Shown here one piece after another: positions 1 through 39,968 of a DNA stretch of 39,968 nt. The notes beneath the pieces were generated by a model. It made no database searches, had not been told where the DNA came from, and was given only the letters and a program-made list of their open reading frames with translations. The stretch comes from Candidatus Gastranaerophilales bacterium (GTDB lineage: Bacteria > Cyanobacteriota > Vampirovibrionia > Gastranaerophilales > Gastranaerophilaceae). The position numbers and the translations under genes were made by a program. Location of the stretch: the NCBI GenBank assembly GCA_944323595.1, contig CALUTF010000015.1, positions 1 to 39,968 on the forward strand, read 5' to 3'. Positions within the stretch are counted from its first letter, which is position 1; the number at the start of each line of letters is the position of its first letter.

Positions 1-7
1 TTCTCAT
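1..7 (-). CDS. 5' end of a minus-strand gene leaving the window
   Basis: A minus-strand ATG at 7-5 follows GGAGG (complement of 12-16) with four bases between them, and a TATAAT box lies farther upstream (complement of 24-29). Together these look like the start of a gene that continues to the left of the window. Only two codons are visible, so nothing can be said about the product. Confidence 0.55.
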
Positions 8-23
8 TCTTCCTCCTTTTTTT

Positions 24-29
24 ATTATA
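24..29 (-). promoter_or_regulatory. -10 box of the left-edge gene
   Basis: The minus strand reads TATAAT here, about 16 bases before the GGAGG ribosome site at 16-12. No convincing -35 box lies 17 bases upstream, so this is a -10 match supported mainly by its position. Confidence 0.4.
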
Positions 30-95
30 TTCGAAAACTTGCCTACTGACCGATTACATTTTTAGGGGGACAGTTCATACTTGCCCAACAATACT

Positions 96-211
96 AAATG
101 TAGGTCGGATTTACTAATCCGACAAAAATCTTCATTGTTCATTTCTTTCTCTTTTATTGCGAGTAAAAGAGAAAGAAACAGCACATGAGAAAGAGAAAAA
201 CGCGTCCAAAT
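96..211 (-). repeat. Two-hairpin dispersed repeat (module B), copy 1
   Basis: This stretch is nearly identical, in reverse orientation, to 24698-24816. It holds two strong inverted repeats. One is GTCGGATT (104-111), a 4-base loop, then AATCCGAC (116-123). The other is a perfect 15-bp stem, 142-156 paired with 164-178, around a 7-base loop. The copies differ by a few substitutions and small indels outside the stems. No gene is needed to explain it. It could be a MITE-like element or a structured extragenic repeat. Confidence 0.85.
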
Positions 212-212
212 G

Positions 213-334
213 AATATCTTTAAAATTGCGGCTTTTGTCGAAATAAAGTTCCCTCGCCCCTTGGGAGAGAGGGCTAGGGTGAGGGGTATAGTGGTGAGGT
301 GCAAACGAAGCGTTTGCATCAACACTACTCCAAA
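213..334 (-). repeat. 153-bp family repeat, partial reverse copy
   Basis: Read on the minus strand, this gives the tail of one unit followed by the head of the next. The tail has GGAGTAGTGTTGAT, then the hairpin GCAAACG-CTT-CGTTTGC (317-301), then a C/G-rich block (286-251). The head starts at ACAAAAGCCG (238-229) and runs about 25 bases before module B interrupts it. The same order of elements is seen at 24400-25320 and 39704-39968. The C/G-rich block differs from the other copies but keeps its pyrimidine/purine palindromic character. Confidence 0.8.
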
Positions 335-392
335 CGTATGATTAATTAAAGTTTTGAGTCAAACATGCCGTTATATACAGGAGTTAATAATC

Positions 393-416
393 ATGAGGCA
401 TCCTTACAATGTTTAA
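393..416 (+). other. Possible 7-codon leader ORF overlapping the next gene
   Basis: The best ribosome site here, AGGAG (379-383), is well spaced for the ATG at 393 rather than for the gene start at 409. That ATG opens a short frame, MRHPYNV, which stops at 414-416 inside the next gene in a different frame. It could couple translation to the next gene or be chance. The 409 start has only the weaker GAGG at 396-399. Confidence 0.25.
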
Positions 417-774
417 TTCGGTCAACAACCCTTTCGGCAGAAAAATAGAATCCTCCACATCTTCCGATCAAGGCAAAAAAGAGCACCAGCAGGATAAAAA
501 AGAACCTGAGAAAAAATACCTTGAACAGGAAGAACAGGACGAAGTAAGAATAGGCGGACTTCCGCTTTTGACGGAAGACGAAATTAAGTATCTCGTGAAC
601 AATTACATCTCCAACCTGAAATCAGAACACGAAGATAATGAAAAAATCTGTCAGAAATTGAATAAATATCTGGAAAAATTTGATGTCCAAAAATTTATGA
701 AACGAAATCCCAACATAACCAGTTCTGATTTTTACATGATTATGTACAACGAAACAGAAAGTTTAGTGAAATAA
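409..774 (+). CDS. Small lineage-specific protein, paralog of next gene
   Basis: A 121-aa protein of unknown function. The N-terminal half is charged and low in complexity, rich in Lys, Glu and Gln, and probably disordered. The C-terminal half from about residue 55 looks like a compact helical domain beginning LTEDEIKYLVNNYI, with a later motif LEKFDVQKFMK. The next gene has the same pattern (LTEDEVQ..., then ATFDVTKFIRDN), so the two are tandem paralogs. Both have an Asn-Pro-Phe near the N-terminus. No signal peptide or membrane segment is seen. The start is uncertain: ATG 409 has a weak ribosome site and a short overlapping leader frame lies just upstream. Confidence 0.7.
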   Translation: MFNSVNNPFGRKIESSTSSDQGKKEHQQDKKEPEKKYLEQEEQDEVRIGGLPLLTEDEIKYLVNNYISNLKSEHEDNEKICQKLNKYLEKFDVQKFMKRNPNITSSDFYMIMYNETESLVK

Positions 775-860
775 AATTTAACATTTCCGGAAAATTTCTA
801 AAGTTTTAGATAAAAAATTCCGTCAAAAAGCATGAAACATGTTTTAGAAAGGACGGATAT

Positions 861-1223
861 ATGGAAATTTCAAATGTAAACTCAAACCCTTTTGTAACAT
901 CAGCAAAAGTTGAAGAAGAAGACGAAAAAGAAGTCAAAGAAGAACAAACCGGAGAAGAAGAGGTTCAAAACCCTCTTGAAAAAGGCAAATCTGACTCTGT
1001 AGAAATTTCAAAATCATCTTCAGTCCTAACGGAAGATGAAGTTCAAGACACAGTAGAACGCTACATTCAGGACAAAATTGCCTCTGCACCGCCGGAAGTT
1101 GCAGCCAAACTTGCTCAATATCTGGCAACCTTTGACGTCACCAAATTCATCAGAGATAACGGCGATATGTCTATGGCAGAACTCTATGCCGTTTTGTACA
1201 ACAAAACAGCTGATTACGAATAA
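861..1223 (+). CDS. Small lineage-specific protein, paralog of previous gene
   Basis: A 120-aa protein of unknown function starting at ATG 861 behind AAAGGA. Residues about 15-50 are a Glu/Lys-rich, probably disordered stretch. From about residue 56 it shares the helical domain of the previous gene: LTEDEVQDTVERYIQ, then YLATFDVTKF, then an ending related to MAELYAVLYNKT. The two genes are 86 bases apart in the same direction and probably arose by duplication. Acidic composition and the lack of export signals suggest a soluble cytoplasmic protein. An adaptor or regulatory role is possible, but nothing in the sequence proves one. Confidence 0.75.
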   Translation: MEISNVNSNPFVTSAKVEEEDEKEVKEEQTGEEEVQNPLEKGKSDSVEISKSSSVLTEDEVQDTVERYIQDKIASAPPEVAAKLAQYLATFDVTKFIRDNGDMSMAELYAVLYNKTADYE

Positions 1224-1250
1224 TACTGTTTTGTAAATAGAATATAATAT

Positions 1251-1279
1251 CCAGCTTGAACATTAAAAGTTCAAGCCGG
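1251..1279 (+). terminator. Hairpin after the paired small genes
   Basis: GCTTGAAC (1254-1261) pairs perfectly with GTTCAAGC (1269-1276) across a 7-base loop, and the stem can extend by CC/GG past one mismatch. The bases after it are only moderately T-rich, so termination is plausible but not strong. Confidence 0.45.
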
Positions 1280-1320
1280 TTTGCTTATAAAAACAGGTTA
1301 ACTCCTGTCTAAACACCAGA

Positions 1321-1349
1321 TTGACAGCCTGATTTGCTTTTAATATAAT
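1321..1349 (+). promoter_or_regulatory. Perfect consensus promoter of hisS, leaderless spacing
   Basis: TTGACA (1321-1326), exactly 17 bases, then TATAAT (1344-1349). The hisS ATG starts at 1356, six bases after the -10 box, so transcription should begin at or next to the A of the start codon. No ribosome-binding site could fit in such a transcript. Confidence 0.85.
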
Positions 1350-1355
1350 TTCCGT

Positions 1356-2600
1356 ATGGCTAAGATAATTAACGTAATAAAAGGAACAAAAGACATTCTG
1401 CCTCAAGATGTTGAGCAGTGGCATATATTAGAGAGCAAAGCCCTTGAAATATTTTCAAAATACGGCTATAAAGAAATCAGAACCCCGATATTTGAAGCAA
1501 CAGAGCTTTTTGCCCGCGGAGTAGGCGATACAACAGATATCGTCAACAAAGAAATGTATACGTTTGAAAAAAGTGAACGCTCACTGACACTCCGTCCAGA
1601 AAATACCGCAGGAGTTGTTCGTTCATATATAGAAAACGGAATGGCAAGACTTTCCGCACCTGTAAAACTCTGGTATAAAGGTCCTATGTTCCGCTATGAA
1701 CGTCCGCAGGCCGGCAGACAGCGCCAATTTCATCAGGTAGGCGTTGAGATGTTCGGGATTAAAAACGCCACAGCCGATGCGGAAGTTATTTTGCTTGCGG
1801 TTAATTACCTCAAATCACTCGGGCTTAATGATTTAGAAGTAGAATTGAATTCACTCGGATGCCCGACCTGCCGTGAGGCATACAAGGCAAAAATTAAAGA
1901 AGTTTTGAAACCGGAATTTGACAACCTTTGCGAAGACTGCCAAAACCGCTATGAAAAAAATCCTCTGAGATTACTTGATTGCAAAGTTGAAAGCTGCAAA
2001 GCCATATTTGAAAAACCTGAAATTCAAAAAGTAATTCAATCCGATTTTATTTGTGAAGAATGTGCTGCTCACTTTGCAGAACTCAAAACATACCTTGATA
2101 AACTGAACGTTAAATATACGATAAACAAATTACTCGTGAGAGGTCTGGATTACTACAACAGAACCGTTTTTGAAATCAAATCAAACAACCTCGGCTCCCA
2201 AAATGCCGTATGCGGCGGCGGAAGATATGACAGCCTTGTTAGAAATCTAGGCGGCGAAGACACACCTGCTGTCGGCTGGGCAATGGGTATGGAAAGATTA
2301 AATTCTCTGCTTCCTGTACCGGAACTGGAACTTCTGGACGGCTATATTGTTTCAACATCACCCGTTGAGGCATTTGAACTGGCTGAAGACTTAAGGGATA
2401 AAGGATTTAAAGTAGAATTTGACCTTGCAAATAAAAAATTTACAAAACAACTGGAAAAAGCCTCCAAAGTTGCAAAACGTGCCCTGATTTTAGGAGAAGA
2501 TGAAATTAAAGCAGGTACTGTTGCCGTTAAAAATCTCTCAACAGGGGAACAGGTCAGTTTTCCGAGAAACCAGCTCCCTCAAGTGCTTGCACAGGGCTAA
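1356..2600 (+). CDS. hisS: Histidyl-tRNA synthetase
   Basis: Class II aminoacyl-tRNA synthetase that charges tRNA-His in the cytoplasm. Length is 414 aa, normal for bacterial HisRS. Visible landmarks are GTKDILP near the N-terminus, TLRPENTAG, motif 2 MFRYERPQAGRQRQF (from about 110), the histidine-binding LVRGLDYYNRTVFE (from about 260), CGGGRYDSL, and motif 3 AVGWAMGMERL. A C-terminal anticodon-binding domain follows. The middle has several Cys pairs (CPTC, CEDC, CEEC). These lie in the insertion domain and could bind metal, which is inference. It appears to be a single-gene transcription unit with a consensus promoter and no Shine-Dalgarno, so it is predicted to be translated from a leaderless mRNA. 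Confidence 0.97.
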   Translation: MAKIINVIKGTKDILPQDVEQWHILESKALEIFSKYGYKEIRTPIFEATELFARGVGDTTDIVNKEMYTFEKSERSLTLRPENTAGVVRSYIENGMARLSAPVKLWYKGPMFRYERPQAGRQRQFHQVGVEMFGIKNATADAEVILLAVNYLKSLGLNDLEVELNSLGCPTCREAYKAKIKEVLKPEFDNLCEDCQNRYEKNPLRLLDCKVESCKAIFEKPEIQKVIQSDFICEECAAHFAELKTYLDKLNVKYTINKLLVRGLDYYNRTVFEIKSNNLGSQNAVCGGGRYDSLVRNLGGEDTPAVGWAMGMERLNSLLPVPELELLDGYIVSTSPVEAFELAEDLRDKGFKVEFDLANKKFTKQLEKASKVAKRALILGEDEIKAGTVAVKNLSTGEQVSFPRNQLPQVLAQG

Positions 2601-2615
2601 TTTTACAATAAATAC

Positions 2616-2644
2616 TTGCATTCCCGCAGGATATGATGTATAAT
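2616..2644 (+). promoter_or_regulatory. Sigma-70-type promoter before small ORF
   Basis: TTGCAT (2616-2621), 17 bases, then TATAAT (2639-2644). A leader of about 30 bases follows, with AAGGGA before the ATG at 2681. This is a conventional leadered promoter, unlike that of hisS just upstream. Confidence 0.75.
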
Positions 2645-2680
2645 ATTTAACCGTAAACTGACAATTATAAGGGAATAAAG

Positions 2681-2872
2681 ATGGACAAAATTACTATACG
2701 TTCAGACAGAAAAGATGATTACATTTTCCACTACAAAGGAGAAGAAGTTACCCTTGGAGCAGGCAAAATCATCAGTATTGCAAACGGCTTAAATGATGTT
2801 GTACTGCCAACCTGCGCCATGAAAATTATTAATAACCTTATTGTCATTAAAGAAGACGTCAAAAAACATTAA
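2681..2872 (+). CDS. Small hypothetical protein (63 aa)
   Basis: A 63-aa protein of unknown function with its own strong promoter and ribosome site (AAGGGA before ATG 2681). It looks like a small beta-rich domain: alternating hydrophobic and charged residues, a central GEEVTLGAGKI turn, and a basic end. No signal peptide or membrane helix is present. A dedicated consensus promoter argues that it is a real, expressed gene. Its 3' end overlaps a 20-bp perfect AT palindrome (2865-2884). It is not recognised as a known family. Confidence 0.65.
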   Translation: MDKITIRSDRKDDYIFHYKGEEVTLGAGKIISIANGLNDVVLPTCAMKIINNLIVIKEDVKKH

Positions 2873-2884
2873 AATTTTAATGTT
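2865..2884. repeat. 20-bp perfect AT palindrome
   Basis: AACATTAAAA followed by its exact reverse complement, covering the stop codon of the 63-aa gene. No T-run follows, so it is not a standard terminator. It could be a weak bidirectional stop or chance in AT-rich DNA. Confidence 0.35.
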
Positions 2885-2942
2885 AACAAAGTCTGTATTA
2901 CGGAATTGAATGGTGATAACAAATGATAAATCACTTATTCAT

Positions 2943-3896
2943 TTAGTTTTTGTCGTCATTTTTATGGAATTTTTCCAGTCTGGCAAAATCATTGCGTATT
3001 TCGTTTGCCTTGGCTTCAAGTTTGTTGTAAACCTGTGAATTAATTTCACCGCCTATCAAAATCAAAACAGAAGTATAATAGAGCCATACCATCAAAACAG
3101 CAAACGCACCAATAGTTCCGTATACAAAGTTATAGGTTTTTAAGTTATTAATGTAAACAGAAAACCCCCATGAGCCGACTAACCAGAAAATACAGAAGAA
3201 CAAAGTCCCCGGCAGAGCACTTGTTCGTTTGAATTTTTCATTTCCGCGCAAATCCGGCAGAATATAATAAATTAAAAATGCCATAAAATACAATGCCAGA
3301 AATGCAACCGGCCAGCGTAAAGTTAAGAGCATTATTGCAATTTGATTAGACATGTGGAAGTGGTTAACAAAGAAATTGACTATAACTTTACCGAAAACAA
3401 TAAGGTTAACACTTAAAAAAGTCATCATTGTCATCACAAAAACCATCACCAGCGACAGAAGTCTTGTGTAGACAAAACTTCTGGTTTCTTCTACCTTATA
3501 AGCTCTGTTCAAACCTTTTAAAACAACCGCCATCGCGTTAGTTGAAAGAATTATGGTAATCCCGACACCAATATATGCCATAAGTTTTCCATGAGAAAAA
3601 ATCATCGCCTCGGATAGAACAGTCATTATTAAATCCATTGCCTGCCCCGGAACAACATTAGAAAGTACTCTCAACAAAGGATCCATAAGAGATTTATTTC
3701 CGAGCCAGCCAAATACAGCCGTCAGGAAAAGCATAAACGGAAAAATTCCTATTACTGCCATAAATCCCATTTCTGCCGCCATCCCGTAAAAATCGTTTCT
3801 TATTATGGATAAAATTATCCTTGTAACGCTCTTGAAAAAGCCGCAAAGAAATTTATTACATTTAACTGTTTTAATACATTTTCTTATTAACTTCAT
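2943..3896 (-). CDS. YihY/BrkB-family inner-membrane protein
   Basis: Polytopic membrane protein of 317 aa matching the YihY (BrkB, once miscalled ribonuclease BN) family. About six hydrophobic segments are visible, with the typical early stretch GMAAEMGFMAVIGIFPFMLF and a late YGTIGAFAVLMVWLYYTSVLILIGGEI that carries the family's conserved end. The N-terminus is basic and the C-terminal tail charged. The molecular function of the family is unsettled, and transport or envelope roles have been proposed. The ATG at 3896 lies inside the end of nrnA (26-bp overlap) behind AGGAAA, so the two genes should be co-transcribed. Confidence 0.85.
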   Translation of the reverse strand: MKLIRKCIKTVKCNKFLCGFFKSVTRIILSIIRNDFYGMAAEMGFMAVIGIFPFMLFLTAVFGWLGNKSLMDPLLRVLSNVVPGQAMDLIMTVLSEAMIFSHGKLMAYIGVGITIILSTNAMAVVLKGLNRAYKVEETRSFVYTRLLSLVMVFVMTMMTFLSVNLIVFGKVIVNFFVNHFHMSNQIAIMLLTLRWPVAFLALYFMAFLIYYILPDLRGNEKFKRTSALPGTLFFCIFWLVGSWGFSVYINNLKTYNFVYGTIGAFAVLMVWLYYTSVLILIGGEINSQVYNKLEAKANEIRNDFARLEKFHKNDDKN

Positions 3897-4836
3897 CTAA
3901 TATTTTCCTGACAGTTTCTTCAACAGAAGACTTCACAACACAGCCCGCAGCAAGTGTATGACCACCGCCGCCAAAAGCCGCACAAACCGCAGCAACATCC
4001 AGCCCTTTGCTGCGCATTGATACTTTAGAAATGTTATGCCCTGATTGTTTTACTACAAATGCAACCTCTGTCGTTGTTATTGCTCTCAATTTTTCGGTCA
4101 AACCCTCTGTGCAATCTTCTCCGGCATTAAATTTTTCAATATCTTTTTTGTAAACTGTTGTATATACAATTTTGTTATCCTCTGAAAAGACGGCTTTTTC
4201 AACGCAATAAGCCTGCAAAAGAACCAGACTCTTCGGGTTTGATTCATAACAATATTTATAGATTTCAGATGGTTTTACCCCTAAACCTACAAGTACTGAT
4301 GCAGCCTCAAGCGCTTTCGGAGAAGTGTTATCAAATCTAAAAGAACCCGTGTCCGTAAGGATTGCCGTATACAAACAAACGGCTGTATCATAAGAAATTT
4401 CCCAGCCGAGTTTTTTCATAATCCGGTAAATAATTTCTCCGGTAGAACTTGCATCAGGCTCAATAATATTTAAATCAGCATATCCGTTGTTAGTTTTATG
4501 ATGGTCAATATTGACAGTTGACTTAGCTTTTTCAAATAAAATTTGAGCATCACAAATTCTGTCAATAGCCGCGACATCTACGTTAATTACAAGGTCATAC
4601 TCTCTTGATTTATCAATAGACTCAATATTTTTAGACTCTTTAACCAGCGGCAGAAATTCATAAATTTTCGGCAGATTGGAAATAAGAAGAGTATCACAGT
4701 GTTTTTTAAAATTATCTTTAATAGCATTTGCAAGACCGCACATAGAACCGAGAGTGTCTCCGTCAGGGTTTATGTGGGATATAATCAATATATTTTTGGA
4801 CGATTTTATGATATCATTTAATTTAGAACAATCCAT
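3871..4836 (-). CDS. nrnA: DHH-family phosphoesterase NrnA (nanoRNase/pAp phosphatase)
   Basis: A 321-aa DHH/DHHA1 protein like NrnA, which degrades short RNA oligonucleotides and can dephosphorylate pAp. Motif I is SHINPDGDTLGS (about 20-31), a second metal site is NVDVAA, motif III is NIDHHKTN, and motif IV is LTDTGSFRF. The C-terminal DHHA1 domain ends with GGGGHTLAAGC. All metal ligands expected of the family are present. The ATG at 4836 has no Shine-Dalgarno but sits six bases after a TATAAT, so a leaderless mRNA is predicted. It is the first gene of a pair with the YihY-family gene and is divergent from the DUF721 gene. Confidence 0.92.
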   Translation of the reverse strand: MDCSKLNDIIKSSKNILIISHINPDGDTLGSMCGLANAIKDNFKKHCDTLLISNLPKIYEFLPLVKESKNIESIDKSREYDLVINVDVAAIDRICDAQILFEKAKSTVNIDHHKTNNGYADLNIIEPDASSTGEIIYRIMKKLGWEISYDTAVCLYTAILTDTGSFRFDNTSPKALEAASVLVGLGVKPSEIYKYCYESNPKSLVLLQAYCVEKAVFSEDNKIVYTTVYKKDIEKFNAGEDCTEGLTEKLRAITTTEVAFVVKQSGHNISKVSMRSKGLDVAAVCAAFGGGGHTLAAGCVVKSSVEETVRKILDEVNKKMY

Positions 4837-4842
4837 TTTCTG

Positions 4843-4870
4843 ATTATATCATAAAAAATCGGGGTTACAA
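4843..4870 (-). promoter_or_regulatory. Leaderless promoter of nrnA
   Basis: On the minus strand: TTGTAA (4870-4865), 16 bases, TATAAT (4848-4843), then six bases to the nrnA ATG at 4836. The -35 box lies within the short gap to the divergent DUF721 gene, so the two genes' control regions are packed into about 40 bases. Confidence 0.8.
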
Positions 4871-4875
4871 AAATA

Positions 4876-5211
4876 GTGAAGAAAATTTTATACACGGATT
4901 TTGTGGAAATTGGCTCTATGATTGAAGAATTGCTTGAGAAAAAGGAGTTCAAAAAAGCAATGACCCGATCTAATTTGTACAAATTCTGGGGAAAAGTAGC
5001 CGGAGCAAAATTTGCTGAAAAATCCAAGCCGTATTCAATGATGGGGGGCGGAGTTATGGTGATAGCGTGTGAAAATGCGATTGTTGCACAGGAATTAATG
5101 CTGAAAAAAACACAACTTCTTGTAAAATTTCAGCCGTATCTTGAGTCTTTAAAAATAAAAGTCACAGACCTCAGATTTGACCCTAAAAAATGGGAACGGG
5201 ATAAGGATTAA
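4876..5211 (+). CDS. DUF721 (DciA-like) protein
   Basis: A 111-aa protein fitting the DUF721 family, which includes DciA, the ancestral loader or partner of replicative helicase DnaB. The family pattern is visible: a helical start, LYKFWGKVAGAKFAEKSKP, a short beta stretch GGGVMVIACENAIVAQELM, then a closing strand IKVTDLRFDPKKW. The start is GTG 4876; an in-frame stop at 4852-4854 excludes anything much earlier, and no clear ribosome site is seen. It is divergent from nrnA across 39 bases. A DNA-replication role is inferred from the family only. Confidence 0.75.
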   Translation: MKKILYTDFVEIGSMIEELLEKKEFKKAMTRSNLYKFWGKVAGAKFAEKSKPYSMMGGGVMVIACENAIVAQELMLKKTQLLVKFQPYLESLKIKVTDLRFDPKKWERDKD

Positions 5212-5255
5212 GGTTAATAATAACCCGAAATCCCCATCCAAAACCCTATCCATTT

Positions 5256-5561
5256 TTATATTTTAATCAAAAAGAATTTACTGTCTTTTTTAGCAAAAAC
5301 TTTATGCTGGGTATCCTTTTTGAATAAAAGAATTTCATCTTTATCAACAGTAAATTTTTCGGCATCAAAATGCAGTTCAATTTCCCCGTCCAATACATAA
5401 ACTGCAGCATCCTCCGCAGATGTATGAGTGTCTATAATTTCATCTTTTTTCAACGCAATAACATTCAGACTGCAATTGTTATTTTCCATCAGCGTTTCTT
5501 TCTGAAATTTACCGTCCGCCAAATCTACAATATCCTTTGCTTTCAATACATTAAAAAACAT
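5256..5561 (-). CDS. Small cupin-domain protein
   Basis: A single-domain cupin of 101 aa. The two-strand cupin core is visible: HTSAEDAAVYVLDGEIELHF, then KDEILLFKKDTQHKVFAKKDS, with His residues where metal ligands usually sit. One expected ligand His appears replaced in HTSAEDA, so metal binding is uncertain. I place the start at ATG 5561 because GGAGG lies eight bases upstream (complement of 5570-5574); an upstream in-frame ATG at 5594 has no such site. It could be a small-molecule sensor or an accessory isomerase. The substrate is unknown. Confidence 0.75.
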   Translation of the reverse strand: MFFNVLKAKDIVDLADGKFQKETLMENNNCSLNVIALKKDEIIDTHTSAEDAAVYVLDGEIELHFDAEKFTVDKDEILLFKKDTQHKVFAKKDSKFFLIKI

Positions 5562-5577
5562 AAAAAGTTCCTCCTTT

Positions 5578-5595
5578 TTTGTTTTATTAAACAAA
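5578..5595 (-). promoter_or_regulatory. Hairpin just upstream of the cupin ribosome site
   Basis: TTTGTTT and AAACAAA form a 7-bp inverted repeat with a 4-base loop, ending three bases before the purine-rich ribosome site. It could modulate access to the site or be chance. Confidence 0.25.
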
Positions 5596-5645
5596 GAACG
5601 AAGAATTTTTACATTAGCTTAATTACCGTAGATTTATGGCTGACT

Positions 5646-6389
5646 TTACTTTTCTAAAAGTCTAACCACAGCGCTGTGGCGGTTAGTTGTTGCATTCTCT
5701 TTTCTATATGAGAAAAACATATCATTATCGCAAACAGTACAATAAGGGCAAATGTCAATATTTTTAACTCCCGCTTCTTCAAGCTGACGGGCATTTATAG
5801 CTTTCAAATCCACATAAACTTTGCCGCCCCGTTCCTGATAAAGCCCGTTAAAATCGTTTACGGTTAATTTCAAAGCATCAAAAACTTCCTGTCCCACATC
5901 ATAGCAGCAAACAGAAATTGCCGGACCAATCACAGCCGTAATATTTTCAGCTTTGCATCCAAAGTCCATGCACATCTTCCGGACAGTTTTAGATGCAATG
6001 GCTCCGGCAGTTCCGCGCCAGCCCGCGTGGACAACGGCAGCTATATTTTTTATTCTGTCATAAAGTATTACAGGAGTGCAGTCGGCAAAATTCAGATAAA
6101 TCCCCTGAATATTATTCGTCAAAATCAAAGCATCCGTGTCAGGATAAAGTGTTCTACCTGCTTCTGCAATTTCTATATTGCTTGTATGGGTTTGTGACGG
6201 ATGAATAAAATTTTCAGGTAATATATTTAAATATTTAATAATATCTTCTTTATTCTCAAGAACAACTGATTCCATTTCTGGTTCTTTTGATTTTATAACC
6301 GTCTGACGGGTGGTAAAGAAGTGTTGAACCCCTGAAAGTTCATCGGATTTAAGTATTTTCTTCCCGTTTATTTCATCAAAATAGAACAT
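5646..6389 (-). CDS. pgeF: Peptidoglycan editing factor (YfiH/laccase-domain family)
   Basis: A 247-aa YfiH/DUF152 protein. In characterised bacteria PgeF removes wrongly incorporated L-Ser from muropeptide precursors, and the fold was first annotated as polyphenol oxidase. Family landmarks are HFFTTRQ near the start, HPSQTHTSNI, NFADCTPVILYDR, then AAVVHAGWRGTAG, with the conserved Cys and His metal ligands and a final DICPYCTVCDNDMFFSYR. The start is set at ATG 6389 because a TATATT box ends seven bases before it. A GTG at 6404 would lie upstream of the expected transcript start. It is an isolated gene, divergent from the aquaporin. Confidence 0.9.
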   Translation of the reverse strand: MFYFDEINGKKILKSDELSGVQHFFTTRQTVIKSKEPEMESVVLENKEDIIKYLNILPENFIHPSQTHTSNIEIAEAGRTLYPDTDALILTNNIQGIYLNFADCTPVILYDRIKNIAAVVHAGWRGTAGAIASKTVRKMCMDFGCKAENITAVIGPAISVCCYDVGQEVFDALKLTVNDFNGLYQERGGKVYVDLKAINARQLEEAGVKNIDICPYCTVCDNDMFFSYRKENATTNRHSAVVRLLEK

Positions 6390-6395
6390 ACGATT

Positions 6396-6401
6396 AATAT
6401 A
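6396..6401 (-). promoter_or_regulatory. -10 box of pgeF, leaderless spacing
   Basis: TATATT on the minus strand, followed by exactly six bases and the ATG at 6389. The -35 region is weak. The spacing matches that of hisS, nrnA, dxr and carbonic anhydrase. Confidence 0.6.
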
Positions 6402-6451
6402 CACTAAATAAAAGAATAAAACACTTGCAGGATAAAAAAAATTACATAACC

Positions 6452-6460
6452 TGCTAAAAT
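6452..6460 (+). promoter_or_regulatory. Extended -10 promoter of the aquaporin gene
   Basis: TGC-TAAAAT, an extended -10 motif, followed by a leader carrying AAAGGAG before ATG 6490. No good -35 box is present, as expected for extended -10 promoters. Confidence 0.6.
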
Positions 6461-6489
6461 CAAACCGAAAAAAAGTAAAGGAGATTATT

Positions 6490-7128
6490 ATGAACAGTTT
6501 GAAAAAGTATCTTGTAGAATTTATCGGGACATTTTTTCTTGTCTTTACGGTAGGCTGTACGGCATACTTTGCGCATCCGGGAGTAATAGCACCAATTGCA
6601 ATCGGTGCAGCATTAATGGTTATGGTGTATGCCGGCGGAAATATTTCCGGCGGACATTACAATCCTGCAGTTTCGCTTGCGGCAGCAATCAGAGGCAGCC
6701 TCGAGTGGAAACATTTCATCCCCTACATCATAGCCCAATTTTTGGGTGCAACAGCAGCAGCCTTGCTTGTAATCCTTGCAAGCGGCTCACGTGCTGATGT
6801 ACCGGGGTGCCCTTTCGGTGTAGGCTCAATGATTATTGCAGAATTTATAATTACATTTGCTTTGTGCTATGTTGTTCTTTTATGTGCAACGTCAGAACGA
6901 AGTGCGGGTAATTCTTATTTCGGACTTGCAATAGGCAGTACCGTTATGGTCGGAGCTTTTGCAGTCGGCGGAGTACTTTGTTACGGAGCATTTAACCCTG
7001 CTGTTGCCCTTGCTTTAGGCACACTCGGTGCTTCTTGCTGGTCTTACATATTTATAACAATGGGTGCGAATATTATTGCAGGAGTTGCTGCCGCACTTGT
7101 TTATAAATTTGTTGCGTACAGAGATTAA
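6490..7128 (+). CDS. Aquaporin/glycerol-facilitator family channel
   Basis: A 212-aa, six-helix MIP-family channel of the inner membrane. Both half-helix NPA boxes are present: GGHYNPAVSLA (about 55-65) and GAFNPAVALALG (about 160-171). In most water and glycerol channels the second box is NPAR, whose Arg forms part of the selectivity filter. Here that position is Val, so the pore may select differently. The length is short for the family (AqpZ is about 230). Start ATG 6490 has a clear AAAGGAG. A strong terminator follows, so this is a single-gene unit. The substrate cannot be read from sequence. Confidence 0.88.
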   Translation: MNSLKKYLVEFIGTFFLVFTVGCTAYFAHPGVIAPIAIGAALMVMVYAGGNISGGHYNPAVSLAAAIRGSLEWKHFIPYIIAQFLGATAAALLVILASGSRADVPGCPFGVGSMIIAEFIITFALCYVVLLCATSERSAGNSYFGLAIGSTVMVGAFAVGGVLCYGAFNPAVALALGTLGASCWSYIFITMGANIIAGVAAALVYKFVAYRD

Positions 7129-7145
7129 AATTTTTCTTCTATGCT

Positions 7146-7181
7146 AAATGCGGATATTATATAAATAATATCCGCATTTTT
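7146..7181 (+). terminator. Terminator of the aquaporin gene
   Basis: A perfect 15-bp stem (7146-7160 with 7165-7179) and a 4-base loop, followed by T-rich sequence (7176-7181). The downstream arm abuts the -35 box of the next promoter. Confidence 0.85.
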
Positions 7182-7207
7182 GTACTTAAAAATAATTGTG
7201 ATAAAAT
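7180..7207 (+). promoter_or_regulatory. Leaderless promoter of the frameshifted secreted-protein gene
   Basis: TTGTAC (7180-7185), 16 bases, TAAAAT (7202-7207), then six bases to the ATG at 7214. The signal-peptide reading frame begins exactly at that ATG, which supports both the promoter and the start. Confidence 0.65.
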
Positions 7208-7213
7208 AATCTT

Positions 7214-7463
7214 ATGAAAAAGATTGTTTTATTATTACTCAGCATATTAATGCTGCAAAATATATGCTTTGCTGAAAACATCAGCTTCCTCTGTGTGGAG
7301 CAAGAGATTATGTCTGTTTGCTCATACCTCATACTGGAGTGCTTCCAAAATATTCTCAAAAGCGGTAGCAAAATCATTTGTTGAGGGATATAAATTCCAG
7401 TATGATCCTGAAGTTCAGGAAAAAATAATGAAAAAACGTCAAAAATTGAATTATGATTTATAG
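7214..7463 (+). pseudogene. Small secreted protein gene with a frameshift
   Basis: From ATG 7214 the sequence encodes a convincing signal peptide, MKKIVLLLLSILMLQNICFA followed by EN. In the same frame it stops early at 7382-7384 with a Cys-rich, unnatural-looking tail. The +1 frame, from about 7270 to the stop at 7461-7463, reads as a plausible mature protein (KIFSKAVAKSFVEGYKF, then YDPEVQEKIMKKRQKL) and ends 11 bases before the next gene. The simplest reading is one small exported protein broken by a single-base change near 7270-7300. A sequencing error or programmed frameshift cannot be excluded. Confidence 0.5.
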
Positions 7464-7474
7464 GAGAGAAAAAT

Positions 7475-8059
7475 ATGGATTTTGAAAATGGAGCATTGTT
7501 TGACCCCGGTTTTATGCAACACATACAGGTATTTTCACAAAATGTTGACTACGCATATTACACAATAGACAGATACAAAAATTTCAACCAGAAAAAAAAC
7601 TGCTACAAGATGTTTTTCCCGAAAATTAATGCCCTTTTGAAAGATACCATCGGATTTTATCTCGGCTGTCTTTTATGGGCGGTTTATATTAAAAACAAAG
7701 GTTCTATGCCGATTTTAAATAATTTCTGCTACGGCGGCGATTACTCGCACGATGTGACAATGGAAGAGATTGTTTATATCGAAAATTATTTTGAAAAAAT
7801 GAAAAAAGATTCCAAATATTATACAGGCAAAGAACTTGAAGCAGACCCTGAATTATACAAAATTCTGGAACAATACAAAGAATTTCTGGCAGAAAACGAA
7901 GGTTTTACAAAAGCCCAAAATACAGATGACATAAAAATTCCTCAAAGTATAAAAACTCCGTCAAATGACGACCTTGAAATAATTTTGAACAAAATAGAAG
8001 AAATTGTAAAAACAGGTAAATTTTCAGAATTCTTACCGCTGTATGAAAAGGTTTCATAA
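7475..8059 (+). CDS. Hypothetical protein, 194 aa
   Basis: Unknown function. Start ATG 7475 follows AGGAGAG. The N-terminal two-thirds, rich in Tyr and Phe, looks like a folded helical domain with a mildly hydrophobic patch (GFYLGCLLWAVYI, about 66-78). The last 60 residues are charged and helical (DDLEIILNKIEEIVKTG). No signal peptide is seen. Its stop codon directly abuts the nagZ start (TAA then ATG), which implies translational coupling, so a link to cell-wall recycling is possible but unproven. It probably shares the transcript that starts at the broken secreted-protein gene. Confidence 0.7.
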   Translation: MDFENGALFDPGFMQHIQVFSQNVDYAYYTIDRYKNFNQKKNCYKMFFPKINALLKDTIGFYLGCLLWAVYIKNKGSMPILNNFCYGGDYSHDVTMEEIVYIENYFEKMKKDSKYYTGKELEADPELYKILEQYKEFLAENEGFTKAQNTDDIKIPQSIKTPSNDDLEIILNKIEEIVKTGKFSEFLPLYEKVS

Positions 8060-9025
8060 ATGGAATTGCTGAAAGAAAAACTTTACCAGATGTTTATCCT
8101 CGGACTTGAGGGCGGTTGTTATGAAGATGCTTTAAAAAACGGATTAGGCGGAATAATTTTTTTCACAAAAGATATCCGGACAGCAGAACAATTCAAAGAC
8201 CTGACAGGAAGAATTAATAAAATTGCATCAATAAAACCGTTTTTGAGCATTGATCAGGAGGGCGGACGGGTTGAAAGGACAGAAAATATCCACGGCGGGA
8301 AAAAATATCTCTCCGCAAAATATGCTTATGAAAAAGGAGAGGAATTTCTTATCAGGCAAACCGACGAAATCGCCAAAGAATTAAAAAGTTACGGGATAAA
8401 CCTTAACTTTGCCCCCTGCATTGACACAAACACCAATCCCAAAAATCCGATAATTGGGGAACGGGCATTTTCTTCAAACCCTGATGAAGTAATAAAGGCA
8501 GAAAAAATAGTTTCTGCTATCTACAAAAAAAACAGAATTATACCGTGTGTTAAACATTATCCGGGACACGGCGATGCGGATGCAGACAGCCACCTGACTC
8601 TGCCGGAAATTGACCTGACTCTGGACGAAATGGAAAAAATTCACATAAAACCATTCAAAGCCGCCATAGAAAACGGTATAGAAATGATAATGGCAGCACA
8701 CCTGCATTGTACATGTTTTGACAGAGATGTAATACCGGCATCTTTGAGCCATAATGCGCTCTCTTACTTGCGAAATACCTTGAATTTTAACGGGGTAATA
8801 ATTTCCGATGACATGGAAATGAAAGGGGTTGCCGCATACGGCATGACAGAAGCTTACGAAAAAGGAATCCGCGCGGGACTTGATATGTTTATCTGCAGAA
8901 ATTCCTCTCCTGAAACAATTTCCGCAATTGAAAATATTTACCTGAAAGCATCGCAGGATAATTCGCTGGCAGATAGGATAGAAAAATCTTTTGAGAGAAT
9001 TTTAAAGTTAAAAAAAGGGTTATGA
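8060..9025 (+). CDS. nagZ: Beta-N-acetylhexosaminidase NagZ (GH3)
   Basis: A 321-aa glycoside hydrolase family 3 enzyme that removes N-acetylglucosamine from muropeptides during peptidoglycan recycling. Landmarks are DQEGGRVERT (about 68-77), the catalytic-dyad loop KHYPGHGDADADSH (from about 165) and the nucleophile motif VIISDDMEMKGV (Asp near 250). No signal peptide is present, consistent with cytoplasmic NagZ of Gram-negative type. It begins at the base after the upstream stop. The promoter of dxr starts in its last codons, so nagZ ends this transcription unit or reads through into dxr. Confidence 0.93.
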   Translation: MELLKEKLYQMFILGLEGGCYEDALKNGLGGIIFFTKDIRTAEQFKDLTGRINKIASIKPFLSIDQEGGRVERTENIHGGKKYLSAKYAYEKGEEFLIRQTDEIAKELKSYGINLNFAPCIDTNTNPKNPIIGERAFSSNPDEVIKAEKIVSAIYKKNRIIPCVKHYPGHGDADADSHLTLPEIDLTLDEMEKIHIKPFKAAIENGIEMIMAAHLHCTCFDRDVIPASLSHNALSYLRNTLNFNGVIISDDMEMKGVAAYGMTEAYEKGIRAGLDMFICRNSSPETISAIENIYLKASQDNSLADRIEKSFERILKLKKGL

Positions 9026-9031
9026 TAAAAT
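9023..9031 (+). promoter_or_regulatory. Extended -10, leaderless promoter of dxr
   Basis: TGA-TAAAAT. The TGA is the nagZ stop codon, and TAAAAT (9026-9031) is followed by exactly six bases and the dxr ATG at 9038. No Shine-Dalgarno is present in the 12-base gap. Confidence 0.7.
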
Positions 9032-9037
9032 AAAATT

Positions 9038-10171
9038 ATGGAAAAGAAAAAAATAAGCATAATAGGCTCAACAGGCTCCATAGGAACACAGGCACTTGAA
9101 GTTATTGAAAAACTTCAGGATAAATTTGAAATCCTTGCACTCGCAGGCGGTTCTAATACCGGACTTTTAAAAAAACAGGCAGAAAAATTTAAACCGGCAT
9201 ACATCTGCCACAATTCTTCTTCAAATGAAGATTTCAGCGGCTGCAAAATTCTCCGCGGATCTCAGGGGCTTGAAGAAATTTGTTCCAATAAAGAAAATGA
9301 TATTATTCTTGTTGCCTGCTCGGGTAAAATTGGGCTCAAACCTACGCTTACCGCAATTAAAAACGGCATAAATATTGCGCTTGCAAACAAAGAAACTCTT
9401 GTAATGGCAGGTGATATTGTAATGAGCGAGGCAAAAAAATACGGAGTAAAAATTCTTCCAGTAGACAGCGAACACAGCGCAATACACCAGTGCATAAAAG
9501 ATATAAAATATGTTGATAAGCTTATTATAACAGCCTCAGGCGGCCCGTTTCTCCATAAAAGTATTGAAGATATCAAAAAAGCAACAGTAGAAGAAGCTCT
9601 TCATCACCCGCGCTGGAATATGGGTAAAAAAATTACTGTTGACAGCGCAACGCTCATGAATAAAGGATTGGAAATTATAGAAGCGCATCACCTTTTCGGA
9701 TTTGACTATAAAGACATTGATGTCGTCATTCATCCGCAAAGCATTGTACACTCTGCCGTAGAATACAAAGACGGCAGCGTAATCGCCCAGCTGGGACTTC
9801 CGAGCATGCATATCCCTATTCAATACGCAATCACATACCCTGAAAGACTGGAGGGGATTAAATCAAAGAGTTTCAGCTTTGCTGAAATTGCGCGGCTTGA
9901 TTTTGAAAAACCGGATTTTGAAAAATTCCCGTGCGTAAAACTCGCATACCATGCCGGACAAACAGGCGGAACTGCAACAACATGCCTTAATGCGGCAAAT
10001 GAAGAAGCCGTATTTGCATTCCTTGACGGAAAAATCAAACTCTATGACATTTATACCATTGTAGAAAAAATGATGTCATCTCATAACGTTATCAGTAATC
10101 CTGATATAGATGAAATCTTTTCTGTTGATGAAGAAATCCGAATAAAAACAAAAGAATTAATAACGAAATAA
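9038..10171 (+). CDS. dxr: 1-deoxy-D-xylulose-5-phosphate reductoisomerase
   Basis: NADPH-dependent enzyme that converts DXP to 2-C-methyl-D-erythritol 4-phosphate, the second step of the MEP isoprenoid pathway. At 377 aa it is slightly compact for the family. The nucleotide-binding loop GSTGSIGTQ (about 10-18), NKETLVMAG (about 117), the metal-binding VDSEHSAI (about 142), ASGGPF, HPRWNMG (about 190) with DSATLMNKGLE, and HPQSIVHS are all present. ispE of the same pathway lies at 31773-33107, not in an operon with it. The start is ATG 9038, with predicted leaderless translation. It is convergent with the HTH gene across 4 bases. Confidence 0.96.
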   Translation: MEKKKISIIGSTGSIGTQALEVIEKLQDKFEILALAGGSNTGLLKKQAEKFKPAYICHNSSSNEDFSGCKILRGSQGLEEICSNKENDIILVACSGKIGLKPTLTAIKNGINIALANKETLVMAGDIVMSEAKKYGVKILPVDSEHSAIHQCIKDIKYVDKLIITASGGPFLHKSIEDIKKATVEEALHHPRWNMGKKITVDSATLMNKGLEIIEAHHLFGFDYKDIDVVIHPQSIVHSAVEYKDGSVIAQLGLPSMHIPIQYAITYPERLEGIKSKSFSFAEIARLDFEKPDFEKFPCVKLAYHAGQTGGTATTCLNAANEEAVFAFLDGKIKLYDIYTIVEKMMSSHNVISNPDIDEIFSVDEEIRIKTKELITK

Positions 10172-10175
10172 AATC

Positions 10176-10514
10176 TTATTTTTTAATATCATCCAAATTT
10201 TGTTTAACAGTCAATATTAAATCGCGATAAAGTTTTAACTCACAGTCATTAGAAGTTGAAATCAAACGGAGTATCTCACTGCGTAGACAATCCTGATTAT
10301 CAGGAATAACACCGAATTCCGGAATATTCATCTGCAAAACATCAGCCATTTTTAAAAAGTTATCCAGAGCAGGCAAATTAGCACCCTGTTCAATTTTGCT
10401 GATATGTTTTTCACTCAAACCGGCTTTTTCGGCAAGCTGTGACTGCGTTAATCCCGCATTACGCCTTAAATCCCTCAGCGTTTTCCCTATAAATTTTTTG
10501 TCAAACTCTCTCAT
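10176..10514 (-). CDS. XRE-family HTH regulator
   Basis: A 112-aa DNA-binding protein. An N-terminal helix-turn-helix (about 7-62) has the classic pattern LRDLRRNAGLTQSQLAEKAG then SEKHISKIEQGANLPALDNF. A short helical C-terminal tail follows, possibly for dimerisation. The ATG at 10514 follows AGGA. It is a stand-alone regulator facing away from the lpx operon, whose terminator lies just upstream. Targets are unknown. Confidence 0.88.
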   Translation of the reverse strand: MREFDKKFIGKTLRDLRRNAGLTQSQLAEKAGLSEKHISKIEQGANLPALDNFLKMADVLQMNIPEFGVIPDNQDCLRSEILRLISTSNDCELKLYRDLILTVKQNLDDIKK

Positions 10515-10580
10515 GAGAAATCCTGCTTAGTTACTGTATCATAATTGACTACAAAAAAATTACATATTATCTGCAATAAA

Positions 10581-10602
10581 GAGCCGGATAACCGGCTCTT
10601 TT
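10581..10602 (-). terminator. Terminator of the rfaE2-lpxD-lpxC-fabZ operon
   Basis: GAGCCGG (10581-10587) pairs with CCGGCTC (10592-10598) around a 4-base loop. On the minus strand it lies about 28 bases past the fabZ stop and is followed by TTTATT. T-rich sequence on both sides means it could work in either direction. Confidence 0.8.
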
Positions 10603-10625
10603 ATTAATTTATAATTTTGAAATAT

Positions 10626-11078
10626 CTATTTCAATGCAAAGGTCATATCAGCTTCAACGCAAACTTTACCGTCAACTTTGCCGACACCGTGAGCTTTGCA
10701 TACAGGACCTTTGATTTTGATAAGTTCAACTTCCATATCAAATCTGTCGCCCGGTCTTACGATATTTTTAAATCTTACACCGTCAACTCCTGCATATAAT
10801 GTCAATTTGCCTTCAAATTCAGGCATAGTCATTAAAATCGGAGCAGAGCATTGAGCCATTGCTTCCAATTGCAAAACCCCCGGCATAATAGGATTGTTAG
10901 GGAAGTGACCTTGAAAGAATTGTTCATTCATTGTCATATTTTTGTAACCCTTAGCATATTTGCCGGGTACGCATTCTGTGATTCTGTCAACCAAAAGGAA
11001 CGGATATCTGTGCGGTATCATTTCCATAATTTGCATTGTGTCAAAGCTTAACACTTCTTGTTTTGTTTCTTCTGTCAT
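10626..11078 (-). CDS. fabZ: 3-hydroxyacyl-ACP dehydratase FabZ
   Basis: A 150-aa hot-dog-fold dehydratase of fatty-acid elongation. IPHRYPFLLVDRI (about 21-33) and the active-site stretch GHFPNNPIMPGVLQLEAMAQ carry the catalytic His58 and Glu72. It is the last gene of the LPS operon, nine bases after lpxC and behind AAGGAGAG. In many Gram-negatives FabZ sits with LpxC and LpxD because both pathways draw on the 3-hydroxyacyl-ACP pool. Confidence 0.96.
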   Translation of the reverse strand: MTEETKQEVLSFDTMQIMEMIPHRYPFLLVDRITECVPGKYAKGYKNMTMNEQFFQGHFPNNPIMPGVLQLEAMAQCSAPILMTMPEFEGKLTLYAGVDGVRFKNIVRPGDRFDMEVELIKIKGPVCKAHGVGKVDGKVCVEADMTFALK

Positions 11079-11087
11079 GTTCTCTCC

Positions 11088-11909
11088 TTATTTTTTATAT
11101 TCTGTTAACTTACTTTTTAGCATTTTAGCTGTTTTAATATGAACTGCATGTCCGGCCTCTTTTGCAAGAATCTGTGCTTTCAAATGCAGCGGGTTCACAC
11201 CCGTCAGGTACAGATCGCCAATCAAATCCAGCATTTTATGTTTAACCGGTTCGTACTGGCTCCTTAATTTAGTTGTATAGCCTGTTGTTTCCATACCGAC
11301 TGTGTTTTCAAAAGTCACTCCCTGAGCAAATCCCAGCATCTGGAATTTTTTCAAATCTTTATAGTAACCGAAAGTTCTGGCTTCTATAATTTCCTCTTTA
11401 TTTTTAGGATTGAAATTTACCCAGCGGTTGGAAAGGTCAGGATGATCGTAATTAACCGCGTATGAGATAAAAAGTTCATCATCCGGCAGGATTACAAGAC
11501 TTGTTTTGCCGTTCAAATAATACACAGGTTCTGTCACAGTATAATATTTTGTTTTTTGAAGCAAAGGTTTGTCGATGCCTGCTTTTTTGAAAAGTTCAAC
11601 CCACTGTTTTGAACTTCCGTCAAGTGCCGGCACCTCCATTTCGGACATACAGATGTCTATTGAATCAATTTCGCAGAACGCAAGCGCTGCCGAAAGATGC
11701 TCCGTCAGCATAGCTTTTGCGTCTTTATTTCCCATAGTCACGCAATGATCCGTGGAATAAACATTCTCCACATCCGCCGTAAAAGCTTCAGCACCTTTTA
11801 CAAAATATCTGATTTTCCCCTCTTTTGACGGGAAAAATGTAACCGTACAAGGCTTGTTTTTCATCAAGCCGTTACCTGATATTGAAATTTCTTTTTTTAT
11901 TGTAGTCAT
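11088..11909 (-). CDS. lpxC: UDP-3-O-acyl-N-acetylglucosamine deacetylase LpxC
   Basis: Zinc deacetylase for the committed step of lipid A synthesis. All expected catalytic elements are visible in 273 aa: Glu70-His71 in LTEHLSAAL, LDGSSKQWV, EARTFGY, the zinc ligands His224 and Asp228 in KHKMLDLIGDLYLTG, and the general-acid His254 in EAGHAVHI. It is shorter than E. coli LpxC (305) but complete. The ATG overlaps the lpxD stop by one base (TAATG), so it is translated in coupling with lpxD. It is not fused to FabZ, as it is in Bacteroidetes. Confidence 0.94.
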   Translation of the reverse strand: MTTIKKEISISGNGLMKNKPCTVTFFPSKEGKIRYFVKGAEAFTADVENVYSTDHCVTMGNKDAKAMLTEHLSAALAFCEIDSIDICMSEMEVPALDGSSKQWVELFKKAGIDKPLLQKTKYYTVTEPVYYLNGKTSLVILPDDELFISYAVNYDHPDLSNRWVNFNPKNKEEIIEARTFGYYKDLKKFQMLGFAQGVTFENTVGMETTGYTTKLRSQYEPVKHKMLDLIGDLYLTGVNPLHLKAQILAKEAGHAVHIKTAKMLKSKLTEYKK

Positions 11910-12997
11910 TATTGATGAGCTTCCTCAAACGCATTCAACATCGGTTCGTATTTTCTGAATTTTGCAAAAATTTCCTGAGCGTCTTTCATTGTTTTAAGCT
12001 GCTTGATAAATTCTTTTCTCGGAACAGCAGGAATACCTACAATGATTGATTTTTCAGGGAAAGATTTTGTAACACCGGCTTTTGCGGTAATAATTGTGTC
12101 AGAGCCGATTTCAATGTGATCAGCAAGACCTGCCTGTCCTGCGATTACAACCCTGTCGCCGATTACGCAGCTTCCTGCAATACCAACCTGTGAAACAATA
12201 AGGCATCCTTTACCAACACGGCAGTTATGACCTATCATAACAAGGTTATCAATTTTTGTGTCATCACCAATTTCGGTATTTTCAATAGTACCGCGGTCTA
12301 TTGTAGTATTGGCACCGATTTCAACGTTATTACCGATTTTAACTGAGCCGATTGACGGAATTTTAAAGATGACATGTTTAACATTTTCTTCTTTAATTGC
12401 GCCCTCTTTTCTTGCCTGTTCAATATTGTCAGGGTTTTCAGTAACAAAGCTGAAACCGTCAGCGCCGAGTGAAACTCCGTGATGAAGAATAACATCGTTA
12501 CCTACTTCTACTCTGTCACCGATGTTAACTCCCGGGTGGAAGAAGCAGTTTTTACCGATTTTAGCACCGCCGCCAATATAGGAATTTGCAAGAATTTTAG
12601 TATTATCACCGATTTCGGCATTACGTGAAATTACAACATTAGGTCCGATTTGCACATTTTGTCCGAGTTTTGCTGTTTCATGAACAGTTGCTGTCGGGTG
12701 GATACCCTGATTAACTTCCGGAGCAACGTAGAACAAATTCAATAACTTCATCATTGCAAGACGCGGTCTTTCTACTTCAATAGTCGTCAAACCGTCAATT
12801 TGAACTCCGAGCGGAACAAGAGCAGCTTTAGCTTTTGATTTCGCAAGATTTGCAATTTCTTCTTCTCCGAGCGCAAGTGCAAGAGTGTTTTCATCAGACA
12901 AAAGCGGCGGAGCGATTTGTGAAATTTTTGCATCCTGAACTTTGGTAAGCATCCCGCCTACAATTTGTGTAATCTCTTCTACCGAAAAAGTCTTCAT
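11909..12997 (-). CDS. lpxD: UDP-3-O-(3-hydroxyacyl)glucosamine N-acyltransferase LpxD
   Basis: A 362-aa trimeric acyltransferase of lipid A synthesis. The N-terminal uridine-binding domain (about 1-100) is followed by a long left-handed beta helix of hexapeptide repeats (from about 105, for example [19 protein letters not shown]) and a C-terminal helical extension. The catalytic His is probably in [11 protein letters not shown] or [11 protein letters not shown]. The ATG at 12997 follows AAGGAG. It starts 26 bases after rfaE2, within one operon. Confidence 0.94.
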
Positions 12998-13023
12998 TTT
13001 TTTCTCCTTTTTATATTACAAAT

Positions 13024-13497
13024 TCACTTATCACTATTCAGTCTATTTATTATATTTGTTGTCGATTTTCCCTCGACAAACTCGATAAATTCCACACGTG
13101 TACCGTTTTTGCGCATAATATCTGCCTCCGGTAAAGTTTCCATCGTGTAGTCAGCACCTTTTGTATACACATCAGGCTTGATTTCATCAAGAAGATTACG
13201 GGGGCTGTCTTCGTCAAACAGAACCACATAATCAACACAGCTTAATGCGCACAAAATTTCCGCTCTGTCATTTTCATTGTTAATAGGACGGGAGTCACCT
13301 TTAATAGAACGTACGGATTTGTCGGAATTCAAAAGCACAATGAGATAATCCGCAAAAGATTTCGTCTTTTGCAAATATCTCACATGTCCGACATGCAGAA
13401 TATCAAAGCAGCCGTTAGTTGCAACAACTGTTTTACCGCTCTTGTGCAGATTTTCTACAAATTTTGCTACGTTTTCTCTTCTAAGTACCTGTCCCAT
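13024..13497 (-). CDS. rfaE2: Heptose-1-phosphate adenylyltransferase (RfaE2/HldE C-domain)
   Basis: A 157-aa cytidylyltransferase-like nucleotidyltransferase that makes ADP-heptose precursors for the LPS inner core. The signature TNGCFDILHVGHVRYLQ (about 28-44) has the HxGH motif, and LNSDKSVRSIKG and YTKGADY are also family features. It is a stand-alone domain, whereas E. coli HldE carries the kinase in the same chain. It heads the rfaE2-lpxD-lpxC-fabZ operon. ADP-heptose is also known as a host innate-immune ligand, which is relevant if the organism lives in the gut. Confidence 0.92.
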   Translation of the reverse strand: MGQVLRRENVAKFVENLHKSGKTVVATNGCFDILHVGHVRYLQKTKSFADYLIVLLNSDKSVRSIKGDSRPINNENDRAEILCALSCVDYVVLFDEDSPRNLLDEIKPDVYTKGADYTMETLPEADIMRKNGTRVEFIEFVEGKSTTNIINRLNSDK

Positions 13498-13523
13498 AAA
13501 TCCCTACAATAATGTACTGCTCT

Positions 13524-13532
13524 ATTTTACCA
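13524..13532 (-). promoter_or_regulatory. Extended -10 promoter of the LPS operon
   Basis: TGG-TAAAAT on the minus strand, an extended -10 motif about 26 bases before the rfaE2 ATG (13497). AGGGA precedes that ATG. No good -35 box is seen. Confidence 0.5.
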
Positions 13533-13614
13533 GAAAAACGCTATATTTACCCCCATTTTTAACAAAAAGTAATAATGATTTTTTAATTTTGCGGCTTTTT
13601 AACACAGAAAATAA

Positions 13615-14193
13615 TTAATCAATAACACTTACAATTCCAGTCGAATGGTCAAGATGGCATTTTGCTATGTACAAGCTGTCATTATCTACGGCAGATTTAA
13701 TAATTTTAGATTTTTCAAGAAGAACATTTTCCACCCATATTGTATGCTGCTGGGCAAAATAATTATGGCAGGTAATATCTTCTTTTTTATCAAGCACCGG
13801 ATACACACAACTTATAATTGACTTAAAATCTTCTGTAGGCTCCGGATAGTGGTCTTTTGCGTATTTCATAACCCCGCAGTCATCATGCCCTAACAAAACA
13901 AGCAGAGGCACTTCAAGTTTTTTAACGGCGTATTCAATACTTTCAATAACATTCGGTCCGGCAGTAATTCCTGCAACCCGAACAACAAAAAGTTCTCCTA
14001 TCCCGCAATCAAAAATTATTTCAGGTACCACACGGGAATCCGAACAACTCAAAATTACAGCACGCGGCTCCTGATGGAACGCAAATTTCTTGAGTGTTTC
14101 AAGACACATATTCTTTGCCGTAGGTGTACCGTTTACAAAATTTTTGTTTCCGTTGAGCAATCGCTCAAGCTCTCTTTTAGCATTTTCATTCAT
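13615..14193 (-). CDS. Beta-class carbonic anhydrase
   Basis: Zinc enzyme that interconverts CO2 and bicarbonate. From ATG 14193 it is 192 aa. Ligands and active-site residues are visible: Cys50, Asp52 and Arg54 in SCSDSR, His103 and Cys106 in GHDDCGV. The order Cys-Asp-Arg ... His-x-x-Cys is the beta-class signature. An upstream in-frame ATG at 14211 exists, but TATAAT lies between the two ATGs exactly six bases before 14193, so the downstream one should be the real start. It is divergent from clpB. Confidence 0.93.
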   Translation of the reverse strand: MNENAKRELERLLNGNKNFVNGTPTAKNMCLETLKKFAFHQEPRAVILSCSDSRVVPEIIFDCGIGELFVVRVAGITAGPNVIESIEYAVKKLEVPLLVLLGHDDCGVMKYAKDHYPEPTEDFKSIISCVYPVLDKKEDITCHNYFAQQHTIWVENVLLEKSKIIKSAVDNDSLYIAKCHLDHSTGIVSVID

Positions 14194-14199
14194 AAGGGT

Positions 14200-14228
14200 A
14201 TTATATACCATTTTCCCGAAAAACTCAA
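14200..14228 (-). promoter_or_regulatory. Leaderless promoter of carbonic anhydrase
   Basis: On the minus strand: TTGAGT (14228-14223), 17 bases, TATAAT (14205-14200), six bases, ATG at 14193. This decides the start codon of the gene. Confidence 0.8.
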
Positions 14229-14240
14229 ATACTCGTATGA

Positions 14241-14268
14241 TTGCTTTTTACAAGGATTTTAATATTAT
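14241..14268 (+). promoter_or_regulatory. Candidate promoter of clpB
   Basis: TTGCTT (14241-14246), 16 bases, TATTAT (14263-14268), and a leader of about 15 bases with AGAGGA before ATG 14289. No heat-shock inverted repeat (CIRCE) is seen. Confidence 0.5.
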
Positions 14269-14288
14269 ATTCTAAAAAGAGGAATTTT

Positions 14289-16916
14289 ATGGAATTAACG
14301 GAACACTCACAAGCGATTATCAACTCTGCCAAATCAATTGCCAATGCAAGGAATTATATGATGGTGGAACCTGAACAGGTTTTACTTGCATTAATGTATG
14401 ACCAGAATGATTTGCCAAAAATTTTGTTATCAAAAATCGGTCTGGATAATCCTGACCTTGCAAAGCAGTTAGACGGGTTTATTACAAAACGCGGGTGTAA
14501 ACCTCTGAATAATTATCACGATATGCCGATTTCCAAAAATACAGCAAAACTCCTTGAAATCGCTAACGATGAAGCAAGAATGATGAACGATTCTTTGATA
14601 AGTATTGAACATCTTTTACTTGCTCTTTTGAAAATCGACAGCGGAACAATAATTTATCTTTTTGAAAAAAACAAAATTTCCAGAAAAGACCTCCACGAAA
14701 AACTTCTCGGAGTCATAAAAAGCATTACAACCGTTGATATAACCTCAACCCCTCAACCAGAAGTTCCAGAAACATCCGGCGCTTCAACAGGTACAACCGC
14801 CGTAAAAGAGTCCAAAACAGAATCTCCGCTCGAAAAATTTACGGTTGATGTGACAGAAAAAGCAAAACAAAACAAACTTGACCCTGTTATCGGAAGAGAT
14901 GATGAAATCCGCCGTGTAATACAGATTTTAAATCGCCGTTCCAAAAATAATCCCATAATAATAGGTGAACCCGGAGTCGGCAAGACCGCTATTATTGAGG
15001 GACTTGCACAGCGAATTGTATGCGGGGATGTGCCGGAAAGTTTAAAAAATGACCGCATAATGGAACTTGATTTAGGCGCACTTATGGCAGGCGCATCCTA
15101 CAGGGGCGAATTTGAAGACCGCTTGAAAGGTGTATTAAAAGAAATTGAAGACCATTATGAAGATTTAATGTTATTTATTGACGAAATTCATACAATAATG
15201 GGACTAGGTGCTTCAGAGGGTTCCGTTGATGCAGGGAACCTGCTGAAACCAATGCTTGCCCGCGGCAATGTAAGAGTTATCGGAGCAACCACAATTGATG
15301 AATACAGAAAATACATTGAAAAAGACAAAGCCCTTGAACGCCGCTTCCAGCCTGTTGTTGCAGAAGAACCCTCCGTTGAAACAACCATCAGTATTCTACG
15401 CGGTCTGAAAGATAAATATGAAGCTTTCCACGGGGTAAAAATTCTTGACGATGCTATTGTTCAGGCTGTAAAGCTATCAGACAGGTATATAACTGACAGG
15501 TACCTGCCGGATAAAGCCATTGACCTTATTGATGAAGCAGCTTCATCACTGAGAATTGCAATCGACACACTGCCTGAAGAAATTGATGTTTTTATCAGAG
15601 AAAAAATGCAGCTTGAAATTGAAAAAGGTGCACTGAAAAAAGAAAATTCCAAAGAGGCAGAAAATAAAATCCAGAGAATTCTCAAAAAAATAGAAGTTAT
15701 TGACGGTAAAATTAATAAGTTAAAAAAGCAATGGGAACAGGAAAAGAAACTTATAGAAACCACAAGAGTTTTGAAGAAAAATATGGCTGCTATTAAAGCC
15801 CAGCTTGAACTCAATAAGAAAAACTCTTCCCCTGATATTAATATGGAAAAACGCTACGCACAAATGGCAGAAACACAAAAAAAACTTGAAGCAATACAGT
15901 TAAAAACAGCCAAAACACGTTTAATCAAAGAAGAAATTGACGGGGATGATATTTCGGAAATCATTTCAAAATCAACAGGAATACCCGTTACCAGTCTTAT
16001 GGAAGACGAATCCCAAAAACTTGTTCATATGGAAGATTACCTGAAACAACGTGTAGTCGGACAGGATGAAGCAGTTAAAAAAATTGCCGATGCCATCAGA
16101 TTAGGCCGTTCAGGCTTGAATGACCCGCATCGTCCTATAGGAACATTCCTCTTCCTCGGACCTACTGGTGTCGGAAAAACAGAACTTGCAAAAGCACTTT
16201 CCGAATTTATGTTCAGCGATGAAGATTCACTTATAAGAATTGATATGAGCGAATTTATGGAAAAACAAAACGTATCGCGTCTTGTCGGCTCTGCCCCCGG
16301 ATATGTTGGTTATGAAGAGGGCGGTCAATTAACCGAAGCAGTGCGCAGAAAACCTTATTCCGTTGTTCTGTTTGATGAGGCAGAAAAAGCTCACCCCGAT
16401 ATTTTCAATATAATGCTCCAGATGTTTGATGACGGAAGATTGACAGACGGACAGGGGCATCTGATTGATTTTAAAAATACGGTTATCATAATGACCAGCA
16501 ATCTTGGAAGTGATGTTCTTTTAAATGATGAACTGACCGAACACGATAAGGAACAACAGGTAAAATGTATTCTCAGAAGCAAATTTAAGCCTGAATTTAT
16601 AAACAGAATTGACGAAATTATTCAATTTAATCCGTTGAAAATTGAACAGTTAAAAAATATTGTTGATATTCAGCTTCAAGCACTTAAAAACCGTATGGCA
16701 GAACAAAAAATCTCTCTTGAAGTTACGGAGGCTGCTAAAGAATATCTTGCCGGAGAGGGGTATGAGCCTTTATACGGAGCCCGTCCGCTCAAACGTGTAT
16801 TAAGACAGCTTCTGGAAATTCCGCTTTCCATGAAAATTATTTCTAACGAATTCTCACAGGGAGACTCCGTCATTGCTGATTGTGTTGACAATACTCTTGT
16901 AATTAAACAAAAATAA
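14289..16916 (+). CDS. clpB: ClpB disaggregase (Hsp100 AAA+ chaperone)
   Basis: A hexameric ATP-driven chaperone that works with DnaK to pull apart protein aggregates. 875 aa from ATG 14289, behind AGAGGA. Domains in order: Clp N-domain (about 1-145), AAA1 with Walker [10 protein letters not shown] (about 225) and Walker B LFIDEIHT, a coiled-coil M-domain (about 420-545), AAA2 with GPTGVGKTE (about 624) and [11 protein letters not shown], then the D2 small domain. The long M-domain beginning after the [11 protein letters not shown] region, and the lack of an IGF-type ClpP-binding loop, favour ClpB over ClpC. It ends 2 bases from the convergent orphan gene. Confidence 0.92.
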
Positions 16917-16918
16917 GA

Positions 16919-17551
16919 TTACAACTCCGGTACGAGTTTGTATGTATTTTCCGTACCAGGGAAATAATACAAATCCCCCTGTGCTTTATTGATAAGTTCA
17001 CCGAGTTTTTCGCAGGTAGAGTCTTTTTCCATAATATACAAATCCTCTATTTTGGCATTTTTAAACTTCAAATCTGCTGCCTGCTCAGGATTAAGAGCCA
17101 GTACTCCTATTTTAGCATTGCCCAAATCTTTTACTTTGGAATTTTCAATATTCAAAAATTCAAAATTCTGATTGCCCAATTTAACTACTGACGAATTTTT
17201 CATAATGGTTTCACCGTCAAATTGCTTAATTGAATTAAACAATCTTTGCTCATTTATACCATAATCTTCAAACGTTGTATCTTCATCAGGCTGAGAATAT
17301 TCTGACACATATAATTTCCCTGTGTCAGAATCTTTTTCCACTTCAAAATCAAATTCTTTTAATACGTTTTCGTAATCTTCTTTCTGGATAGCGTCTTTAA
17401 GCTTAAATGATGTCTCCGGCCGGTTTGATTTAAATGATACAGTATCTTTAGTAAGAGGTGTAAGATTAGTGCTTCCAAAAAAACTTGATTGTTTTGTAAT
17501 TTTTCCGCTAATTACATTGAAATTCATTAAACTAACCGGTGTAATATTCAT
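16919..17551 (-). CDS. Hypothetical protein, 210 aa
   Basis: Unknown function. Start ATG 17551 follows GGAGAAC. The first 50 residues are Ser/Thr/Asn-rich and lead to a short KDTVSFKSN motif. The middle (about 55-120) is charged. The C-terminal half alternates hydrophobic and polar residues in a repeat-like way (LGNQNFEFLNIENSKVKDLG, then AKIGVLALNPEQAADLKF), which suggests a small beta-solenoid or leucine-rich-like fold. No clear signal peptide or membrane helix is seen. It is convergent with clpB and upstream of nothing obvious. Confidence 0.65.
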   Translation of the reverse strand: MNITPVSLMNFNVISGKITKQSSFFGSTNLTPLTKDTVSFKSNRPETSFKLKDAIQKEDYENVLKEFDFEVEKDSDTGKLYVSEYSQPDEDTTFEDYGINEQRLFNSIKQFDGETIMKNSSVVKLGNQNFEFLNIENSKVKDLGNAKIGVLALNPEQAADLKFKNAKIEDLYIMEKDSTCEKLGELINKAQGDLYYFPGTENTYKLVPEL

Positions 17552-17637
17552 AATTGTTCTCCTGCTTTATTTTTCATGACAAGAATAAAACACGGGCATA
17601 AAAATTTTTGCTAGTAGAATAGAAATATTAACTATTT

Positions 17638-20136
17638 TTAAAACTTTTTGAGTTTTGCGTAATTTGCGTCCATAGCTTTTCTGCCCATTTTGCCGAAATC
17701 TATTGTATACATTACGCTGTCACCGATGTATGCCACATCTTCAATATGCCCGACGCCCAATTTATCATGGAAAACACGTTCACCAACATTAAATACATAT
17801 TCTACAGGTTTATCCGAATTACGAGCTTTTGCACGCTCTTCCGCTTCTATTTGAGCGGCTTTTTCCTGTCTGCGTTTTTCTTCAAGCATACGCTTGATGG
17901 CATTATCTTTAAAAAATTCTTTAACCTTTTCTTCATCGCGTTTTTTGTTTGCTTCTGATTTGACAAGAATTGTTCTCGCCGGAGTACGGTTTGAAGATTG
18001 TCCGGACTGTTGGTTATTACGGTATTGCGGCGCTACAAAACCTTTGCCGAATCCTGTAGACGGTTTTACATAACCATAACTGTCGGATTGCGCCGCGGAA
18101 TATGAATAATCGGATTTTCCCGTTTTAGCTTTTGATACGGCATTTCTAAATGTAGAAGATGTGTTTGTACTGCCCTCAAAAGAAATCATATCCATAAGCT
18201 GGCGCGGAATTTCCTCTATAAATCTTGAAGGATTATAATATTTGTATTCACCCCACATTTGACGGCGTTTTGCGGAAGTAAGATACAGTTTTTCTTCCGC
18301 ACGGGTAACCCCTACATACATCAGGCGGCGTTCTTCTTCAAGTTCTGACGGAGAATTAAACGTTCTTTGATGCGGGAATACACCCTCATCAAGCCCCGCA
18401 AGAAATACCACAGGGAATTCCAGACCTTTGGCAGAGTGGAGAGTCATAAGAGTTACGTTGTTGGCAATCTCGTCAACGCCGTCAAGATCAGACACAAGCG
18501 CTACCTGTTGAAGAAATTCACCAAGAATATTATCCAATTCTTCCGGTTCAAATTCGCCTGCTACGTTTACAAGCTCCTGCAGGTTTTCAATATCAGCTTC
18601 TGCCTCATCAGTTCCCTGAGCTTGAAGTTCTGCAAGATAACCGCTTTTTTCTATAACAAGGGTTACAAATTCCTGCAAATTGTAAGATTTTTGCGCGTCC
18701 TTAAATTTAAGAATAAGTTCGGCAAAGTCTTTCAATTTTGAACGTGTCCTCGGCGGGATTTCCAGAGCGTCATCAATATGTTTGACAGCCTCAAACAGGC
18801 TCATATCATTCTGATCGGCAAAAGTTTGAAGATTTTTAATGGTTGTATCCCCGATTGCACGTTTAGGAACATTGACAATTCTTGCAAAACTCTGGGAATC
18901 ATCCGTGTTGTATATTAATCTCAAATAAGCAATTATATCTTTGACTTCCCTGCGGTCGTAGAATTTTAAGCCGCCGTAAATTCTGTATGGAATTCCCGCT
19001 GCCATGCAGGCTTCTTCAAGCGCACGGGATTGTGAATTTGTTCGGTAAAGAATTGCATAGCGGTTGTAATCGCCGCCGCTGTCCTGCTTAATTTTACTTG
19101 CAATAAAGTTTGCTTCATCGGCTTCGTCCTGTGCTTCAAAGTAATCTATCTTTTCACCGTCGCCTTTTTGCGAATATAGAACTTTGTCCACACGCTCGGT
19201 ATTATTTTCAATAATAGCATTTGCAACGTTAAGGATGTTGGCTGTTGAACGGTAGTTTTGCTCAAGTTTAATAAGTTTTGTATTCTTAAAATCTTTCTGG
19301 AAATTCAAAATAATTGTATAGTCAGCACCACGCCAGCTGTAAATGGATTGATCCACATCACCTACAACACAGAGTGAACGCTCCTCCGGAACATCTGCCT
19401 GAAGATTAGTATAAAGCATATTAACAAGTCTGTATTGTGCCTGGTTTGTGTCCTGATACTCATCGACAAGAATATGTTGGAAACGGTCAAAGTATTCTTT
19501 TCTGACCTGCGGGTTTTGTTCAAGAAGCTTAACTGTCAAAAGAAGCATATCGTCAAAATCAATCGCATTATTGTTATTCAGCGAATTTTCGTACTCTTCA
19601 TATATCTGGGCAATTTTTTGTGATTTGAAATCTCTTGCAAATGTTGCAAAAGTGTAGGCATCCTGCATTTTATTTTTTGCATTGGAGATAATTGATTTCA
19701 CAAGTTTTGGCTGATAAACTTTATCGTCAAGATTAAGCTTCTTTATGGCTTTTTTTATAACGGCATTACTGTCCGTTTCATCATAAATAGTAAAGTTTTT
19801 ATCAAGTCTTTTGCCGGATTGGAAACTGTAATCGTCAATATGTTCACGGAGCATTCTCCCGCAAATGCCGTGGAATGTCCCCACCCACATATATTTAACC
19901 GTATTTTCTCCAAGAATATTCCCGAGACGTTCTTTCATCTCGCGCGCTGCTTTATTGGTAAATGTTACAGCCAGAATATTACGGGGTCTTACCCCGTTTT
20001 GAATGAGGTATGCTATTCTTGAGGTAAGTAATTTTGTTTTGCCGCTGCCTGCACCTGCCAGCACCAGAAGCGGACCTTTCACTGTTTGTACGGCTTCTCT
20101 CTGCTCCCTGTTCAGATTGTCCAATATATTTTCCAT
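17638..20136 (-). CDS. pcrA: UvrD/PcrA-type DNA helicase
   Basis: An 832-aa superfamily 1A 3'-5' helicase of repair and replication-fork processing. Motifs in order: LAGAGSGKTKLLTSR (Walker A, about 24-38), VTFTNKAAREMKERL, GTFHGICGRML, VDEYQDTNQAQ (Walker B), GDVDQSIYSWRGAD, LEQNYRSTANIL, TLHSAKGLEFPVVFLAG and YVGVTRAEEKLYL. The C-terminus ends with the RNA-polymerase-binding-like fold GERVFHDKLGVGHIEDV typical of PcrA. Start ATG 20136 has AGGGA upstream; an in-frame TTG at 20151 is less likely. The linker about 675-790 is low in complexity. Confidence 0.94.
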   Translation of the reverse strand: MENILDNLNREQREAVQTVKGPLLVLAGAGSGKTKLLTSRIAYLIQNGVRPRNILAVTFTNKAAREMKERLGNILGENTVKYMWVGTFHGICGRMLREHIDDYSFQSGKRLDKNFTIYDETDSNAVIKKAIKKLNLDDKVYQPKLVKSIISNAKNKMQDAYTFATFARDFKSQKIAQIYEEYENSLNNNNAIDFDDMLLLTVKLLEQNPQVRKEYFDRFQHILVDEYQDTNQAQYRLVNMLYTNLQADVPEERSLCVVGDVDQSIYSWRGADYTIILNFQKDFKNTKLIKLEQNYRSTANILNVANAIIENNTERVDKVLYSQKGDGEKIDYFEAQDEADEANFIASKIKQDSGGDYNRYAILYRTNSQSRALEEACMAAGIPYRIYGGLKFYDRREVKDIIAYLRLIYNTDDSQSFARIVNVPKRAIGDTTIKNLQTFADQNDMSLFEAVKHIDDALEIPPRTRSKLKDFAELILKFKDAQKSYNLQEFVTLVIEKSGYLAELQAQGTDEAEADIENLQELVNVAGEFEPEELDNILGEFLQQVALVSDLDGVDEIANNVTLMTLHSAKGLEFPVVFLAGLDEGVFPHQRTFNSPSELEEERRLMYVGVTRAEEKLYLTSAKRRQMWGEYKYYNPSRFIEEIPRQLMDMISFEGSTNTSSTFRNAVSKAKTGKSDYSYSAAQSDSYGYVKPSTGFGKGFVAPQYRNNQQSGQSSNRTPARTILVKSEANKKRDEEKVKEFFKDNAIKRMLEEKRRQEKAAQIEAEERAKARNSDKPVEYVFNVGERVFHDKLGVGHIEDVAYIGDSVMYTIDFGKMGRKAMDANYAKLKKF

Positions 20137-20219
20137 TGTCCCTATTCCCAAAAAAGTTTTTTTGTGTTATAATCAGCATAATCGAAAAAAATATTTATTG
20201 CAATCAGAAAGTAGGAAAA

Positions 20220-20819
20220 ATGACAGATACTGAAATGAATTCAATTATAATGAGTACTGACGGACAGGATCAGGAAAAACAAAATTCAATAATGGTTCCG
20301 ATTGATGATATGGATACCGTAGATTCTGATTCACCGCATACTGTTGACGCTCTGGCTATGGAACTCGCTACTATTCAACAGTCGGCTAAAAAAATTGCAA
20401 TCATTGGCAGTCGTAATCTTCCTATTACTCATCAACAAATGATTGAAACTCTTACATCTGCGCTTGTTATGCAAGGTAATACAATTATTACATCAGGCGG
20501 CTCATCAGGTACCAACGCCGCAGCTATCCGCGGTGCTATGAAAGCTAATCCGGATAAACTGAAAGTTATTCTGCCGCAAACCATCGGGCAGCAGCCATCT
20601 GATGTACAAGACCAGCTTATAGGCGTTCCTAATATTGTTGAACACTCTGACAGAGCTATGATGACTCTTGCAGATGCTTCCCGTATTTGCAACAGAGAAA
20701 TTATTGACGATTGCAACCAGTTAATCTGTTTCTTGTCTCATACAAGTAAAACTTTACATAACGCTGTTCAATATGCTGAAGAAGGACATAAAGTTATTAC
20801 CGTGTTCTATCTTGATTAA
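20220..20819 (+). CDS. SLOG/DprA-like Rossmann-fold protein
   Basis: A 199-aa protein with a Rossmann domain resembling the DprA/LOG (SLOG) superfamily. It has KKIAIIGSRNLP (about 60-71) followed by a glycine loop SGGSSGTNAAAIRGA (about 95-109). The C-terminal part (NQLICFLSHTSKTLHNAVQYA, then HKVITVFYLD) fits the last strands of that fold. The first 55 residues are acidic and probably disordered. It lacks the other DprA domains, so it may bind nucleotides or a nucleotide-derived signal rather than load RecA. Start ATG 20220 has AGTAGGA. The open frame extends upstream but overlaps pcrA, so it is not used. Confidence 0.7.
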   Translation: MTDTEMNSIIMSTDGQDQEKQNSIMVPIDDMDTVDSDSPHTVDALAMELATIQQSAKKIAIIGSRNLPITHQQMIETLTSALVMQGNTIITSGGSSGTNAAAIRGAMKANPDKLKVILPQTIGQQPSDVQDQLIGVPNIVEHSDRAMMTLADASRICNREIIDDCNQLICFLSHTSKTLHNAVQYAEEGHKVITVFYLD

Positions 20820-20850
20820 GGCATAAACAGCAGTAATATTCAGGTTCGTT

Positions 20851-22020
20851 ATGCAAGAGATTTTAAAAAAACTGACAGGCAAAAATCAGCGCGAAGCAGA
20901 AGAAATTGCCCGTAATATGGTTGATAATTCCGACACGGAATTGTTCAGAGAGCTTGTAAGTAAAGATGATTTTTTGTTTGATTTTGTTAAACAGAATATC
21001 TCTAATTACATCAAAAATGTTTCAAATGAATCAAATTACAAAAATCTTTTGCATTTTCTGAAATATTATTCACCATCATACGAAGATGCCATCATTTCCG
21101 TACTGGTTGAGTTTGCGGATGAAGATTTGACCGATGATATGCTTGATTTGCTTGAACACGGTACGGAGGATGAAAAGACTTACTGCGCAAGATTTTTTGC
21201 ATATATTCAGGACAACCTATCTCTGGATTTACTCAGAGAATATGCCTACAGCGTTAATGACGCGCTTGCCGCCAACTCTGCATCAACCCTCGGGGTTATG
21301 AAAGATGAACAATCTTACAACGAAGCTCTGTCGAAACTTGAATCAACCGATGATTTTGAAAAACTTGCGGCTGTAAAATTCCTTGTGGCTTACGGCAAAA
21401 AAGATGCCCTGCCCGCAATAATTAACGCAATGAAAAACTCCTCTATGGCAGAAAATATCGCTGGCGAAATTCCTTATCTGGATGATTTATTCTCTGTTAT
21501 AAATAATAATCTTGAAGATGCTCTGATTATCATCAACAATATTATTAACGGACTCGGAGAAATCCTGTCTCTCTCTCAGGTATTTGATTTTGAACTCTAT
21601 GAAGTCCTTGAAAACCTGATTTCAAAACAGCACTCCGGCGCCATTTCCGTTGTACTGTTGAATGCAAAAGAAAAATTTGATATACTTACAGAAAACGATG
21701 AGTATTTATTTGACGAAGATAAAGAAACTAAAAATGAAATCTTGTCAATAAAAAAATTACTCTCGCACATTGATGTAAAAGAACTAAAACAACTTGTAAA
21801 AACAGAGTTAAGAGAAGACAGTCCGTTTGTTTACACAGCACTTGAACTGAGTGACGACGTACTCGCCATACGGGAACTGCTCAAATGCAACGACCAAACT
21901 GTTATCCTCAAAACCGTTGAAGTTTTAAAATCTCTCAATAATCTTGACGAAACAACCAAAACCGTTGCCCTGATTAAGATTACTGACGAAAATATTAAGT
22001 CTATTATAAGAGCATTATAG
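20851..22020 (+). CDS. HEAT-like helical repeat protein
   Basis: A 389-aa all-helical protein of unknown role. Repeating helix pairs such as DDMLDLLEHGTEDEKTYCAR, DALAANSASTLGVM and FEKLAAVKFLVAYGKKDALP suggest a HEAT/armadillo solenoid along most of its length. It is acidic, with no membrane segment or signal peptide. It starts 31 bases after the SLOG gene and ends eight bases before the Nudix gene, so it probably belongs to a four-gene operon (SLOG, HEAT, Nudix, HAD). It is likely a scaffold or protein-binding factor. No partner is identifiable. Confidence 0.7.
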   Translation: MQEILKKLTGKNQREAEEIARNMVDNSDTELFRELVSKDDFLFDFVKQNISNYIKNVSNESNYKNLLHFLKYYSPSYEDAIISVLVEFADEDLTDDMLDLLEHGTEDEKTYCARFFAYIQDNLSLDLLREYAYSVNDALAANSASTLGVMKDEQSYNEALSKLESTDDFEKLAAVKFLVAYGKKDALPAIINAMKNSSMAENIAGEIPYLDDLFSVINNNLEDALIIINNIINGLGEILSLSQVFDFELYEVLENLISKQHSGAISVVLLNAKEKFDILTENDEYLFDEDKETKNEILSIKKLLSHIDVKELKQLVKTELREDSPFVYTALELSDDVLAIRELLKCNDQTVILKTVEVLKSLNNLDETTKTVALIKITDENIKSIIRAL

Positions 22021-22028
22021 GTGGGACT

Positions 22029-22562
22029 ATGAATTTTGAAGAAAAAACAATAAACAGCAAAACAGTCTACGAAGGTAAAGTAATTGACGTACTTGTTGAC
22101 GATGTTGTCATCTCAACAGGTCAAAAAACAATAAGAGAAGTTGTGAAACATAAAGGCGGCGTCGTAATTATTGCCCTGAAAGATGATATGAATATTTTGA
22201 TGGTAAAACAATACCGCTACCCGATAAAAGAAGAATCTCTGGAACTTCCGGCAGGTAAACTGGAAGAAGATGAAGACCCGGCTCTTGCCTGCAAAAGAGA
22301 ACTGGAAGAAGAAACAGGCTACATCGCAAAAGACTGGAAATCTCTTGGTTATATTTACACCTCGCCCGGCTTTTGCACCGAAAAACTCTACCTCTACCTC
22401 GCAACAAACCTCCGGTATGTCGGCGAAAATCCTGACGATGGTGAAGTTATTCAAACTCAGGAATTTAAAGCTGATGAAATTTTTGACATGATTAAAAACG
22501 GCGAAATCAATGATGCCAAAACAATTTGCGCAATGAGCAGAGCTTTCAGCGGAGGATTTTAA
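22029..22562 (+). CDS. Nudix hydrolase, ADP-ribose pyrophosphatase-like
   Basis: A 177-aa enzyme of the ADP-ribose pyrophosphatase type, splitting ADP-ribose or similar sugar nucleotides. The Nudix box runs from about 76: GKLEEDEDPALACKRELEEE then TGY, matching GX5EX7REUXEEXGU. Preceding strands MLMVKQYRYP-like (NILMVKQYRYPIKEESLELP) and the following YTSPGFCTEKLYLYLA are typical of the ADPRase subgroup. It lies in a compact operon and the next gene starts four bases after its stop. Confidence 0.9.
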   Translation: MNFEEKTINSKTVYEGKVIDVLVDDVVISTGQKTIREVVKHKGGVVIIALKDDMNILMVKQYRYPIKEESLELPAGKLEEDEDPALACKRELEEETGYIAKDWKSLGYIYTSPGFCTEKLYLYLATNLRYVGENPDDGEVIQTQEFKADEIFDMIKNGEINDAKTICAMSRAFSGGF

Positions 22563-22566
22563 ACAA

Positions 22567-23367
22567 ATGATTAAAATGATTGCAACCGATATTGACGGAA
22601 CTATTCTCAAATATAACTACGAATTTAACCAACCCGTAATCGATTGCATCAAAAATCTGTCAGCGCATAATATCCCTGTTGTACTTGTTACAGGCAGAAT
22701 GCACGGCGCCGCAAAAATTGTTGCCGATAAACTTGATTTGAAAACACCTATAATTTCCTATCAGGGCGGTCTGATTAAAGACGGCGACAAAGTACTTTAT
22801 GAAAAAATTATTGACACCGCAACCGCAAAAAAAATTATTAACTGGGGAAAATCCAATAATATCCACCTGCAGGTTTATATTAACGATAATCTCTATGTAG
22901 AACACGATAACGATACTATCAAACGCTACATTCTCCAGAGCGGTCTGCCATATATTACAGGGAGTTTTGATAATCTTGACCTCAACGGCGTAAACAAAAT
23001 TCTTGCAATAGATTACAACGATTCGGAAAAAGTGTCACGCTGGGTAGAATATCTGCAACACGAATACCCCGACCTGTATATAGTAAAATCTACCCCCTAC
23101 TTCTGCGAAATTTCCAACAAAGAAGCAACTAAAGCCTGCGCGCTGGAATATCTCAGAAACCACTGGGGGCTGAAAAAAGAAGAAATTATGACCATCGGCG
23201 ACCAGAACAACGATATAGTACTCTTAAAAGCAGGCGGACTTGCAGTTGCCATGGGTAACGCAACTGATGAACTCAAAGCCTGCGCAGACTATGTCACTGA
23301 CACAATTGATAACGATGGTTTTGTCAAAGCCGTCGAAAAATTTGTGCTCGTAAAAGCCACGGATTAA
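22567..23367 (+). CDS. HAD-superfamily phosphatase (Cof type)
   Basis: A 266-aa Cof-like HAD hydrolase that probably dephosphorylates sugar phosphates or phosphorylated metabolites. Motif I is ATDIDGTIL (Asp8 and Asp10), motif II is VTGRMHGAAK, and motifs III/IV are GDQNNDIVLLKAGG with AMGNATDELK. A C2 cap lies between motifs II and III (about 85-185). The substrate cannot be inferred. It is the last gene of the SLOG-HEAT-Nudix-HAD run and is convergent with the glyoxalase gene. Confidence 0.9.
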   Translation: MIKMIATDIDGTILKYNYEFNQPVIDCIKNLSAHNIPVVLVTGRMHGAAKIVADKLDLKTPIISYQGGLIKDGDKVLYEKIIDTATAKKIINWGKSNNIHLQVYINDNLYVEHDNDTIKRYILQSGLPYITGSFDNLDLNGVNKILAIDYNDSEKVSRWVEYLQHEYPDLYIVKSTPYFCEISNKEATKACALEYLRNHWGLKKEEIMTIGDQNNDIVLLKAGGLAVAMGNATDELKACADYVTDTIDNDGFVKAVEKFVLVKATD

Positions 23368-23382
23368 CCGGTATAAAAAACT

Positions 23383-23757
23383 TTAATCCTCAATAATTTC
23401 TATTTCATTGCCGTCAGGGTCTTTTATAAATGCTATTTTTGAACCGGCTTCTCGCATATGAAACGGTTCGTATAAGTATTCATAACCCAATGAATGCAGT
23501 TTCTTCGTAAATTCATCCATAGACGGTACGCCAAAAGCGAAATGCCCGAATGCATTCCCCTGCTCATAACCGTTTTCCGGCGTTTCGAAATTTGCAGTCA
23601 ATTCTATCTGGGTCTGTCCGTCAACATCACTCAAAAAATACAATGCCGCATCCTCAAGCATAATTGTGCGAACAAGATTCATGTCCAACAACTTTGTATA
23701 AAAATCCAAAGATTTTTCCAAATCTTTTACTCTTATCATCACATGTAAAAATCTCAT
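23383..23757 (-). CDS. gloA: Glyoxalase I-like VOC protein
   Basis: A 124-aa vicinal-oxygen-chelate protein close to lactoylglutathione lyase, which converts the methylglyoxal-glutathione adduct. The four metal ligands fall where expected: His5, Glu52 (QIELT), His72 (FGHFAFGV) and Glu120 (GNEIEIIED). The window also encodes glutamate-cysteine ligase, so glutathione or gamma-glutamylcysteine could be the thiol cofactor, which is inference. Start ATG 23757 has GGAGAGG, and an extended -10 lies upstream. Confidence 0.88.
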   Translation of the reverse strand: MRFLHVMIRVKDLEKSLDFYTKLLDMNLVRTIMLEDAALYFLSDVDGQTQIELTANFETPENGYEQGNAFGHFAFGVPSMDEFTKKLHSLGYEYLYEPFHMREAGSKIAFIKDPDGNEIEIIED

Positions 23758-23784
23758 ATAATTCCTCTCCTTAATTTTGGATAA

Positions 23785-23793
23785 ATTATAGCA
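23785..23793 (-). promoter_or_regulatory. Extended -10 promoter of gloA
   Basis: TGC-TATAAT on the minus strand, an exact extended -10, with a leader of about 27 bases that carries GGAGAGG. Confidence 0.7.
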
Positions 23794-23850
23794 TACAAAA
23801 AGACAAATTTCAAAAACAGGAAATATTATTAATATTTTATCAAAAAGACA

Positions 23851-23859
23851 TGCTAAAAT
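23851..23859 (+). promoter_or_regulatory. Extended -10 before the G-rich tract
   Basis: TGC-TAAAAT, the same extended -10 as the aquaporin gene. A transcript from it would begin near 23866, at the first G-run, and run into the HTH gene at 23988. Confidence 0.45.
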
Positions 23860-23866
23860 ACCCTGT

Positions 23867-23908
23867 GGGGTTCGTGTTGTTGTTGTTGTGTGTGTGGGGG
23901 GAGGGGGG
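23867..23908 (+). other. G-rich, strand-skewed low-complexity tract
   Basis: GGGG (23867-23870), then a run of TGT/TTG repeats with no C apart from one base near its start, then two six-G runs separated by one A (23896-23901, 23903-23908). Such a tract is out of character for this AT-rich DNA. It has the raw material for a G-quadruplex and for slippage at the G-runs. It lies between an extended -10 and an HTH regulator gene. Confidence 0.7.
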
Positions 23909-23987
23909 TAAATGATATCTCTAAATAATTCTAGTAATCTCTAATTGGTTCATTTAATTTGTACTAAAAATTTCTTACCATAAAATA

Positions 23988-24311
23988 ATGGACTTCAAGA
24001 AGACAGTTAATGAAAATATAAAAATCCTTAGAGAAAAGAATAATCTTTCACAGGAACAATTTGCTGAAATGGTAGGTCTTTCTACAAAAGGTGTTAGCAA
24101 TATTGAACGTAACCTGTATCTACCTAAAGCCAAAACTATAGATAAAATCTGCGAAGTATTTAACATAACCCCTGATGTATTATGCAGACCGGCTGCGTTA
24201 CCAAATAAAAACAAATTGGACATTATACATCACATTAATTCAATTCTCGGGACACTTGAAGTGGAAGAACTTGAACAAATCTTTAAAATTGCCAAAACTT
24301 TTGAGAAATAG
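23988..24311 (+). CDS. XRE-family HTH regulator
   Basis: A 107-aa regulator. The helix-turn-helix (about 9-63) reads IKILREKNNLSQEQFAEMVG then STKGVSNIERNLYLPKAKTI, the usual Cro/CI pattern. The C-terminal 35 residues form a helix rich in Glu and Ile, possibly for oligomerisation. The start ATG 23988 has no Shine-Dalgarno. TAAAAT immediately before it (23981-23986) is too close to serve it, so either the transcript starts at the upstream extended -10 or the annotated start is imperfect. It borders the repeat array. Confidence 0.82.
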   Translation: MDFKKTVNENIKILREKNNLSQEQFAEMVGLSTKGVSNIERNLYLPKAKTIDKICEVFNITPDVLCRPAALPNKNKLDIIHHINSILGTLEVEELEQIFKIAKTFEK

Positions 24312-24399
24312 AAATATTGCTCTGAGTCTGGAAAGACGCATAAATATTGTCTTTCCCTTACAGAGGTCTCTCTGACGGAGCGAGGGAAATATAGTCTAT

Positions 24400-24553
24400 A
24401 CAAAAGCCGCCATTTTAAAGATGCTTAAAACTCTTTGAATATTTAATACAGGCGACAATTTGAAAGTTGAGGAGTCCTATTGATGCAAACATGATGTTTG
24501 CCACCTCACCCCTACCCCCTCTCCTTAACAAGGAGAGGGGAAGAACGGTTTCT
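24400..24553 (+). repeat. 153-bp family repeat, unit 1
   Basis: Complete unit in order: ACAAAAGCCG head, AAACTCTTTGAATATTTAAT body, AGGCGAC, a variable stretch, GAGGAGTCCTATTGAT, hairpin 1 GCAAACA-TGA-TGTTTGC (24485-24501), CACCTCACCCCTAC, and hairpin 2 CCCCTCTCCTT-AAC-AAGGAGAGGGG (24516-24540). Confidence 0.9.
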
Positions 24554-24660
24554 ACAAAAGCCGCTATTTTAAAGATGCCCAAAACTTCTTGAACATCTAT
24601 TACAGGCGACTGCTCCGAGGTTGAGGAGTAGTATTGATGCAAACACTTCGTTTGCTGGAG
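24554..24660 (+). repeat. 153-bp family repeat, unit 2 (cut short)
   Basis: Same head and body as unit 1 with hairpin 1 as GCAAAC-ACTTC-GTTTGC (24639-24655). After it the usual CACCTCACCCC block is absent and unrelated sequence leads into module B, so this unit was interrupted. Confidence 0.85.
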
Positions 24661-24697
24661 GAAGGTTCGGAAACGTAGTTTCTGACTACTCGTTTCA

Positions 24698-24816
24698 TTT
24701 AGACGCGTTTTTCTCTTTCTCATGTGCTGTTTCTTTCTCTTTTACTCGCAATAAAAGAGAAAGAAATGAACATCAAAGAAGATTTTTTGTCGGATTAGTA
24801 AATCCGACCTACATTG
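24698..24816 (+). repeat. Two-hairpin dispersed repeat (module B), copy 2
   Basis: Reverse complement of 96-211 with few differences. The 15-bp stem is 24730-24744 with 24752-24766. The 8-bp stem is 24789-24796 with 24801-24808. The long-stem loop is identical to copy 1 when read in the same orientation. Here the element sits inside the 153-bp array, between units 2 and 3. Confidence 0.88.
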
Positions 24817-24841
24817 CTGCCCCTATCGTTTGCCCCTCCCC

Positions 24842-24877
24842 AGATTTTGCACGAAAACAAGTTTTCGGCAAAAATCT
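24842..24877 (+). repeat. Long imperfect hairpin
   Basis: AGATTTTGC-A-CGAAAAC (24842-24858) pairs with GTTTTCG-G-CAAAAATCT (24861-24877) around a 2-base loop, with one mismatch and one extra A. It stands where hairpin 1 of a 153-bp unit would be expected, followed by a C/G-rich block (24879-24900), so it may be a diverged unit. Confidence 0.7.
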
Positions 24878-24910
24878 TCCCCTCCCTCAAGGGGCGGGGA
24901 AAAACAGTTT

Positions 24911-25064
24911 ACGCAAAAGCCGATATTTCAAAGATATTTAAAACTCCTTGAATATCTTCGAAAGGCGACTTTTTGAAAGTTGAGGAGTCATATTGATGCA
25001 AACTTATGTTTGCCACCTCACCTCTACCCCCTCTCCTTAACAAGGAGAGGGGAAGCACAGTTTA
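24911..25064 (+). repeat. 153-bp family repeat, unit 3
   Basis: Complete unit starting ACGCAAAAGCCG. Hairpin 1 is GCAAAC-TTAT-GTTTGC (24998-25013) and hairpin 2 is the perfect 11-bp form with AAC loop. The variable stretch differs from the neighbouring units. Confidence 0.88.
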
Positions 25065-25065
25065 G

Positions 25066-25218
25066 ACAAAAGCCGACATTTTAAAGATGTTTAAAACTCC
25101 TTGAATATCTAATACAGGCGACTGTTCCGACATTGAGGAGTAGTATTGATGCAAACTTATGTTTGCCACCTCACCCCTACCCCCTCTCCTTGTTAAGTAG
25201 AGGGGAAGAACGGTTTCT
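25066..25218 (+). repeat. 153-bp family repeat, unit 4
   Basis: Complete unit. Hairpin 1 is at 25151-25166. Hairpin 2 is the variant with CCTTGTTAAGT at its tip, which keeps the outer CCCCTCT/AGAGGGG pairing and forms a new inner CTT/AAG pair. Confidence 0.88.
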
Positions 25219-25320
25219 ACAAAAGCCGCCATTTTAAAGATGTTTAAAACTCCTTGAATATTTAATACAGGCGACTGTTCCAATGTTGAGGAGTAGTATT
25301 GATGCAAACTTATGTTTGCT
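25219..25320 (+). repeat. 153-bp family repeat, unit 5 (ends at gene)
   Basis: Head and body as in the other units, hairpin 1 at 25304-25319, then the unit stops a few bases before the TAG of the convergent gene at 25326. Hairpin 2 is missing. Confidence 0.85.
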
Positions 25321-25325
25321 GTTTG

Positions 25326-26843
25326 CTAAGAGAATGCTTTGAATGAACGCTCCATGTTCTTATCCAGCACGCTCTTTATTGAATCGTACTCTGTCTGCAA
25401 GGCATTGTGTTCTGTGTCTAATTTCTTGATGTCATTGTCGTATTCTTTGTCTTTTGCCTGTATGTCGCGTAACGCCTGATTGTATTTTACTTCTGCTTTT
25501 GTGATTGCCAGTTCGTCTGTTACTTCAACGATATCTGAGGTTGATGACCAGCTTGTTGCCTGCCATGTTTTGTTTTCAAGCTCTGTTGTTGTGTCGTAAT
25601 CTTCGTTGAACACAACTTTTTCAAGCGTAATCTCGCCGGATTCAAGTGCAAATTTTAACCATTCCGGACTGTTTATCAGTGTTTCATCAAACTCTACCCA
25701 GCTTTGCTCTTCTTCTTTTGTTTTTTCAAAGTATTTTTCGTTCAAATAGCTGTGGTCGTTAAAGTCAGGGTCAGTAGCGCTCTGCATAAATTCTTCGTCA
25801 AAAACTGCGCCATTCATGCGGTACCAGAGGTTTGTGTACCATTCTGCCTTGTCAGGGTCTGTGATTTCTATATCGGTAATTGTTTTCATCTGCGGGGGTT
25901 CATTCTCCCACTTTATAAGCTCGTCGTTATAACCTTTTTCATCAAAAACTTCTATTATTTCTTTTTTCGCCTGTTTCAAGTCGTGGTCAATTAGGTGGAA
26001 AAATTCCTGTACCAGAGCTTCTTCTTCTGGAGTATCAATATCGCCACCGTATGAATCACCGTCTGTATGTGTAAAATGAGCTTTCCATAATAAATCTACT
26101 GCCGCTTGATATACGCTTTTGCCAGCGTGGGGACATCCAGGTTCACTACAGCATTGTGCGTCATGAATTCCGGCTGCAACTGTAGGCATCGGGTGTCTGT
26201 CGTGTGACCAGTGCCAATCGCCGCCGCTTGTTACTTCAAATTTTTCTTTGGTACTTGTTTCGTGTATACCAGGCCCGAGCATACTTGCCAAAACGTGCAT
26301 ATAGCAGTTTTTACCCTGCTGTGAGAAAGAGTAACAGCTACTTGCTTCTCGCATAAAAGCTTCATAAAGCTCATTTGTTTCAGTATTTATCTCTTTCTCC
26401 GTAGTAAAATCTTCTTCTTTCGGTTTTCTGGTTTTCCAGTCTGCAAGCCAATCGGGGTCTACGACTTCTTTTTCCGTCATCTCAGCGCAATTATTTAACA
26501 CTAAAAATTCATCACGGTTTTCAGCCTGTTGGAAAGTTGTTGCATCCCCGTGATTGACCATTACTTGTCCTGCACGATTTACAAGTCCGTACTGATTTTT
26601 TAGCGGCTGGTATTGCAGGATTATACTAGCCGTCAAGTCATAAAGTGTTTGTTCCCCGTTTGAATCATAATAAACGTACTGTAATTTTGTCGCATTCAAA
26701 GCTTCCATATACTCATCACTTGCCGCCTGCGTTTCGTTTGCAAGGCGAACTTTACTGTTCGCAACCATTTGCGAACGGAATTCGTTATTAGTTAATCTGG
26801 TGGTTATACTCAGGAGTCTTGCCTGAGATGCTGCCATTCCCAT
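25326..26843 (-). CDS. Lineage-specific MGMAASQARLL-type protein
   Basis: A 505-aa protein of unknown function. The N-terminal 70 residues, starting MGMAASQARLLSITTRLT, form a helical Asn/Gln/Ser-rich segment. I recall this opening from multi-copy proteins of Gastranaerophilales but could not check. The C-terminal 60 residues are a long charged coiled coil ending in DKNMERSFKAFS. The centre (about 150-420) is acidic and Trp-rich, with a Cys/His cluster (DAQCCSEPGCPHAG, near 228-241) that could bind metal. Helical ends flanking a variable centre recall flagellin-like or type III-secreted proteins, but no homology is shown. The start is ATG 26843 or 26837, with AAAGGA further upstream. Confidence 0.75.
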   Translation of the reverse strand: MGMAASQARLLSITTRLTNNEFRSQMVANSKVRLANETQAASDEYMEALNATKLQYVYYDSNGEQTLYDLTASIILQYQPLKNQYGLVNRAGQVMVNHGDATTFQQAENRDEFLVLNNCAEMTEKEVVDPDWLADWKTRKPKEEDFTTEKEINTETNELYEAFMREASSCYSFSQQGKNCYMHVLASMLGPGIHETSTKEKFEVTSGGDWHWSHDRHPMPTVAAGIHDAQCCSEPGCPHAGKSVYQAAVDLLWKAHFTHTDGDSYGGDIDTPEEEALVQEFFHLIDHDLKQAKKEIIEVFDEKGYNDELIKWENEPPQMKTITDIEITDPDKAEWYTNLWYRMNGAVFDEEFMQSATDPDFNDHSYLNEKYFEKTKEEEQSWVEFDETLINSPEWLKFALESGEITLEKVVFNEDYDTTTELENKTWQATSWSSTSDIVEVTDELAITKAEVKYNQALRDIQAKDKEYDNDIKKLDTEHNALQTEYDSIKSVLDKNMERSFKAFS

Positions 26844-26967
26844 AGGATTAGCTGTTCCTTTCGTTAAAATCAGTACGTTAATTCATATATCGGCATTTTT
26901 GCTTGATTTATTTGATCTTTTTGGAAACTTGTAACAAATGTTTACATAAAAAATTCAACAAATCTGA

Positions 26968-26976
26968 TGTTAAAAT
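26968..26976 (+). promoter_or_regulatory. Extended -10 promoter of the glucokinase gene
   Basis: TGT-TAAAAT, an extended -10, about 58 bases before ATG 27035. No better box lies closer to the gene. Confidence 0.45.
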
Positions 26977-27034
26977 AATTTGTTTGTCTTAATATAAGAA
27001 TACGGTTTATTTTTACTAAGGGGATATAAAAGAG

Positions 27035-27988
27035 ATGAAAAAAAACAGAATAGGAATTGACGTAGGCGGAACAAACGTTAAGATTGCATTAGTAGATGAC
27101 AGCGGAAAAATCATATATTCAAATTCAGTGCCCACACGTGCAGAAATGGGCTATGAATATACAGTAAACAATATTAAACAGGCAATATATGACCTGATGA
27201 AAGAAACCAAACTTACTGCAAAAGATATAGAGGGAATAGGATTTGGTTTTCCGGGGCAGGTTGACTACAAATCAGGCATAGTAAGATTAGCGCCGAATAT
27301 TCCGGGCTGGGTAGAAGTTCCTATTGCCAAAATGATAGAAGATGAATTTCACATACCTACACGCGTTGATAATGACGTAAGATGTGCAGCTTTAGGCGAA
27401 TTAAAATACGGAGCAGGAAAAGGCTGTGAAAATTTAATTTGTATAACAGTCGGCACAGGTATCGGTTCCGGATTAATTGTAAACGGCAAACTGGTCAGAG
27501 GCGCATCAAATGCTGCAGGGGAAATCGGACACATCAAATTACAAATCCATGACGGACCTATCTGCGGCTGCGGTGATACCGGATGTATGGAAGCATTCGC
27601 ATCAGGACCGGCTATTGTAGCTATGGCGGAAGAATATATTCTAGGCGGTAAATCAACAAAATACAGAGAAATGGCTAACGGCGGCGACATAACACCGTTT
27701 ATAGTAGCAGAAGCCGCGAAAGCCGGCGATCCTGTTGCAAGAAGAATTTTCTCAAGAATAGGTGAATATATCGGTATAGGTATGGCAAGTGTTGTTAACC
27801 TGCTTAACCCTGAAAAGATTATTATAGGCGGCGGGGTAGCTGATGCCGGAGATATTCTTCTTGAACCGTTAAAAGAAACATTAAAAAAACGTGCGATGAA
27901 AATTGCAGGCGAAACCGTAGAAGTAGTTCCGGCTCAACTGGGGAATACTGCCGGAGTTATCGGTGCAAGCCTTTTGATTGAAAGTTAG
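27035..27988 (+). CDS. glk: ROK-family glucokinase
   Basis: A 317-aa cytoplasmic sugar kinase that phosphorylates glucose at the entry to glycolysis. It has the ATP-binding GIDVGGTNVKIAL (about 7-19), GFGFPGQVD, the catalytic-Asp region RVDNDVRCAALGE, VGTGIGSGLIVNG, and the ROK zinc motif CGCGDTGCMEAFASG (from about 177) preceded by GEIGHIKL. All residues of an active enzyme are present. The start is ATG 27035 with AAGGGG 11 bases upstream. It is convergent with the TPR gene. Confidence 0.92.
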   Translation: MKKNRIGIDVGGTNVKIALVDDSGKIIYSNSVPTRAEMGYEYTVNNIKQAIYDLMKETKLTAKDIEGIGFGFPGQVDYKSGIVRLAPNIPGWVEVPIAKMIEDEFHIPTRVDNDVRCAALGELKYGAGKGCENLICITVGTGIGSGLIVNGKLVRGASNAAGEIGHIKLQIHDGPICGCGDTGCMEAFASGPAIVAMAEEYILGGKSTKYREMANGGDITPFIVAEAAKAGDPVARRIFSRIGEYIGIGMASVVNLLNPEKIIIGGGVADAGDILLEPLKETLKKRAMKIAGETVEVVPAQLGNTAGVIGASLLIES

Positions 27989-28006
27989 GTAAGATAATCA
28001 AACACC

Positions 28007-29572
28007 TTAGCCAAGCTGGCTTAACTTTTCCGTAATCCGGTTAAGCAACTCTTCATCATTAGTTTTTTTAGCGAAAGCCTGTGCTTTTTCAAACAAACCG
28101 CGGGCTTTATTCGGGCTGCTGTATTCAAGCATAATTTCGCCGGCACTCATGTAATTTTGTGCAACTTTTGACGGTGCATCGGCATCGGTATAATTTTGCA
28201 CGGCACGTGAGTATAATTTTAAAGCTTCCTGCGGCTCTCCAAATCTGTCGTAGGCTTTTCCGGTACTTGATGCTATATAACCTTTTACTCTTGAATTATC
28301 TGTCTGCTCGGCAAGTCCGTCTGCTATTTCGTAATAGTCAAAAGCTTCCCGTTCATACATATCAGTATATATATTACCGATTTTGGTCATGGAAGTTGAC
28401 TGTGCAACAAGATTTTCAGCTTCTCCGGCAAATGATACCGTTGCAAAGTAGTGGTCTAAAGCAGGTGTTATCTGGTTGACGTCATCATATATCTGCGCCA
28501 TTGAATAGTGTGATTTTGTCTTAATATTATTGTCTTCTGTGCTTTTTGATGACATATTAAAGCTTTTTAAGGCCTGTGAGTAGTACTGATGTTCCTGATA
28601 GATTTTTCCTATTTCAAAGAAAATTTTTGACTGGGTTTCTGTATCCCCGATTTCATTTGCCCTGACCAGTGCCTGTTGAAAAGCTTCTATTGCTTTTTTA
28701 GGTTCGTTGGCATAGGCAAGCTTCTTTGATTTGAGGAATAACGATTTTAACTCTTTATCCTGTGGTATTAAAGATGATGTTTGTTCTTCTGTTTTCTGTG
28801 GTTGTGCAGCGGTATTTTCTTCTGTTGCAACTTTTGTTGCAGTAGATTCAGATTTAACCTTATTATCCTGCTCAAGAGAACCTTCCGGAAATTTTACCAG
28901 AAATTGCGGATTTACATCTTCTTCGTTATATTTAAAATCTATTTGCTGGAGAAAAAGAGCATCAACCCAATTTTCAACAACTTTTGATTTTTTATTCAAG
29001 GTTTCTGAAATATAATTATCAAGAATAGTTGATGCATTTTTAAGGTTGGATTTAACAAGTTTTGTATCAGGATGCGCACTTGTAACCTCATCCTGTACAA
29101 GAGAAATATATTTATCAACCTTGCTCTTTAATTCTTCCGGTGTTCCTATTGCAATAGCTGTGTTGTTAAAATCTTTTATAATTTGTGCAATATTAATATT
29201 TGAACTTCTGTTCAGGGCGTTTAAAGAGGCATTCGGAACAGCTTCATTTGCAGCTGCAGTATTTGTAGTTTGTGTTTGGACAGCTCCGGTATTGCCGGTT
29301 GTACGCTGCGGAATTGTTGTAAAAAATGAACGCTGCGGCTGATTTGAATAGACATTTGGGGGATATGATGATTGAATTTGTTGATACGCAGGGGTGTGAG
29401 AAGGTAATCTTTGTTCAATGTATTGAAGACCTTTACTTCTGCCATTCTGGGAAGCCTGTTCTTCCCGTTGGGCATTAGCGGATTTTTCCTCATCCTGTTT
29501 CTTTTTGACGAGGCTTCTTCCATCTTTGACGACATATGGACGTTGGTATACGTTATTAAAATTCAACCCCAT
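28007..29572 (-). CDS. Tetratricopeptide-repeat protein
   Basis: A 521-aa protein. Residues about 1-120 are Gln/Asn/Ser/Thr-rich and disordered. Residues 125-215 are a helical segment, then a second low-complexity linker runs to about 275. From there to the end run about six TPR motifs, for example AYANEPKKAIEAFQQALVRA, FEIGKIYQEHQYYSQALKSF and AYDRFGEPQEALKLYSRAVQ. No signal peptide is seen. TPR arrays bind proteins, and the client is unknown. A very similar composition in the neighbouring large genes suggests a set of lineage-specific structural or regulatory proteins. Confidence 0.85.
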   Translation of the reverse strand: MGLNFNNVYQRPYVVKDGRSLVKKKQDEEKSANAQREEQASQNGRSKGLQYIEQRLPSHTPAYQQIQSSYPPNVYSNQPQRSFFTTIPQRTTGNTGAVQTQTTNTAAANEAVPNASLNALNRSSNINIAQIIKDFNNTAIAIGTPEELKSKVDKYISLVQDEVTSAHPDTKLVKSNLKNASTILDNYISETLNKKSKVVENWVDALFLQQIDFKYNEEDVNPQFLVKFPEGSLEQDNKVKSESTATKVATEENTAAQPQKTEEQTSSLIPQDKELKSLFLKSKKLAYANEPKKAIEAFQQALVRANEIGDTETQSKIFFEIGKIYQEHQYYSQALKSFNMSSKSTEDNNIKTKSHYSMAQIYDDVNQITPALDHYFATVSFAGEAENLVAQSTSMTKIGNIYTDMYEREAFDYYEIADGLAEQTDNSRVKGYIASSTGKAYDRFGEPQEALKLYSRAVQNYTDADAPSKVAQNYMSAGEIMLEYSSPNKARGLFEKAQAFAKKTNDEELLNRITEKLSQLG

Positions 29573-29914
29573 TTTAAGTCTTTAATACCTTTCTATTCAC
29601 CATAATTACTACTACGGCAACTTCTACTATATCCTAATTTTTGTGAACATTGCTCATACTTTCGTATGAAATCCACATTTTTTATTTAAGGTTTTTTTTT
29701 AAGAAGTCAACAGTGTTGCACCATGCATGTTACAGACATTTGTTACAAAATGTTAACTTGAAGATTTTGCCATTTGACAAGGGTTTTGGCCTATTTTTTA
29801 CATGAAAACCCTCTTATTCATGCAATTTTGAGAGATAAAAATTTTTTATAAAAGCATAGGGGATAATTAAAGTAAATAATTTTCTTTTCACGGGGAAAAT
29901 TGAAAGGGGAAAAA
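29573..29914. other. 342-bp intergenic region with divergent promoters
   Basis: No gene is visible. It separates the TPR gene (leftward) and the LysM-like gene (rightward). It holds TTGACA at 29774-29779 without a good -10 at 17 bases, and an inverted repeat AGGGTTTT/AAAACCCT (29780-29788 with 29805-29813) that spans likely promoter sequence. A long T-run lies at 29691-29699. The inverted repeat could be an operator. Confidence 0.4.
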
Positions 29915-31717
29915 ATGTCACTACAAGAATTACGATTTCAAATGGCTCTGAATGGCGGCAGTACAAATGGTGTAATTCCCAAACAACTTACACCGGAAGA
30001 ACTTGCTGCAAAGAAAAAAGCACAAGAAGAACTTATGGAAAAACTCAAACTGGCATCAGATACATTGAGTAAAACAGACAATCTTCAACTTAACGGTAAA
30101 AAGAACAAACAAAACCGTAAAGTAAGGTTGAATGCTTTAACAGAGTATTTCAAAAACGGCGGATTTGGTTTGACAGAAAAAGAAGCAAAAGAATTTGCAG
30201 AATTTGCTCTAAAAGATGAACAGGCGGAACAACGTGTTGAACATACCCGCTTGTATTTTGATAAAGACAAATATAATGCAAATAAAAAACAGGACAAACA
30301 AGAAGGCTTTGAAGCAGAATACATAAAAAATAAAACCGTAAGAAAAGCAATCCTAGCAAGACCGGAATTATTCTTTGAACAAAATCCGGACGGTTCATTC
30401 AAACTTGATGAAAAAGGTCAAATGATATTCTCTCAAGCAAAATATAATAATACATTGCTTGAACATACAGGTGACTATAGAATGGAACTCAGTGAAAGAG
30501 CAAACCTTGCATCTGAAATGGATGTCAAAAAACGTCACGCTAAAAAGATGGCAAAATACGGAAACTTTGATTATGAAAAAGACAGAACATGGTTATACAG
30601 AGCAGCTGGCATTCTTGCAGGAACAGGATTAGGAATTCTGACAGGCGGAATTCTCGGTAAATATTCACATACAAATATTGATATATCTCACCTGTCTCAA
30701 GCTATAGATGCAGAAAACGGAGAATTGCTTGCTGAAAAATTAAAAGAAGTCAATATCTCTAAATCAAAATTAAAACCATACGCAGCAGTAGGCGGATTAA
30801 GCGCATTACTTCCATCAATAGGTTTATCAATGTTCATAAAAGACAGGGGTAAATCAAGCATAATGCAAACAACTGCAGAAAACATTGTTCAAAACGGTGT
30901 AGCATCAGTTAAAGGCGAAGATAACAAGAAAATGGTTTCAGGTATCTTAGAATTAATGGATGCCGCAGGATTAAAATATGAACAAAAAGTCAGATTGATA
31001 GAATTGACTCAGGGTATAGCATCAGGAGAACATACAACAGAACGTGAACTTGCGGTACTCGGTAAAGAAATGAAAGCAATACTGACACTTCCTGAAGACG
31101 AAGGAGATGAAGGTGAAGAAACAGTTGTTACTCCAACACCAACACCAACTCCAACTCCAACACCTACTCCAACTCCGACACCGGAGCCAACTGTCGAATA
31201 CGGTGCAAAAATTACACCTAGAACAATTACTGAAACAAAAGAAGAAGATATATTCCAATATCACCACACTGCAGGTGAATACTGGTCAGGTATCGCAAAA
31301 GAAATGTACGGCGTTGATGATGCAACTGCATACAAACTTGGTAAAGAATTGAAAAAACGTCACGGTTTTGCACCATCATCAGCAGATATGCCGAAGATTG
31401 TCAACATACCGAAAGAACTTCTTGGTCATAAAAGAAAATATGATAATGAAGATGATGTAAAACGTATCAGAAGTACAGAGGCAAGCAGCGGCAGACAAAG
31501 AGCAACAAGTTCTTTCCAACCGAAAAAGACGACCGAAACATCAACGGTATATGATGGTTCAGTTTCTAGAACAACAAATCCTGGTAAAGACAATGCACAA
31601 ACTGAATCAAAACAAGTCAAGACAGGTATGGAAGAACAAGAAGCTAAAACATGGTACGAAACAGCTTGGCAAACAATTAAAGAAGCGCCTGAAAAAATCG
31701 CAAAACTCTTTGAGTAA
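29915..31717 (+). CDS. Large protein with hydrophobic segments, Thr-Pro linker and LysM-like domain
   Basis: A 600-aa lineage-specific protein from ATG 29915, behind AAAGGGG. Residues about 1-225 are helical, charged and Lys-rich. Two glycine-rich hydrophobic stretches follow: AAGILAGTGLGILTGGILG (about 230) and AAVGGLSALLPSIGLSMFI (about 289). They could form a membrane hairpin. A helical domain leads to a Thr-Pro repeat linker (about 406-423). After it comes a stretch resembling a LysM motif (YHHTAGEYWSGIAKEMYG, ending PKIVNIPKELLG, about 444-500). The last 100 residues are polar. No N-terminal signal peptide is seen, so the topology is unclear. Peptidoglycan binding is an inference from the LysM resemblance. 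Confidence 0.75.
   Translation: MSLQELRFQMALNGGSTNGVIPKQLTPEELAAKKKAQEELMEKLKLASDTLSKTDNLQLNGKKNKQNRKVRLNALTEYFKNGGFGLTEKEAKEFAEFALKDEQAEQRVEHTRLYFDKDKYNANKKQDKQEGFEAEYIKNKTVRKAILARPELFFEQNPDGSFKLDEKGQMIFSQAKYNNTLLEHTGDYRMELSERANLASEMDVKKRHAKKMAKYGNFDYEKDRTWLYRAAGILAGTGLGILTGGILGKYSHTNIDISHLSQAIDAENGELLAEKLKEVNISKSKLKPYAAVGGLSALLPSIGLSMFIKDRGKSSIMQTTAENIVQNGVASVKGEDNKKMVSGILELMDAAGLKYEQKVRLIELTQGIASGEHTTERELAVLGKEMKAILTLPEDEGDEGEETVVTPTPTPTPTPTPTPTPTPEPTVEYGAKITPRTITETKEEDIFQYHHTAGEYWSGIAKEMYGVDDATAYKLGKELKKRHGFAPSSADMPKIVNIPKELLGHKRKYDNEDDVKRIRSTEASSGRQRATSSFQPKKTTETSTVYDGSVSRTTNPGKDNAQTESKQVKTGMEEQEAKTWYETAWQTIKEAPEKIAKLFE
31133..31186 (+). repeat. Hexanucleotide minisatellite encoding Thr-Pro
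   Basis: About nine tandem hexamers of the type ACNCCN encode the Thr-Pro linker. Third-position variation (aca, act, acc and ccg) shows it has drifted rather than expanded very recently. Copy-number change here would alter linker length without shifting the frame. Confidence 0.85.
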
Positions 31718-31744
31718 TGTAATCTCCCCAAATATAAAACCAGA

Positions 31745-31769
31745 AGCTCCCGCTCATGCGGGGGCTTTT
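31745..31769 (+). terminator. Terminator after the LysM-like gene
   Basis: A 9-bp stem, 31745-31753 with 31758-31766 (one G-T pair), a 4-base loop TCAT and a short T-run. It lies in the 55-base gap between convergent genes, so it may also serve ispE on the other strand. Confidence 0.8.
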
Positions 31770-31772
31770 GCA

Positions 31773-33107
31773 TTATACAATTTTAACACCGAACGGAATA
31801 CTTTTGAGATTATTTTGTATCCAAAAACCGTCAGAGGGTGTGAATTCTCCGCCAATTAAAAAGTATGTGGAGCCTGAACCTGACATAACAGAGTCCGGAT
31901 ATCGATTTTTAATAGTTTGAAGTTCTTTATAATCATCGATTACAGCCCATTCAAGGTCGTTTAAAAAATCTTCACGGGATTGAATAATCCCCCCGCCTTG
32001 CTGCCCGTTCAAGAGCGGAGGATTATTCTCTTTATAAGCCCCTTGATAGAGGGTAGAATTTTCTGATTTCGGGGAAAGGTTAAATATTACCTGCTCCAGA
32101 TATTCAAGAACTCCGTCTATATTTTCAAATATATCATTATTCCAGAGCCTTACTACTGTAAACCCCTGTGATTGCAAAAATTCATCCCGTTTATTATCGT
32201 GTTTGATATTGTTAATTTCATTATGCTGACCGCCGTCGAGTTCTATAATCAGTTTTTTTTCAAAGCAGACAAAGTCCGCAATATAATTTCCTATAGGCTG
32301 CTGGCGTCTGAATTTTAGATTATGGAACTGTTTTTTCTGCAAGTGAAGCCACAAGGTATTCTCTGCGTCCGTCATCGCCTGACATAGCTGTTTAGCATAA
32401 ATTTGAATGGCTTTTGGGTAGGCATGAGTATATATAAGCCCCCCACCTAACCTCCCCCTCAAGGGGGGAGGAATATTATCTTTACCCTCCCCTTGAGGGA
32501 GGGTCGAAATCTCTGATTTCGGGGAGGGGCTTATTTTTTTCTCTGCGAATTTTGTGTAAGCTTCTTTTGCACTTATGCCCAAATTTTCAGGTTTAATCAG
32601 AGAGACTGAAAATTCTTCAAACGGCAATGGTTCCAATATCTCGCCTCTGCCGGAAGTTTTTTGTCTGCCGCCCTCAAGGCATAGGTTCAAATCAGAACCG
32701 AGTGAAGCGCACAACCCGTGTAAGTCTTTGCGGCTCAACGGACTGTCAAAAATTTCATTTAATCCGAATAGTGTTCCCGCAGCATCCGTGCTGCCTCCTG
32801 CAAGACCTGCCGCCACAGGAATATTTTTTTCTATAAATATTTCAATCTCGGCACTGAAACCAACGCGTTCCAAAAATAGTAATGCTGCTTTATGCACAAG
32901 ATTTTTTTCGTTATAGGGTATCTCACCACTTGTTCCGGAAAGTTTTATTTCCGTACGGTCGGATTTGTCAGCAGAAATAGTAAGGTAATCGTATAAACTT
33001 ATTGTCTGCATGACACTGTCTATATTATGGAAACCGTCTTCTCTCCTGTTTAAAATCTTCAGGGTCAGATTAATTTTAGCCGGACACTGTACCTTAATTT
33101 TTACCAC
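31773..33107 (-). CDS. ispE: IspE kinase with a nested DUF559 domain
   Basis: 4-diphosphocytidyl-2-C-methyl-D-erythritol kinase, the ATP-dependent fourth step of the MEP pathway. IspE is normally near 285 aa, and here the single open frame is 444 aa. Residues 1-190 give the GHMP N-half (PAKINLTL with Lys11, AAGLAGGSTDAAG, SLGSDLNLCLEGG). Residues 377-444 give the C-half (FLNDLEWAVI, VMSGSGSTYF). Between them, at about 192-376, is an in-frame insert: a 31-residue Pro/Gly-rich repeat, a DUF559 nuclease-like domain, and the same repeat again. Both IspE halves look intact, so the enzyme is probably functional. Start GTG 33107 lies inside rsmA (14-bp overlap). A gene of the same pathway, dxr, is at 9038. 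Confidence 0.93.
   Translation of the reverse strand: MVKIKVQCPAKINLTLKILNRREDGFHNIDSVMQTISLYDYLTISADKSDRTEIKLSGTSGEIPYNEKNLVHKAALLFLERVGFSAEIEIFIEKNIPVAAGLAGGSTDAAGTLFGLNEIFDSPLSRKDLHGLCASLGSDLNLCLEGGRQKTSGRGEILEPLPFEEFSVSLIKPENLGISAKEAYTKFAEKKISPSPKSEISTLPQGEGKDNIPPPLRGRLGGGLIYTHAYPKAIQIYAKQLCQAMTDAENTLWLHLQKKQFHNLKFRRQQPIGNYIADFVCFEKKLIIELDGGQHNEINNIKHDNKRDEFLQSQGFTVVRLWNNDIFENIDGVLEYLEQVIFNLSPKSENSTLYQGAYKENNPPLLNGQQGGGIIQSREDFLNDLEWAVIDDYKELQTIKNRYPDSVMSGSGSTYFLIGGEFTPSDGFWIQNNLKSIPFGVKIV
31983..32075 (-). repeat. 93-bp direct repeat, copy A (3' side of DUF559)
   Basis: Encodes SPKSENSTLYQGAYKENNPP then LLNGQQGGGII. Aligned to copy B it is clearly homologous but more diverged, and its palindromic blocks are partly decayed (for example CCTTGATAGAGGG in place of CCTTGAGGGAGGG). 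Confidence 0.85.
32433..32525 (-). repeat. 93-bp direct repeat, copy B (5' side of DUF559)
   Basis: Encodes SPKSEISTLPQGEGKDNIPP then PLRGRLGGGLI. It contains two intact palindromic blocks, CCCTCC-CCTTGAG-GGAGGG (32485-32503) and CCTCCCC-CTCAA-GGGGGGAGG (32451-32471). These resemble hairpin 2 of the 153-bp intergenic family in style and base skew. Confidence 0.85.
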
Positions 33108-33939
33108 TTTTTAATTCCTCTGAAAGTTTAGCAAGCATTTCTATTGAAAGTTTTTCCCCGCGGGTATTTTCATCCAGCCCCAGATTTTCCATGGCATTTT
33201 TGATATTTTCCTTAGAAAAACCGCCGCTCAAAAGACAATTTTTTATATTTTTTCTCCGCTGTGAAAAAGCTGCTTTGACAGTTCGTCTGAAATGAGAATA
33301 ATCTGTTAATTCAACACGCGGCTTATCTTTTATCACAAGTTTTACAAGTGCCGAATTGACTTTTGGCGCAGGATAAAAAGAACGTCTTCCAACATGCCGG
33401 AAGATTTCCACATCAGCCCAAAATTGCGAAAGTATTGTTAAAAGTCCGTACTGTTTTGACGGTGAATTTTCATCCGCGGCCATCCGTCTTGCAACTTCTT
33501 CCTGAACCATAAGGATAATTTCTGTAATCTTTTTGCGGTTTTTGTTGTCTAAATCATCTACTTCGCCAAGCAGGTGAGCTATAATAGGACTTGTAATATA
33601 GTAAGGAATGTTTGCAACAACTTTTACTTTTCCCTCACAGAGAGAAGAAATATCCGTTTTCAAAATATCGTTATGAATTATTGTTAAATTAGGAGCGTCA
33701 AGTTTTTGGAGTTCTTTAACAGCCTCCTCATCAAGTTCAATAGCAATAACCTGTTTTGCATGTTTCACAAGCTGTTCTGTTACAAAACCAACCCCCGGTC
33801 CGATTTCTACAATGGTATCGTCAGGTTTGATATCAGCTTTATCTATAATTGCTTTTATCGCCTCTCCGTCAATAAGAAAGTTTTGCCCGAGACGTTTTTT
33901 TGTTCTGAAAAATTTTGCACGTTCGAAGTAGTTAACCAT
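33094..33939 (-). CDS. rsmA: 16S rRNA dimethyladenosine transferase (KsgA/RsmA)
   Basis: A 281-aa SAM-dependent methyltransferase that dimethylates two adenosines near the 3' end of 16S rRNA. The opening KRLGQNFLID, the SAM-binding IVEIGPGVGFVTEQLV, EEAVKELQKL, and the catalytic VANIPYYITSPII are all present, followed by a C-terminal helical domain. Start ATG 33939 has no Shine-Dalgarno. A TATTAT box seven bases upstream suggests a leaderless transcript. It is co-transcribed with ispE, whose GTG start lies inside it; rsmA-ispE linkage is common in bacteria. Confidence 0.95.
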   Translation of the reverse strand: MVNYFERAKFFRTKKRLGQNFLIDGEAIKAIIDKADIKPDDTIVEIGPGVGFVTEQLVKHAKQVIAIELDEEAVKELQKLDAPNLTIIHNDILKTDISSLCEGKVKVVANIPYYITSPIIAHLLGEVDDLDNKNRKKITEIILMVQEEVARRMAADENSPSKQYGLLTILSQFWADVEIFRHVGRRSFYPAPKVNSALVKLVIKDKPRVELTDYSHFRRTVKAAFSQRRKNIKNCLLSGGFSKENIKNAMENLGLDENTRGEKLSIEMLAKLSEELKSGKN

Positions 33940-33946
33940 GGTAAAT

Positions 33947-33952
33947 ATAATA
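33947..33952 (-). promoter_or_regulatory. Candidate leaderless -10 box of rsmA-ispE
   Basis: TATTAT on the minus strand with seven bases to the ATG, and TTCAAA 17 bases upstream of the box. The match is weaker than for hisS or nrnA and the spacing is one base longer. Confidence 0.45.
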
Positions 33953-34001
33953 ACACAGACAGGTAAATGTTTGAAAAACTATTTTCTGCTAACTTTAATG
34001 A

Positions 34002-34010
34002 TGTTATAAT
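34002..34010 (+). promoter_or_regulatory. Extended -10 promoter of the glutamate-cysteine ligase gene
   Basis: TGT-TATAAT, an exact extended -10, with a leader of about 20 bases holding AGGGGG before GTG 34031. Confidence 0.7.
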
Positions 34011-34030
34011 GAAAACCACAAGGGGGCATC

Positions 34031-35350
34031 GTGTACAATATAAAAACTAAGGAAAAACTTGATATCGCACAAATCAGAGAAATTTTTACTTCAGGTTTTA
34101 AACCTGTTGAAACCCATAAGATAGGTATTGAATACGAACGGCTTCCTGTTTTTAACGATACATACAGAGCTGTACCATACGAAGATGGCGTTTGTAATGT
34201 TTTAAGAACCATAGCCAGAGATGACAACTGGGATTATATAACAGATGACTTCAATATTATAGGTTTGAAACAAAATCATGATACCGTTACACTGGAACCG
34301 GGCTGCCAGTTTGAAATGAGTTTAGAGCCTGAATTTACGATAAAAAAACTTGAAGAGAAAATTAACGCCTTTAATAAAAAAATCGCTCCGATACTTGAAA
34401 GAAACAATATGAAACTTCTTGAATACGGTGTTTCTCCTGTTTCTACACACAAATCAATTTCTCTTATCCCTAAAAAACGTTACCACATTATGGCAAGATA
34501 TTTATGGGGAATTTTATCGGATGTAATGATGAGAGAAACCGCAGGAATTCAATGCTGTATAGATTTTGAATCAGAAGAAGATTTAATGAAAAAATTTGAA
34601 ACCGCATCAAAACTCTCACCGTTTATAACCGCAATGTTTGCCAATTCTCCTATACGAGGAGGCGTCTACACCGGATATAAATCATTCCGTGCACTCAGCT
34701 GGCTTAATACGGACAATGACAGATGCGGATTTGCAGGGAATTTGAAAAAAGAATTCTCTATTGATGATTATATAAACAGTGTTCTTGATTCTCCGATGAT
34801 TTTTATAACCAGAGAAAATCTCCCTATACAAATTAACGGAAGAATAACTTTCAGAGATTTTATGAATAAAGGTTTTGAGGGATTTGAAGCTGCAATAGAA
34901 GATTTTGAACTCCATGCTAATCTTTATTTCCCTGAAGTTCGTTTGAGAAATTTCATAGAAATCCGTAACCACGATTGCGTTGGTAAAGGTTTGCAATATT
35001 CATTACTCGCAATATACAAGGGTATATTATATGACAAATATGCTATTTCAGAGTTTGATGAATTAATGCAGGATTTCAGTGTAAGAGATATCACAGAGCT
35101 CCGCTATAATGTACCGAAAAGCGCCATGCAGTCAAAAATAGGTAAATATATGGTTTCCGAAATTGCGCCAAAAATTCTGGAGATTGCAGAAAAAGCTCTT
35201 ATTGGCGGAGGTTATCACGAAGATTATTATCTCGACCCTGTTAAAGAATATGTAGAAAAAGGGATTTGCCCTGCAGATGTTATTATACGCAGCTGGCATT
35301 CTGTCTGGGATAAAGATATCAACCGTTTAATAAAATTTTTGACAGAATAA
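34031..35350 (+). CDS. Glutamate-cysteine ligase (GCS2/plant-like type)
   Basis: A 439-aa ATP-dependent ligase that joins glutamate and cysteine, the first step of glutathione-type thiol synthesis. The family pattern is visible: HKIGIEYERLPV (about 30-41), the substrate-binding LEPGCQFEMSLEP (about 94-106), AGIQCCIDFESE and ANSPIRGG, then EVRLRNFIEIRNHD. The start is GTG 34031 because AGGGGG precedes it. No glutathione synthetase is in the window, so the product might be used as gamma-glutamylcysteine or completed elsewhere. It is divergent from rsmA across 91 bases and is a single-gene unit. Confidence 0.82.
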   Translation: MYNIKTKEKLDIAQIREIFTSGFKPVETHKIGIEYERLPVFNDTYRAVPYEDGVCNVLRTIARDDNWDYITDDFNIIGLKQNHDTVTLEPGCQFEMSLEPEFTIKKLEEKINAFNKKIAPILERNNMKLLEYGVSPVSTHKSISLIPKKRYHIMARYLWGILSDVMMRETAGIQCCIDFESEEDLMKKFETASKLSPFITAMFANSPIRGGVYTGYKSFRALSWLNTDNDRCGFAGNLKKEFSIDDYINSVLDSPMIFITRENLPIQINGRITFRDFMNKGFEGFEAAIEDFELHANLYFPEVRLRNFIEIRNHDCVGKGLQYSLLAIYKGILYDKYAISEFDELMQDFSVRDITELRYNVPKSAMQSKIGKYMVSEIAPKILEIAEKALIGGGYHEDYYLDPVKEYVEKGICPADVIIRSWHSVWDKDINRLIKFLTE

Positions 35351-35368
35351 TATTCTATCTTTGAATTA

Positions 35369-35398
35369 AACCGGCAGAAAATTATTCATCTGCCGGTT
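35369..35398 (+). terminator. Hairpin after glutamate-cysteine ligase
   Basis: A perfect 10-bp stem (35369-35378 with 35389-35398) around a 10-base loop. A T-run is lacking, so it is a weak intrinsic terminator. Confidence 0.5.
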
Positions 35399-35454
35399 AA
35401 TAATATACGACTTTTAAAGCCGGAAGCCGGTACTATAAAAATCTTTATAAAAAG

Positions 35455-35483
35455 TTGAAAATCTGCACCGATTTAGATAAAAT
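35455..35483 (+). promoter_or_regulatory. Promoter of the two-component operon
   Basis: TTGAAA (35455-35460), 17 bases, TAAAAT (35478-35483), then a leader of about 16 bases with AGAGGGG. The ATG at 35506 is therefore the start, not the in-frame TTG at 35455, which is the -35 box itself. Confidence 0.8.
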
Positions 35484-35505
35484 AGTAAAAAAAGAGGGGT
35501 TTCGT

Positions 35506-36219
35506 ATGTCCGGTATGCAAAAACGTATTTTAATAGTCGATGATGATGACGAAATCAGAGAATTATTAGAGTTTGATGTTGCCCAGAGCGGTTATTTTGT
35601 TGATACTGCAAAAGATGGTATGGAGGGACTTCATAAGGCATTAAACAATACTTATGATTTAATTTTGCTTGATGTGATGATGCCAAAGATGAACGGTTTT
35701 GATGTCTGCAAAAATATCCGTCAGGCTAAACTTGCTATTCCTATTCTGATGCTTACTGCAAAAGGTACTATCGACGATAAAACAGAGGGGTTTGACTGCG
35801 GAGCTGATGATTATCTGGTAAAACCGTTTGATATTCAGGAAGTTTTGCTCAGAATACGCGTACTATTACGCCGTAATCAGGTTGAAGATAAAACGTCACT
35901 TTCTGATGAAATTCTTCATGCCGGAGACATAGAAATTTTTCCTGAAACCCTTGAATGCGTTATTGTTAATAAAAAAGTTAAGCTTACACCGACAGAATTT
36001 GAAATTCTCTATTGTCTGATGCAGCATTTTAACAATCCGGTCACACTGGCAACATTGCTGGATGAAGTCTGGGGATATGACAGTAATGAAGATGTTCGGA
36101 TGCTTCGCGTTCACGTCGGGGGATTGCGTAACAAAATAGAACCGAACGCTAAAGAGCCAAAATATCTTCATACGGTTACTAATGTAGGGTATAAACTTAC
36201 CCCGTTTGCAGAGGAATAA
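35506..36219 (+). CDS. OmpR/PhoB-family response regulator
   Basis: A 237-aa two-domain regulator. The receiver domain (about 7-120) has the acidic pocket VDDDDE, the phospho-acceptor Asp near 55 in LILLDVMMPKMNG and the conserved Lys in DDYLVKPFD. The winged-helix DNA-binding domain (about 140-235) has LTPTEFEILYCLM and VRMLRVHVGGLRNKIEPN, typical of PhoB/OmpR. It is followed after 14 bases by its probable partner kinase. Targets cannot be told. Confidence 0.94.
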   Translation: MSGMQKRILIVDDDDEIRELLEFDVAQSGYFVDTAKDGMEGLHKALNNTYDLILLDVMMPKMNGFDVCKNIRQAKLAIPILMLTAKGTIDDKTEGFDCGADDYLVKPFDIQEVLLRIRVLLRRNQVEDKTSLSDEILHAGDIEIFPETLECVIVNKKVKLTPTEFEILYCLMQHFNNPVTLATLLDEVWGYDSNEDVRMLRVHVGGLRNKIEPNAKEPKYLHTVTNVGYKLTPFAEE

Positions 36220-36233
36220 GAAAAGCAGGTTAA

Positions 36234-37952
36234 GTGGCAGGATTTTTTAAATTTAAACGTCTCAAAATTGTAGAACAAATCGGTATCGTCTTATTTTTTG
36301 CCGTCCTCATTCCGATGACAATAAGCGGGTTTATTATAAACAATATCAACCAGCAGTCAGTACGTTCACAGTTACGTGAATCTGCAGTGCTTATTGCCAA
36401 TATGGTATCTGATGAAATTGACTTTTTTACAGGCTCTGTCCACCAGATTCTTGAACAGGTTGCCTCTACACTAAACTACTTTCCGACAAAAGAAGCTAAA
36501 GAAAAATACCTGAATAAAATAATAAAAGAACTGGATTATTGTGAAAAATTGGAAATAGTTAAATACCAGTCAGAGCTTGATGCAATCCACGAACGTAACC
36601 GAAAAGATAAAAAAGCAACAGTTTATGTACAGCTGGAAAATAATGATTTTCTTGTTGCAACTTATACAATAGAAGCCTTAAACGGAGTTTTATTCCGTTC
36701 TTTACAGGATGATAAACGTCAAATATATGTTTTGATGGATGACGGCAGATTGATTGCTTCCCACAATTATACAGACAAAGTGTTCGGCGAAACAATGAGT
36801 CTTTTGCCAAAGTATTCTGTTCTTGATACACCTGTAATTTTCGGAGATATAAAAAACCAGCCGATAGTGTATGTTAAAAAAGCCGACCCGAAAATTACCA
36901 TCATTGTTAACACGACAGAAAAAGTTACACGACGCGCAATTACCGATAACAGAGCCAAAATCATCCTGTCCGTTTTGATGGCAACTTTTGCTATTATGTT
37001 TGTGACAGCACTTTATACGTATTATCTGTATATCAATATAAGACAGTTATTTAAAGGTATAATAGCAATTTCAAAAGGGAATTATGAGCGCCAGATAAGA
37101 CTTTTGACAACTGTTTTTACACCGCATGAAATAGTCTTTCTTGCCTTTGAATTTAATCGTATGGCAAGCGAAATTCATAAATCTTACCTCCAGCTTAAAA
37201 AGAATAACAAAGAATTGAAACAGCTTAACGAATTCCGCTCAAACCTCATTGATACTGTAAGCCATGAACTCAGGACACCTCTGACAAGTATTCAAGGTTA
37301 TACCACAAGACTTCTGCGTCAGGATATTAAAATCGATGAAGAAACCCGCCTGAAATCCTTACGGATTATTAAAGAACAGTCAGAAAGACTTAAACGTATG
37401 ATAGAAGATTTGCTTACAATTCCTGATATAGACGGTATGCGACTGAGGACTGTTATGGAACCTGTATGGCTGCCTGAAGTCCTGGAAGCTGCTAATAACC
37501 TCTTAAAAAATAAAGAAGCTAAAGAAATAATAATAAATATCAGTGAAGATTTTCCGTTTATACTGGGAGATAAAGGCCGACTTGAACAGGTTTTTGTTAA
37601 TCTGCTGGAAAACGCCGTCAAGTATGCATCACCGGATACTAAAATCGTTGTTGATACGGAATTTGACGATAAAAAGGCTTATATTCAAGTAAAAAACGAT
37701 TGTCCTGTAATTCCGAAACATAAACTGAACAAGTTATTTGAAAAATTCATAAGACTTGACGATAATACTACCCGTACAACCCGCGGTACCGGATTAGGAC
37801 TATTTATCGTAAAAGGACTTGTTGAGGCAATGAACGGCAAAATAAGCCTTTCCTCAACAAAAGAATGCGGATTTTGTGTCAGTCTTGAATTTAATCTGAC
37901 AAACGTGGAAAAAGTTGAAACTGATGATGGAAAGAGCAATAGAGTTAGCTAA
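36234..37952 (+). CDS. Membrane sensor histidine kinase
   Basis: A 572-aa partner kinase for the response regulator. TM1 is about 16-37 (IVLFFAVLIPMTISGFII), an extracytoplasmic Cache-like sensor domain runs about 38-240, and TM2 is about 243-266 (IILSVLMATFAIMFVTALYT). A HAMP region, then a coiled linker, leads to the DHp domain with His near 343 in TVSHELRTPLTSIQ. The ATPase domain has the N-box NLLENAVKYASPD (near 454) and the G-box RGTGLGLFIVKGL (near 517). The start is GTG 36234 with only a weak AGG upstream. Its 3' end overlaps tadA by 29 bases. Confidence 0.94.
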   Translation: MAGFFKFKRLKIVEQIGIVLFFAVLIPMTISGFIINNINQQSVRSQLRESAVLIANMVSDEIDFFTGSVHQILEQVASTLNYFPTKEAKEKYLNKIIKELDYCEKLEIVKYQSELDAIHERNRKDKKATVYVQLENNDFLVATYTIEALNGVLFRSLQDDKRQIYVLMDDGRLIASHNYTDKVFGETMSLLPKYSVLDTPVIFGDIKNQPIVYVKKADPKITIIVNTTEKVTRRAITDNRAKIILSVLMATFAIMFVTALYTYYLYINIRQLFKGIIAISKGNYERQIRLLTTVFTPHEIVFLAFEFNRMASEIHKSYLQLKKNNKELKQLNEFRSNLIDTVSHELRTPLTSIQGYTTRLLRQDIKIDEETRLKSLRIIKEQSERLKRMIEDLLTIPDIDGMRLRTVMEPVWLPEVLEAANNLLKNKEAKEIIINISEDFPFILGDKGRLEQVFVNLLENAVKYASPDTKIVVDTEFDDKKAYIQVKNDCPVIPKHKLNKLFEKFIRLDDNTTRTTRGTGLGLFIVKGLVEAMNGKISLSSTKECGFCVSLEFNLTNVEKVETDDGKSNRVS

Positions 37953-38343
37953 AAACATTAATACGGAAATTCCGGTCGCTGCTGTAATTGTAAAAAACGG
38001 CGGTATTATATCCTGCGCAGTCAACAGCAAAGAAAAAGATTCCGATGTAACAGCCCATGCAGAAATTCTGGCAATACGCGAAGCTGAAAAAAAATTGGGG
38101 AACTGGCGGCTTGAAGATTGCGAAATGTACGTTACACTGGAACCCTGTCCGATGTGTGCATGGGCGATTATCCAGTCAAGATTGAAAGCTGTATATTTCG
38201 GGTCGTATGATTTACAATATGGCGCACTCGGTTCTAAAATCGACCTTAGAAAGTTATGTAATTCAAAACTAAAGGTATATGGTGGCATTATGGAAGAAAA
38301 ATGTGATATAATACTTAAAAGATTTTTTCAGGAGATGCGATGA
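37924..38343 (+). CDS. tadA: tRNA-specific adenosine deaminase TadA
   Basis: A 139-aa zinc deaminase that converts A34 to inosine in tRNA-Arg(ACG), needed to read several codons. The zinc site is complete: AHAEILAI with His near 45 and Glu, and EPCPMCAWAI (near 74) with two Cys. I prefer ATG 37924 (MMERAIELAK), because the in-frame TTG at 37915 lies deeper in the kinase gene. The gene overlaps both neighbours, 29 bases with the kinase and 4 bases (ATGA) with the next, so it is translationally coupled. Confidence 0.92.
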   Translation: MMERAIELAKNINTEIPVAAVIVKNGGIISCAVNSKEKDSDVTAHAEILAIREAEKKLGNWRLEDCEMYVTLEPCPMCAWAIIQSRLKAVYFGSYDLQYGALGSKIDLRKLCNSKLKVYGGIMEEKCDIILKRFFQEMR

Positions 38344-39077
38344 TTACAAAAGAGAAGATTGACGAGCTTGTAAAAAAATATGAAACACCGGAATTTATCT
38401 GGGCAGATCCTGTCAGCTTACCGCACAGGTTTCATGATAAAAAAGACATAGAAATCGCAGGATTTATCTCTTCTCTTATTGCATACGGCAGCCGGAAAGT
38501 TTTTATAAAAAAATTAGATGAACTTTTTAATATGGCACAAAATGAGCCCTACAATTTTATAACTAATTTTGAACCCGAAATCATCGGCAATTTTAACTAT
38601 CGTTTCGGAAAAACAGAAGACTTTGCTGAAATTTTTTCAATAATGAAAGAATTATATAATAAAGACGGCGGTCTGGAAGAGCTTTTTAAATACGGCTATA
38701 AATCCGGCAATATGTTTAAAACAGTGACAGATTACTTTTATTCAAGAGCCGGTGCAAAAGCCGGTCAGGGATTTTATTTTATGATACCAAACCCTGAAAA
38801 AGGCGGTGCAATGAAACGTATGTGTATGTTTTTACGCTGGATGGTCAGAAAGCCGCCAGTAGACTTCGGTATATGGGATTTTATGCCTGCATCGGAATTG
38901 TTAATCCCTCTTGATGTCCATGTTGCAAGGATTTCAAGAGAAATGGGGCTTTTGACAAGAACTGCAAACGATTATAAAGCCGTGCAGGAATTAACTGAAA
39001 AGCTCAGACAGCTGGATGCAGATGATCCTGTAAAATATGACTTTGCCATGTTTGGCTATGGTGTTTCTAATAAATAA
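38340..39077 (+). CDS. TIGR02757/DUF2400-family protein
   Basis: A 245-aa protein of the TIGR02757 (DUF2400) family, whose function is unknown and whose fold is thought to relate to helix-hairpin-helix DNA glycosylases. The opening PEFIWADPVSLPHRFHDKKD and GFISSLIAYGSRKVFI, the middle RMCMFLRWMVRKPPVDFGIW, and PLDVHVARISREMGLLTR are family landmarks. The start overlaps the tadA stop (ATGA). Pairing with tadA could be only operon convenience. Confidence 0.82.
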   Translation: MITKEKIDELVKKYETPEFIWADPVSLPHRFHDKKDIEIAGFISSLIAYGSRKVFIKKLDELFNMAQNEPYNFITNFEPEIIGNFNYRFGKTEDFAEIFSIMKELYNKDGGLEELFKYGYKSGNMFKTVTDYFYSRAGAKAGQGFYFMIPNPEKGGAMKRMCMFLRWMVRKPPVDFGIWDFMPASELLIPLDVHVARISREMGLLTRTANDYKAVQELTEKLRQLDADDPVKYDFAMFGYGVSNK

Positions 39078-39086
39078 AGAGGTAAT

Positions 39087-39692
39087 ATGGATAAAAAAGC
39101 AAAAATAATATTTGGAATTATAATTTGTATAACAATGCTTGCCTGGGTATGGATAACATATTTTATTGAACAAACAACCTGGAAGCCAGATAATGACTAT
39201 ATGAATGCATTATCTGAATATAATTATGAAATTGCACGGGTTAACTCGGATGGATTGTATGAAAAAAATATAGAAGCATATAGAAAAGCCTATTATGACA
39301 GAGCAAACTTTTTATATAAAAATACAAGATGCCAGAATGCAATAAACGATTACAGTGTAGCTCTGGAAGACTGCAGCTGGGAAGTTTACGATGGAGTTTG
39401 TGCAAATTCTCCGGGATTTATAAAACGCGGTAATTGTTATTTTAAAGCATTTAAATTCAAATTATTCTTCAAAGATTACGCCAAATTCATTTCTATGCAT
39501 GTAATAAGAACTATCGCGTTATTCTGTACGGTAATAGTTGAATTTTGTAAAAAATTCCTGCTAATAGTTGCACCAATATTTTTAGTGGCAATAACATTCT
39601 GCTATGTACGATATAAAAATAAATATAACCCGTGGGTTAGAAAAAAGCCGGAAGAAGAGAATCCAGAAGAAAAAGAAAACGAGCAGCAATAA
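39087..39692 (+). CDS. Two-TM membrane protein with TPR-like segment
   Basis: A 201-aa protein of unknown function behind AGAGGT. TM1 is about 8-27 (IFGIIICITMLAWVWITYFI). A soluble part of about 110 residues follows, with a single TPR-like helix pair (YYDRANFLYKNTRCQNAINDY) and four Cys that could form disulfides outside the cytoplasm. TM2 is about 141-172. A Glu/Lys-rich tail ends the protein. If TM1 is a signal anchor, the TPR-like part faces the periplasm and the tail the cytoplasm. It is the last gene of the run and is followed directly by repeats. Confidence 0.75.
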   Translation: MDKKAKIIFGIIICITMLAWVWITYFIEQTTWKPDNDYMNALSEYNYEIARVNSDGLYEKNIEAYRKAYYDRANFLYKNTRCQNAINDYSVALEDCSWEVYDGVCANSPGFIKRGNCYFKAFKFKLFFKDYAKFISMHVIRTIALFCTVIVEFCKKFLLIVAPIFLVAITFCYVRYKNKYNPWVRKKPEEENPEEKENEQQ

Positions 39693-39703
39693 TAATGTTT
39701 TCT

Positions 39704-39857
39704 CCAAAAGCCGGCACTTCAATGATATTTAAAACTTCTTGAATATTTAATACAGGCGACTTTTCAAAAGTTGAAGAGTAGTAATGATGCAAACGTTTCG
39801 TTTGCCACCTCTCCCCTACCCCCTCTCCTTGTTAAGTAGAGGGGAAGAACGGTTTCG
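39704..39857 (+). repeat. 153-bp family repeat, unit 6
   Basis: Starts CCAAAAGCCGG twelve bases after the membrane-protein stop. Hairpin 1 is GCAAACG-TTT-CGTTTGC (39789-39805), the G-C-closed form, and hairpin 2 is the CCTTGTTAAGT variant. The variable stretch is TTTTCAAAAGTTGAAG, itself partly palindromic. Confidence 0.9.
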
Positions 39858-39968
39858 ACAAAAGCCGGCATTTCAAAGATGTTTAAAACTCCTTGAATAT
39901 TTAATACAGGCGACTTTTCAAAAGTTGAAGAGTAGTAATGATGCAAACGTTTCGTTTGCCACCTCTCC
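39858..39968 (+). repeat. 153-bp family repeat, unit 7 (cut by window end)
   Basis: Near-identical to unit 6 and directly in tandem with it. It runs through hairpin 1 (39943-39959) to the window edge, so the array probably continues to the right. Confidence 0.9.

What the first reader, a model, noticed from the sequence alone, without database searches (positions are those of the whole stretch)
31983..32534. DUF559 nuclease-like domain nested in frame inside the essential gene ispE, between direct repeats
Seen: one open frame contains both halves of IspE with about 185 extra residues between the GHMP N- and C-halves. The extra part is a DUF559 core with Asp, Glu-x-Asp-Gly and a downstream His, flanked by two 93-bp direct repeats 450 bp apart that stay open and in frame. 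Known: DUF559 belongs to the Vsr-like PD-(D/E)xK group. Inference: a mobile cassette whose palindromic ends code for a flexible Pro/Gly-rich linker, so it can land inside genes and be carried as an intein-like passenger without splicing. It may home through its nuclease, or be moved in trans. Unlike an intein, no splice-junction Cys/Ser or His-Asn is seen, so the host protein probably keeps the insert.
Basis: partly seen in the sequence, partly recalled or inferred. Interest (0 to 1): 0.88.

Follow-up and report, generated by a model that had tools for sequence, protein, structure and literature searches.

The report
Homing nuclease nested in essential genes
In gut-dwelling Gastranaerophilales bacteria a small DNA-cutting domain, bracketed by hairpin-forming DNA, sits in frame inside essential genes such as ispE and priA and has passed between species into the same spots, so it behaves like a homing element that is translated as part of its host protein instead of being spliced out.

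Summary
The window's only ispE (31773-33107, minus strand) is one open frame carrying a ~185-residue insert with an intact DUF559 nuclease (PF04480, E 1.4e-37), bracketed by palindromic units, in the linker between the IspE halves; most relatives have an uninterrupted ispE. In this order (Candidatus Gastranaerophilales) similar cassettes sit in frame inside priA, prmA, hydF, an M14 peptidase and a UvrD-like helicase gene, with insert-free same-genus alleles for the first four. Of 64 DUF559 copies, 53 have a GC hairpin on both sides (5% of control pieces hold one). In seven same-site pairs from different species the insert's synonymous divergence is 2.6-8 times lower than the host gene's, a homing signature; deeper pairs show no gap. 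The predicted fold is closest to a solved DUF559, then homing endonuclease I-Bth0305I, then Vsr. Conclusion: a non-splicing, translated, homing-type element. That the nuclease drives the homing, how new sites are entered, and that the fused host enzymes work are inferred. Similar nestings occur in other phyla. No description was found in the open-access papers searched.

The parts
31773..33107 (-). ispE open frame, 444 aa, interrupted in frame
   Evidence: the only ispE found in this genome
32535..33107 (-). IspE N-terminal part (residues 1-191)
31773..31979 (-). IspE C-terminal part (residues 377-444)
31980..32534 (-). inserted cassette: palindromic unit, DUF559, palindromic unit; junctions accurate to a few codons only because the host loop varies
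   Evidence: empty alleles
32434..32534 (-). upstream palindromic unit: outer stem with three inner hairpins; codes for the SPKSEISTLPQGEG..PPPLRGRLGGG linker
   Evidence: z -5.5
31984..32088 (-). downstream palindromic unit, decayed direct copy of the upstream one
   Evidence: z -1.65
32088..32405 (-). DUF559 (PF04480) nuclease domain; invariant E249, D278, E289-x-D291-G, H295 (numbering of the 444-aa frame)
33094..33939 (-). ksgA-like gene overlapping the start of ispE (context, not part of the element)
   Evidence: frame; named by likeness to the KsgA part of the fused frame L077, not scanned itself

Best explanation
It is a small selfish element: a Vsr-like/EDxHD-like nuclease (DUF559) gene bracketed by palindromic hairpin units, inserted in frame in linker-coding DNA of host genes and translated as an extra domain of the host protein, without splicing. 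Shown: the anatomy; insert-free alleles; occupation of several unrelated genes; a patchy distribution; and, for seven same-site pairs, an insert that passed between species after the host genes had diverged. Inferred: (1) the nuclease cuts the insert-free allele and repair copies the cassette with a short flank (homing); (2) the palindromes serve as ends for rarer entry into new genes, and because they code for Pro/Gly/Ser-rich linkers, in-frame landings in domain linkers are tolerated; (3) the fused host enzyme still works, since the gene is single-copy and its halves are under purifying selection; (4) old copies decay or are lost, sometimes leaving one palindrome as a footprint.
For: Empty ispE in most of the order, insert in all four g1 genomes and some of g35. 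Similar cassettes in frame in priA, prmA, hydF, M14 peptidase, UvrD-like helicase, at the ends of ispE and of a hydE/bioB-like gene; same-genus empty alleles for priA, prmA, M14, hydF. Hairpins on both sides in 53/64 copies, against 34/671 control pieces holding one; ends inverted in 45/53, own partner at median rank 3 of 53. All 15 priA inserts form one clade, while presence/absence needs at least 7 changes on a host PriA tree of 23 rows. Insert versus host pS: priA .144/.630.128/.529.030/.242; hydE .067/.544; M14 .030/.181; ispE .063/.201 and, for the window.178/.462; combined p 4e-42; no host stretch of equal length is as low. Deep pairs are equally diverged in insert and host, so codon constraint does not explain it. 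Catalytic residues invariant. Predicted fold: 3hrl (DUF559), then homing endonuclease I-Bth0305I (E 1.8e-4), then Vsr. dN/dS .04-.08 in the two pairs where it could be computed.
Against: Some same-site pairs show no gap: priA L080/L088, hydE L047/L050, ispE L033/L032. The seven pairs were picked among the least diverged. No target-site duplication or exact junction could be resolved, because the insertion loops vary. DNA cleavage is untested. Several genomes have many palindromes but no strong DUF559 hit, so the palindromes may have another mover. For the window's own pair, the neighbouring 605-aa frame also has stretches of 97-99% identity, though its overall pS is .342.
Confidence: 0.72

Rival explanations
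1. The palindromes are MITE-like units moved in trans by an unknown transposase; DUF559 is cargo caught between two units and does not drive its own movement.
For: Solo palindromic units occur between genes in the window's genome and in genomes without strong DUF559 hits; ends are usually inverted repeats and several are flanked by TA.
Against: 63 of 64 DUF559 copies have at least one such hairpin nearby, and palindrome number tracks DUF559 copy number across 286 genomes (Spearman .71) and inside genera g7 and g8. The nuclease is under purifying selection in the pairs tested. Repeated transfer into the same site of other species is expected of a homing nuclease, not of an untargeted transposon.
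Confidence: 0.17
2. Old insertions inherited vertically and lost many times; no homing.
For: Same-site inserts form host-gene clades; some pairs have equal divergence in insert and host; a few empty alleles keep a palindrome footprint.
Against: Seven same-site pairs have insert pS far below host pS; internal ispE inserts fall into at least three DUF559 lineages.
Confidence: 0.08
3. DUF559 is a useful accessory domain (repair, defence) recruited repeatedly into host proteins, and transfer reflects selection for that use.
For: Purifying selection on the domain; a DUF559 protein of Caulobacter, VsrA, is described as a Vsr-like protein (PMC12907096).
Against: The host proteins have nothing in common (isoprenoid kinase, primosome helicase, ribosomal-protein methylase, hydrogenase maturase, peptidase), and presence is patchy inside genera.
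Confidence: 0.03

Closest known systems
EDxHD homing endonucleases (I-Bth0305I)
   Same: The insert's predicted fold matches the I-Bth0305I catalytic domain second best in the PDB; site-specific lateral spread.
   Different: I-Bth0305I is described among group I intron homing endonucleases (PMC3943268); here no splicing element was found and the nuclease stays in the host frame. No DNA-binding extension like the one described for that enzyme was seen.
Inteins
   Same: In-frame nuclease-bearing passenger in essential genes, with insert-free alleles and homing-like spread.
   Different: No intein family in the Pfam scan.
Rickettsia palindromic elements (RPE)
   Same: Palindromic DNA inserted in frame in protein-coding genes and translated (PMC10969869).
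   Different: RPEs are about 150 bp and are described as coding for a short peptide; this element is about 555 bp and carries a nuclease domain.
mobE in a phage nrdA gene (Friedrich et al. 2007, known here only from a reference in PMC5374615, and general knowledge)
   Same: Homing endonuclease inserted directly in an essential gene, no splicing.
   Different: There the gene is split into pieces; here one fused frame is kept.
REP/RAYT systems and MITEs (general knowledge)
   Same: Small nuclease gene bracketed by palindromes, with solo palindromes elsewhere in the genome.
   Different: RAYT is an HUH (Y1) enzyme; here the enzyme is PD-(D/E)xK-like and copies lie inside host genes.

Membership tests
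DUF559 / Vsr-like PD-(D/E)xK nuclease | profile match and conserved catalytic residues | tested here: met
   PF04480 E 1.4e-37; invariant E, D, ExDG, H; fold match to 3hrl, I-Bth0305I, Vsr
Homing element | insert-free alleles at the same site | tested here: met
Homing element | lateral spread into the same site (insert less diverged than the host gene) | tested here: met
   seven pairs, combined p 4e-42; three pairs without the gap
Homing element | nuclease cuts the insert-free allele | not testable with these tools
   needs purified protein
Intein | splicing (Hint) domain | tested here: not met
   no intein family in the Pfam scan
RPE-like palindromic element | palindromic DNA in frame in coding genes | tested here: met
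RPE-like palindromic element | about 150 bp, short peptide only | tested here: not met
   about 555 bp with a nuclease domain
Insertion sequence | transposase gene | tested here: not met
   only DUF559 and the related profile MTES_1575 match the insert
Insertion sequence | terminal inverted repeats | tested here: met
   inverted match better in 45 of 53 copies, but direct in the window's copy
Insertion sequence | target-site duplication | tested here: inconclusive
   TA at both ends of several copies, host loops too variable to define a duplication

The most novel reading that the evidence does not exclude
A general class of translated homing elements: palindrome-bracketed DUF559 nucleases that invade linkers of essential bacterial genes, stay in the protein without splicing and home between species, with independent cases in Alphaproteobacteria, Rickettsiales, Nitrospira and Binatia genomes.
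Probability: 0.5. Interest if true: 0.92.

Novelty: new variant of a known kind. Interest (0 to 1): 0.86.

Why it matters
Homing nucleases are thought to live in splicing elements (introns, inteins) or between genes, so as not to destroy the host gene. Here the passenger seems to be tolerated as a protein domain, because its ends code for flexible linkers. That would be a further way for a selfish nuclease to live in essential genes, a source of domain insertions in proteins, and a natural catalogue of tolerated insertion points. It also suggests a role for many DUF559 proteins, a family still listed as of unknown function.

Tried and rejected
Assembly artefact: rejected, three congeneric genomes carry the insert. 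Intein: no domain found. Second DNA copy of this insert in the same genome: none. Exact junctions and target-site duplication: not resolvable. Whole-protein AlphaFold model: IspE halves not modelled with so shallow an alignment (mean pLDDT 54), DUF559 part well modelled, linkers low confidence. Codon constraint as the reason for low insert divergence: rejected, deep pairs saturate equally. Literature searches on DUF559 with palindromic, inserted, transposition, and on homing with Vsr or in-frame terms gave no description of such an element; open-access papers only. The first script on the new loci failed for a file-name reason and was repeated.

Full report
Observation. The window's ispE is one open frame of 444 aa (31773-33107, minus strand) with a DUF559 domain (residues 235-340, E 1.4e-37) behind the GHMP N-terminal part. 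Relatives with an ordinary ispE run from query residue ~191 directly to ~377. The insert lies in a loop whose length and sequence vary among relatives. The genome has no second ispE: its other hits are a frame-broken DUF559 copy and a ~30% identical GHMP kinase stretch. The direct repeats are there (105 nt, 74%, 450 apart). The upstream unit folds into an outer stem with three hairpins (z -5.5); the downstream unit is decayed (z -1.65).

Organism. The window's genome itself is not named; it shares a family label with these genomes.

The same kind of cassette in other genes. A survey of 286 genomes of the order with PF04480 showed DUF559 in many long frames. Reading 27 loci and 39 more showed in-frame DUF559 in ispE (internal and N-terminal), priA, prmA, hydF, an M14 peptidase, a UvrD-like helicase and, at the C-terminus, a hydE/bioB-like radical SAM gene; Pfam confirmed the hosts. 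One ispE (L063) carries two copies. Same-genus relatives have insert-free genes: priA is filled in G001 and G003 but empty in G000 and G002; prmA is empty in 16 of 17 sampled g38 genomes; M14 is filled in at least six and empty in most other sampled g8 genomes; hydF is filled in two and empty in six g38 genomes. In a sample of 192 genomes of the order, ispE matches run through the insert in nine or more, the nine I could read all in genera g1 and g35.

Ends. Of 64 DUF559 copies, in genes or free-standing, 53 have a GC-rich hairpin within 200 bp on both sides, 8 only upstream, 2 only downstream, 1 none; 34 of 671 control pieces have one. The two ends match better inverted than direct in 45 of 53, and a copy's own partner ranks a median 3rd of 53. 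In prmA of G284 the ends read by eye as perfect inverted repeats of 47 bp, TACCCTCCCCTTGAGGGAGGGT-CGGAATCTTTGATTCCG-GGGTGGGG (sequence). Palindromes and strong DUF559 hits go together across 286 genomes (95 both, 10 DUF559 only, 38 palindrome only, 143 neither; Fisher 3e-32, Spearman .71) and within genera g7 (p 6e-6) and g8 (p .005), weakly in g38 (p .06); relatedness of the genomes is controlled only by the within-genus tests. Solo palindromes exist between genes of G000, and about six insert-free alleles of prmA, M14 and hydF keep a palindrome-like stretch at the insertion point, judged by eye.

History. In a tree of 65 DUF559 domains (few columns, many forks open) most in-gene copies fall in one group of 46 (support 91/98); all 15 priA inserts form a clade (98/88); hydE inserts form another; internal ispE inserts fall in at least three lineages. 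On a host PriA tree of 23 rows, presence or absence of the insert needs at least 7 changes. For closely related same-site pairs the insert is much less diverged at synonymous sites than its host gene: ispE window/G002 .178 vs .462; ispE g35 .063 vs .201; priA g1 .144 vs .630; priA g7 .128 vs .529; priA g11 .030 vs .242; M14 .030 vs .181; hydE .067 vs .544; combined p 4e-42. No stretch of equal length in any of these seven host genes is as low as its insert. Neighbouring genes of the window against G002 have pS .342 (605-aa frame).563 (ksgA) and .627 (439-aa frame). Deep pairs are equally saturated in insert and host, so codon constraint does not explain the gap. Three pairs show no gap. The pairs were chosen from the least diverged; among all 17 pairs with host pS under .55, 11 have insert pS under half of host pS, two lie between, and four have a higher insert pS; these pairs are not independent. 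In ispE g35 and hydE, host divergence rises with distance from the insert, as expected of co-conversion. dN/dS of the DUF559 part is .039 (G000/G002) and .079 (G000/G003), the only pairs where it could be computed.

Enzyme. Catalytic residues are invariant in 22 and in 46 aligned sequences. The predicted domain (mean pLDDT 87) matches 3hrl, a solved DUF559, then I-Bth0305I, then Vsr at lower significance. A DUF559 protein of Caulobacter, VsrA, is described as Vsr-like (PMC12907096).

Beyond the order. A scan of named genomes gave 80 loci in many phyla; 39 have hairpins on both sides (250 bp, stem 9), 21 on one side, 20 on none; 9% of control pieces have one. By my reading of the sequences (no Pfam scan), DUF559 is nested in PriA of an Alphaproteobacterium at another linker (L262), in ValRS (L272) and Mfd (L301) of a Rickettsiales genome, and in HsdS-like proteins of Binatia (L243) and Nitrospira (L252) genomes. 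Empty alleles of these were not sought.

Mechanism. Most likely: nuclease-driven homing at occupied sites, rarer palindrome-assisted entry into new sites, tolerance through linker-coding ends, later decay. Cleavage, entry and host-protein function are inferred. The main rival is movement of the palindromes in trans with DUF559 as cargo.

Novelty. The parts resemble known kinds: homing endonucleases (PMC3943268), protein-coding palindromes in Rickettsia (PMC10969869), and a homing endonuclease that split a phage nrdA gene (reference in PMC5374615). A retained, non-splicing, in-frame homing nuclease in several essential bacterial genes was not found in the open-access literature searched. I therefore file it as a new variant of a known kind.

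Noticed in passing
L055:1383-1580 (genome G000, contig C4, about 31717-32172): A frame-broken DUF559 copy flanked by CCCTCTCC..GGAGAGGG palindromes in the window's genome, apparently decaying.
   Followed up: partly
L106-L110 (genome G000): Solo palindromes between genes, mixed with another palindromic repeat containing GTCGGATTtactAATCCGAC.
   Followed up: partly
L063:1157-2887: One ispE frame (577 aa) carries two DUF559 copies, one N-terminal and one internal.
   Followed up: partly
L077:1103-3292: ksgA and ispE read as one 730-aa frame, with a DUF559 insert in the IspE part.
   Followed up: partly
L093 and L301: Several palindrome-coded linker units in a row next to the insert in prmA and Mfd, all kept in frame.
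   Followed up: no
genomes G142, G159, G182, G194, G248, G031: 20-44 palindromes but no strong DUF559 hit, so the palindromes may persist or move without it.
   Followed up: no
window 29900-31717: 605-aa frame with a Pro-Thr repeat; some stretches are 97-99% identical to G002 although the region averages about 83%.
   Followed up: partly
L041:2240-6682: UvrD-like gene with DUF559 and a palindrome-coded peptide (TLAPWGRGDFSTLESFNSQVLEKLGEG) that occurs at two places in the same frame.
   Followed up: no
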